Of a stretch of 34,639 nt of DNA, positions 1 to 34,639 are shown piece by piece (position 1 is the first letter of the stretch; every line of letters starts with the position of its first letter). The position numbers and the translations under genes were made by a program. The notes under the pieces are model-generated. The model was not told the DNA's origin. It was given only the letters and a program-made list of their open reading frames with translations, and searched no databases. Source of the DNA: a virus; IMG/VR virus record IMGVR_UViG_3300027844_000355, positions 1-34,639 of that record; one strand, 5' to 3'.

Positions 1-2
1 AC

Positions 3-31
3 TTGACAGCGACAAATAATTGTGTTATACT
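3..31 (+). promoter_or_regulatory. sigma70-type promoter of the DUF3310 gene
   Basis: TTGACA at 3-8, a 17-base spacer, and TATACT at 26-31. The expected transcription start is about base 38, one base before the ATG at 39, so the mRNA would be leaderless. The spacer holds a small dyad (ACAA at 13-16, TTGT at 21-24). The reading frame is open through the promoter (TTG at 3), but translation from there would need the promoter to be coding sequence, so ATG 39 is preferred. Confidence 0.75.
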
Positions 32-38
32 TATAGAT

Positions 39-311
39 ATGAAATACAAATTTGATGAAGATAGGGCGTGCAAAGAGTTGACGGAGTATATCAACACAAC
101 TTACAATGCACATTACTCAACAGATAAGTACCAAGCAACAGATATGATTATTGATGCAGGCCACGGTGAAGGGTTCTGTATGGGTAACATTATGAAGTAT
201 GCCAAGAGATATGGCCGTAAGGGTGGAAAGAACCGTGCTGACCTTATGAAAATTTTACATTACGGTATTATTATGTTATATGTGGAGAGTTTGAATGATG
301 AAATTGAGTAA
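39..311 (+). CDS. DUF3310 family phage protein
   Basis: A 90-aa protein of the DUF3310 type, common in phages and sometimes labelled nucleotide-kinase-like, although no kinase motif is visible. The family signature is seen at residues 35-80: an Asp-Met-Ile segment, then GEGFCMGNIMKYAKRYGRKGG, then a Leu-rich helix. This matches the usual 'GNaiKYllR..kK...DL.K' pattern. Function is unknown. The start is placed at ATG 39 because a consensus promoter occupies bases 3-31; no Shine-Dalgarno sequence is possible on the predicted transcript. Its end overlaps the start of the clamp gene by 17 bases, so it is probably co-expressed with the replication genes. Confidence 0.75.
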   Translation: MKYKFDEDRACKELTEYINTTYNAHYSTDKYQATDMIIDAGHGEGFCMGNIMKYAKRYGRKGGKNRADLMKILHYGIIMLYVESLNDEIE

Positions 312-954
312 CGCAACGGTGGGTGTGCTGAAGAATTTTGCTGAGATTAATCAGAATATTTTGATTGAAGAAGGTAAACAGATTCGGACAATGTCCACAA
401 TGAAAAATATTTTGGCGTCGGCGGGTGTATCCGAGGAGTTCCCTAAGAATGTAGGTATCTATGATCTCAATGAGTTTCTTGGTGTTCTTAGTATGGCAAA
501 GGATGCTGACATTACTTTTGAAGAGAACCAACTTGTTATGAAGTCTGGTCGAACCAAGATTACTTATATGTATTCTGATACGTCCATTTTGACGTTGCCG
601 CCAGAAACATTCAATGAACCAGAAATTGATTTGAATTTTAATATCGATAAAGAACTGTTACAAAATATTTTGAAAGCTTCAGCAGTAATGCAGTTGCCTG
701 ATGTTGTTATGCACAACGGTAAAGTGACAGTAACTGACTTGAAAAATACAACATCTAATAATTTTTCTGTAGAACTTCCAGAGGATGTAGCTGAAAACGG
801 TACTTGGAGAATGTTTAGATGTCACTTTAAAGCAGAGAACTTGAAGATGTTACCGGGTGATTATGCTGTTAGAGTTGCAACAGCAGCTAATGTTAGTCAG
901 TGGGTTGGTGAAGAAGCATCATATTGGATTGCTATGGAAGCAACTAATGACTAA
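295..954 (+). CDS. 45: DNA polymerase sliding clamp (T4 gp45)
   Basis: A 219-aa protein (T4 gp45 is 228 aa). It forms the trimeric ring that tethers the phage polymerase to DNA; in T4 the same clamp also activates late transcription. The N-terminus (MKLSNATVGVLKNFAEINQN) and the C-terminal segment LPGDYAVRVA followed by an aromatic strand match the T4-like clamp family. ATG 295 is chosen over ATG 298 because GGAG at 284-287 lies seven bases upstream. It overlaps the DUF3310 gene upstream, and its stop overlaps the ATG of the zinc-ribbon gene. The clamp loader genes gp44 and gp62 lie downstream, as in T4, but here separated from each other by an island. Confidence 0.95.
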   Translation: MMKLSNATVGVLKNFAEINQNILIEEGKQIRTMSTMKNILASAGVSEEFPKNVGIYDLNEFLGVLSMAKDADITFEENQLVMKSGRTKITYMYSDTSILTLPPETFNEPEIDLNFNIDKELLQNILKASAVMQLPDVVMHNGKVTVTDLKNTTSNNFSVELPEDVAENGTWRMFRCHFKAENLKMLPGDYAVRVATAANVSQWVGEEASYWIAMEATND

Positions 955-1186
955 CAGGTCGTTTGAACTACTTGCACACTTCAGTTGTGTGCATTGTAGT
1001 CAGTGGTGGTCTATCGCTAGTGAGATAGTGGATAGGGCACAAAACTATTTTAATCATAGGGACTTTTATTGTCCTTGGTGTGGTGAGGTGAATAAGCATG
1101 AAGCAGATACTGTGGGTGGAAAAGTATCGGCCAAGGAAGATACAAGATTGTATTCTTCCGCCGGCTATCAAAAAGAGCTTTTCTGA
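947..1186 (+). CDS. small zinc-ribbon protein between gp45 and gp44
   Basis: A 79-aa protein with two CxxC pairs, C14-x-x-C17 (CVHC) and C42-x-x-C45 (CPWC followed by Gly), spaced as in a zinc ribbon. Its ATG at 947 overlaps the gp45 stop, so it is translationally coupled. Its last 89 bases overlap the start of gp44 in another frame. Without it, 143 bases between gp45 and gp44 would be empty. I do not recognise a specific function; a small nucleic-acid-binding or transcription-related role would fit a zinc ribbon but is inference. The long 3' overlap with gp44 makes the C-terminus less certain than the zinc-binding part. Confidence 0.65.
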   Translation: MTNRSFELLAHFSCVHCSQWWSIASEIVDRAQNYFNHRDFYCPWCGEVNKHEADTVGGKVSAKEDTRLYSSAGYQKELF

Positions 1187-2030
1187 GTTCGTAACGAATA
1201 AAGAAATTCCTAATTTGTTATTGTCTGGTGGACCTGGCGTTGGTAAGACGACGGTTGCTAGGGCTTTGTGTGAGCAACTGGAAACAGATTACCTCATCAT
1301 CAATGGTAGTGAAGAATCTGGCATAGATGTTCTTAGAAGTAAAATAAAAGGTTTTGCTTCTACTGTATCATTGACTGGTGGAACTAAAGTTGTGATATTA
1401 GATGAAGCAGATTACCTCAATCCTCAAAGTACGCAACCCGCTCTCCGTGGGTTCATTGAGGAATTTCATAACAACTGTAGATTTATATTTACAGCTAACT
1501 ATAAAAATAGAATTATCGAACCATTACATTCTCGATGTTCAGTTATTGAATTCAAGATAAATGGCAGTCGTGATAAATTAGCTCACGAATTGCTTAATCG
1601 TTGTGGCAATATACTGAATGAGGAAAATATAAAATACGATAACAGGGTTGTAGCAGAACTTATTATGAAACACTTTCCGGATAACCGGCGAGTGTTGAAT
1701 GAACTGCAGCGGTATAGTGCTGCGGGTGAAATAGACTCCGGAATTCTTGTCAATCTTTCAGATATTAATTTGAAAGAATTGACCCTCCACCTCAAGAATA
1801 AGGAGTTTACCAAGGTGCGTAAATGGGTAGTCGATAATATCGACAATGACCCTACGAAAATCTTTCGTAAAATTTACGACAACTTGTATTATACTATGGA
1901 ACCGAGCACTATACCGTCTGCTATTATTTTAATTGGTCAGTATCAATATAAATCAGCATTTGTAGCTGACCAAGAGATTAATTTGTTGGCGTGTTTAACA
2001 GAAATTATGAGCCAATGTAGATTCAAATGA
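1098..2030 (+). CDS. 44: sliding clamp loader ATPase, large subunit (T4 gp44)
   Basis: A 310-aa AAA+ ATPase (T4 gp44 is 319 aa) that opens and loads the gp45 ring at primer-template junctions with gp62. Visible motifs are an N-terminal EKYRP box, Walker A GGPGVGKT at 44-51, Walker B with DEAD box LDEAD at 101-105 (T4 itself has a variant DEFD), and the SRC arginine-finger motif at 145-147. Residues from about 215 form the helical collar domain. Its start lies inside the zinc-ribbon gene, and its stop overlaps the next ATG (ATGA at 2027), which begins the accessory island rather than gp62 as in T4. Confidence 0.95.
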   Translation: MKQILWVEKYRPRKIQDCILPPAIKKSFSEFVTNKEIPNLLLSGGPGVGKTTVARALCEQLETDYLIINGSEESGIDVLRSKIKGFASTVSLTGGTKVVILDEADYLNPQSTQPALRGFIEEFHNNCRFIFTANYKNRIIEPLHSRCSVIEFKINGSRDKLAHELLNRCGNILNEENIKYDNRVVAELIMKHFPDNRRVLNELQRYSAAGEIDSGILVNLSDINLKELTLHLKNKEFTKVRKWVVDNIDNDPTKIFRKIYDNLYYTMEPSTIPSAIILIGQYQYKSAFVADQEINLLACLTEIMSQCRFK

Positions 2031-3268
2031 ATGATGCTTGGAGTGATAGACTAAAGCAAGAATACGGTGAGTGGTTGGAGAAATACAATCACAACGTAGA
2101 GGCTCTTAGTGATGAGGAGATGAAAAATCTCCTAGAGGAAGAATTATTGTTTACTTCCGATATGTCCGTAGAAGAATATACCCTTTGGCAAAAATGGCAT
2201 GAGATACAACGTAAATATCCAACTAAGGAAGTATCAACTCTTTTTGGTAAAGAAAAGGTATTGATTGAAGGTACCCACATTATAGACAAAGCTAAATCTA
2301 TGATGTGGAAACCAAAATCTATTAATGATTATTTGAACTTGGAACCAGAGATGGTTCTTACAAATTATAATGATTGGTTAAAGGAACAGTTTACAACAGT
2401 AAGAACCTTTTGTCACACACAACGAAACAATAATAACATAGGTAGAAATATGTTTTACCTTGTTATGGATAAACTTACAGGTAAGTATCTTGGTGTGATT
2501 GTTATTACAGGAGATTTTCTTGACTTAGCACCCAGAGATAATTTTATAGGTTGGACCAGAGAACAGAGAAACGCAGGTAGATTGAAACATACTTGTATAG
2601 GCTCAACAATTTTACCAACCCAACCCCTAGGGTATAATTATGTAGGCGGTAAACTATTAGCATTATTGTGTTTGTCTGATGAAGTGCAGAACGAATGGAA
2701 AAGAAGATATGGTCAGACGTTGGTGGGTGTGACTACAACATCTTTATATGGTTCGTTTTCACAATACAATAATTTAAAATATTGGAATAAAAGAGGAAAG
2801 TCATCCGGTTCTATTGTATTTGAGCCAACAAGAGACACCTTATATAAAGTTAGAGATTGGGTCCATAAACGTGACCCTGTTAAATATTGGGAATGGTATT
2901 TTGCTTTAGACGATAGAGGTAATAAACTTAAACGTGACCACAAATTTAGAATGTTGAATTGGGTTTATTCTCAGTTGAAGATAAAAGATACAAAGACGAT
3001 GCACCAACGTGGCATTTATTTTTCCCATCTTTATGAAAACTCATCAGAGTTTTTAAGAGAGGAAATATTAGAGACTAAATTAAGAAAACGATTTGACACC
3101 TCTACCGAACATTTGGTTAACCTTTGGAAAGATAAATATGCGAGTAAAAGAATTAAGTCTCTTATAGAAAGTAATAGAGTAAAAAAGGAAACTCTATTTT
3201 ATGATGAATTGATTTACCTTAGCTGGGAAGATACTAAGAAAAAATATTTACCGGATGTGGGTCGGTGA
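2027..3268 (+). CDS. DUF4338 / DruA-like protein
   Basis: A 413-aa protein whose central region resembles DUF4338, the family that includes DruA of the Druantia defence system. Conserved-looking features are the APRDNFIGWTREQR segment, a TILP box, GYNYVGGKLLALL, a Trp-x-x-RYG motif and TTTSLYGSFSQYN, followed by a KxWxKRGxSxG strand. The biochemical role of the family is not known to me. The N-terminal ~120 residues are charged and helical with no recognised domain. Its ATG overlaps the gp44 stop (ATGA), and its own stop overlaps the next start (GTGA), so it is the first gene of the island and is translated with gp44. The match is by motif memory only. Confidence 0.6.
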   Translation: MNDAWSDRLKQEYGEWLEKYNHNVEALSDEEMKNLLEEELLFTSDMSVEEYTLWQKWHEIQRKYPTKEVSTLFGKEKVLIEGTHIIDKAKSMMWKPKSINDYLNLEPEMVLTNYNDWLKEQFTTVRTFCHTQRNNNNIGRNMFYLVMDKLTGKYLGVIVITGDFLDLAPRDNFIGWTREQRNAGRLKHTCIGSTILPTQPLGYNYVGGKLLALLCLSDEVQNEWKRRYGQTLVGVTTTSLYGSFSQYNNLKYWNKRGKSSGSIVFEPTRDTLYKVRDWVHKRDPVKYWEWYFALDDRGNKLKRDHKFRMLNWVYSQLKIKDTKTMHQRGIYFSHLYENSSEFLREEILETKLRKRFDTSTEHLVNLWKDKYASKRIKSLIESNRVKKETLFYDELIYLSWEDTKKKYLPDVGR

Positions 3269-3945
3269 GGTGGTTCAGAAAAGAGATGAATAAAACTTTT
3301 GCAGTTGGTACGGATAGAAACCATGAAGATTTATTGCCATGGTGGTATTATAATATTAAGAAATACAGTCCTAAACCACATATAACAATAGCAGATTTGG
3401 GAATGAGTCCGAGAATGAGAGAGTGGTCACAGGAACATAGTGATACTTTTTTGGAGTATGATATCAACGAAGGGCGTGCTTGGTTTTATAAACCCCAAGT
3501 TATGTTAGATGCTCCTTATGAATATGTATGTTGGGTAGATTCTGATTGTGAAGTTATGAAACCAATTGATGATGTTTTTAATTATCCTACTGATACACAG
3601 ATTGCATTAAGTCTTGATATTATTAGAATGGGTGTGAATGAAGTTCCCCAAACAACTTCAACTCCTGTTTGGGCTACAGGGGTTAATTGTTCTAAAGGAA
3701 AGTCGGACATATTAAAGTATTGGGCATTTCGTTGTCAACATAGTACCAATAGAGGTGACCAAGAAGAATTGTTGCAAATGGTTAGAGAAGCTCCATCTTT
3801 AAATTCTCAAATAGTTCAATTGCCATTAATCTATCAATGGTTGAGAATATCTTTAGCTAATGGATATGATAATCCAAATAAAAAGATAGTGCATTGGACT
3901 GGACCTACTGGAAAAAACCATATTCGTAATAATTTAATGCCATGA
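3265..3945 (+). CDS. GT-A type glycosyltransferase
   Basis: A 226-aa protein with features of a GT-A nucleotide-sugar glycosyltransferase: an early strand TFAVGT near residue 11, and the metal-binding DxD motif within WVDSDCEV at 90-97, preceded by a Lys-Pro-x-x-Met helix as in GT8-like and capsular enzymes. A late IVHWTGP segment may carry the second metal ligand. It probably transfers a sugar to a polysaccharide, protein or lipid acceptor in the cytoplasm; the substrate cannot be read. GTG 3265 overlaps the upstream stop (GTGA). ATG 3286 is an equally plausible start, because the fold begins just after it. The next gene starts on its ATGA. Confidence 0.7.
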   Translation: MRWFRKEMNKTFAVGTDRNHEDLLPWWYYNIKKYSPKPHITIADLGMSPRMREWSQEHSDTFLEYDINEGRAWFYKPQVMLDAPYEYVCWVDSDCEVMKPIDDVFNYPTDTQIALSLDIIRMGVNEVPQTTSTPVWATGVNCSKGKSDILKYWAFRCQHSTNRGDQEELLQMVREAPSLNSQIVQLPLIYQWLRISLANGYDNPNKKIVHWTGPTGKNHIRNNLMP

Positions 3946-4655
3946 AAACTATTTCTATATTAACTCCAACACGGGGTCGTCCTGGTAGATTAGGTGAATT
4001 TATTAAATCGGTCTATGAAACAGCTACTGATAGACAGAGAATTGAAATGTTGATGTATGTTGACAGTGATGATGAAGCAAAAAATGCTTATATGGATTAT
4101 CTTTTGTTTTCACAGGAAGAATTTTCAGAATTTCTTAGAGTTCATATTATTTTTGGTGAACCTAAAAGTGTATCTAAGTCTTGGAATGATTTGTATGAAA
4201 GGTGTTTAGGTGATATTATTATAATGGGTAATGATGACCTGTTATATAGAACTCCAGGATGGGATAGAACTGTTGAACAGAATAGTGATAGTTATCCTGA
4301 TGATATTTATTGTATGTGGATGAATGATGATATACATGGAGGAAATCATTGTGCCTTTCCTATTGTGAGTAAAAAGTGGTGTGATACCTTAGGTTATTTT
4401 ACACCGGGCGTTTACAATTTTGGTTATAATGATACATGGATTTTTGAAGTTGCTCAGTTAGTTGGTAGAACTCAATGGCTTGAACATGTTCATGGTGAGC
4501 ATATGCATTTTAGCGTAGGGAAGTCTGTTCAAGATAAAACTTATCTGGAAAATAGACAAGGTAAATTTCAAGGTGATGCGGCGATACATGAAAAGACTAG
4601 ACAACAACGTGTGGCAGATGCTCAAAAATTAAAGGAAGTTATGAATGAGAGTTAA
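3942..4655 (+). CDS. family 2-like glycosyltransferase
   Basis: A 237-aa GT-A/GT2-like protein. It opens with the typical SILTPTRGRP strand and loop (residues 5-14), has a second acidic loop VDSDDE near 40-45, and carries the DxD-equivalent GNDD at 96-99, followed by RTPGWD. A late HVHGEHMH stretch contains several His residues that could bind a metal or form part of the catalytic site. The acceptor is unknown. It is coupled to the previous glycosyltransferase through ATGA and overlaps the following gene by 11 bases, so the two transferases and the next gene are probably made together. Confidence 0.75.
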   Translation: MKTISILTPTRGRPGRLGEFIKSVYETATDRQRIEMLMYVDSDDEAKNAYMDYLLFSQEEFSEFLRVHIIFGEPKSVSKSWNDLYERCLGDIIIMGNDDLLYRTPGWDRTVEQNSDSYPDDIYCMWMNDDIHGGNHCAFPIVSKKWCDTLGYFTPGVYNFGYNDTWIFEVAQLVGRTQWLEHVHGEHMHFSVGKSVQDKTYLENRQGKFQGDAAIHEKTRQQRVADAQKLKEVMNES

Positions 4656-5079
4656 ACAAATTAAATATGGTGACATCTGGCCTCTCAATCTTCCGTGGGA
4701 GGAAGATCCAGTTAGATCGGAACTCAATAGAGAATTTAGACACACGGCCGGCAGAGAAGTATTTACAAATGGTGGTGCTATTGTTTGTGTTGCATATTGT
4801 AGGGGTATTCCCAGCACGATAGCACATTTGGATACTATGACCGGATTAGACCACGCAATATTTTATACTGTGTGGAGTCGTCGCCCCGGTTCTGGTAGAT
4901 TGTTAGTTATAGATACTTTAAATTATTTACAACTAACCAGAACGTGGATAAAAAGATTTGTTACACTGTCTCCTAAGACAGAGATGGCTCGTAAGTTTCA
5001 TCTAAGTAACGGGGGAGTTTTGGTGAGGGAAAATGTAGACTCACTAAACTTTGAGTATGGTGGTGATAGAGTCAATTGA
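4645..5079 (+). CDS. GNAT-like acyltransferase domain protein
   Basis: A 144-aa protein resembling phage GNAT-like proteins. The supporting signal is C-terminal: a strand FVTLSPKTEMARKFHLSNG followed by a final Phe-Glu-Tyr strand, a pattern I associate with small phage acyltransferase-like proteins. The middle has a hydrophobic LLVIDTL strand. A classical acetyl-CoA loop (Q/RxxGxG/A) is not clear, so activity is uncertain. It overlaps the preceding glycosyltransferase by 11 bases and ends nine bases before the pilin gene, so it could modify a sugar or protein made by the island. That role is inference. Confidence 0.45.
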   Translation: MRVKQIKYGDIWPLNLPWEEDPVRSELNREFRHTAGREVFTNGGAIVCVAYCRGIPSTIAHLDTMTGLDHAIFYTVWSRRPGSGRLLVIDTLNYLQLTRTWIKRFVTLSPKTEMARKFHLSNGGVLVRENVDSLNFEYGGDRVN

Positions 5080-5088
5080 GAGGTTGAT

Positions 5089-5625
5089 ATGAAACAGAAA
5101 GGATTTACATTAATAGAGTTGATGATTGTGGTAGCAGTGATTGGAATCTTAGCAACAGTAGCAATTCCTTCTTATAGCAATTATACAGTTAAGGCTAAAA
5201 TTTCAGAAGCATTTTCAGTTATAGGTCCTTGGAAGATGGAGATGATGGAATATTTCTTTATGAATGGAGAATTTCCTAAAAAAGGATGTAATTCTTGTAT
5301 CGGTATGGGATCAGATGGTGATTGTGGAGCATCCTTACGAGCTGGTAAAAGTTGTTCCTTTGGAAAAAGTGGAATAGGAACCTATGTTCAAAATATTCAT
5401 ATTGGAGGTCGAGTTGAATTGAAGGAAGACCAAGATTTGATTATAACTTTCAATGACAATGCTGGTGCTGCTGCTGGTAAGCGGATAGCTTTACGAGCAG
5501 TTAATAGCGGCGGTGTAATTGCATGGGTATGTTCCTCTATGGCCTCTATGGATCCTTCTGCATTAGATTTAAAATACTTACCTTCAAGTTGTAATAAATA
5601 TATATATTGCCCGGCCTGCGGATGA
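5089..5625 (+). CDS. type IV pilin (PilA-like prepilin)
   Basis: A complete 178-aa type IV prepilin. Residues 1-5 are a short charged leader ending in Gly. The prepilin peptidase site is G5/F6, followed by [17 protein letters not shown], with the conserved Glu at mature position 5 and the hydrophobic assembly helix continuing to about residue 28. The C-terminal part has the classic IAW-x-C strand and a disulfide loop C148-C168 ending LPSSC. Six further cysteines (67, 70, 79, 89, 174, 177) include two CxxC pairs, which is unusual. It should be processed by the host prepilin peptidase and join or interfere with host pili. A GAGAGG-like ribosome site (GAGAGG) lies just upstream of ATG 5089. The next gene starts on its stop (ATGA). 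Confidence 0.9.
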
Positions 5626-6407
5626 AAAATTTAATAATCATATATAGAATTTTATACGGTACTGATTTTTTGGAACGATCCATTAGCAGTGTAAGAGAAG
5701 TAGCAGACCAGGTATGTGTTTATTTTTCTGATGAACCTTGGTCTAGGCCACAGAATTTTATAAGAATAAATGATATAGAGGTAACTCCAAAACAGGTTAT
5801 CCAAGATATGGATGACGATAAGGTACATGTAACATTTCAACATTATGATACTCCGAAAAATCAATTTAAATTGTTGGCAGAATTATCTATTAGACACCAC
5901 GATATACATTATATGACTGTCTTTATGGAACCTGATATGGTGTGGGCGCCTGGTATGTTTAGAAAATTTATTGATGAGTTTGAATCACATCGCTCTCCTT
6001 ATTTGTATGCCCCACAGATAGAATTATGGAAAAGTATGGATTGGAGAATACCGATGAGAAATAGATTTGGACCTGCCGCATATAAAGGAGAAATTCCTAA
6101 CTTGGGATTCGGACAGTTTTCAGAACAAAGTGTAGAACCTGTTTTGTCTCAGACGGGTTGTTATAACTTTGGGTTCTGTCTTAATGAGAAGACAATGGAA
6201 TATAAACATAAGGCAGCTTTAGATTTTTCTGCAAAGATAGGAGATTCGGTGCCAGCAGAAAATTGGTACTTTGATAAATGGTTACATTGGACACCACAGA
6301 CAACAAATTTAGAACCTTCTAGGAATCATACTCATTTAATTCCTAGAGCAGAGGCATATGAAATGCCTAAAGAAATGCGAGACTACATGAATGCTAATAC
6401 CACCTAA
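5622..6407 (+). CDS. glycosyltransferase family 2-like protein
   Basis: A 261-aa protein resembling GT2 enzymes. It has an N-terminal strand LIIIYRI, the typical [14 protein letters not shown] helix after it (residues 16-29), and an acidic metal-binding-like motif MEPDMVW around 102-108 in the DxD position. A C-terminal His-rich segment ([10 protein letters not shown]) follows a WYFDKW helix. It starts at ATG 5622, overlapping the pilin stop; this tight coupling suggests the pilin or a pilin-linked glycan as a possible acceptor, but that is inference. It overlaps the radical SAM gene by 17 bases. Confidence 0.6.
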
Positions 6408-7431
6408 GTCGGCTGAAGAACACAAGTTTACCTCTACAGGTATCAAGTTTTGGAGACATCCAGAACAGATGAATAATTATAAGAATGGTAATCCCAATAC
6501 AGTTATTTCTACCCACATATCACCAGAAGGTGCGTGTAATTTAACTTGTGCTTATTGTTCTGTTACCTATAGAGATACCCATTCTCGTATTGAGATGGAT
6601 GTTATAAAAGATTATGTAACCAAACTCAAGACAAGAGGACTCAAGGCTGCCATTTTAACTGGTGGGGGAGAACCAACATCATATAAACATATTAATGAAT
6701 TGATACGATGGCTTAAATCCCAAGACTTAAAGGTTGCATTGATAACTAATGGTACATTAACACGACGAATTAATCCAGACATATGGCCAATGTTGTCATG
6801 GGTCAGGGTATCTATTAATGTATTTCCTCATTGGGAAGTAAAGATTAACTTACCCACGGAACACTTTACAGGTGATACAGTCATTGGTTCTTCATTTTGT
6901 TATGATGAAGATTATGATTTAGAAACAATGAGAATGGTTTCTAAGATTGCAACCAGAATGAAAGCTAAATATATTAGACTGTTACCAAATTGTTTATTGC
7001 CTCAAGAAGAATTATTGAAACGCCATGACTTGGTAGAAAAATTAATAAAAGATTTGGATGACCCCAGGTTCTTTCATCAGTTTAAAATACATGGTGCACC
7101 AGATAGTGTTACTTGTCACCAATCTTATTTCAGACCCTATCTTTCAGAGGAGGTACACCATGAAACTGGGCAACCAGGTTCAGTATTTCCCTGTGATAGT
7201 GTAGTATTGAATGACCAGAATACAAAGTTTATGCAAAAGTATTCCTTGTGTGCTCCTGGTGATATACTTGATTATTTGGATAAGAAGATAGACCAGCAAT
7301 TTTCTATTGCGGAACAGTGTACCGGGTGTGTTTTTACAGATAATGTGAATATGTTGAAAGGTTTTATTAATGGTGAGATAGATAAATTTAATGAGTTTAG
7401 CAGTCCGTTGATGCATGAGGAATTTGTATGA
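6391..7431 (+). CDS. radical SAM enzyme with SPASM-like C-terminus
   Basis: A 346-aa radical SAM protein. The [4Fe-4S] motif is CNLTCAYC (C49, C53, C56), followed by the SAM-binding GGGEPT at 91-96 and an ITNGTL strand near 118. The C-terminal third has further cysteines in a SPASM-like arrangement (FPCDSVV, then YSLCAPG, then CTGCVF), so one or two auxiliary clusters are likely. Enzymes of this class modify peptides or carbohydrates, or mature other enzymes; the substrate here is unknown. It sits between a glycosyltransferase and a methyltransferase, overlapping both, which favours a sugar- or peptide-modifying role. The chosen ATG keeps the N-terminal ~35 residues, which are less conserved-looking. 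Confidence 0.8.
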   Translation: MLIPPKSAEEHKFTSTGIKFWRHPEQMNNYKNGNPNTVISTHISPEGACNLTCAYCSVTYRDTHSRIEMDVIKDYVTKLKTRGLKAAILTGGGEPTSYKHINELIRWLKSQDLKVALITNGTLTRRINPDIWPMLSWVRVSINVFPHWEVKINLPTEHFTGDTVIGSSFCYDEDYDLETMRMVSKIATRMKAKYIRLLPNCLLPQEELLKRHDLVEKLIKDLDDPRFFHQFKIHGAPDSVTCHQSYFRPYLSEEVHHETGQPGSVFPCDSVVLNDQNTKFMQKYSLCAPGDILDYLDKKIDQQFSIAEQCTGCVFTDNVNMLKGFINGEIDKFNEFSSPLMHEEFV

Positions 7432-8045
7432 TAGAGTTTGACCGTGAATATTATGAACAAGGTCCTATGACAGGTAAAAGTTTATATACTAATTATCGAT
7501 GGTTGCCAGAATTAACTCTTCCATTGGCTCATCATATAGTTTTAGATTGTAACTTAGATAAACACCAGACGATTTGTGATTTTGGATGTGCAAAGGGATA
7601 TTTGGTATATGCTTTACAATTATTAGGTTATGATTCTTACGGTGTTGATATTAGCGAATATGCTATATCAAAAGCACCTAAAGAAGTTAATGGTCATGTA
7701 ACTTGTATTGAACCTTTGGCAGAGTTTGGTTTTTATGATTGGATTATCTGCAAAGATATTTTAGAACATATACCTTATGAAGATATTGATAGTCAATTGA
7801 TGATGTTGCGGAACAGTTGTAAGAAGATGATGGTAATGGTTCCTTTGGGTGATGGTGAAAAATATTTTATTGAGGCTTATGAGAAAGATGTTACCCATGT
7901 TATTAGAGAAAATTTAGATTGGTGGATTAATCTATTTGAATCTGTTGGATTTAAGATAGCTAAAGCTAGTTATGAGATGGGTCCCTACAAAGAAAACTGG
8001 CAAATTCATCCTACTGGTAATGGTTTTTTTATGTTACAAATTTAA
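7428..8045 (+). CDS. class I SAM-dependent methyltransferase
   Basis: A 205-aa protein with a class I methyltransferase fold. Motif I is DFGCAKG at residues 51-57, the acidic ribose-binding end of strand 2 is YGVDIS near 72-77, and motif IV-like WIICKDILEHIP follows, as in UbiE/Coq5-like enzymes. The substrate is unknown; methyltransferases of this type in glycan clusters often modify sugars. It starts on the stop of the radical SAM gene (ATGA) and is followed by a 31-base gap and a fresh ribosome site for the next gene. Confidence 0.8.
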   Translation: MIEFDREYYEQGPMTGKSLYTNYRWLPELTLPLAHHIVLDCNLDKHQTICDFGCAKGYLVYALQLLGYDSYGVDISEYAISKAPKEVNGHVTCIEPLAEFGFYDWIICKDILEHIPYEDIDSQLMMLRNSCKKMMVMVPLGDGEKYFIEAYEKDVTHVIRENLDWWINLFESVGFKIAKASYEMGPYKENWQIHPTGNGFFMLQI

Positions 8046-8076
8046 AATTGAGGAAATTTATTGTGGAGAGTTTAAA

Positions 8077-9252
8077 ATGAGAGTAGGTTTTGTGGGCATA
8101 GGCAATTTAGGTAAAGATGCTGCTGAAGTTATGGCACAACATTATGATGTTGTTGGTTTTGATATCAGACAAGAGATAGATACTACTCTTAATATGACTA
8201 AAACTTTGGCAGAGGCTGTAGAAAATAAAGATATAGTTTTTGTGGCGGTGCCCACACCCCACCATAAAGATTATGATGGAAGATATCCTACTAGTCATCT
8301 AGAACCTAGAGATTTTGATTATACAGCAGTTAAGACAGTTGTTAGTTCTATTGATAAGTTGATAAATGATAAGACTCTTATAGTATTAATATCTACTGTC
8401 TTGCCTGGTACAGTAAGAAGGGAGATTGCTCCCCTAGTTAAGAATGGTCGTTTCATTTATAATCCCTATTTGATAGCTCAAGGTTCAGTTAAGTATGATA
8501 TGATTTATCCGGAGATGATTATTATAGGAACAGAAGATGGTGGTGAAAGTAAAGATGCTAAGATGTTGAAATGGTTTTATAATAAATTTGTATTTAAAAG
8601 GACACGAATTGTAACTGGTACTTGGGAAGAGTCTGAGGGTATTAAGATATTCTATAATACATTTATTTCTACCAAGTTGGCATTAGTTAATATGATTGCT
8701 GATGTATCAGAAAGTATAGGAAATATGAATGTAGATGTTATTACTACTGCTCTCAAAGAATCTACAGATAGAATTATGGGACCCAAATATATGTCGGCTG
8801 GTTTAGGTGATGGTGGTGGTTGTCATCCTAGAGATAACATTGCTCTTAGATATTTGGCAAAAGAGTTAGATTTGGGTTATGATTTGTTTGAAGCTATTAT
8901 GACTACTAGAGAAAAACAAGCTAAGAAAATGGCTGAAAAAATTATTAGTTTTAATAATGATGTATGTATTTTGGGTAAAGGATTTAAACCAGGAGTAGAC
9001 CAAGAGGTAGGTTCTCCATCAATTTTATTGGGTAGTTTTATAGAACATAAAGCCTTTCATGTATATTGGGATGGTCATCCTGATGAGGTAACTTATCCAT
9101 TAACCTATGTTATGCATCATCATGAACAATATTCTACTTATGATTTCAATCCCGGAAGTATTATCTTTGATCCATTTGGCAAAACTTACCATACGGAAGA
9201 GTTGACAAACAAGGGCATTTCGGTGTATAATTATGGAAGAGGTCCCACTTAG
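8077..9252 (+). CDS. UDP-glucose/GDP-mannose dehydrogenase family enzyme
   Basis: A 391-aa NAD-dependent nucleotide-sugar dehydrogenase, expected to oxidise the C6 hydroxyl of a UDP- or GDP-sugar to a uronic acid. The Rossmann motif GIGNLG is at 7-12, the AVPTP loop at 57-61, the STVLPGT motif at 106-112, a conserved-type lysine in FISTKLA (about 200), and the catalytic Cys249 in GGGCHPRD. ATG 8077 is chosen because GGAGAG lies at 8065-8070 and the Rossmann strand begins at once. A longer frame upstream lies inside the methyltransferase gene and is rejected. It would supply activated uronic acid to the island glycosyltransferases. Its 3' end contains a perfect promoter for gp62, and its stop overlaps the gp62 start codon. 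Confidence 0.85.
   Translation: MRVGFVGIGNLGKDAAEVMAQHYDVVGFDIRQEIDTTLNMTKTLAEAVENKDIVFVAVPTPHHKDYDGRYPTSHLEPRDFDYTAVKTVVSSIDKLINDKTLIVLISTVLPGTVRREIAPLVKNGRFIYNPYLIAQGSVKYDMIYPEMIIIGTEDGGESKDAKMLKWFYNKFVFKRTRIVTGTWEESEGIKIFYNTFISTKLALVNMIADVSESIGNMNVDVITTALKESTDRIMGPKYMSAGLGDGGGCHPRDNIALRYLAKELDLGYDLFEAIMTTREKQAKKMAEKIISFNNDVCILGKGFKPGVDQEVGSPSILLGSFIEHKAFHVYWDGHPDEVTYPLTYVMHHHEQYSTYDFNPGSIIFDPFGKTYHTEELTNKGISVYNYGRGPT
9202..9231 (+). promoter_or_regulatory. consensus sigma70 promoter for gp62-regA
   Basis: TTGACA at 9202-9207, an 18-base spacer and TATAAT at 9226-9231. Both hexamers are perfect. The predicted start is near 9238, about 14 bases before the gp62 GTG at 9252. It lies inside the end of the dehydrogenase gene and would let the core replication genes be expressed independently of the island. 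Confidence 0.65.
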
Positions 9253-9641
9253 TGTATGATTTAAAAGATTATTTAAACTCCGTAAATTATAAAAAGAATA
9301 ATTTGATGCCGGAGGATGGTGATGAGTTTTGGGAGAAAAAATATCCCACATTCATTGTTAATAAATGTTTGTCTGGGTTTGCTGATACAGTTTTGTTTGC
9401 TAATGAAATGAATGGGTTCCATCATATGGATAAGAAATTACAGTATGATTTTTATCTGCACGGATTGCCTAAGAAGAAACGATTTTCTCCATGGATGAAA
9501 CCTTCTAAGGTACAAAATTTAGATTTAGTTAAAGAGTATTTTGGATATAGTAATGAGAAAGCTAGAATAGCACTTACTATTCTGAGTGAGGACCAATTAG
9601 TAATAATGAAAAGGGCATTGTCTAAAGGCGGAAAGAAATAA
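9252..9641 (+). CDS. 62: sliding clamp loader small subunit (gp62)
   Basis: A 129-aa protein resembling the short gp62 of marine T4-like phages (T4 gp62 is 187 aa). Supporting segments are YDLKDYLNSVNYKKNNLM at the N-terminus, the CLSGFADTVLFANEMN motif (about 39-54), KKKRFSPW in the middle, and a final helix beginning LSEDQL. It bridges the gp44 subunits in the clamp loader. GTG 9252 is the only in-frame start that keeps the conserved N-terminus; it overlaps the upstream TAG stop by one base, and a GGAAGAGG ribosome site lies ten bases ahead. Position directly before regA matches T4 order, although gp44 lies 7 kb upstream. Confidence 0.85.
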   Translation: MYDLKDYLNSVNYKKNNLMPEDGDEFWEKKYPTFIVNKCLSGFADTVLFANEMNGFHHMDKKLQYDFYLHGLPKKKRFSPWMKPSKVQNLDLVKEYFGYSNEKARIALTILSEDQLVIMKRALSKGGKK

Positions 9642-9683
9642 ATATCTCCATAATCATGATCATAATGTGATAATAATGGAGAT
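9637..9683 (+). promoter_or_regulatory. regA leader: late-type motif and hairpin
   Basis: AATAAATA at 9637-9644 resembles a T4 late -10 element. It is followed by an inverted repeat, ATCTCCAT at 9644-9651 with ATGGAGAT at 9676-9683, extendable to 11 bp with one mismatch. The downstream arm carries the GGAG ribosome site of regA, so folding would hide it. T4 RegA represses its own translation by binding near its start; a similar role here is inference. Confidence 0.45.
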
Positions 9684-9688
9684 TAATC

Positions 9689-10096
9689 ATGGAAGAATTG
9701 GAGTGGAATCCGGATTTGATGTTGGAAATCAAATTGGCAGAACCAGATGATTTCTTAAAGGTTAGAGAAACTTTATCCCGCATTGGTATAGCCTCCCGTA
9801 AAGAAAGAAAATTATACCAGTCGTGTCATATATTACATAAACAAGGTAGATATTTTTTAGTTCATTTTAAAGAGCTTTTTGCTCTAGATGGTAAACCCTC
9901 AAACATTAGTATTAATGATGTGCAACGTAGAAATACAATAGCTACTTTATTATCTGATTGGGGATTGGTGGAAATTATGGGGAACGCTGAGGATAAGGCA
10001 CCTTTATCACAAATAAAGGTACTAACTTACAAAGAGAAAAATGAGTGGTTGTTAGAAACAAAATACAATATAGGAAATAAAAAAAAGGTTGTTTGA
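9689..10096 (+). CDS. regA: translational repressor RegA
   Basis: A 135-aa protein (T4 RegA is 122 aa) with clear family identity: EIKLAEPDDFLKVRETLSRI near the N-terminus, LYQSCHILHKQGRYFLVHFK in the middle, and DWGLVEI in the second half, with a C-terminal EWLLETKYNIGN strand. RegA binds A/U-rich sequences at the start of early phage mRNAs and blocks ribosome binding, including on its own message. It lies between gp62 and the gp43 region, as in T4. The start ATG 9689 has GGAG at 9678-9681, inside a hairpin arm. A poly-Lys tail extends the protein beyond the T4 length. Confidence 0.95.
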   Translation: MEELEWNPDLMLEIKLAEPDDFLKVRETLSRIGIASRKERKLYQSCHILHKQGRYFLVHFKELFALDGKPSNISINDVQRRNTIATLLSDWGLVEIMGNAEDKAPLSQIKVLTYKEKNEWLLETKYNIGNKKKVV

Positions 10097-10110
10097 GAGA
10101 GAAATATATT

Positions 10111-10428
10111 ATGGCAATAAAATTAGTTAGACTTAAAAGTGGTGAAGATTTGGTAGCTGATATTGATATCAATACCGATACAGTGACTTTGGAAAACCCA
10201 GCAATGATAATGCCTGTGGGTAATCCAGATCCTGGTGGACAAGTTCAAATGGGTTTCGGGCCGTGGGTTCCTTTTGCAAAGAGTAAGACTTTTGAAGTGC
10301 CAAGGGAACATGTTGTTTTTATTGCAGACCCTGCTGATGATATAGTAAATAATTATAGACAAATGTTTGGTTCTGGTATAGTAGTACCCGAAGTAAAAGT
10401 AAATACTAAACAAATCTTGACTGGATGA
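10111..10428 (+). CDS. phage Sm-like (LSm) protein
   Basis: A 105-aa protein resembling the LSm-type protein of marine T4-like phages, a family known from a structure of putative cyanophage origin. The Sm-fold pattern is visible: IKLVRLKSGEDLVADI forms the first strands, then LENPAMIMP, then a long loop and a second strand pair FEVPREHVVFIADP. It may bind RNA, but its role is not established. The start at ATG 10111 matches the conserved MAIKLVRLKSGE beginning; the 18 bases before it overlap the regA end. Its 3' end contains the -35 box of the gp43 promoter. Confidence 0.75.
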   Translation: MAIKLVRLKSGEDLVADIDINTDTVTLENPAMIMPVGNPDPGGQVQMGFGPWVPFAKSKTFEVPREHVVFIADPADDIVNNYRQMFGSGIVVPEVKVNTKQILTG

Positions 10429-10451
10429 TGGATATGTGATATACTATCCAT
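10417..10451 (+). promoter_or_regulatory. sigma70-type promoter of gp43 with dyad
   Basis: TTGACT at 10417-10422, a 17-base spacer and TATACT at 10440-10445. The expected transcription start, 10452, is the A of the gp43 ATG, so the mRNA should be leaderless. A perfect inverted repeat, ATGGATA at 10428-10434 and TATCCAT at 10445-10451, brackets the -10 box and could be an operator. Confidence 0.75.
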
Positions 10452-12968
10452 ATGTCTGAAAACTTTTACACAAATATAATTCTTAAAGGTGATACCCTTT
10501 ATCTGCGTGCCATTAGTAATGGCAAACGGATTATGGAGAAGATAAAGTATAAACCTACTTTATTTGTTCCCACTAAGAAAAAAACAAAATATAAAACCTT
10601 GTCTGGTACGACAGTAGAACCGGTCAAGTTTAATAGCATTTATCAGGCTAGAGATTTCCTAAAGAACTATCAAGAACAGCCCGACTTGGTGTATGGCCAA
10701 GAGAGATTTCAGTATTGTTATATATCGGATAACTACCCAGGCATTATAGAATGGAATCAAGATAAGATTCTAACTCTATCTCTTGATATTGAGGTGGCAA
10801 GTGAGAATGGTTTCCCTGACCCCAACCTGGCAGAGGAAGAAGTCCTTGCCATTACTGTCAAGAACTATACCACTAAGAAGATTATGGTGTGGGGTATCTA
10901 CGACTACAACAACACCCGTGATGATGTTGAATATGTGCATTGTGATGGTGAAGGGGAGTTGCTTAGGGAGTTTGTTTCTTTTATGGAAGCAGTTCAACCA
11001 GATGTTATCACTGGTTGGAATACTACCTTCTTTGATATTCCCTATCTCTGCCTTAGAATAAAAAAACTCTTTGGCAATAAGTTTATGCAAACTTTATCAC
11101 CGTGGAAAGTGGTGACTGAAGAACATACTTCCACATTTGGAAGAGATGTAACACGATATAATATATGGGGTGTTTCTAATCTTGATTATCTGGACTTGTA
11201 TAAAAAGTTTACATATACTGACCAAGAGTCATTCACATTAGACAACATAGCTTTCGTTGAGTTGGGTACTAAAAAGGATCCCAATCCCTATGATACATTC
11301 AAAGAATGGTATACTAAAGATTATCAATCGTTTATTGATTACAACATCAAGGATGTGGAACTGGTCGATGCATTAGAGAATCATCTGGGTATGATCCAGT
11401 TAATGTTTACGATGGCATATGAAGCTAAGATTAATTATAACGATGTTTATTCACAGAATCGTATGTGGGATGTTATCATCTTTAATTATCTTAAAGAGAA
11501 GAATAAAGTCATACCACAACGAATGAGGAATGATAAGACTGCGAAGTATGAAGGTGCTTATGTAAAAGATCCCCAAGTCGGTCAACACAATTGGGTGATG
11601 TCTTTTGATTTAAATAGTCTGTATCCTCATTTGATTATGCAGTATAATATTTCGGTAGAGACTTTGATAAAGGAAAGTTTCCCTCATAAAATTTCAGTTG
11701 ATAAACTTTTAGATAAAGAAGTAGATACCAGTATGTTGCCCGAATTGGGATTGACTGTTACTCCCAACGGTGCTTGTTTCCGCACAGACATTAAAGGGTT
11801 TCTACCAGAGTTGATGGAGAAGTTCTACAATGACCGTGTGAAGTTTAAAAAGTATATGCTCGAAGCTAAACAACGATATGAGGATACGAAAGACGAAAAG
11901 TATTTAGCACAGATATCAACTTATCATAATATTCAAATGGCTCGTAAGATTGCTCTAAATAGTTCTTACGGCTCTATGGGTAATGAATATTTCCGTTATT
12001 ATGATGAGAGATTAGCTACTGCTATAACAACTGCCGGTCAACTCAGTATTAGATGGATTGAAGGAAAAGTAAATGATTATATTAACAACATACTACAAAC
12101 AAAAGGTGAAGACTATATTATTGCATCCGATACAGACTCTATATACGTTACCTTTGATAAAATTGTACGTCAAACTTTTGAAAACAGAAGTGACACATCT
12201 AGGGACACAATCACCAACTTCTTGGACACTATCGCTAAAGAAAAAATCCAACCGTTTATTGATGAATGTTATAGAGACCTTGCCTCGTATATAAATGCTT
12301 ATGAAAATAAGATGGAGATGGACAGAGAAGTTATTGCTGACAAAGGAATTTGGACTGCCAAGAAACGATACATCTTAAATGTTATTGATAGTGAGGGTGT
12401 AAGATACGCCGAACCACAAATCAAGGTGATGGGTATCGAAGCTGTTAAGTCATCAACACCACACGCTTGTCGTGAGCGTATCCGTGATTCATTAAAAGTT
12501 ATTGTAAATGAAGATGAGTTTAATGTGAATAAGTTTATACAAACTTTTCGTAAAGAATTTATGGCACTGCCTGTAGAGTTGATGGCCTTCCCCCGCTCAG
12601 TAAATGGTATTCGCAAGTGGGGTGATAAGTCCACAATATTCAAGAAAGGTACACCTATGCATATCAAGGGTGCCATCATCTACAATCATTTATTAAAGAA
12701 ACATAAATTGACACATAAGTATCCGTTGATTATGGATGGTGAAAAGTTAAAATATGTATTACTTAAAACACCCAATGCATTGCAATCAAATGTCATTGCG
12801 TTTCTTGGTGAGTTGCCCAAAGAATTTGATTTACATAAACAGATAGATTTTGATAGACAGTTTGAGAAATCTTTTGTTGATCCCATTTCATTGATATTAG
12901 AATGTATCGACTGGCGAGTAGATAGAAGTTATGGTACACAAGTTACATTGGAGGCGTTGTTTGGATAA
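10452..12968 (+). CDS. 43: family B DNA polymerase (T4 gp43)
   Basis: An 838-aa replicative DNA polymerase with proofreading exonuclease (T4 gp43 is 898 aa). Exonuclease motifs: DIE at 112-114, TGWNTTFFDIPYL at 187-199, and YNIKDVELV at 297-305. Polymerase motifs: A, DLNSLYP at 386-392; B, ARKIALNSSYGSMG from about 497; C, SDTDS at 559-563. The last residues (EALFG) resemble the short hydrophobic clamp-binding tail of this family. All catalytic acids are present and no break is seen. The ATG at 10452 fits the conserved N-terminus and coincides with the predicted transcription start, with no Shine-Dalgarno sequence. Confidence 0.97.
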   Translation: MSENFYTNIILKGDTLYLRAISNGKRIMEKIKYKPTLFVPTKKKTKYKTLSGTTVEPVKFNSIYQARDFLKNYQEQPDLVYGQERFQYCYISDNYPGIIEWNQDKILTLSLDIEVASENGFPDPNLAEEEVLAITVKNYTTKKIMVWGIYDYNNTRDDVEYVHCDGEGELLREFVSFMEAVQPDVITGWNTTFFDIPYLCLRIKKLFGNKFMQTLSPWKVVTEEHTSTFGRDVTRYNIWGVSNLDYLDLYKKFTYTDQESFTLDNIAFVELGTKKDPNPYDTFKEWYTKDYQSFIDYNIKDVELVDALENHLGMIQLMFTMAYEAKINYNDVYSQNRMWDVIIFNYLKEKNKVIPQRMRNDKTAKYEGAYVKDPQVGQHNWVMSFDLNSLYPHLIMQYNISVETLIKESFPHKISVDKLLDKEVDTSMLPELGLTVTPNGACFRTDIKGFLPELMEKFYNDRVKFKKYMLEAKQRYEDTKDEKYLAQISTYHNIQMARKIALNSSYGSMGNEYFRYYDERLATAITTAGQLSIRWIEGKVNDYINNILQTKGEDYIIASDTDSIYVTFDKIVRQTFENRSDTSRDTITNFLDTIAKEKIQPFIDECYRDLASYINAYENKMEMDREVIADKGIWTAKKRYILNVIDSEGVRYAEPQIKVMGIEAVKSSTPHACRERIRDSLKVIVNEDEFNVNKFIQTFRKEFMALPVELMAFPRSVNGIRKWGDKSTIFKKGTPMHIKGAIIYNHLLKKHKLTHKYPLIMDGEKLKYVLLKTPNALQSNVIAFLGELPKEFDLHKQIDFDRQFEKSFVDPISLILECIDWRVDRSYGTQVTLEALFG

Positions 12969-12989
12969 TTTAATAAAGGAGTTTTTAAT

Positions 12990-13916
12990 ATGAGCAAAAT
13001 AATTGATGAAGAACGAAGAGCAGAAAGTATAAGAGTATTGGGTTTTGATCCATTTGAACAGGAATACCAATCTCTACCTATAACGGATATAACACCAGCA
13101 ATGGCGGCATATATTCTAAAATGGCACAATAATGATAATCGTAAGATTAAAGCTTCACAAGTAAATGCCATAGCTAATAGTATGAGAAATGATGGTTGGT
13201 TAAAAGATGGTGGACATCTTACCTTTAATAAGGAAGGTAACATTACGGAGTTTCAACATCGTCTTGAAGCTATTATAAAAGAAGGTGTTACTGTTGTGGC
13301 ACCTGTTGTTCTTGGTGTTGAACCAGAGTGTTTTACTAAAACCGCTTCACCGAAACCTCGCCGTCCAGAAGATGAAATCCAGAGGAAATATCCCGATGCA
13401 AAGGACAGTGAAATTACTGTTGTTAGGGAAATCCAAAAGCGCCGCCAAGCAACTAAACTTGATATGCAAAATGCAATTGAATTATGGGAACAGTGGCACA
13501 AGATTGTTCAAGCAGGCGATAAACTAATTGATGGATTTTTTGACAGGGTTGATGCATTTAGTCACTATCGAAGGAATTTTGCTGCATGGGCATCGTTGAT
13601 GCATTGGCATGGTCAGGATAATATTGTAACATGGTTTTTAGACATGTTAGAGAATCAAGTCTTGGATGATGAAGGCACACGTTTAACTAAAGACTTTATG
13701 AAGATGAGTCAACATACATTTGGTATGACAAATACAGGCCGTGCAGATTTTGTATATTTTATGTTATGTGTGTGTTCAGACCGAATGAAGAAATCTCCTG
13801 ATGGTAGGATACAACTCAGCAAAGGAGTTAATGTGCTTAATCACGAAGACCTTAAACATAATGGAACTTATAGAGATTTCTTATTAAATGTTGATAATAT
13901 TCAGGAAACCCCGTGA
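12990..13916 (+). CDS. ParB/sulfiredoxin-like protein paired with the methyltransferase
   Basis: A 308-aa protein whose N-terminal part resembles the ParB/sulfiredoxin-like domains found beside phage DNA-modification genes. The clues are KASQVNAIANSMRNDGW (about 54-70) and ITEFQHRLEAI, a variant of the usual 'DGQHRLEAI' box in which the DGQ is replaced by EFQ. The C-terminal half is helical and unrecognised. Whether it is active is unknown. It has a strong ribosome site (AAGGAG at 12977-12982) and its stop overlaps the start of the methyltransferase (GTGA), which suggests a shared job. Confidence 0.55.
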   Translation: MSKIIDEERRAESIRVLGFDPFEQEYQSLPITDITPAMAAYILKWHNNDNRKIKASQVNAIANSMRNDGWLKDGGHLTFNKEGNITEFQHRLEAIIKEGVTVVAPVVLGVEPECFTKTASPKPRRPEDEIQRKYPDAKDSEITVVREIQKRRQATKLDMQNAIELWEQWHKIVQAGDKLIDGFFDRVDAFSHYRRNFAAWASLMHWHGQDNIVTWFLDMLENQVLDDEGTRLTKDFMKMSQHTFGMTNTGRADFVYFMLCVCSDRMKKSPDGRIQLSKGVNVLNHEDLKHNGTYRDFLLNVDNIQETP

Positions 13917-15109
13917 CATATAAACCCTACACTATGCAAGACGTACATGATGCATCTGCACAAGAGAAGTTCAAAGTCATCTCCACCTTTGCGGGTGGGG
14001 GTGGTTCTTCTACTGGTTATAGATTAGCTGGCGGGAAGGTTCTTGTCATCAATGAGTTTGTTGAAGAAGCACAAAAGACTTATGCAGAAAATTATCCTGA
14101 GACAGTTATTCTTCCAGGTGATATTAAAGAATTGACAGGTAAGAATTTCTTAGATGCAGCTGGTGTTGATGAAGGTGAGATTGATATATTAGATGGATCA
14201 CCACCCTGTTCAGCATTTTCTGTTGCAGGGAAATTATCTCACAATGTGCGTGAAGAAGAACGTGTTGACCTGTTTGGTAATGTGACTGTAGAGAAGGTTG
14301 CTGGTAAACATTCTGATGGTTGGGGTCAGACCAAAAACTATTCTGATGGTAAAATGGTTGAGAACATTGAAGACCTATTCTTTGAATTTCTGCGTGTTGC
14401 AAAAGACATCAAACCAAAAGTCATTGTTGCAGAAAATGTCAAGGGGTTGACGATAGGAGAAGCCAAAGAATATTTTAATAAGATACTCAATGAATTTGGT
14501 AATATAGGATATCAAGTATGTGCTCAAGTTTTGGACAGTAGATACTTTGGTGTATCTCAAACAAGAAGTAGGGTTATCTTTATTGGTGTGCGTCACGATG
14601 TAATGGCTAAGTTGGGATTAAATTTTATGACTATATCTCAAATATTTCCTCAACCAGATGCAGATGTTATTCCTGTTAAGGATGTAATGATTGATTTAGT
14701 TTATGATACAGAAGAAGTGAAGTACCTTACAGAGAAATTTACCAACACAGCATACTGGAAATATACTGGTAGTAAAATGCCTATTGATCCCGATAAGGTT
14801 CTTACAGGAGCAGATTACCATCCCAAAGGACATCACTTCAATCTTAAAAGGGTATCACAATATCAACCCTCTCCTACGATTACTGCTATGGGCTCAGCAG
14901 ATACAACAGCTGGTGCATTTCATTGGATTGAGCCAAGGAAGTTGACTTTGGGAGAATTAAAGCGTATAATGAGTTTACCGGATGATTTTAAATTGACAGG
15001 TAAATGGAATCAAAAAGCAGAACGATGCGGCAGAATGGTTCCACCGAGAATGATGGAGCGTATTGCCTCGGCAATTTATACTAATGTATTGGAGAAATAT
15101 AATGGCTGA
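13913..15109 (+). CDS. C5-cytosine DNA methyltransferase, unusual cofactor pocket
   Basis: A 398-aa Dcm-type C5-cytosine methyltransferase. Motif I is FAGGGGSS at 26-33, motif IV GSPPCS at 95-100 with nucleophile Cys99, motif VI ENVKG at 174-178 and motif VIII QTRSR at 216-220. A target-recognition region lies between about 230 and 330. Two positions lining the transferred-group pocket are odd. The residue after the catalytic Cys (Gln82 in M.HhaI) is Ser100. Motif X, normally Q-x-G-N-x-V, reads RCGRMVPP, so the conserved Asn is Arg374. No endonuclease partner is nearby, so it probably modifies phage DNA for protection. It starts at GTG on the upstream stop, and the CmoA-like gene overlaps its end. 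Confidence 0.92.
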   Translation: MTYKPYTMQDVHDASAQEKFKVISTFAGGGGSSTGYRLAGGKVLVINEFVEEAQKTYAENYPETVILPGDIKELTGKNFLDAAGVDEGEIDILDGSPPCSAFSVAGKLSHNVREEERVDLFGNVTVEKVAGKHSDGWGQTKNYSDGKMVENIEDLFFEFLRVAKDIKPKVIVAENVKGLTIGEAKEYFNKILNEFGNIGYQVCAQVLDSRYFGVSQTRSRVIFIGVRHDVMAKLGLNFMTISQIFPQPDADVIPVKDVMIDLVYDTEEVKYLTEKFTNTAYWKYTGSKMPIDPDKVLTGADYHPKGHHFNLKRVSQYQPSPTITAMGSADTTAGAFHWIEPRKLTLGELKRIMSLPDDFKLTGKWNQKAERCGRMVPPRMMERIASAIYTNVLEKYNG

Positions 15110-15797
15110 CTTTACCTTTGCTCATAGGCAAGAAGGTTTTGATGAACACATTGATTGGAGTATCAGGGGTTATAGTAATTTATTGGATGATGTTGTAAGT
15201 CTCTCACGATATTTTGTTGAGGGAGATACTAATGTATTAGACATTGGTTGTTCTACGGGCAAACTCACCGCACGTATTTTGGAACATAACTATGGGGCTT
15301 GTCCTGATGCTAAGTATGTAGGGGTAGAAGTGGCCGAAGGTTTCTTTGGTAATCTTGAAGACAGAAAGTTGGAGTTAGATGAGAAATATTCTGACACCTC
15401 TGTTGATTTTATTTACGATGATATCCGTAATTATGAATTTGAGAATTGTTCTCTAATAACGTCCCTTTTTACCTTACAGTTTATGCCTTATTCTTGTAGG
15501 GAAGAGGTCATTCATAATATATATTATGGTCTTAACTGGGGTGGTGCATTTATTTTTGGTGAAAAGATTGATACATCACACAGTCGTATAGAGAATATGT
15601 TACGCACCACTTATTACGAATTTAAAAATAAGTCTTTTGATTATGAGGATATTATGCAGAAAGAATTGACCTTAAAGAATATGCTTAAACCCAATTCATG
15701 GGATGAGATTGAAAATATGTTAAATAATGCTGGTTTTAAAGCAGTGCAAAGCTTCTGGCAGAACCATTTGTTTATAGGCGCAATAGCAATTAAATAA
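15102..15797 (+). CDS. CmoA-like SAM-dependent enzyme
   Basis: A 231-aa protein related to CmoA, the enzyme that makes carboxy-SAM from SAM and prephenate for tRNA wobble uridine modification. Matching segments: a GYSNLL helix at 23-28, motif I LDIGCSTGKLT at 46-56, SLFTLQFMP at 121-129, GLNWGGAFIFGEKI at 143-156, and a C-terminal end that aligns without gaps to E. coli CmoA as I recall it. The prephenate/carboxylate-binding Arg199 of E. coli CmoA (in SQKR) is Glu188 here (MQKE), and Arg22 replaces a Pro in the N-terminal loop, so the chemistry may differ. The start has GGAG at 15091-15094. It overlaps the C5 methyltransferase by eight bases. Confidence 0.7.
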   Translation: MADFTFAHRQEGFDEHIDWSIRGYSNLLDDVVSLSRYFVEGDTNVLDIGCSTGKLTARILEHNYGACPDAKYVGVEVAEGFFGNLEDRKLELDEKYSDTSVDFIYDDIRNYEFENCSLITSLFTLQFMPYSCREEVIHNIYYGLNWGGAFIFGEKIDTSHSRIENMLRTTYYEFKNKSFDYEDIMQKELTLKNMLKPNSWDEIENMLNNAGFKAVQSFWQNHLFIGAIAIK

Positions 15798-15803
15798 AAA
15801 CGA

Positions 15804-15832
15804 TTGACATTATTAGATAAATGTGATAGGAT
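15804..15832 (+). promoter_or_regulatory. sigma70-type promoter of the GT-B-like gene
   Basis: TTGACA at 15804-15809, a 17-base spacer and TAGGAT at 15827-15832 (weaker -10). The expected start is near 15839, one base before the ATG at 15840, giving a leaderless message. It fills the 42-base gap after the CmoA-like gene. Confidence 0.6.
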
Positions 15833-15839
15833 GGTATAG

Positions 15840-16847
15840 ATGAGGATCGTTTGTGCTCGCTTGAGAAGTAATGTGACCTATACTGGTCCACTAGAAACTG
15901 TCTTGGATAGTTTCTTTGAACTGTATGTGAGATGGATGAAAGACAATTCACAACATAACTATGATACATATAATTTAAGTTTTGATAAAAGACAACGGCC
16001 ACAACGCAACGCTGAGGTGTTCAAAGATGCTGATGTAGTAGTGATCCCTTCCGATAGTGAGTTTAGATACCACGGCGAAGTACAGCTAGATCCACGAGAC
16101 TTGGAGACATCTAATAACTATATTGAAGAAATTAAACCACATATGGAAGGCAAACATATTATTATGTGGCGTTCAGATAGAGGTGATACAGAAGAATTAT
16201 ATAGAGAGAAAACATTTAATGGTGTTACTCTCGGTGATTTCAACACAATAGATGAGATAGATTTTCCTGCTAACATACACGGCATGAAGTATCATTTTAT
16301 ACAGACATTGAAAAACCCATTGGCTCAAATGTTGCCAATTAGAAAGGATAAAGATTTTGCTTATTGGGGTAGAATGAAAGATGGTGATGACCGAGGTAAA
16401 ATTATTAAAGGGGTGTACAGAGATAAAGATATTACTCAAGTATTGATTGGGGGATTTCCTTCAGGCGTTAAGCGAGATGCTAAGTGGATAAAAGAATGGA
16501 AAGTATTGTACCCTATGATAGAACGAGCCAAGTGTACTCTATGTTTTAATTGGCGAGACCCGACAGCAACAACATCAAGGTATCCGGAAGCATTATCTGT
16601 AGGTTTAATACCCTTTGTATGGCAAGACTATGATAAGAACAATACCTATAACATAGAATCTTGGCAACGTGTAGATAGTTTTGAGAAATTGAAAACTAGA
16701 ATATTAATGTTGCGTTATCGTGAAGCTTGGGAAAGCAAACTTGATCTGTGTAGACAAAATTATAAAGAGATACTTCCTACACAACAGGAGTATTATGAGA
16801 TGTTCACAAAGAGGATGAATAAATATGTTAGCGAGGGAGAAAAGTAG
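15840..16847 (+). CDS. putative GT-B glycosyltransferase
   Basis: A 335-aa protein with a layout like GT-B transferases, including phage DNA glucosyltransferases. It has an N-terminal strand MRIVCARL, a DADVVVIPSD strand near 63-72, an interdomain strand beginning FAYWGRMKDGDDRG (about 173-186), IGGFPSG, and a C-terminal RYPEALSVGLIPFVW segment typical of the nucleotide-sugar-binding lobe, followed by a helix that returns to the first domain. No sequence match to T4 beta-glucosyltransferase was shown. Its place beside the C5 methyltransferase makes DNA a possible acceptor; a surface glycan is the alternative. It has its own promoter and abuts uvsX directly. Confidence 0.5.
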   Translation: MRIVCARLRSNVTYTGPLETVLDSFFELYVRWMKDNSQHNYDTYNLSFDKRQRPQRNAEVFKDADVVVIPSDSEFRYHGEVQLDPRDLETSNNYIEEIKPHMEGKHIIMWRSDRGDTEELYREKTFNGVTLGDFNTIDEIDFPANIHGMKYHFIQTLKNPLAQMLPIRKDKDFAYWGRMKDGDDRGKIIKGVYRDKDITQVLIGGFPSGVKRDAKWIKEWKVLYPMIERAKCTLCFNWRDPTATTSRYPEALSVGLIPFVWQDYDKNNTYNIESWQRVDSFEKLKTRILMLRYREAWESKLDLCRQNYKEILPTQQEYYEMFTKRMNKYVSEGEK

Positions 16848-17855
16848 ATGTCAAATTTCTTAAAGAATGTAATTAGGGAAACAGGTAATGAATATGCTGC
16901 GATTGTTAGTGATGGTCTTAGTGCTGCTGATGTTAGCGGCTATGTGGATACCGGTAGTTTTATTTTCAATGCTCTATGTAGTGGCTCTATCCATGGCGGT
17001 CTACCTGCGAATAAAATTACAGCCATCGCCGGAGAGTCCGCAACAGGCAAAACTTTTTTCTTGCTCGGGGTTTGTCAGTCGTTCTTGGAGAAGAATGTAG
17101 ATGGTAATGTAGTATTCTTTGAGTCAGAGTCCGCTATCACAAAAGATATGATAGAGTCACGGGGTATCGATTCATCACGAATGCTTATACTGCCAATTAC
17201 TACCGTACAGGAGTTCCGTTATCAAGCTCTACAAGTGCTTGAAGCGTATGAAGCAGACGAATCTAGAACGCCTCTAATATTGTGTCTTGATAGTCTGGGT
17301 ATGTTATCAACTACCAAAGAGATAGAAGACACAGAAGCAGGTAAAGAAACAAGAGACATGACCAGGTCACAAATAGTCAAGGCAACCTTTAGGGTATTGA
17401 CCTTGAAACTGGGCAAGTTAGGTGTACCGTTACTTATTACAAACCACACTTATGATGTTATTGGGTCAATGTTCCCACAGAAAGAAATGGGTGGTGGTAG
17501 CGGACTCAAGTATGCAGCATCAACTATCATCTACCTTTCTAAGAAGAAAGATAAAGATGGAACAGATATCGTTGGCAACATAGTACATTGTAAAACATAC
17601 AAATCAAGACTAACAAAAGAGAACCAGATGGTTGATGTTCGGTTGTCTTACACTAAGGGTCTAGATAGATACTATGGGTTATTGGAACTTGGAGAAAAAC
17701 ATGGTATTTTCTCCAAAGTTTCCACAAGATATGAAATGCCGGATGGTGGTAAAGTGTTTGGCAAACAGATACTAGCTGAACCAGAGAAGTATTTCACAGA
17801 AGAAGTTATGGCCAAGTTAGATCAAGCTGCTAAGATAGAGTTTTCTTATGGATAA
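16848..17855 (+). CDS. uvsX: RecA-like recombinase UvsX
   Basis: A 335-aa UvsX recombinase (T4 UvsX is 391 aa) that forms filaments on single-stranded DNA for strand exchange, repair and recombination-dependent replication. Walker A is GESATGKT at 62-69, Walker B-like LCLDSLG near 145-151, and the family segment ITNHTYD follows; a [13 protein letters not shown] motif forms the DNA-binding loop region. The start ATG 16848 follows the previous stop directly, with a GAGGGAG ribosome site at 16833-16839. Its end overlaps the zinc-binding gene by eight bases. Confidence 0.95.
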
Positions 17856-18087
17856 GATAAAAGATTTACTAACAAAATATAATGAGAAATTTCTTCCATT
17901 GAATAAAAGATATCTTTCGTGGATGAAAAACCTTTCTCAGGAACATTTGGATAGAGCTCATATCAGAATAGAAATTTGTGAACAATGCGATAGATATAGC
18001 AAACCACTATGTAAAGAATGTGATTGTTATATGCCATTAAAAGTTCTTTGGCCAAAAGGAACTGAATGTCCTCTAGGAAAATGGTAA
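17848..18087 (+). CDS. small zinc-binding protein (DUF6171-like)
   Basis: A 79-aa protein with six cysteines in a zinc-binding arrangement: C44-x-x-C47, C55-x-x-C58-x-C60 and C74 in a terminal CPLGKW. The pattern (two knuckles, then K-x-L-W, then CP-x-x-KW) resembles DUF6171 and similar small phage proteins next to uvsX in marine T4-like phages. Function is unknown. It overlaps uvsX by eight bases and its stop overlaps the next start (TAATG). Confidence 0.6.
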
Positions 18088-18662
18088 TGGATAAGTACAT
18101 CAAAGTTTATGATGATGTAATAGATGAAGTGTCTTGTGAAGCTTTGATAGAAAAGTTTGAGGATTCACATGAACATTTTGAAACTGTGCATGTTGAAGAT
18201 GGTAATGATAAAATATCTTTTGAACAGATAAATTTTATTAACCATGAAGAGTGGCAGTCGGTCCAAAATGGTATGTTGGAGGTGTTTCAAGATTATATTA
18301 TGCATTATAAATTAGATTGTGGGGTGCTGGGTAAGCAGTGGCCTGAAACTTATGGGTATGAATCCATTAGAATGAAACGCTATTTAAATAATGATTATGA
18401 TAGATTTGATAACCATGTTGATGTAAGGGACTATGATACTGCTAGACGATTTTTAGCATTCTTTATTTACCTGAATGATGTTGATGTGGGTGGTGTGACT
18501 AGATTCGATATGCATAAACCAGGAACATTTTTACCCTATGAAGTACAACCAAAAAGAGGAAGATTGTTAATGTTTCCACCCACTTGGACTTATCCACATA
18601 CTGGATTAAAACCGATAAGTGGTAAGAAATATTTACTACATTCTTATTGTCATTATGGATAA
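18087..18662 (+). CDS. 2-oxoglutarate/Fe(II) oxygenase (prolyl 4-hydroxylase-like)
   Basis: A 191-aa 2OG-Fe(II) dioxygenase of the prolyl 4-hydroxylase-like type often present in marine T4-like phages. Iron ligands are His110-x-Asp112 in NHVDVRD and His171 in YPHTG, with Lys180/Lys181 in SGKKYLLHSY as the 2OG-carboxylate ligand. The core strand RRFLAFFIYLNDVDVGG is typical. The substrate is unknown; peptide hydroxylation is the family norm, and it does not look like a TET/JBP-type DNA oxidase. It starts at ATG 18087 on the preceding stop with an AGGAAA site upstream; longer starts are less likely. Confidence 0.8.
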   Translation: MDKYIKVYDDVIDEVSCEALIEKFEDSHEHFETVHVEDGNDKISFEQINFINHEEWQSVQNGMLEVFQDYIMHYKLDCGVLGKQWPETYGYESIRMKRYLNNDYDRFDNHVDVRDYDTARRFLAFFIYLNDVDVGGVTRFDMHKPGTFLPYEVQPKRGRLLMFPPTWTYPHTGLKPISGKKYLLHSYCHYG

Positions 18663-19005
18663 GACAGCATATCATTATGTAGTTCATAAAGAATCTAAAG
18701 AACAAGCTGTCCGTATACAGGATGGTAAATTTGATGGCATGGTTTATCAGTATTCGGATGTAATGTTTCCCATTTATAATGATGATGGTAATGTAATAGA
18801 TCCACAAGATGCGGATGAAATACCCTTGACATTTAAGTGGAAAGTGTTGTATAATCCTAATGAGGTGGATTTAGAAACGGGCGAGTTTGCTGCTACCGCA
18901 GGTGATATATTATTAGAGTTAATAGAAGAAGGTTTAGAGAATGACGCAATCACAGTTAATACCGAGAGTGGAGAGAACTATTCTCCATCATTTGATACTA
19001 AATGA
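18655..19005 (+). CDS. conserved phage protein upstream of gp41
   Basis: A 116-aa acidic protein that I do not recognise beyond its position, a small gene before the gp41 helicase. It has a beta-rich first half (residues 5-70) and a C-terminal helix GDILLELIEEGL. ATG 18655 overlaps the oxygenase stop; a start further upstream would lie within the oxygenase gene. Its last 65 bases overlap the start of gp41 in another frame, and it contains a perfect sigma70 promoter. Confidence 0.6.
   Translation: MDKTAYHYVVHKESKEQAVRIQDGKFDGMVYQYSDVMFPIYNDDGNVIDPQDADEIPLTFKWKVLYNPNEVDLETGEFAATAGDILLELIEEGLENDAITVNTESGENYSPSFDTK
18826..18855 (+). promoter_or_regulatory. consensus sigma70 promoter ahead of gp41
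   Basis: TTGACA at 18826-18831, an 18-base spacer and TATAAT at 18850-18855. Both boxes are perfect. The expected start is near 18862, about 79 bases before the gp41 ATG at 18941. It lies inside the preceding gene. Confidence 0.6.
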
Positions 19006-20317
19006 GGACTATAGTAGAACAGTATTACCTTTTATAAAAGAGGAATATTTCCAAGATAATGTAGAAAAAACTTTATTTAAAACGATTTTACAATATGCCG
19101 ACAAGTATAAATCTTTGCCGGCTGTAGAAGCATTGGGTATAGAAATCCAGAAAAGTACGGTAACTGAAGAAGAATTTAAAAAAGTAAACACTTATCTGGA
19201 AGATTTACAAAGTGATTTACAAAAAGTGGATCATCAATGGCTTATTGATGAAACAGAGAAGTGGTGTAAAGACAAAGCTATCTATAATGCTATACTCAGT
19301 GGCATTCATATCATAGATGGTAAAGATAAAGAAAGATCCGCTGATGCTCTGCCTGAGCTTTTATCTCAAGCTCTAGGAGTATCGTTTGATGACCATGTTG
19401 GACACGATTACATAAAACAATCAGATGACCGATATGAATTTTATCATACCAAAGAAGAAAAGATTCCATTTGACTTAGAGTTTTTTAATAAGATTACCAA
19501 GGGTGGTCTTCCCAGAAAAACTTTAAACATTGCACTTGCTGGTACAGGTGTAGGTAAGTCATTGTTTATGGTTCATGTTGCAGCTAATTGTTTGATGCAA
19601 GGTAAAAATGTATTGTATATAACATTAGAGATGTCAGAGAACCGTATTGCTGAAAGAATAGATGCCAATCTAATGAATATCACAATGGATGATTTGCATG
19701 ATTTGCCTCGTCATATGTATGAAAGTAAGTTTGAAAGATTAGCCAAGAAGACACAGGGACAATTGATAGTCAAAGAGTATCCTACCGCTTCGGCATCGTG
19801 TGCTCACTTTAGAGCTTTGCTTAATGAGTTGGCATTAAAGAAAACATTTAGACCAGACATTATCTTTATTGATTATTTAAATATCTGTGCATCAAGTCGT
19901 TTCAGACATGGTGCTGTAGTTAATTCTTACACATACATCAAAGCCATTGCGGAAGAGATGAGAGGGTTGGCAGTAGAGTATAACTTGCCGATTATGTCCG
20001 CTACCCAGACAACCAGAACAGGGTTTGTATCAACCGATATTGGGTTAGAAGATACATCGGAATCATTTGGTCTACCAGCTACGGCAGACTTGATGTTTGC
20101 TTTGATATCAACAGACGAGTTATTGGAACTTAACCAGATGCTTATCAAACAGTTGAAGAATAGATATGCGGACCCATCCTATTTTAAAAAATTTATTATT
20201 GGGGTAGATAGATCCAAAATGAAATTGTATGATGTATCCCAGATCGCACAGTCGGATGTAGTTGACACAGGACAAGGACAAGAAATATTAGATAGGTTTG
20301 CTGACTTCAAAGTATAA
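18941..20317 (+). CDS. 41: replicative DNA helicase (T4 gp41, DnaB-like)
   Basis: A 458-aa hexameric helicase (T4 gp41 is 475 aa) that unwinds DNA 5'-3' at the fork and works with primase. Walker A is AGTGVGKS at 200-207, the ITLEMSENRIAER motif (H1a-like) at 227-239, Walker B IIFIDYL at 307-313, and SATQTTR near 345-355. The N-terminal 150 residues form the helical interaction domain. The start overlaps the upstream gene. A late-type motif and the next gene follow within 11 bases. Confidence 0.95.
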   Translation: MTQSQLIPRVERTILHHLILNEDYSRTVLPFIKEEYFQDNVEKTLFKTILQYADKYKSLPAVEALGIEIQKSTVTEEEFKKVNTYLEDLQSDLQKVDHQWLIDETEKWCKDKAIYNAILSGIHIIDGKDKERSADALPELLSQALGVSFDDHVGHDYIKQSDDRYEFYHTKEEKIPFDLEFFNKITKGGLPRKTLNIALAGTGVGKSLFMVHVAANCLMQGKNVLYITLEMSENRIAERIDANLMNITMDDLHDLPRHMYESKFERLAKKTQGQLIVKEYPTASASCAHFRALLNELALKKTFRPDIIFIDYLNICASSRFRHGAVVNSYTYIKAIAEEMRGLAVEYNLPIMSATQTTRTGFVSTDIGLEDTSESFGLPATADLMFALISTDELLELNQMLIKQLKNRYADPSYFKKFIIGVDRSKMKLYDVSQIAQSDVVDTGQGQEILDRFADFKV

Positions 20318-20323
20318 TAAATA
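20316..20323 (+). promoter_or_regulatory. T4-type late promoter motif
   Basis: AATAAATA, close to the T4 late element TATAAATA, overlaps the gp41 stop. The expected start (about 20330) falls next to the ATG at 20328, so any transcript would have almost no leader. This is a short AT-rich motif in an AT-rich genome, so chance is possible. Confidence 0.35.
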
Positions 20324-20327
20324 GGTC

Positions 20328-21839
20328 ATGGCAACTGTTTTAACTTTAGGTGATCTTAGAAAAGAAGACCGAATTCAAATTTTTGTAAATAAAATTTGGA
20401 AATATAACAGTCGTAAACCTCAATTTCTAATGGTCGACGATAAATCCTTTACAGCTTCAGGTTGTATTGTAAGTGGTTGGGAGTATGATGCTACTAGTGG
20501 GGCGGCTGCATCAACACTTAAAACATACGCTACAGACGCAAAAAAAGAATTAAAATCTCCTACTGCTAACAATGTTATGTTAGTAGGAAAAGTGGGAGGT
20601 AGAGGATCGGTTACTGAAAAATCTCTATCTAAATTTGTAAAAACAGCAGAATTTGGGGGTCAGGTTGCTAATACATCAACAGGCAAAATACCAGCTGGTG
20701 CGGCCGCCACCCGAGCTCAAGAAAAAGGTTCAACATATATTTTTCTACGAGCATTAAAAGACAAGAAAAGGTGGAATAGTGTGGAAGATTTGATGGCAGA
20801 TACAGTTACAATGAAGGAGTTAAATGATATATGGCAGAAAGAAATTAAAGTAAATGTAAATGAAAAATGGTTAAGTGGATATTGGAAACAACAGAAGAAG
20901 ATATTAGAGGAGTTTAAGACAGGTAAATGGTCTGAGTTTGACCATAGTGGTCCAGATTCTTTTATGGATTACATTAGTGGAGTGGTAAAAAAAGAATTTC
21001 AGATATCTAAAAAGGATAATTGGAACCCAGCAGATATGTGGTTGATTACGGGCAAAACATCAGCTGTTAAGAAAAAAATAAACGCTGCGGTTGGAAGCGG
21101 CCCACATCAAACCATACATGAATTAAATAATCTTATGCGTCAAATGTATATAGGTAAAGAATTAGTGGGCATTTCTTTGAAAGCTATATCTGGTAAAGAG
21201 GCTCAGTTTTCAAAATATAATGTAGACGAATTTACTCAGAGCATCCAAGATGCACATACCTTTCCCAAGATCAAGTTGATAATTGATTTAGGTAAAGATA
21301 TGACTCAAGATAGTAAAGTAGAATTAAGAAATGCCGGTGGTACAGGTGGATTTAATTTTCAAATCAAATCTAATTCATCTACTTCGTGGACGGGTTTGAA
21401 ATGGGAATCTACTCCGCAAGGGGCGACTGCTGCAAGAGGTGGAAAGGCTGAAGTGGCGAAGGTTATAGATATGTTGAAAAAGGTTGCTGGCGTCACGTTT
21501 GATAAAAAGTATTCCAGTTATCCGAAAAATGCTAAAGAATTTCAACAACAGCAGGCCAAGTGGGAGAAAATCTTTATATATGTTAAACCAAAGGCAGAAA
21601 CTGGTATAAAATCTGCGGCAGAATTTGTTACTAACATATCAGCTATGTTTAAGAAAAGTGAAGGTGATAGTATGGTAGCCAACTCTAAACTGATGCAACT
21701 TCAGTTTCTGTATGATATTTTGCAATACAAAAATACACCTGGCACCACCAAAGATCAATATGAAGCTTTCTGGATGGATTTAATATTTCTTTCAATTAAA
21801 TTGGGCACCCAGTTCGGACCCTTTGGAAAACTATATTAG
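20328..21839 (+). CDS. conserved marine-phage protein, possibly nuclease-like
   Basis: A 503-aa protein that I recall only as a conserved unknown of marine T4-like phages. Visible features: N-terminal TLGDLRKEDRI, a KFVKTAEFGGQ motif near 100-112, DNWNPADMWLITGK near 230-245, and ELVGISLKAISG near 280-292, followed by a beta-rich C-terminal half. The pairing of a PADxW box with a following (I/V)SLK strand is reminiscent of PD-(D/E)xK nuclease folds, but this is a weak reading. It stands alone between a late-type motif upstream and a sigma70 promoter downstream. Confidence 0.6.
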   Translation: MATVLTLGDLRKEDRIQIFVNKIWKYNSRKPQFLMVDDKSFTASGCIVSGWEYDATSGAAASTLKTYATDAKKELKSPTANNVMLVGKVGGRGSVTEKSLSKFVKTAEFGGQVANTSTGKIPAGAAATRAQEKGSTYIFLRALKDKKRWNSVEDLMADTVTMKELNDIWQKEIKVNVNEKWLSGYWKQQKKILEEFKTGKWSEFDHSGPDSFMDYISGVVKKEFQISKKDNWNPADMWLITGKTSAVKKKINAAVGSGPHQTIHELNNLMRQMYIGKELVGISLKAISGKEAQFSKYNVDEFTQSIQDAHTFPKIKLIIDLGKDMTQDSKVELRNAGGTGGFNFQIKSNSSTSWTGLKWESTPQGATAARGGKAEVAKVIDMLKKVAGVTFDKKYSSYPKNAKEFQQQQAKWEKIFIYVKPKAETGIKSAAEFVTNISAMFKKSEGDSMVANSKLMQLQFLYDILQYKNTPGTTKDQYEAFWMDLIFLSIKLGTQFGPFGKLY

Positions 21840-21852
21840 AATAAACTAATAT
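21833..21852 (+). repeat. AT-rich inverted repeat after the 503-aa gene
   Basis: ATATTAG at 21833-21839 and CTAATAT at 21846-21852 form a perfect 7-bp stem with a 6-base loop, spanning the stop codon. There is no U-run, so it is not a classic terminator; it may stabilise the mRNA end. Two GTCGCA copies follow at 21853 and 21875. Confidence 0.35.
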
Positions 21853-21886
21853 GTCGCAAATACAACTAAACAAGTCGCATATATCA

Positions 21887-21915
21887 TTGACATTCCGTGA
21901 GGGATTCCCTATAAT
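21887..21915 (+). promoter_or_regulatory. perfect sigma70 promoter of the ligase-like gene
   Basis: TTGACA at 21887-21892, a 17-base spacer and TATAAT at 21910-21915. The expected start, 21922, is the A of the next gene's ATG, so the message would be leaderless. A palindrome, AGGGATTCCCT at 21900-21910, fills the spacer and touches the -10 box; it could be an operator. Confidence 0.75.
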
Positions 21916-21921
21916 GGATGC

Positions 21922-23145
21922 ATGAAAATGGATAATTTAACCACCTTTCTAACAGAAGCTAAAAATACTCACCTCGAGCATCTTGAGGATGAAATAATCA
22001 ATAAGGGTGTTGTTGGTGGTAATCAAGCCATCGCCTTTCTTATCTCGTTAAAAGATATGTTAGCGGGACAAAGTAAAAGAAAAATGAATGTCACCGTCAA
22101 ATGGGATGGTGCCCCTGCAATCTTTGCCGGGACAGATCCAGATAATGGAAAGTTCTTTGTCGGCACCAAGTCTATTTTCAATAAGACTCCTAAGATAAAC
22201 TACACGGTAGCAGATATCAATAACAACCATGGCGGTGGTCTGGCTGCTAAACTAATAGTAGCACTTAAATATTTTCCCGCTCTAAACATACCGGGCATCT
22301 GGCAGGGTGATTTACTTTACACCCATGATGATCTCAAGGGTTCTGATATAGATGGTGAGAGGGTTATCATGTTTACACCCAACACCATAACCTATACCGT
22401 TCCCGTTCGTAGTCAAATGGCCCAAAAGATTTTAGCCTCCAAGATAGGAGTTGTATGGCATACTACCTACTCCGGTAACTCTATGAGTACCTTGAAAGCA
22501 AAGTTTGGAGCTAGTGTTAGTAGATTAAGTAGAACAAGAACTGTTTGGTCAACGGATGCTACATTTAAAGACACTTCTGGTAATGTAATGTTTACTGCAT
22601 CCGAATCTGCTGCCTTTCAAAAAGTATTAAACATGGCTTCAGGTTCTTTGAAGAAAGCTTCTTCCTTTTTGAGAATAATGAGTAGCAGTAGTGAGTCTGA
22701 AACTATACCTTATTTACTTAAAATATTCCTCAACTCTTATATTAGAGGTGGCGAGAAGATAGAGAACACCAAAAATGTTACTGCATTTTTTGGTAAATGG
22801 TTAGACGCTAGAATGGATCAAAAGATAAAATCTGTTAAATCGGCGGCCGGAAAGAAGAAATGGACCGCACATAAAAAGATTATAATGTCAGAATATACTA
22901 AATATAACAAAGAATTGTATTTTGTTATTGCTACATATATTACTTTACAAACCGCTAAGACAATCATAATAAGAAAATTAGAACGGGCTGAAGGTATTGG
23001 TACTTTTATTAAAACACCTAATGGTTATAGAGTTACTGCACCTGAAGGTTTTGTGGCGATAGACCATATTGGAAAGGCAATCAAACTAGTAGATAGATTA
23101 GAATTTAGTCGTGCTAATTTCACGGCACCTAAAAATTGGGGGTAA
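21922..23145 (+). CDS. DUF6267-type protein with nucleotidyltransferase (ligase-like) motifs
   Basis: A 407-aa protein of a type conserved in marine T4-like phages (I associate it with DUF6267). Its sequence carries motifs of the covalent nucleotidyltransferase superfamily of DNA/RNA ligases: KWDG at 60-63 (candidate AMP-accepting Lys60), a strand FFVGTKS soon after, IWQGDLL in the middle, and near the C-terminus EGFV at 375-378 and IKLVDR at 387-392, resembling motifs IV and V. A role in end-joining or RNA repair is inference. ATG 21922 matches the predicted transcription start; ATG 21928 is an alternative. The small Cys-rich gene follows two bases after its stop. Confidence 0.7.
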   Translation: MKMDNLTTFLTEAKNTHLEHLEDEIINKGVVGGNQAIAFLISLKDMLAGQSKRKMNVTVKWDGAPAIFAGTDPDNGKFFVGTKSIFNKTPKINYTVADINNNHGGGLAAKLIVALKYFPALNIPGIWQGDLLYTHDDLKGSDIDGERVIMFTPNTITYTVPVRSQMAQKILASKIGVVWHTTYSGNSMSTLKAKFGASVSRLSRTRTVWSTDATFKDTSGNVMFTASESAAFQKVLNMASGSLKKASSFLRIMSSSSESETIPYLLKIFLNSYIRGGEKIENTKNVTAFFGKWLDARMDQKIKSVKSAAGKKKWTAHKKIIMSEYTKYNKELYFVIATYITLQTAKTIIIRKLERAEGIGTFIKTPNGYRVTAPEGFVAIDHIGKAIKLVDRLEFSRANFTAPKNWG

Positions 23146-23147
23146 AA

Positions 23148-23249
23148 ATGTGTAACAATCCAGAATGTCACTGTGAAAATTGTACTTGTGATCCTTGTAC
23201 ATGTACAACAGAAAGTCCCTGTGGGTGTGAAGGAGTATCTATCAAATGA
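23148..23249 (+). CDS. metallothionein-like 33-aa Cys-rich peptide
   Basis: A 33-aa open frame between two clear genes. Nine of 33 residues are Cys (positions 2, 7, 9, 12, 14, 17, 19, 25, 27), arranged as C-x-C and C-x-x-C units with Pro, Asn and Thr between, as in metallothioneins that hold zinc, copper or cadmium in thiolate clusters. It begins two bases after the previous stop and its TGA overlaps the next ATG (ATGA), which supports real translation. A true ribosome site is not obvious (AGGGGT-like G-run at 23137-23142), and coupling to the upstream gene is likely. Metal binding or redox buffering during infection is inference. Confidence 0.7.
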   Translation: MCNNPECHCENCTCDPCTCTTESPCGCEGVSIK

Positions 23250-23503
23250 ATGGTTGGACAGCTCCGGCGTTCGGTATCTTTTTGATTAGTCAGCTGGGTG
23301 CCGCAGTTTGGTGGGCGTCCGATACTGATAGTACAGTAAAAGAACATAGTACTTTTATTTACAAAGTGTCTGAGAATGATAAACAAATAGCCATCATGCA
23401 GGTACGTCAACAGTCTATCCAAGAAGACATCATAGAGATAAAAAACGATAGCAGAGAGTTAAAGGAATTATCACATAAAATTCTAAACGCATTGGAAAAA
23501 TAA
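23246..23503 (+). CDS. small membrane-anchored coiled-coil protein
   Basis: An 85-aa protein with one N-terminal hydrophobic segment (about residues 5-24, rich in Ala, Ile, Trp) and a charged, heptad-like helical tail from about 40 to 85. This resembles small phage membrane proteins of lysis or membrane-associated modules, but no family is recognised. It begins on the stop of the metallothionein-like gene (ATGA) and its end overlaps the next start (TAATG). Confidence 0.6.
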   Translation: MNGWTAPAFGIFLISQLGAAVWWASDTDSTVKEHSTFIYKVSENDKQIAIMQVRQQSIQEDIIEIKNDSRELKELSHKILNALEK

Positions 23504-23760
23504 TGATTAAATATCGTGATGTAAATTTATTGGTGAAAGAAGCTTATAGCCGTAGAAAGAATTTAGACCAAAAGTCTATTGATAAAATAAGTGATGGAGT
23601 TAAACATATTAGGGATGAACTTAAAGAAACTATTAAGATTCCTGAAATAGTTGCTGTAGTAGAACAAGTAGCAGAAGTAATACCTGTAGTCAAAAAATCA
23701 AAATCTTATAATTTTGTAACTAGAATTGCTGCTGAGAGAGCTTTAAAGAACAATGGCTAA
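23503..23760 (+). CDS. small conserved hypothetical protein
   Basis: An 85-aa, mostly helical, charged protein. I do not recognise it. It starts on the preceding stop (TAATG) and overlaps the next gene by eight bases, so it lies in a tight operon from the ligase-like gene to the double nucleotidyltransferase. Confidence 0.55.
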   Translation: MIKYRDVNLLVKEAYSRRKNLDQKSIDKISDGVKHIRDELKETIKIPEIVAVVEQVAEVIPVVKKSKSYNFVTRIAAERALKNNG

Positions 23761-25681
23761 TAAAAGTATTGCTTTGACTTTTGGAAGATTTAATCCTCCA
23801 ACGGTGGGACATCAAAAACTTATTGATGCTACTAGAGGAGTCAATAGTAATTATCGTGTATATGCTAGCCAAACACAAGATAAGAAAAAGAATCCTTTAA
23901 ATCATAAAGAAAAAGTATCTGTGATGAAACAGATGTTTCCTACCCATGCAAGAAAAATATCTCCAGATAAAATGACAACGGTGTTAGATGCTTTGGTTCA
24001 ATTATATAAAGAGCATCATACAGATGTATCTATGGTAGTGGGGTCAGATAGATTATCAGAGTTTAATAAACTCTTGAATGATTATAATGGCAAGAAAGCT
24101 AGACATGGATATTATAAATTTAATACAATAAAAGTTATCAGTGCGGGCGAACGTGACCCTGATGCCGAGGGTGCTGTAGGTATGTCAGCATCTAAGATGA
24201 GACAGGCAGCATTGAATAATGATTATGCTTCTTTTAAGAGAGGCCTTCCTTCTAGATTTAAAGGAGGACAAACCTTATATAAACAGGTTCAAAAGAATAT
24301 GGATATGAAAAAATTACGAGAGTGGGTACAAGTTGATGAATCAATAATTGATTTGCCGAGAAAGACTTTTGCTAAAAACATTTTTGATGATGCGGCCACT
24401 AATAATCCCAAATTAAAACCAGAAGTTATTGCGTTTATAGATAAAGGATTAAAACAGTTTGAGGGCATTGCCCCTATTATTGATTATCAATTAATTGGTA
24501 GTATACTTACCCACAGATATCGTGCAGATGCTGATTTGGATATCAACGTATGGTTTGATGCTAAGACAGAAGCAAAACATTTAGAGTTAAGAGAGAAGGC
24601 CAGAGAACTTAATGGTCAAAATGTACCAGGCACAAAACATCCAGTAAATTATTTTGCTGTGATTACTAAAGAATATTTTGAACGGGCAGGCAAGATGGCT
24701 GATGCCACGTTTAATATTAAAGAAAATAAGATGAGTAGGATAGGAGTTGAGAAGGCATTTGATGTTGATAGATACATGGGTGAGTTTAATATTGAAGTTG
24801 GTAAACTTGATATCATCAAGGGTGAACTTCAAAGAGATGTTATAGACTATCAAGAATTGGCTGAGTTAGAACCAGATGAGATTATGGAACTTAAAGTTAG
24901 GTTAGAAGGAAAACTTAAAGAGATTGAAGACGATGTAAAAAGTCTTATTGACATCTATCATGTATCCACCTCTGACCGCAATGCAGCCTTTACAACCCCC
25001 ATGACTCCAAAACAGATTGCCAAATGGGGTGACCAACAGAGACTTCCCAAGAATGTAGTTTATAAAATGCTAGAAAAATACCATTATTTAGATTTTGTCC
25101 ATAAACTGGATAAAATTATAGGTGATGACGATAGACTAGATGATAAAGAAATAAAAAGATTGGTGAAGTTGGTACATCCCACCACACCTAGCATGGCGCC
25201 TTACTTAACATCAACACCCACGAAGACCTTTACTGAATGGGTAGTAATAGATGAAGTTGCACCACCTGGTTGGGGACATACAAAGGCAGAAAAAGAAAAG
25301 ACAAAACCTAACAAACCCAAATCAAAGATTGGTGGTAGTGCCCATGAATTTCAAAAGGATTTAGACTCAGGGAAGTTTAAAGGTCTACCTGGTGATAAAA
25401 CATACAAAGACAAGAAGGCTAGTATGTTTAAGTTGATGTGGGCTATGAAGAATAAAGGTGACAAGCCACATTACAAACCAGGTGTTAAAGATAAACTAAA
25501 GAAGAAGTATAAAGACCAGAATGAAGGTTTATATGGAGATGATGCACCAAGAACTCCTAAAAAAGTAAAGGGTGAAAAGAAACCGGATGAGAAAAAAATT
25601 AATGTTCCTTATACCAAAGGGTGGAATAGATCCGGATTTAAAAACTTTTCAGCTATCAGGTCAACAACAAAGAAAGTATAG
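23753..25681 (+). CDS. fusion of cytidylyltransferase-like and pol-beta-like nucleotidyltransferase domains
   Basis: A 642-aa multi-domain protein. Residues 1-185 form a HxGH-superfamily nucleotidyltransferase (NMN adenylyltransferase type): FGRFNPPTVGH at 10-20, VVGSDR near 95-100, and MSASKMR at 144-150 in place of ISSTKIR. Residues 200-420 contain a second, different nucleotidyltransferase signature: IGS at 248-250 followed by D261-x-D263 in ADLDINVWF, as in the DNA polymerase beta fold. The last ~150 residues are basic, Lys- and Pro-rich, and probably disordered. The first domain may act in NAD metabolism or cofactor activation; the second may add nucleotides to RNA or protein. Both roles are inferred. 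Confidence 0.75.
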   Translation: MANKSIALTFGRFNPPTVGHQKLIDATRGVNSNYRVYASQTQDKKKNPLNHKEKVSVMKQMFPTHARKISPDKMTTVLDALVQLYKEHHTDVSMVVGSDRLSEFNKLLNDYNGKKARHGYYKFNTIKVISAGERDPDAEGAVGMSASKMRQAALNNDYASFKRGLPSRFKGGQTLYKQVQKNMDMKKLREWVQVDESIIDLPRKTFAKNIFDDAATNNPKLKPEVIAFIDKGLKQFEGIAPIIDYQLIGSILTHRYRADADLDINVWFDAKTEAKHLELREKARELNGQNVPGTKHPVNYFAVITKEYFERAGKMADATFNIKENKMSRIGVEKAFDVDRYMGEFNIEVGKLDIIKGELQRDVIDYQELAELEPDEIMELKVRLEGKLKEIEDDVKSLIDIYHVSTSDRNAAFTTPMTPKQIAKWGDQQRLPKNVVYKMLEKYHYLDFVHKLDKIIGDDDRLDDKEIKRLVKLVHPTTPSMAPYLTSTPTKTFTEWVVIDEVAPPGWGHTKAEKEKTKPNKPKSKIGGSAHEFQKDLDSGKFKGLPGDKTYKDKKASMFKLMWAMKNKGDKPHYKPGVKDKLKKKYKDQNEGLYGDDAPRTPKKVKGEKKPDEKKINVPYTKGWNRSGFKNFSAIRSTTKKV

Positions 25682-25692
25682 TTTAAAAAATT

Positions 25693-25700
25693 CATAAATA
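25693..25700 (+). promoter_or_regulatory. T4-type late promoter before virion genes
   Basis: CATAAATA, one base from the T4 late element TATAAATA, sits in an 87-base gap before the virion gene at 25769. The expected start near 25707 gives a leader of about 60 bases carrying AGAGAGGAAAG, a strong ribosome site. Confidence 0.6.
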
Positions 25701-25768
25701 GATAAAAGAATAACTATTATATTATGCAGAGTAGGTGATGTTATAAACCGAAAAGAGAGGAAAGAATA

Positions 25769-26377
25769 ATGTCAGATCCGTCAAGCTTACATAAACCGTA
25801 TACCACAGGGGCACGGCCTTTAAATACCGTAGCGCAAAAGAAAAATGTAATCGCAACTAGTTCAGGTTGGGTGCGTGTACAAGATTCAGATTCATACAAA
25901 TTTTATGGGAACGATAACCCTAACACAACACCCGAAGTTCTAGTAGCGATTCGTAACCTAGCAGCAAGACTAACACCAGTAGTTTCTGGTTTCACTTGGA
26001 CATCACCCGTGGATGACCAACTTGATGTATCAGCTGGTGGTACTCTTACAGTTGTGGCACATTTTAGTCAGGCTGTAGTAGTTACAGGCAGTCCAACATT
26101 GTCAGTCATAAACGACAACGCAGGCGCCGGTGCGGGTCGCGGACCAGATGTACTAGTTTATGCTTCAGGCACTACTACCGAGGAGTTGACTTTTAGTTTG
26201 GTGGTTGCCGCCGCCTCTGCAACTCATGCTGCAGATGATTTACTACATCTAAATGCAACGAATCGTATCGCCCTGGCCGGTGGTACAATCAAGGCAGTTT
26301 CAGATGCTGAAGTCGCCACAATTACAAACACAGCGGCACTTGGTAATGAAGCTGGTAGTATACTTTGTGTAGCATAA
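25769..26377 (+). CDS. probable virion protein with Ig-like/SwmB-like domain
   Basis: A 202-aa protein. Residues 1-70 hold a Ser/Thr/Tyr-rich segment with WVRVQDSDSYKFYG, and residues 75-195 form an all-beta region that resembles bacterial Ig-like/SwmB repeats: LTVVAHFSQAVVVTGSPTLS, then VLVYASGTTTEELTFSLVV, then LAGGTIKAVSD. This type of domain is typical of surface decoration or fibre proteins. The late-type promoter and strong ribosome site upstream fit a structural gene made late. The exact place in the virion is unknown. Confidence 0.65.
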   Translation: MSDPSSLHKPYTTGARPLNTVAQKKNVIATSSGWVRVQDSDSYKFYGNDNPNTTPEVLVAIRNLAARLTPVVSGFTWTSPVDDQLDVSAGGTLTVVAHFSQAVVVTGSPTLSVINDNAGAGAGRGPDVLVYASGTTTEELTFSLVVAAASATHAADDLLHLNATNRIALAGGTIKAVSDAEVATITNTAALGNEAGSILCVA

Positions 26378-26393
26378 TAATGATTAAATGTGA

Positions 26394-26437
26394 TCCATGT
26401 AGATGCATGGAGTAGAATTCCCGAAAGGGTTTAAATA
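26394..26437 (+). repeat. two small hairpins and a late-like motif before the next virion gene
   Basis: TCCATG at 26394-26399 pairs with CATGGA at 26406-26411 (6 bp). CCC at 26420-26422 pairs with GGG at 26427-26429 around a GAAA tetraloop. TTTAAATA at 26430-26437 is a weak late-promoter-like motif. No U-run follows, so these look like leader structures rather than a terminator. Confidence 0.35.
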
Positions 26438-26450
26438 GGAGAAAAGAAAA

Positions 26451-26915
26451 ATGGCTGATAAGAAAATTACAGCTTTAACGGCCCTAGGAAGTGGCATAGA
26501 TGCAGCGGATTTGTTTCATATTATTGACGATCCGGCTGGCACACCAGTAAATAAGAAGATTACAGTAGCGAATGTATTTAATTATATTCCTACATATCTA
26601 GCGCTTGGCCAAACGGCACAGGCTCTAAGTGGTGCTGGTGCTGTCAACATTACAACTGCTATTACCCATATAACTACAGCAGCTGGGGCATCCGCTTTAA
26701 CACTTGTTAATACGGGTGTAAAAGATGGTCAAATTAAAATTGTTATTTGTAGTGATGGTACTGCTGGCGGAACTTCTACACTAACTGTTACTGGTGCTGC
26801 TTCAACAAGTCTTGATGTATATGCCTTTTCAGCAACAGGTGCAGTAATTGTATTAATAAATTCAAATTCAACATGGAATCTTATTGCCGCAAATAGTCTA
26901 GTAACAGTCAGTTAA
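26451..26915 (+). CDS. MADKKITAL-type virion structural protein
   Basis: A 154-aa protein of a type common in marine T4-like phages. The first ~45 residues ([11 protein letters not shown], then [20 protein letters not shown], then VFNYIP) form the characteristic N-terminal adaptor, and the rest is a low-charge, beta-rich domain with Thr/Ala/Gly-rich strands as in fibre tips or head decorations. Function on the particle is inferred from this resemblance. It has a good ribosome site (AGGAGAAAAG just upstream). Confidence 0.7.
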
Positions 26916-26929
26916 GATTTTTTTATATT

Positions 26930-27181
26930 ATGATAACACTTGAGAAATTACAAGAAAGAAAAGGAACTATACAGCAAGATATAAAAAAAGTTGAAGATAC
27001 TATAACATCTATCGAAGCGCAAAGAGAACAATTAAGAGCAAATCTCTTTGCGCTTCGTGGTGCAGTACAACAAGTAGATTTTTTTATAACAGAATGTGAA
27101 GAAGAGACTAACGAGGATAAACCAAAGTGGGATGGAGTTGATAGACGAAAACCCCCAGAAGAGGATAAAGAAGATGGCTGA
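26930..27181 (+). CDS. short coiled-coil protein
   Basis: An 83-aa protein with a strong predicted coiled coil over residues 1-60 (repeated Leu/Ile heptads with Gln/Glu/Lys) and an acidic/basic Pro-rich tail. I do not recognise a family. It lies within the virion gene block, 14 bases after the structural gene, and overlaps the next gene by eight bases. A chaperone or adaptor role is possible but not shown. Confidence 0.6.
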   Translation: MITLEKLQERKGTIQQDIKKVEDTITSIEAQREQLRANLFALRGAVQQVDFFITECEEETNEDKPKWDGVDRRKPPEEDKEDG

Positions 27182-27374
27182 AGAAGTAATTAGATATGGA
27201 GCGGGTGGGGCACCCTATCAAGGTAAGGTAGGTCAACATTCAACGGAGGCTCCTCCTGTTCCAGAAACAACACCAGAACCTGTAGTTAAAGTAACAGTTA
27301 AGATTGAAGAAGATGACACTCCTCTTACTGATGCACAGGTTGTAAAAAAAGCCACAGGCGGAAAAGTAAAATGA
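27174..27374 (+). CDS. small Pro-rich hypothetical protein
   Basis: A 66-aa protein, low in hydrophobic residues and rich in Pro, Val, Lys and Thr, probably disordered; APPVPETTPEPVVKV is in the middle. ATG 27174 overlaps the preceding gene; an earlier in-frame start would lie entirely within that gene. It overlaps the next start by four bases (ATGA). Not recognised. Confidence 0.5.
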   Translation: MAEEVIRYGAGGAPYQGKVGQHSTEAPPVPETTPEPVVKVTVKIEEDDTPLTDAQVVKKATGGKVK

Positions 27375-28216
27375 AATCATATAATTCATACATAGATGAA
27401 GCTAAGAAGAAAATTGATAAGCGTTATAGCACTGGTCAAGGCACCAAAGGTGACCAGAATATCCGTGACCGTGATGATGAAGAAGAAGGTACACGAAGCA
27501 AGACTCGTCCAACAGCAGAGGCAAAGAAAGTATCTGCTGATGATGCAGAACATGCTACAGCTCTTTATCGGGATCAATGGAAAGACAGACATATTGCCGA
27601 TTATGATAAACAACATGGTCGATCAGACCGTGCTAAAGAAATGCGAGCAGATGCTGAAGTTGATAGAAAAAGAGAGTATGCAATGGATCCAAAATGGAAA
27701 CATGCTAAAGGTTCTTCTGGCGAAGTAAAGGGTAAGAAAAGTATCAAAGGTAATCCTAAGGAAGAAGTAGAAACTCCAAAGAAAGAGTCTATCTGGGACA
27801 CATGGCGTCCTAGAGTTTACACCGAATCAAGTGTTGCTGGTGCTGTTGCTCTTCCCGTTAATCAGATGGGCGGAACAAGTATTTGGGATTTATCCAACGG
27901 TGATGTATTGAGAAATGTAAATGCGTTTGTTGGTTCTATTGCTGATAGAGAGTATCTTATTCCAGAGAATGCGGTACATCAACTTAAAGGTTTTATGGAG
28001 AGAGTTGGTCTTACTTTCCCTGAGGGCGTTCAGTTGCCGACAGGTAATGGAAAGATTTCAATTCCTTTACAACGATGGGGCGGCACGTTTGGTAAAACGG
28101 CTACTACTCCGTTTGATGAGTTTGAAAACGAACCAGAAAATGTTGGATTAGATTTAGAAATAACGGTGGAAGAATTAAGGAACAATTCTTGGAAAGTATA
28201 TGCTAAAATAGTATAG
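27371..28216 (+). CDS. conserved virion-region protein with disordered N-terminus
   Basis: A 281-aa protein. Residues 1-145 are highly charged and probably disordered; residues 150-281 form a globular domain (SSVAGAVALPVNQMGGTSIW, then IPENAVHQLKGFM, then a C-terminal strand WKVYAKIV). The start MKSYNSYIDEAKKK matches the short N-terminal motif seen on several neighbouring structural proteins in marine T4-like phages. I do not know its exact role. It starts on an ATGA overlap and is followed by a three-base gap. Confidence 0.55.
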   Translation: MKSYNSYIDEAKKKIDKRYSTGQGTKGDQNIRDRDDEEEGTRSKTRPTAEAKKVSADDAEHATALYRDQWKDRHIADYDKQHGRSDRAKEMRADAEVDRKREYAMDPKWKHAKGSSGEVKGKKSIKGNPKEEVETPKKESIWDTWRPRVYTESSVAGAVALPVNQMGGTSIWDLSNGDVLRNVNAFVGSIADREYLIPENAVHQLKGFMERVGLTFPEGVQLPTGNGKISIPLQRWGGTFGKTATTPFDEFENEPENVGLDLEITVEELRNNSWKVYAKIV

Positions 28217-28219
28217 TAT

Positions 28220-28582
28220 ATGTTTGAAAAAATTACTCCCGCAAACTGGGTTATGTTTGCGATGAAACATTATGATAATCCGCAAGCGGATGGTGAAGAA
28301 GAATTTTATGATGACCTCAAAAGATTTAAATATCTCAAGAGGCTCGTTAGAAAATACTATGATGGAGGTGAGTTAAAGGAGAGATTGATACTTAACCATA
28401 TTATTGTATTAGCAAATGTATTGGGAGTAGAGGCTGCCGGTACTTTGCTATTGTTTAAGATAGAACCAGAATATTGGACAATTTTAAAACCGTTTATGTT
28501 ATATTTAAATATGATTCCTGAAACTGAAATGTTAAGTATAGGTATAGATGAAAAGGTATGGAAAACACTAGAAGATATTTAG
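28220..28582 (+). CDS. conserved phage protein (DUF7207-like)
   Basis: A 120-aa mostly helical protein, compatible with the small conserved protein (DUF7207-like, from memory) in the structural region of marine T4-like phages. Features: ITPANWVMFAMKHYDN at the start, EEFYDDLKRFKYLKRL, and a central hydrophobic helix LILNHIIVLANVLGVEAAG. Function is unknown. It overlaps the next gene by 25 bases. Confidence 0.55.
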   Translation: MFEKITPANWVMFAMKHYDNPQADGEEEFYDDLKRFKYLKRLVRKYYDGGELKERLILNHIIVLANVLGVEAAGTLLLFKIEPEYWTILKPFMLYLNMIPETEMLSIGIDEKVWKTLEDI

Positions 28583-29136
28583 AAGAAAGTAGAGCGGTAG
28601 ATTTGTTTGTGGCTTACAGATTTTTACGCATACTTACAACTGAATGGAAAAAACAAGATGCCTTTAAACATGGCATCATAGATGATAAGGGTAAACTATT
28701 ACGCAAGTCTAATACCTTAAAGACAGAGGCTGAAAAAGCTTCGTTTACTTTACTTCATAGGTTTGTATTTAATCTTAAAAGAATACTCAGTAAAATTCCT
28801 GGTGTAAGAACTAAGATAGGCACTTATGCCACTGCCCTATACATGCTCAAACAACATTTTGCTCATGAAGTAGAAGAAGAAGATACTATTGAAACTGCTT
28901 TTAAAAATTGGTTAATAGATAATAATTATACAACCGAAGAAGAAATAATAGAGGCAGCAGCTCCGGCAAAAACATTAAAACCTGGTCGATATAGATATGA
29001 AGATGATACTGTAGTGGTTTACTCTATAGGTTATCCCATAGATGAGATTTTAGGTCAGAGTATTTTTAGAGTAATAAGTGAGAATACGGCACAAGAAATT
29101 TATGTTACATTAAGAGATTTACAACGTGTCAAGTAA
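28558..29136 (+). CDS. conserved virion-region protein
   Basis: A 192-aa protein, helical in its first two thirds (AVDLFVAYRFLRILTTEWKK, then FTLLHRFVFNLKRIL) and with a small C-terminal beta domain. I have seen this arrangement next to capsid or neck genes of cyanophage-like myoviruses, but I cannot assign a function. It overlaps the gene before by 25 bases and the large disordered protein after by 11. Confidence 0.6.
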   Translation: MENTRRYLEESRAVDLFVAYRFLRILTTEWKKQDAFKHGIIDDKGKLLRKSNTLKTEAEKASFTLLHRFVFNLKRILSKIPGVRTKIGTYATALYMLKQHFAHEVEEEDTIETAFKNWLIDNNYTTEEEIIEAAAPAKTLKPGRYRYEDDTVVVYSIGYPIDEILGQSIFRVISENTAQEIYVTLRDLQRVK

Positions 29137-31213
29137 AATAACCATAAAGAAAAAAAGAATATATAAAGAGGAAGATGGTGGAGTACCAGCCAACCATACA
29201 GGTGCGGGTGTTGCTAATTGGAATCCTCTGTTGGGCGGACCTAAAGTAAGAAAACGTAATGTAGAATTAGATGGACGCACTAAACAATTTAGAAGTGTAG
29301 TAAAACGAATAAAAACCAGAAACGCTAAATCACAGGAACGAGCAGTTAAAAAGAAGTTTTCAATGTGGGGCGTTACAACCAATCCCTTTGTCAAGGAAAA
29401 TATCAAAATGGATGAATCAAAATATCTTAAAACAAAAACAAACAGTATCGAGGATGCTGTAATTACATCGGTGAATACTTCTCCTCCGGAGAATCCTCAT
29501 AATACTCGTCCTATATTACATCTTCCTAAGAAAAAGTATTTAGAAAGTAAAGAAAATAGTCTTGAACAAATGGTGATTAATGCCCTTGCGGAAAAGAAAG
29601 AGGATTATAATCCTGATACACATACATCTGTGGGATCTAAACAGAAGATTAAACCACAATTTAATACCAAGACTCATAAGTTGATTACGACTCCTAGTGG
29701 TGACGTTAAGATTGTACCTAAGTCAACTCCTGGTAATGCTGCTGAAGCTTTAGATAAAGGTGTAGGTTCTGCTGCCTATGCAAACTATACTAAAAATATT
29801 ACACCTGGTGAAGAAGGTGATTCTAAAGTTGACAGTCGGCAAGCTCGTGTCCAAGCCTTGGCTCAGAAAATGACCAAGAAACTTCAACAGAGACAAGCTG
29901 CTGTTATTGATGACGCATATCATTTTGAGAGTGTTGAAGCTGCTATTAATGCGTTACCAGCTGAAATGGTAAAAGAAGAAGAGCTTTCTACTGATGAAAG
30001 AAAATCTTTACCTGATTCTGCGTTTGTTTTTCCTAAAGAAAGAAAATATCCTATCAATGATATTGACCATGCTCGTGCTGCCCTATCTATGGGTGCTCAA
30101 CATGCTACTACGTCCGAGTATGCTAAGATTAAGGCTGCGGTAAAGAAAAAATATCCAGAAATTGATGTTGGTGGAGAGAAGAAGGAAGAAGTTGAGGTAG
30201 AGTTGGGTAGAGTAGATATTAAAGAATATTTACGAAAGACCGATGATGATGATATGGATTCAAAACTACGCAAAGGAAGCTTCAGACGCCATAGAAATAT
30301 TAAAAGAGAAAAACATCCCATCAAAACTGGGTCTGTTGAAATTCATCCCGAATCTGTTGATAAACCAGAACAAGGAAAGGTATATGCTTTAACAGGTAAA
30401 TCTGGTACAGCAAGTATTGCTCGTGGAGACTCTTGGAAGAAATCTGTTGTGAAGAAGCCTGCACCAGTAAAAACTGCTGGCATGGCAACCAAACCTCTCA
30501 AGTCAGTTTTTGCTAAGAAAGAAGAAGTAGAAACTGAAACATACAAACCAAACTATGGAAAAAGACCGTTCGAGCCTAAGAATCCTAAAGACCATCCCGA
30601 TGGAATTACTGGACCTCATAACTATCCTGTTGATGGAGACGAAAAGAAAAAAGAAAAGACAAAGAAAGAAGAAGCAGAACTAGATGAAGCAAACGTAACA
30701 GGTATTACCGTCAGTAAGAAGATGGCCGGCATTACTGTTCCACCTAAACAAGTTCCAGCATCACAACGTATGGATAAGAGTAAGAATCTAATGCCGGCAC
30801 CTGGTTGGAAAACTAGAAAGGCTGGTAAGAAATCAGGACAGATGACAACGGCTTCATATGATCCTACTATTGATAAAGAAGCAGAACTAGATGAACTTTC
30901 CCCAGCGACAAAGAAAAGTTATACAAAGAAAGCTGCTTCAGATATATCAAAACGATTGCACGACCCCCAAGATATGGGACCAGTTAATCGTAAGAAGATG
31001 GATGACCGTATCAAGGGTATTAAAAGAGCTTCTGAAGAAGTAGAAGTTGATGAGGATAGGAGTCCAACTCTTGTTACGACACGCACCGTCTTGAAACCAA
31101 GTCTAAAAGGCATGAGTAAAAAAGCAAAGGCTATTCTCCGCTTTAAAGATAACCAGGCAAAAAGGATTCAGAATAAAGACAATAGAGCACCTGGCGAAGA
31201 CTTGATAAAATAA
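29126..31213 (+). CDS. large disordered virion/prohead protein with DUF6582-like segment
   Basis: A 695-aa, very lysine-rich, largely disordered protein. Two internal repeats sit at 97-116 and 136-155 (KYL-x-x-K-x-NS-(I/L)-E). A folded segment at about 289-347, LPDSAFVFPKERKYPI then an HARAAL helix and a KKYPEI end, resembles DUF6582, a domain I associate with phage head and prohead-core proteins. Acidic EEVE/EEAELDE patches recur between basic stretches, as in proteins trimmed by the T4-type prohead protease, and DELSPATKKSY near 615 is a motif of similar proteins. A scaffolding or internal-head role is inference. It starts at GTG within the preceding gene. Confidence 0.65.
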   Translation: MSSKITIKKKRIYKEEDGGVPANHTGAGVANWNPLLGGPKVRKRNVELDGRTKQFRSVVKRIKTRNAKSQERAVKKKFSMWGVTTNPFVKENIKMDESKYLKTKTNSIEDAVITSVNTSPPENPHNTRPILHLPKKKYLESKENSLEQMVINALAEKKEDYNPDTHTSVGSKQKIKPQFNTKTHKLITTPSGDVKIVPKSTPGNAAEALDKGVGSAAYANYTKNITPGEEGDSKVDSRQARVQALAQKMTKKLQQRQAAVIDDAYHFESVEAAINALPAEMVKEEELSTDERKSLPDSAFVFPKERKYPINDIDHARAALSMGAQHATTSEYAKIKAAVKKKYPEIDVGGEKKEEVEVELGRVDIKEYLRKTDDDDMDSKLRKGSFRRHRNIKREKHPIKTGSVEIHPESVDKPEQGKVYALTGKSGTASIARGDSWKKSVVKKPAPVKTAGMATKPLKSVFAKKEEVETETYKPNYGKRPFEPKNPKDHPDGITGPHNYPVDGDEKKKEKTKKEEAELDEANVTGITVSKKMAGITVPPKQVPASQRMDKSKNLMPAPGWKTRKAGKKSGQMTTASYDPTIDKEAELDELSPATKKSYTKKAASDISKRLHDPQDMGPVNRKKMDDRIKGIKRASEEVEVDEDRSPTLVTTRTVLKPSLKGMSKKAKAILRFKDNQAKRIQNKDNRAPGEDLIK

Positions 31214-31229
31214 AAATAGAGGATTTGTT

Positions 31230-31691
31230 ATGATACAGTTGGTTATTATATTGGTGTTATTGATGGGTGTAGGTGGATTCGGAGGTTATACTTGGGTCCA
31301 AAAACTACAAGCAGATAATAAGACTCTACAGACAAATAATATTGTCTTAGAGTCATCTGTTAATCATCAAAAAGAAACTATTGCTGCATTGGATCGTCAA
31401 TCAAAAGAAATTCAAAAGGCTAATAATGAGTTGCGTGAAAAAACAAGCAAGTTGCATGCCGACCAAAAGAACCTTGCCAAGAAACTTGGCAAACATGAAT
31501 TGGACATCTTGGCTCAGAATAAACCTAAGTTAGTAGAAAGGATTATTAACAGAGCATCAGGTGCAGTCAAGAGATGTTTTGAAATTCTAACAGGGTCACC
31601 TCTTACAGAGCAAGAAATTGCTGCTACCAAGAAATCTCAAATCAATAGAGAGTGTCCCAGTATACATCCAAATTATAAGGAAGATTCGTGA
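31230..31691 (+). CDS. i-spanin-like inner membrane lysis protein
   Basis: A 153-aa protein with an N-terminal transmembrane segment (about 3-22) and a long periplasmic coiled coil (about 28-95), then a short C-terminal domain with two Cys (RCFEILTGSPLTEQE, then RECPS). This is the layout of an inner-membrane spanin (Rz type). The neighbour at 31691 is a lipoprotein that starts on its stop (TGATG), as expected for a spanin pair. GAGGA lies upstream of ATG 31230. Outer-membrane disruption is the inferred role. Confidence 0.7.
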   Translation: MIQLVIILVLLMGVGGFGGYTWVQKLQADNKTLQTNNIVLESSVNHQKETIAALDRQSKEIQKANNELREKTSKLHADQKNLAKKLGKHELDILAQNKPKLVERIINRASGAVKRCFEILTGSPLTEQEIAATKKSQINRECPSIHPNYKEDS

Positions 31692-32041
31692 TGAGAAATG
31701 CATTTATTATGGTAATCTTAGCTTTATTTCTAGTAGGGTGTTCGTCAACTCCTAAAGTTAAGTCCATTAATGTGGTAACTACACCAATTGAAAAACTTAA
31801 ACTAAACATAGATACTCCTACACCAGTAATATTACAAGATGTTAATTGGGTGATAGTCACCGAAGATAATATCGATGCCGTGTGGGAATCTATTAAGAAA
31901 GATAACAAGGGTGTGGCTTTATTCGCACTGAAGGATGGTGACTACGGTAAATTAGCAACTAACCTTGCTGAGATAAGAACTAAGATGGGAGAGTATGTTA
32001 TTATTCTAAAAAAGTATAAGGAGTATTATGAAGGTGAGTAA
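31691..32041 (+). CDS. o-spanin-like outer membrane lipoprotein
   Basis: A 116-aa lipoprotein. The signal peptide (MRNAFIMVILALFLVGC) ends in the lipobox LVGC, with Ser at +2, predicting outer-membrane sorting. The mature part is 100 residues with no transmembrane helix. Directly after the i-spanin candidate, it fits the Rz1 partner. ATG 31691 overlaps the previous stop (TGATG); GTG 31688, one codon earlier, is also possible. It overlaps the DUF1353 gene by 14 bases. Confidence 0.65.
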   Translation: MRNAFIMVILALFLVGCSSTPKVKSINVVTTPIEKLKLNIDTPTPVILQDVNWVIVTEDNIDAVWESIKKDNKGVALFALKDGDYGKLATNLAEIRTKMGEYVIILKKYKEYYEGE

Positions 32042-32531
32042 TAACATAAAGATTTGGTCTGGAAATTTAGACTGTATTTTTCATGGCAAGATGCATTGGG
32101 AACTTAATAAAGAATTGTGGTTCTTATCTAAAGAAGCTTATCTGTATCACGACGTTTGGAAAGAAATGGGAATAAAAATTACAGACCCTAGAAATAATGT
32201 TGGTTATTCTAAAATTCATGCACCCAAAGGTTATGATACTGACCTTGCGTCTATTCCTAGAGCGGGTTGGGCATTAGTTGCTCCTTGGGATGTGGCCAGA
32301 GCGGCAATCATACATGATGTATTATATGGAGCATTGCGTAATGCTTTTAGTAATGGTACACATGATGTTGAGTTAATCAATAAAATGAGAGCAGTTGCTG
32401 ATGCTACTTTTTTAGAAGGTATGATGGCAGCAGAACCAAAGATACCTATGTGGAAAGCAAAGCCTTGTTACTGGGCAGTTAGACCTTTTGGTCGTTTCGC
32501 TATTCGTTCTGCTGGTATGGCCCAAACCTAA
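32028..32531 (+). CDS. DUF1353 family protein
   Basis: A 167-aa protein with the DUF1353 signature: APKGYDTDLASIPRAGWALV, followed by AAIIHDVLYGAL, whose His-Asp pair suggests a metal or catalytic site. Phage DUF1353 proteins often lie near lysis or tail genes, but their function is not established. It overlaps the lipoprotein gene and carries a strong AAGGAG ribosome site five bases before its ATG. The next gene begins on its stop (TAATG). Confidence 0.8.
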   Translation: MKVSNNIKIWSGNLDCIFHGKMHWELNKELWFLSKEAYLYHDVWKEMGIKITDPRNNVGYSKIHAPKGYDTDLASIPRAGWALVAPWDVARAAIIHDVLYGALRNAFSNGTHDVELINKMRAVADATFLEGMMAAEPKIPMWKAKPCYWAVRPFGRFAIRSAGMAQT

Positions 32532-32743
32532 TGGGTCTTTTGGGATGGATGCTGATTAGAACTATTCTATTCAGCATTATTGGTAACAGTTTCTACAAAT
32601 GGTTCCAAACTACTACTTGGGGCATTTGGTTTGACAAGAAATTGGCATCTATTTTGGACTCAGTAACACACAAAGAAAGTCAAGCACAGATAAAGAAAGA
32701 TGCTAAAACTCTTGCTGACGATAATGAAAACAAAAGGAACTAA
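32531..32743 (+). CDS. small membrane protein, lysis region
   Basis: A 70-aa protein with a hydrophobic N-terminus (MLIRTILFSIIGNSF, about 6-22), an amphipathic Trp-rich stretch, and a charged C-terminal tail. The size and topology would suit a holin-like or accessory membrane protein of the lysis block, but no family is recognised. It starts on the stop of the DUF1353 gene (TAATG) and is followed one base later by a secreted protein gene. Confidence 0.55.
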   Translation: MGLLGWMLIRTILFSIIGNSFYKWFQTTTWGIWFDKKLASILDSVTHKESQAQIKKDAKTLADDNENKRN

Positions 32744-32744
32744 C

Positions 32745-33293
32745 ATGAAAATATTATTAACATTAGCATTTATGCTTTTGAGCAGTGCAGCTTCGGCCGG
32801 AGCTCTTACAATATGCGACGGGCAGTTTGCATTGTGTGCAGCCAGTGCTTGTGTACCAACAGGTGGCACAATTACTAACAGTGCAGGTAAAAGTTTTCCC
32901 GAAGTACTATGTACATGTCCTATCTTAAAAGGCAAGAACATTGCTGATTTAGGTGGAGGCAATATGAAAGGTAGTTGTGCACCAACTGATGCCGATCATG
33001 TGTGGAGTACCTTCTGGCCTAGATTTGATTATCCCCGACAACAGAAAGATTTCTCACACAATCCAAAAGACATGAGATCAAGTAGTCAGGAATGTCCAGC
33101 AAGTTTAAAACAAGGTGCAGCTGCATCAAACTGTTTTAGTTGGAACTGTAAAATAGATGCTAATGGTTTAGCAATATGTTCATGTCCAATGGGACAAAAC
33201 GATCCAGAAACTGCATTTTTAATTGAAACTATTCCAGAAGAGTTTCCACAAAGATGCTTTGAACATCCTGTGAGTCTACCATTGAGTAAATAA
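32745..33293 (+). CDS. secreted 12-cysteine protein
   Basis: A 182-aa exported protein. A standard Sec signal peptide (MKILLTLAFMLLSSAASA) is followed by a mature domain of about 164 residues with twelve Cys, several as C-x-C or near pairs (VLCTCP, SNCFSWNC, ICSCP), pointing to multiple disulfides formed in the periplasm. It resembles, from memory, uncharacterised proteins of Gram-negative bacteria, which would suggest transfer from a host. ATG 32745 has AAGGA nine bases upstream. No enzyme motif is visible. It is the last gene before a strong terminator. Confidence 0.65.
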   Translation: MKILLTLAFMLLSSAASAGALTICDGQFALCAASACVPTGGTITNSAGKSFPEVLCTCPILKGKNIADLGGGNMKGSCAPTDADHVWSTFWPRFDYPRQQKDFSHNPKDMRSSSQECPASLKQGAAASNCFSWNCKIDANGLAICSCPMGQNDPETAFLIETIPEEFPQRCFEHPVSLPLSK

Positions 33294-33363
33294 ATTTCAT
33301 AGTTCGTTGAAAAATCATCGTGTGAATAGGTGTGTAATATTCACTAACTGATATCTAAATATT

Positions 33364-33390
33364 AATGTGGGGAATTAACCCCACATTTTT
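33364..33390 (+). terminator. rho-independent terminator
   Basis: ATGTGGGG at 33365-33372 pairs with CCCCACAT at 33379-33386 (8 bp, loop AATTAA), followed by TTTT to 33390. It ends the 32745 transcript. A late-like TCTAAATA at 33354-33361 lies just upstream, and the next gene's ribosome site (GGAG at 33394-33397) just downstream. The 110-base gap 33294-33403 holds nothing else that I can support. Confidence 0.85.
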
Positions 33391-33403
33391 AATGGAGATA
33401 TCA

Positions 33404-33550
33404 ATGTTTGAGTGGCCAAATGAGCACCGAGACCCACAACACTATGACGAAAACAATACATTACTTTCTATAGTAATGGAGAAAGTTACCTTCTTAGCAG
33501 CTGTAGGTATTACCCTGCTTCTTATCATTATGACCTTTTTCTGGTCATAA
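33404..33550 (+). CDS. 48-aa single-pass membrane peptide
   Basis: A 48-aa peptide: a charged N-terminal half (FEWPNEHRDPQHYDENN) and a C-terminal transmembrane segment (about 27-46, VTFLAAVGITLLLIIMTFF). ATG 33404 is chosen because GGAG lies seven bases upstream; a longer frame would translate the terminator. Small membrane peptides of this kind often accompany phage lysis or curli-like blocks. The function is unknown. Confidence 0.6.
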   Translation: MFEWPNEHRDPQHYDENNTLLSIVMEKVTFLAAVGITLLLIIMTFFWS

Positions 33551-33554
33551 AATC

Positions 33555-33562
33555 AATAAATA
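33555..33562 (+). promoter_or_regulatory. T4-type late promoter motif before DUF6356 gene
   Basis: AATAAATA at 33555-33562 in a 17-base gap. The expected start, near 33569, falls on the GTG at 33568, so the message would be nearly leaderless, as at 20316-20328. Chance match in AT-rich DNA is possible. Confidence 0.35.
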
Positions 33563-33567
33563 GGGAT

Positions 33568-33783
33568 GTGAGTATATTTACTAAACATCCAAAAGATATA
33601 GGTGAAACATATATCCGCCATTGCTTCCAAGCTTGGCGGTATAGTTTCACCTTTTTGTTTTTATTTGTTATTGCCTTTATACATGCTATATTTCCCTTTC
33701 TGTTTCAAACAACAGTAAGTGATGTTCTCCGTGAATTGAATAATGATGTCAACCGGAGACATGAGCGTGACTCCCCCACCTGA
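33568..33783 (+). CDS. DUF6356 family membrane protein
   Basis: A 71-aa protein matching DUF6356: FTKHPKDIGETYIRHCFQAW at the N-terminus, then a hydrophobic hairpin (about 26-48), then a short charged tail. The family is found in bacteria and phages as a small membrane protein without known function. GTG 33568 is the only start that keeps the conserved N-terminus. It overlaps the next gene by about 23 bases. Confidence 0.7.
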   Translation: MSIFTKHPKDIGETYIRHCFQAWRYSFTFLFLFVIAFIHAIFPFLFQTTVSDVLRELNNDVNRRHERDSPT

Positions 33784-34057
33784 CCTTTTTATTCAACTAT
33801 TAGAACTCGGGTTTTCTGTCGCAGCGGCAGTGGCCATGGGATTCTTTATAGTCCTCTTAATTAAATACATCCTTGAGTCTGTCGTAGGGCAGGCTAAAAC
33901 TTTGCATAGTATGATTATGGCTTTAGATAATAGAGTACGCACAATGAACAATGATGTGATCCGCATAGACACTTTGATTTGCCAGATGGTTGGTATTAGA
34001 CCAGACTTGGACAGAATCTCAAGAACTGACGGACAAAGAGATGCAAGGAAAGATTAA
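33761..34057 (+). CDS. small membrane protein, paralogue A of a tandem pair
   Basis: A 98-aa protein with one transmembrane segment (about 14-38) and a charged C-terminal region: IMALDNRVRTMNNDVIRIDTL. The next protein carries the very similar LIDRVRMLDNDLIRLDQKL after its own transmembrane segment, so the two look like tandem paralogues. GTG 33767 has better ribosome-site spacing (GGAG at 33755-33758), while ATG 33761 is the nearest ATG. A holin-like or secretion-accessory role is possible but unproven. It overlaps the next gene by one base. Confidence 0.65.
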   Translation: MSVTPPPDLFIQLLELGFSVAAAVAMGFFIVLLIKYILESVVGQAKTLHSMIMALDNRVRTMNNDVIRIDTLICQMVGIRPDLDRISRTDGQRDARKD

Positions 34058-34329
34058 TGGACATAGCAGAATTTATCGAGCGCTTTGGCTTTCCAGTCTT
34101 AGTCGCAGGGGGCTTTGGTTATTTCATATACTTTATTTGGAAGTATGTGACTATACAAATAAAGCCAAAGTTGGGTGATGCTTTCGGAGTATTAGTAAAT
34201 CTTATTGACCGAGTTAGAATGTTAGATAATGATTTGATTAGACTAGATCAAAAGTTGAATGTTGTACTTGAAATGAAAGAAGAACAACAACAAGCAAAAC
34301 TAAAGGATTTAGAACATGAAAAGGAGTAG
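34057..34329 (+). CDS. small membrane protein, paralogue B of a tandem pair
   Basis: A 90-aa protein with an N-terminal transmembrane segment (about 9-31, FGFPVLVAGGFGYFIYFIW) and a heptad-like charged tail: DRVRMLDNDLIRLDQKLNVV. It shares this motif with the upstream protein. It starts on the preceding stop (TAATG) and overlaps the CsgF-like gene by 14 bases, so it probably belongs to the same late operon. Function unknown. Confidence 0.7.
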   Translation: MDIAEFIERFGFPVLVAGGFGYFIYFIWKYVTIQIKPKLGDAFGVLVNLIDRVRMLDNDLIRLDQKLNVVLEMKEEQQQAKLKDLEHEKE

Positions 34330-34639
34330 CATATTATTTTTAACATTGTTTGCTGTTCCAGCATATGCCGGGCCAGTGAACTTTCATTTCCATTCTCCAA
34401 GTTTTAGTGGTGTAGGTGCTAGTGGTCATTATCTAACGATAGAGAACCTAGAAACATCACGCAAGCAAGCCATCATAAAAAAGGCCGAAGATGAGGCCAA
34501 GGCATTAGAATTGGAATTGGAATATGAATTAGCGAACACACCCATAGAATTGTTCCGTAAGAATTTAGAGTCACGATTCTATACCGCATTGGCAAAGAAC
34601 GTCATAGAGAATGTGTTTGGTACAGACGGCACACGACAA
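34316..34639 (+). CDS. CsgF-like curli assembly protein (3' partial)
   Basis: An exported protein, 108 residues visible before the window ends. A signal peptide (MKRSSILFLTLFAVPAYA) precedes GPVNFHFHSPSFSGVGASG, which corresponds to the CsgF N-terminus (strand F-x-F, then P-x-F-x-G, then G-x-x-L). Later, TPIELFRKNLESRFYTAL resembles the CsgF helix before its C-terminal strands. CsgF couples the CsgG outer-membrane pore to the growing curli fibre. Marine T4-like phages including pelagiphage HTVC008M are known to carry CsgF/CsgG genes, so csgG is expected just beyond the window. The role in infection is unproven (secretion pore, lysis or surface fibre). Confidence 0.7.
   Translation, partial: MKRSSILFLTLFAVPAYAGPVNFHFHSPSFSGVGASGHYLTIENLETSRKQAIIKKAEDEAKALELELEYELANTPIELFRKNLESRFYTALAKNVIENVFGTDGTRQ

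What the first reader, a model, noticed from the sequence alone, without database searches (positions are those of the whole stretch)
13913..15109. Phage C5 methyltransferase with motif X Asn replaced by Arg: possible non-methyl cofactor
All catalytic motifs are intact, but both positions known to shape the pocket around the transferred group differ: Gln82 of M.HhaI is Ser100, and the motif X Asn (Asn304 of M.HhaI) is Arg374. From memory, an engineered CpG methyltransferase (M.MpeI) with a basic residue at this Asn uses carboxy-SAM and makes 5-carboxymethylcytosine. A natural Arg here, beside a CmoA-like gene, suggests that the phage may add a carboxymethyl-like group to cytosine.
Basis: partly seen in the sequence, partly recalled or inferred. 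Interest (0 to 1): 0.8.

Follow-up and report, generated by a model that had tools for sequence, protein, structure and literature searches.

The report
Phage enzyme adding carboxymethyl to cytosine
This marine phage carries a two-gene kit, a carboxy-SAM maker (CmoA) and a modified cytosine methyltransferase (CmoX), that very probably puts carboxymethyl groups on its DNA; the reaction was demonstrated and published in December 2025 for a close relative, so this is a new member of a known system that lacks the usual third gene nearby.

Summary
The 398-aa C5-MTase (13913-15109) is by far closest to SpCmoX of Synechococcus phage S-B43 among solved structures (PDB 8YF3; E 6e-138, 58% identity; predicted model Z 47.7 against 33.5 for the next). 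SpCmoX was shown to transfer carboxymethyl from carboxy-SAM to cytosine in GC, using Arg350 at the M.HhaI Asn304 position (PMC12783734). Window Arg374 aligns with Arg350; every cofactor contact named in that paper is conserved. The next gene (15102-15797) is 56% identical to the proven phage carboxy-SAM synthase SpCmoA. The linkage test passes: in 15 complete phage genomes, 7/7 Arg-type carry CmoA and 0/8 Asn/Met/Leu-type do; in metagenomic loci with adequate flanks, 75/76 against 0/50. Ser100 is not diagnostic. What differs here: the amide ligase CmoY, present beside CmoX in about half of close relatives, is absent from this contig; its slot holds a weakly ParB-like gene (12990-13916). So plain 5-carboxymethylcytosine, or an unidentified derivative, is predicted. 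Known chemistry, new member, modest interest.

The parts
13913..15109 (+). CmoX: DNA cytosine-C5 carboxymethyltransferase (398 aa)
   Evidence: 58% identity to SpCmoX / PDB 8YF3; AlphaFold model pLDDT 88, Z 47.7 and rmsd 1.7 over 333 residues against 8YF3; PF00145
14207..14212 (+). Motif IV Cys99 (nucleophile) and Ser100 (M.HhaI Gln82 position)
   Evidence: Alignment columns
15032..15034 (+). Arg374, motif X carboxylate-binding residue (SpCmoX Arg350, M.HhaI Asn304)
   Evidence: role of Arg350 from PMC12783734
15102..15797 (+). CmoA: carboxy-SAM synthase (231 aa), overlapping the end of cmoX by 8 bases
   Evidence: 56% identity to SpCmoA; TIGR00740 E 2.1e-36; PDB relatives 1im8, 4gek, 4iwn
12990..13916 (+). 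Accessory gene in the slot between polB and cmoX where many relatives carry an accessory gene and/or the CmoY ligase; ParB-like only by weak evidence
   Evidence: Slot comparison; phrog_5931 E 8e-20, phrog_498 E 0.006; overlaps the cmoX start. AlphaFold model failed (pLDDT 42)

Best explanation
The window encodes a CmoA-CmoX DNA modification pair of a cyanophage-like (T4-type) marine phage. CmoA converts SAM plus prephenate to carboxy-SAM. CmoX flips a cytosine out of the helix, attacks C6 with Cys99, and transfers the carboxymethyl group from carboxy-SAM, whose carboxylate is held by Arg374, to C5; elimination releases 5-carboxymethylcytosine (5cxmC). The likely target is a short GC-type site as in SpCmoX, but the recognition region is only 42% identical, so the exact site is open. 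Because no CmoY-type amide ligase lies in the 34.6 kb contig, 5cxmC may stay unamidated; its likely role is protection from host restriction. Shown here: homology, Arg register, conserved contacts, linkage, absence of the ligase in the contig. Shown elsewhere for the relative: the chemistry. Inferred: that this protein does the same.
For: SpCmoX is the top match by sequence (E 5.6e-138 against 3.4e-22 for the next) and by fold (Z 47.7 against 33.5). SpCmoX Phe25, Glu47, Phe48, Asp69, Cys98 and Arg350 are all present as Phe26, Glu48, Phe49, Asp70, Cys99 and Arg374. SpCmoX uses only Cx-SAM, and R350N loses activity. SpCmoA relative next door. Linkage: in complete genomes 7/7 Arg-type with CmoA, 0/8 Asn/Met/Leu-type; in viral loci with at least 1.5 kb on both sides, Arg 75/76, Leu 0/36, Asn 0/14.
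Against: No activity has been measured for this protein. The window CmoX has a 17-residue insertion after motif IV relative to SpCmoX, partly modelled with pLDDT under 50. CmoA falls below the TIGR00740 equivalog cut-off, but so does the experimentally active SpCmoA. One Arg-type locus with long flanks (L183) has no detectable CmoA.
Confidence: 0.92

Rival explanations
1. 5cxmC is made but is only an intermediate: an amide ligase encoded elsewhere in this incomplete genome, or an unrecognised accessory enzyme such as the 12990-13916 product, caps the carboxylate, as CmoY does with glycine in S-B43.
For: A CmoY homologue lies near CmoX in 51 of the fetched relatives besides S-B43 itself, fragments at contig edges included; AsnB-type ligases with a glutamine amidotransferase domain occupy the slot in L082 and L084. 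The window is a fragment of unknown completeness.
Against: No Asn_synthase domain in the window and no tblastn match of SpCmoY. Three records of about 180-207 kb with CmoA-CmoX also lack PF00733: S-CRM01, RN05-S (both complete) and G004, so the system exists without that ligase. The close relative L085 has polB followed directly by cmoX.
Confidence: 0.4
2. It is an ordinary C5 methyltransferase that makes 5-methylcytosine, and the Arg and the CmoA neighbour are incidental.
For: All methyltransferase motifs are intact, and phage C5-MTases with other residues at this position (Leu, Met) occur without CmoA.
Against: Wild-type SpCmoX accepts only Cx-SAM. Arg and CmoA co-occur almost without exception, while Leu, Met and Asn types never have CmoA.
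Confidence: 0.04
3. The CmoA-like gene serves tRNA cmo5U modification or another host-takeover role, and CmoX is unrelated to it.
For: CmoA of bacteria acts in tRNA modification; several phage records annotate it as a tRNA methyltransferase.
Against: The genes overlap (15102-15109), and their adjacency is conserved in nearly all relatives. The paper reports that phage S-B43 lacks a CmoB homologue; I did not search the window for CmoB.
Confidence: 0.03

Closest known systems
CmoA-CmoX-CmoY system of Synechococcus phage S-B43 (PMC12783734; PDB 8YF3; MN018232.1)
   Same: CmoX 58% and CmoA 56% identical; same Arg; all named Cx-SAM contacts conserved; cmoA and cmoX in one gene cluster
   Different: No CmoY ligase in the window; order is accessory gene-cmoX-cmoA instead of cmoA-cmoY-cmoX; 17-residue insertion after motif IV; recognition region only 42% identical
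CmoA-CmoX of Synechococcus phages S-CRM01 and RN05-S
   Same: CmoX 58-60% and CmoA 55-56% identical, and no Asn_synthase ligase in the whole genome
   Different: Gene order cmoA-cmoX; no match to the window's 12990-13916 gene near cmoX
Engineered M.MpeI N374K
   Same: Basic residue at the same motif X position enables use of carboxy-SAM (cited in PMC12783734)
   Different: Engineered, CG-specific and distantly related (chain 4dkj_A, CpG-specific methyltransferase: E 3.7e-10, Z 30.0)
M.HhaI and canonical C5-MTases
   Same: Fold, Cys nucleophile, ENV and RxR motifs
   Different: Asn at motif X, SAM cofactor, methyl product

Membership tests
CmoX (DNA cytosine-C5 carboxymethyltransferase) | C5-MTase fold with SPPC motif | tested here: met
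   SPPC at 96-99; PF00145; Z 47.7 to 8YF3
CmoX (DNA cytosine-C5 carboxymethyltransferase) | Arg at SpCmoX 350 / M.HhaI Asn304 | tested here: met
   Arg374
CmoX (DNA cytosine-C5 carboxymethyltransferase) | Genomic association with CmoA | tested here: met
   Overlapping cmoA; subfamily-wide linkage
CmoX (DNA cytosine-C5 carboxymethyltransferase) | Uses carboxy-SAM, makes 5cxmC | not testable with these tools
   Needs an enzyme assay and LC-MS; shown only for SpCmoX
CmoX (DNA cytosine-C5 carboxymethyltransferase) | GC target motif | not testable with these tools
   Recognition region 42% identical to SpCmoX; the paper says other members' specificities remain to be determined
CmoA (carboxy-SAM synthase) | Sequence family TIGR00740 / homology to proven CmoA | tested here: met
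   E 2.1e-36 but 125.8 bits, below the 193.3 cut-off; the proven SpCmoA is also below it, 115.6 bits; 56% identity to SpCmoA
CmoA (carboxy-SAM synthase) | Makes carboxy-SAM from SAM and prephenate | not testable with these tools
   Needs an assay
Complete CmoA-CmoX-CmoY hypermodification system | Asn-synthetase-like amide ligase CmoY nearby | tested here: not met
   No PF00733 and no SpCmoY match in the window; the contig is incomplete, so absence from the genome is not shown
Canonical SAM-dependent C5 methyltransferase (Dcm type) | Asn at motif X | tested here: not met
   Arg374

The most novel reading that the evidence does not exclude
In this lineage the amide ligase is functionally replaced by the slot protein at 12990-13916 (or another unrecognised enzyme), which would put a different group on, or otherwise act on, 5cxmC, giving a second kind of carboxymethylcytosine hypermodification.
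Probability: 0.1. Interest if true: 0.6.

Novelty: new member of a known kind. Interest (0 to 1): 0.3.

Why it matters
It shows that the single motif X Arg is a reliable genomic marker for carboxy-SAM-using DNA modification: almost every Arg-type has CmoA, and no Asn, Met or Leu type examined does. It also shows that CmoA-CmoX often travels without the ligase, in complete genomes too, which predicts phage DNA carrying free 5cxmC. Free 5cxmC was not seen in S-B43, the phage whose DNA was analysed in the paper.

Tried and rejected
AlphaFold of the slot protein (12990-13916) failed (pLDDT 42.5 with 3 sequences), and iterative profile search found only its close copies, so its ParB-like nature is a weak lead. 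The neighbour 15840-16847 was considered as a hypermodifier and rejected: of 80 homologue loci fetched, only three near-identical to the window showed a motif X-scorable CmoX. Ser100 as a marker was rejected. tblastn with the window CmoA misses divergent CmoA (Mcat8), so TIGR00740 was used for the complete genomes and a profile of my own for the contigs; in the contigs, 49 Turk-group hits score only 82-110 bits with that profile and are counted as CmoA because they also resemble TIGR00740 (one member of this type from a related group tested, L208, 67 bits). A 2013 computational survey of phage base modifications that I recall as predicting use of modified SAM is not in the paper library.

Full report
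What is there. The frame 13913-15109 (+) is open, starts with GTG inside the end of the upstream gene, and encodes a 398-aa PF00145 C5-cytosine methyltransferase. The gene at 15102-15797 overlaps it by 8 bases and is a CmoA homologue.

Identity. Among all solved structures the protein matches one entry far above the rest: 8YF3, 'DNA cytosine C5-carboxymethyltransferase in complex with Cx-SAM', i.e. SpCmoX of Synechococcus phage S-B43 (E 5.6e-138; next 3.4e-22). An AlphaFold model from 25 window and IMG/VR sequences (pLDDT 88) superposes on 8YF3 with Z 47.7, rmsd 1.7 over 333 residues; the next entry has Z 33.5 (Foldseek E 2.6e-43). The S-B43 record gave SpCmoA, SpCmoY and SpCmoX for direct comparison: window CmoX 58%, CmoA 56% identical, CmoY without a match.

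What is known. PMC12783734 (Nat Commun, December 2025) reports that SpCmoA makes carboxy-SAM, SpCmoX transfers the carboxymethyl group to cytosine in GC motifs, Arg350 contacts the carboxylate, R350N accepts neither SAM nor Cx-SAM, and CmoY joins glycine to the product; S-B43 DNA holds the glycyl form. It also cites the engineered M.MpeI N374K and lists 5,615 CmoX candidates from sources including IMG/VR.

Transfer to the window. The residues named in the paper, Phe25, Glu47, Phe48, Asp69, Cys98 and Arg350, are all conserved. The segments outside the recognition region are 62-74% identical; the recognition region (236-341) is 42% identical, so the target site may differ.

Linkage test. I sampled relatives of both kinds. 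In complete named phage genomes, Arg-type enzymes of S-B43, S-CRM01, RN05-S, Mcat8, TurkishDelight, Erwinia Y3 and PaBG all come with a CmoA; Melnitz (Leu), FPSV-S2, LoVEphage, tooticki, PD491P1, LS06-2018-MD05 (Met), CL131 and Wphi (Asn) have none. In viral loci with at least 1.5 kb on each side of the gene, 75 of 76 Arg-type have CmoA (the exception is L183), against 0 of 36 Leu and 0 of 14 Asn. These loci are related to each other and a few may repeat the same phage, so the counts are not independent events; but the association holds in several divergent Arg lineages (window-like, TurkishDelight-like, PaBG-like, Erwinia Y3). About 49 of the TurkishDelight-group hits are divergent CmoA-like proteins. 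Ser at the Gln82 position does not discriminate.

Accessory slot. In close relatives the order is polB, optional accessory genes, cmoX, cmoA. The slot often holds a 300-500-aa gene plus a CmoY ligase; sometimes only the accessory gene; sometimes nothing, as in L085, L072 and L075. The window has one accessory gene, 12990-13916, and no ligase. Three records of about 180-207 kb with CmoA-CmoX also lack an Asn_synthase domain: S-CRM01, RN05-S and the contig behind L076. The ligase therefore looks optional. ParB-like similarity of the slot proteins is marginal (best PF02195 E 0.006 in L036; the window gene matches only phrog_5931 and weakly phrog_498); the paper notes ParBc genes beside CmoX without a known role.

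Verdict. A new member of a published family, with high confidence in the chemistry by homology. What remains open is the final base in phages without CmoY and the role of the slot gene.

Noticed in passing
L105 4681-5679; L293-L296: Staphylococcus SPbeta-like phages carry a C5-MTase linked to a CmoA (directly adjacent in L105, L293, L294 and L296) but with Gly, not Arg, at the motif X position and a GSPCQ rather than SPPC motif; the published CmoX filter (SPPC plus Arg) would skip it. In L295 a second C5-MTase with Arg lies beside it.
   Followed up: partly
L213-L292; L093: A marine phage C5-MTase group (Melnitz type, 80 of 80 loci) has Leu at motif X, with no CmoA, and the Melnitz protein has Pro after the catalytic Cys; another group (Flavobacterium, Bacteroides phages) has Met. 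Why the motif X Asn is replaced there is unexplained.
   Followed up: partly
window 5089-5625: A type IV pilin-like gene (PF00114 E 2e-11, PF07963 E 1e-9) in a phage contig, inside a block of sugar, radical-SAM and methyltransferase genes between the two clamp-loader genes; among fetched loci it was seen only in the near-identical L006 and L008.
   Followed up: partly
window 2027-3268: A DruA-family protein (PF14236 E 4e-20), with homologues in many of the fetched phage loci.
   Followed up: no
L023 11181-11726; L028 and L029 2603-3184; L076 11164-11727: Some relatives carry an extra gene of about 190 aa between cmoX and cmoA with no Pfam or PHROG match for the one tested (L023); by eye it has a nuclease-like look.
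   Followed up: no
L092 3995-4645; L106-L185: A divergent CmoA-like family (63.5 bits to TIGR00740 for Mcat8) next to Arg-type C5-MTases, which plain tblastn with the window CmoA did not list for Mcat8.
   Followed up: partly
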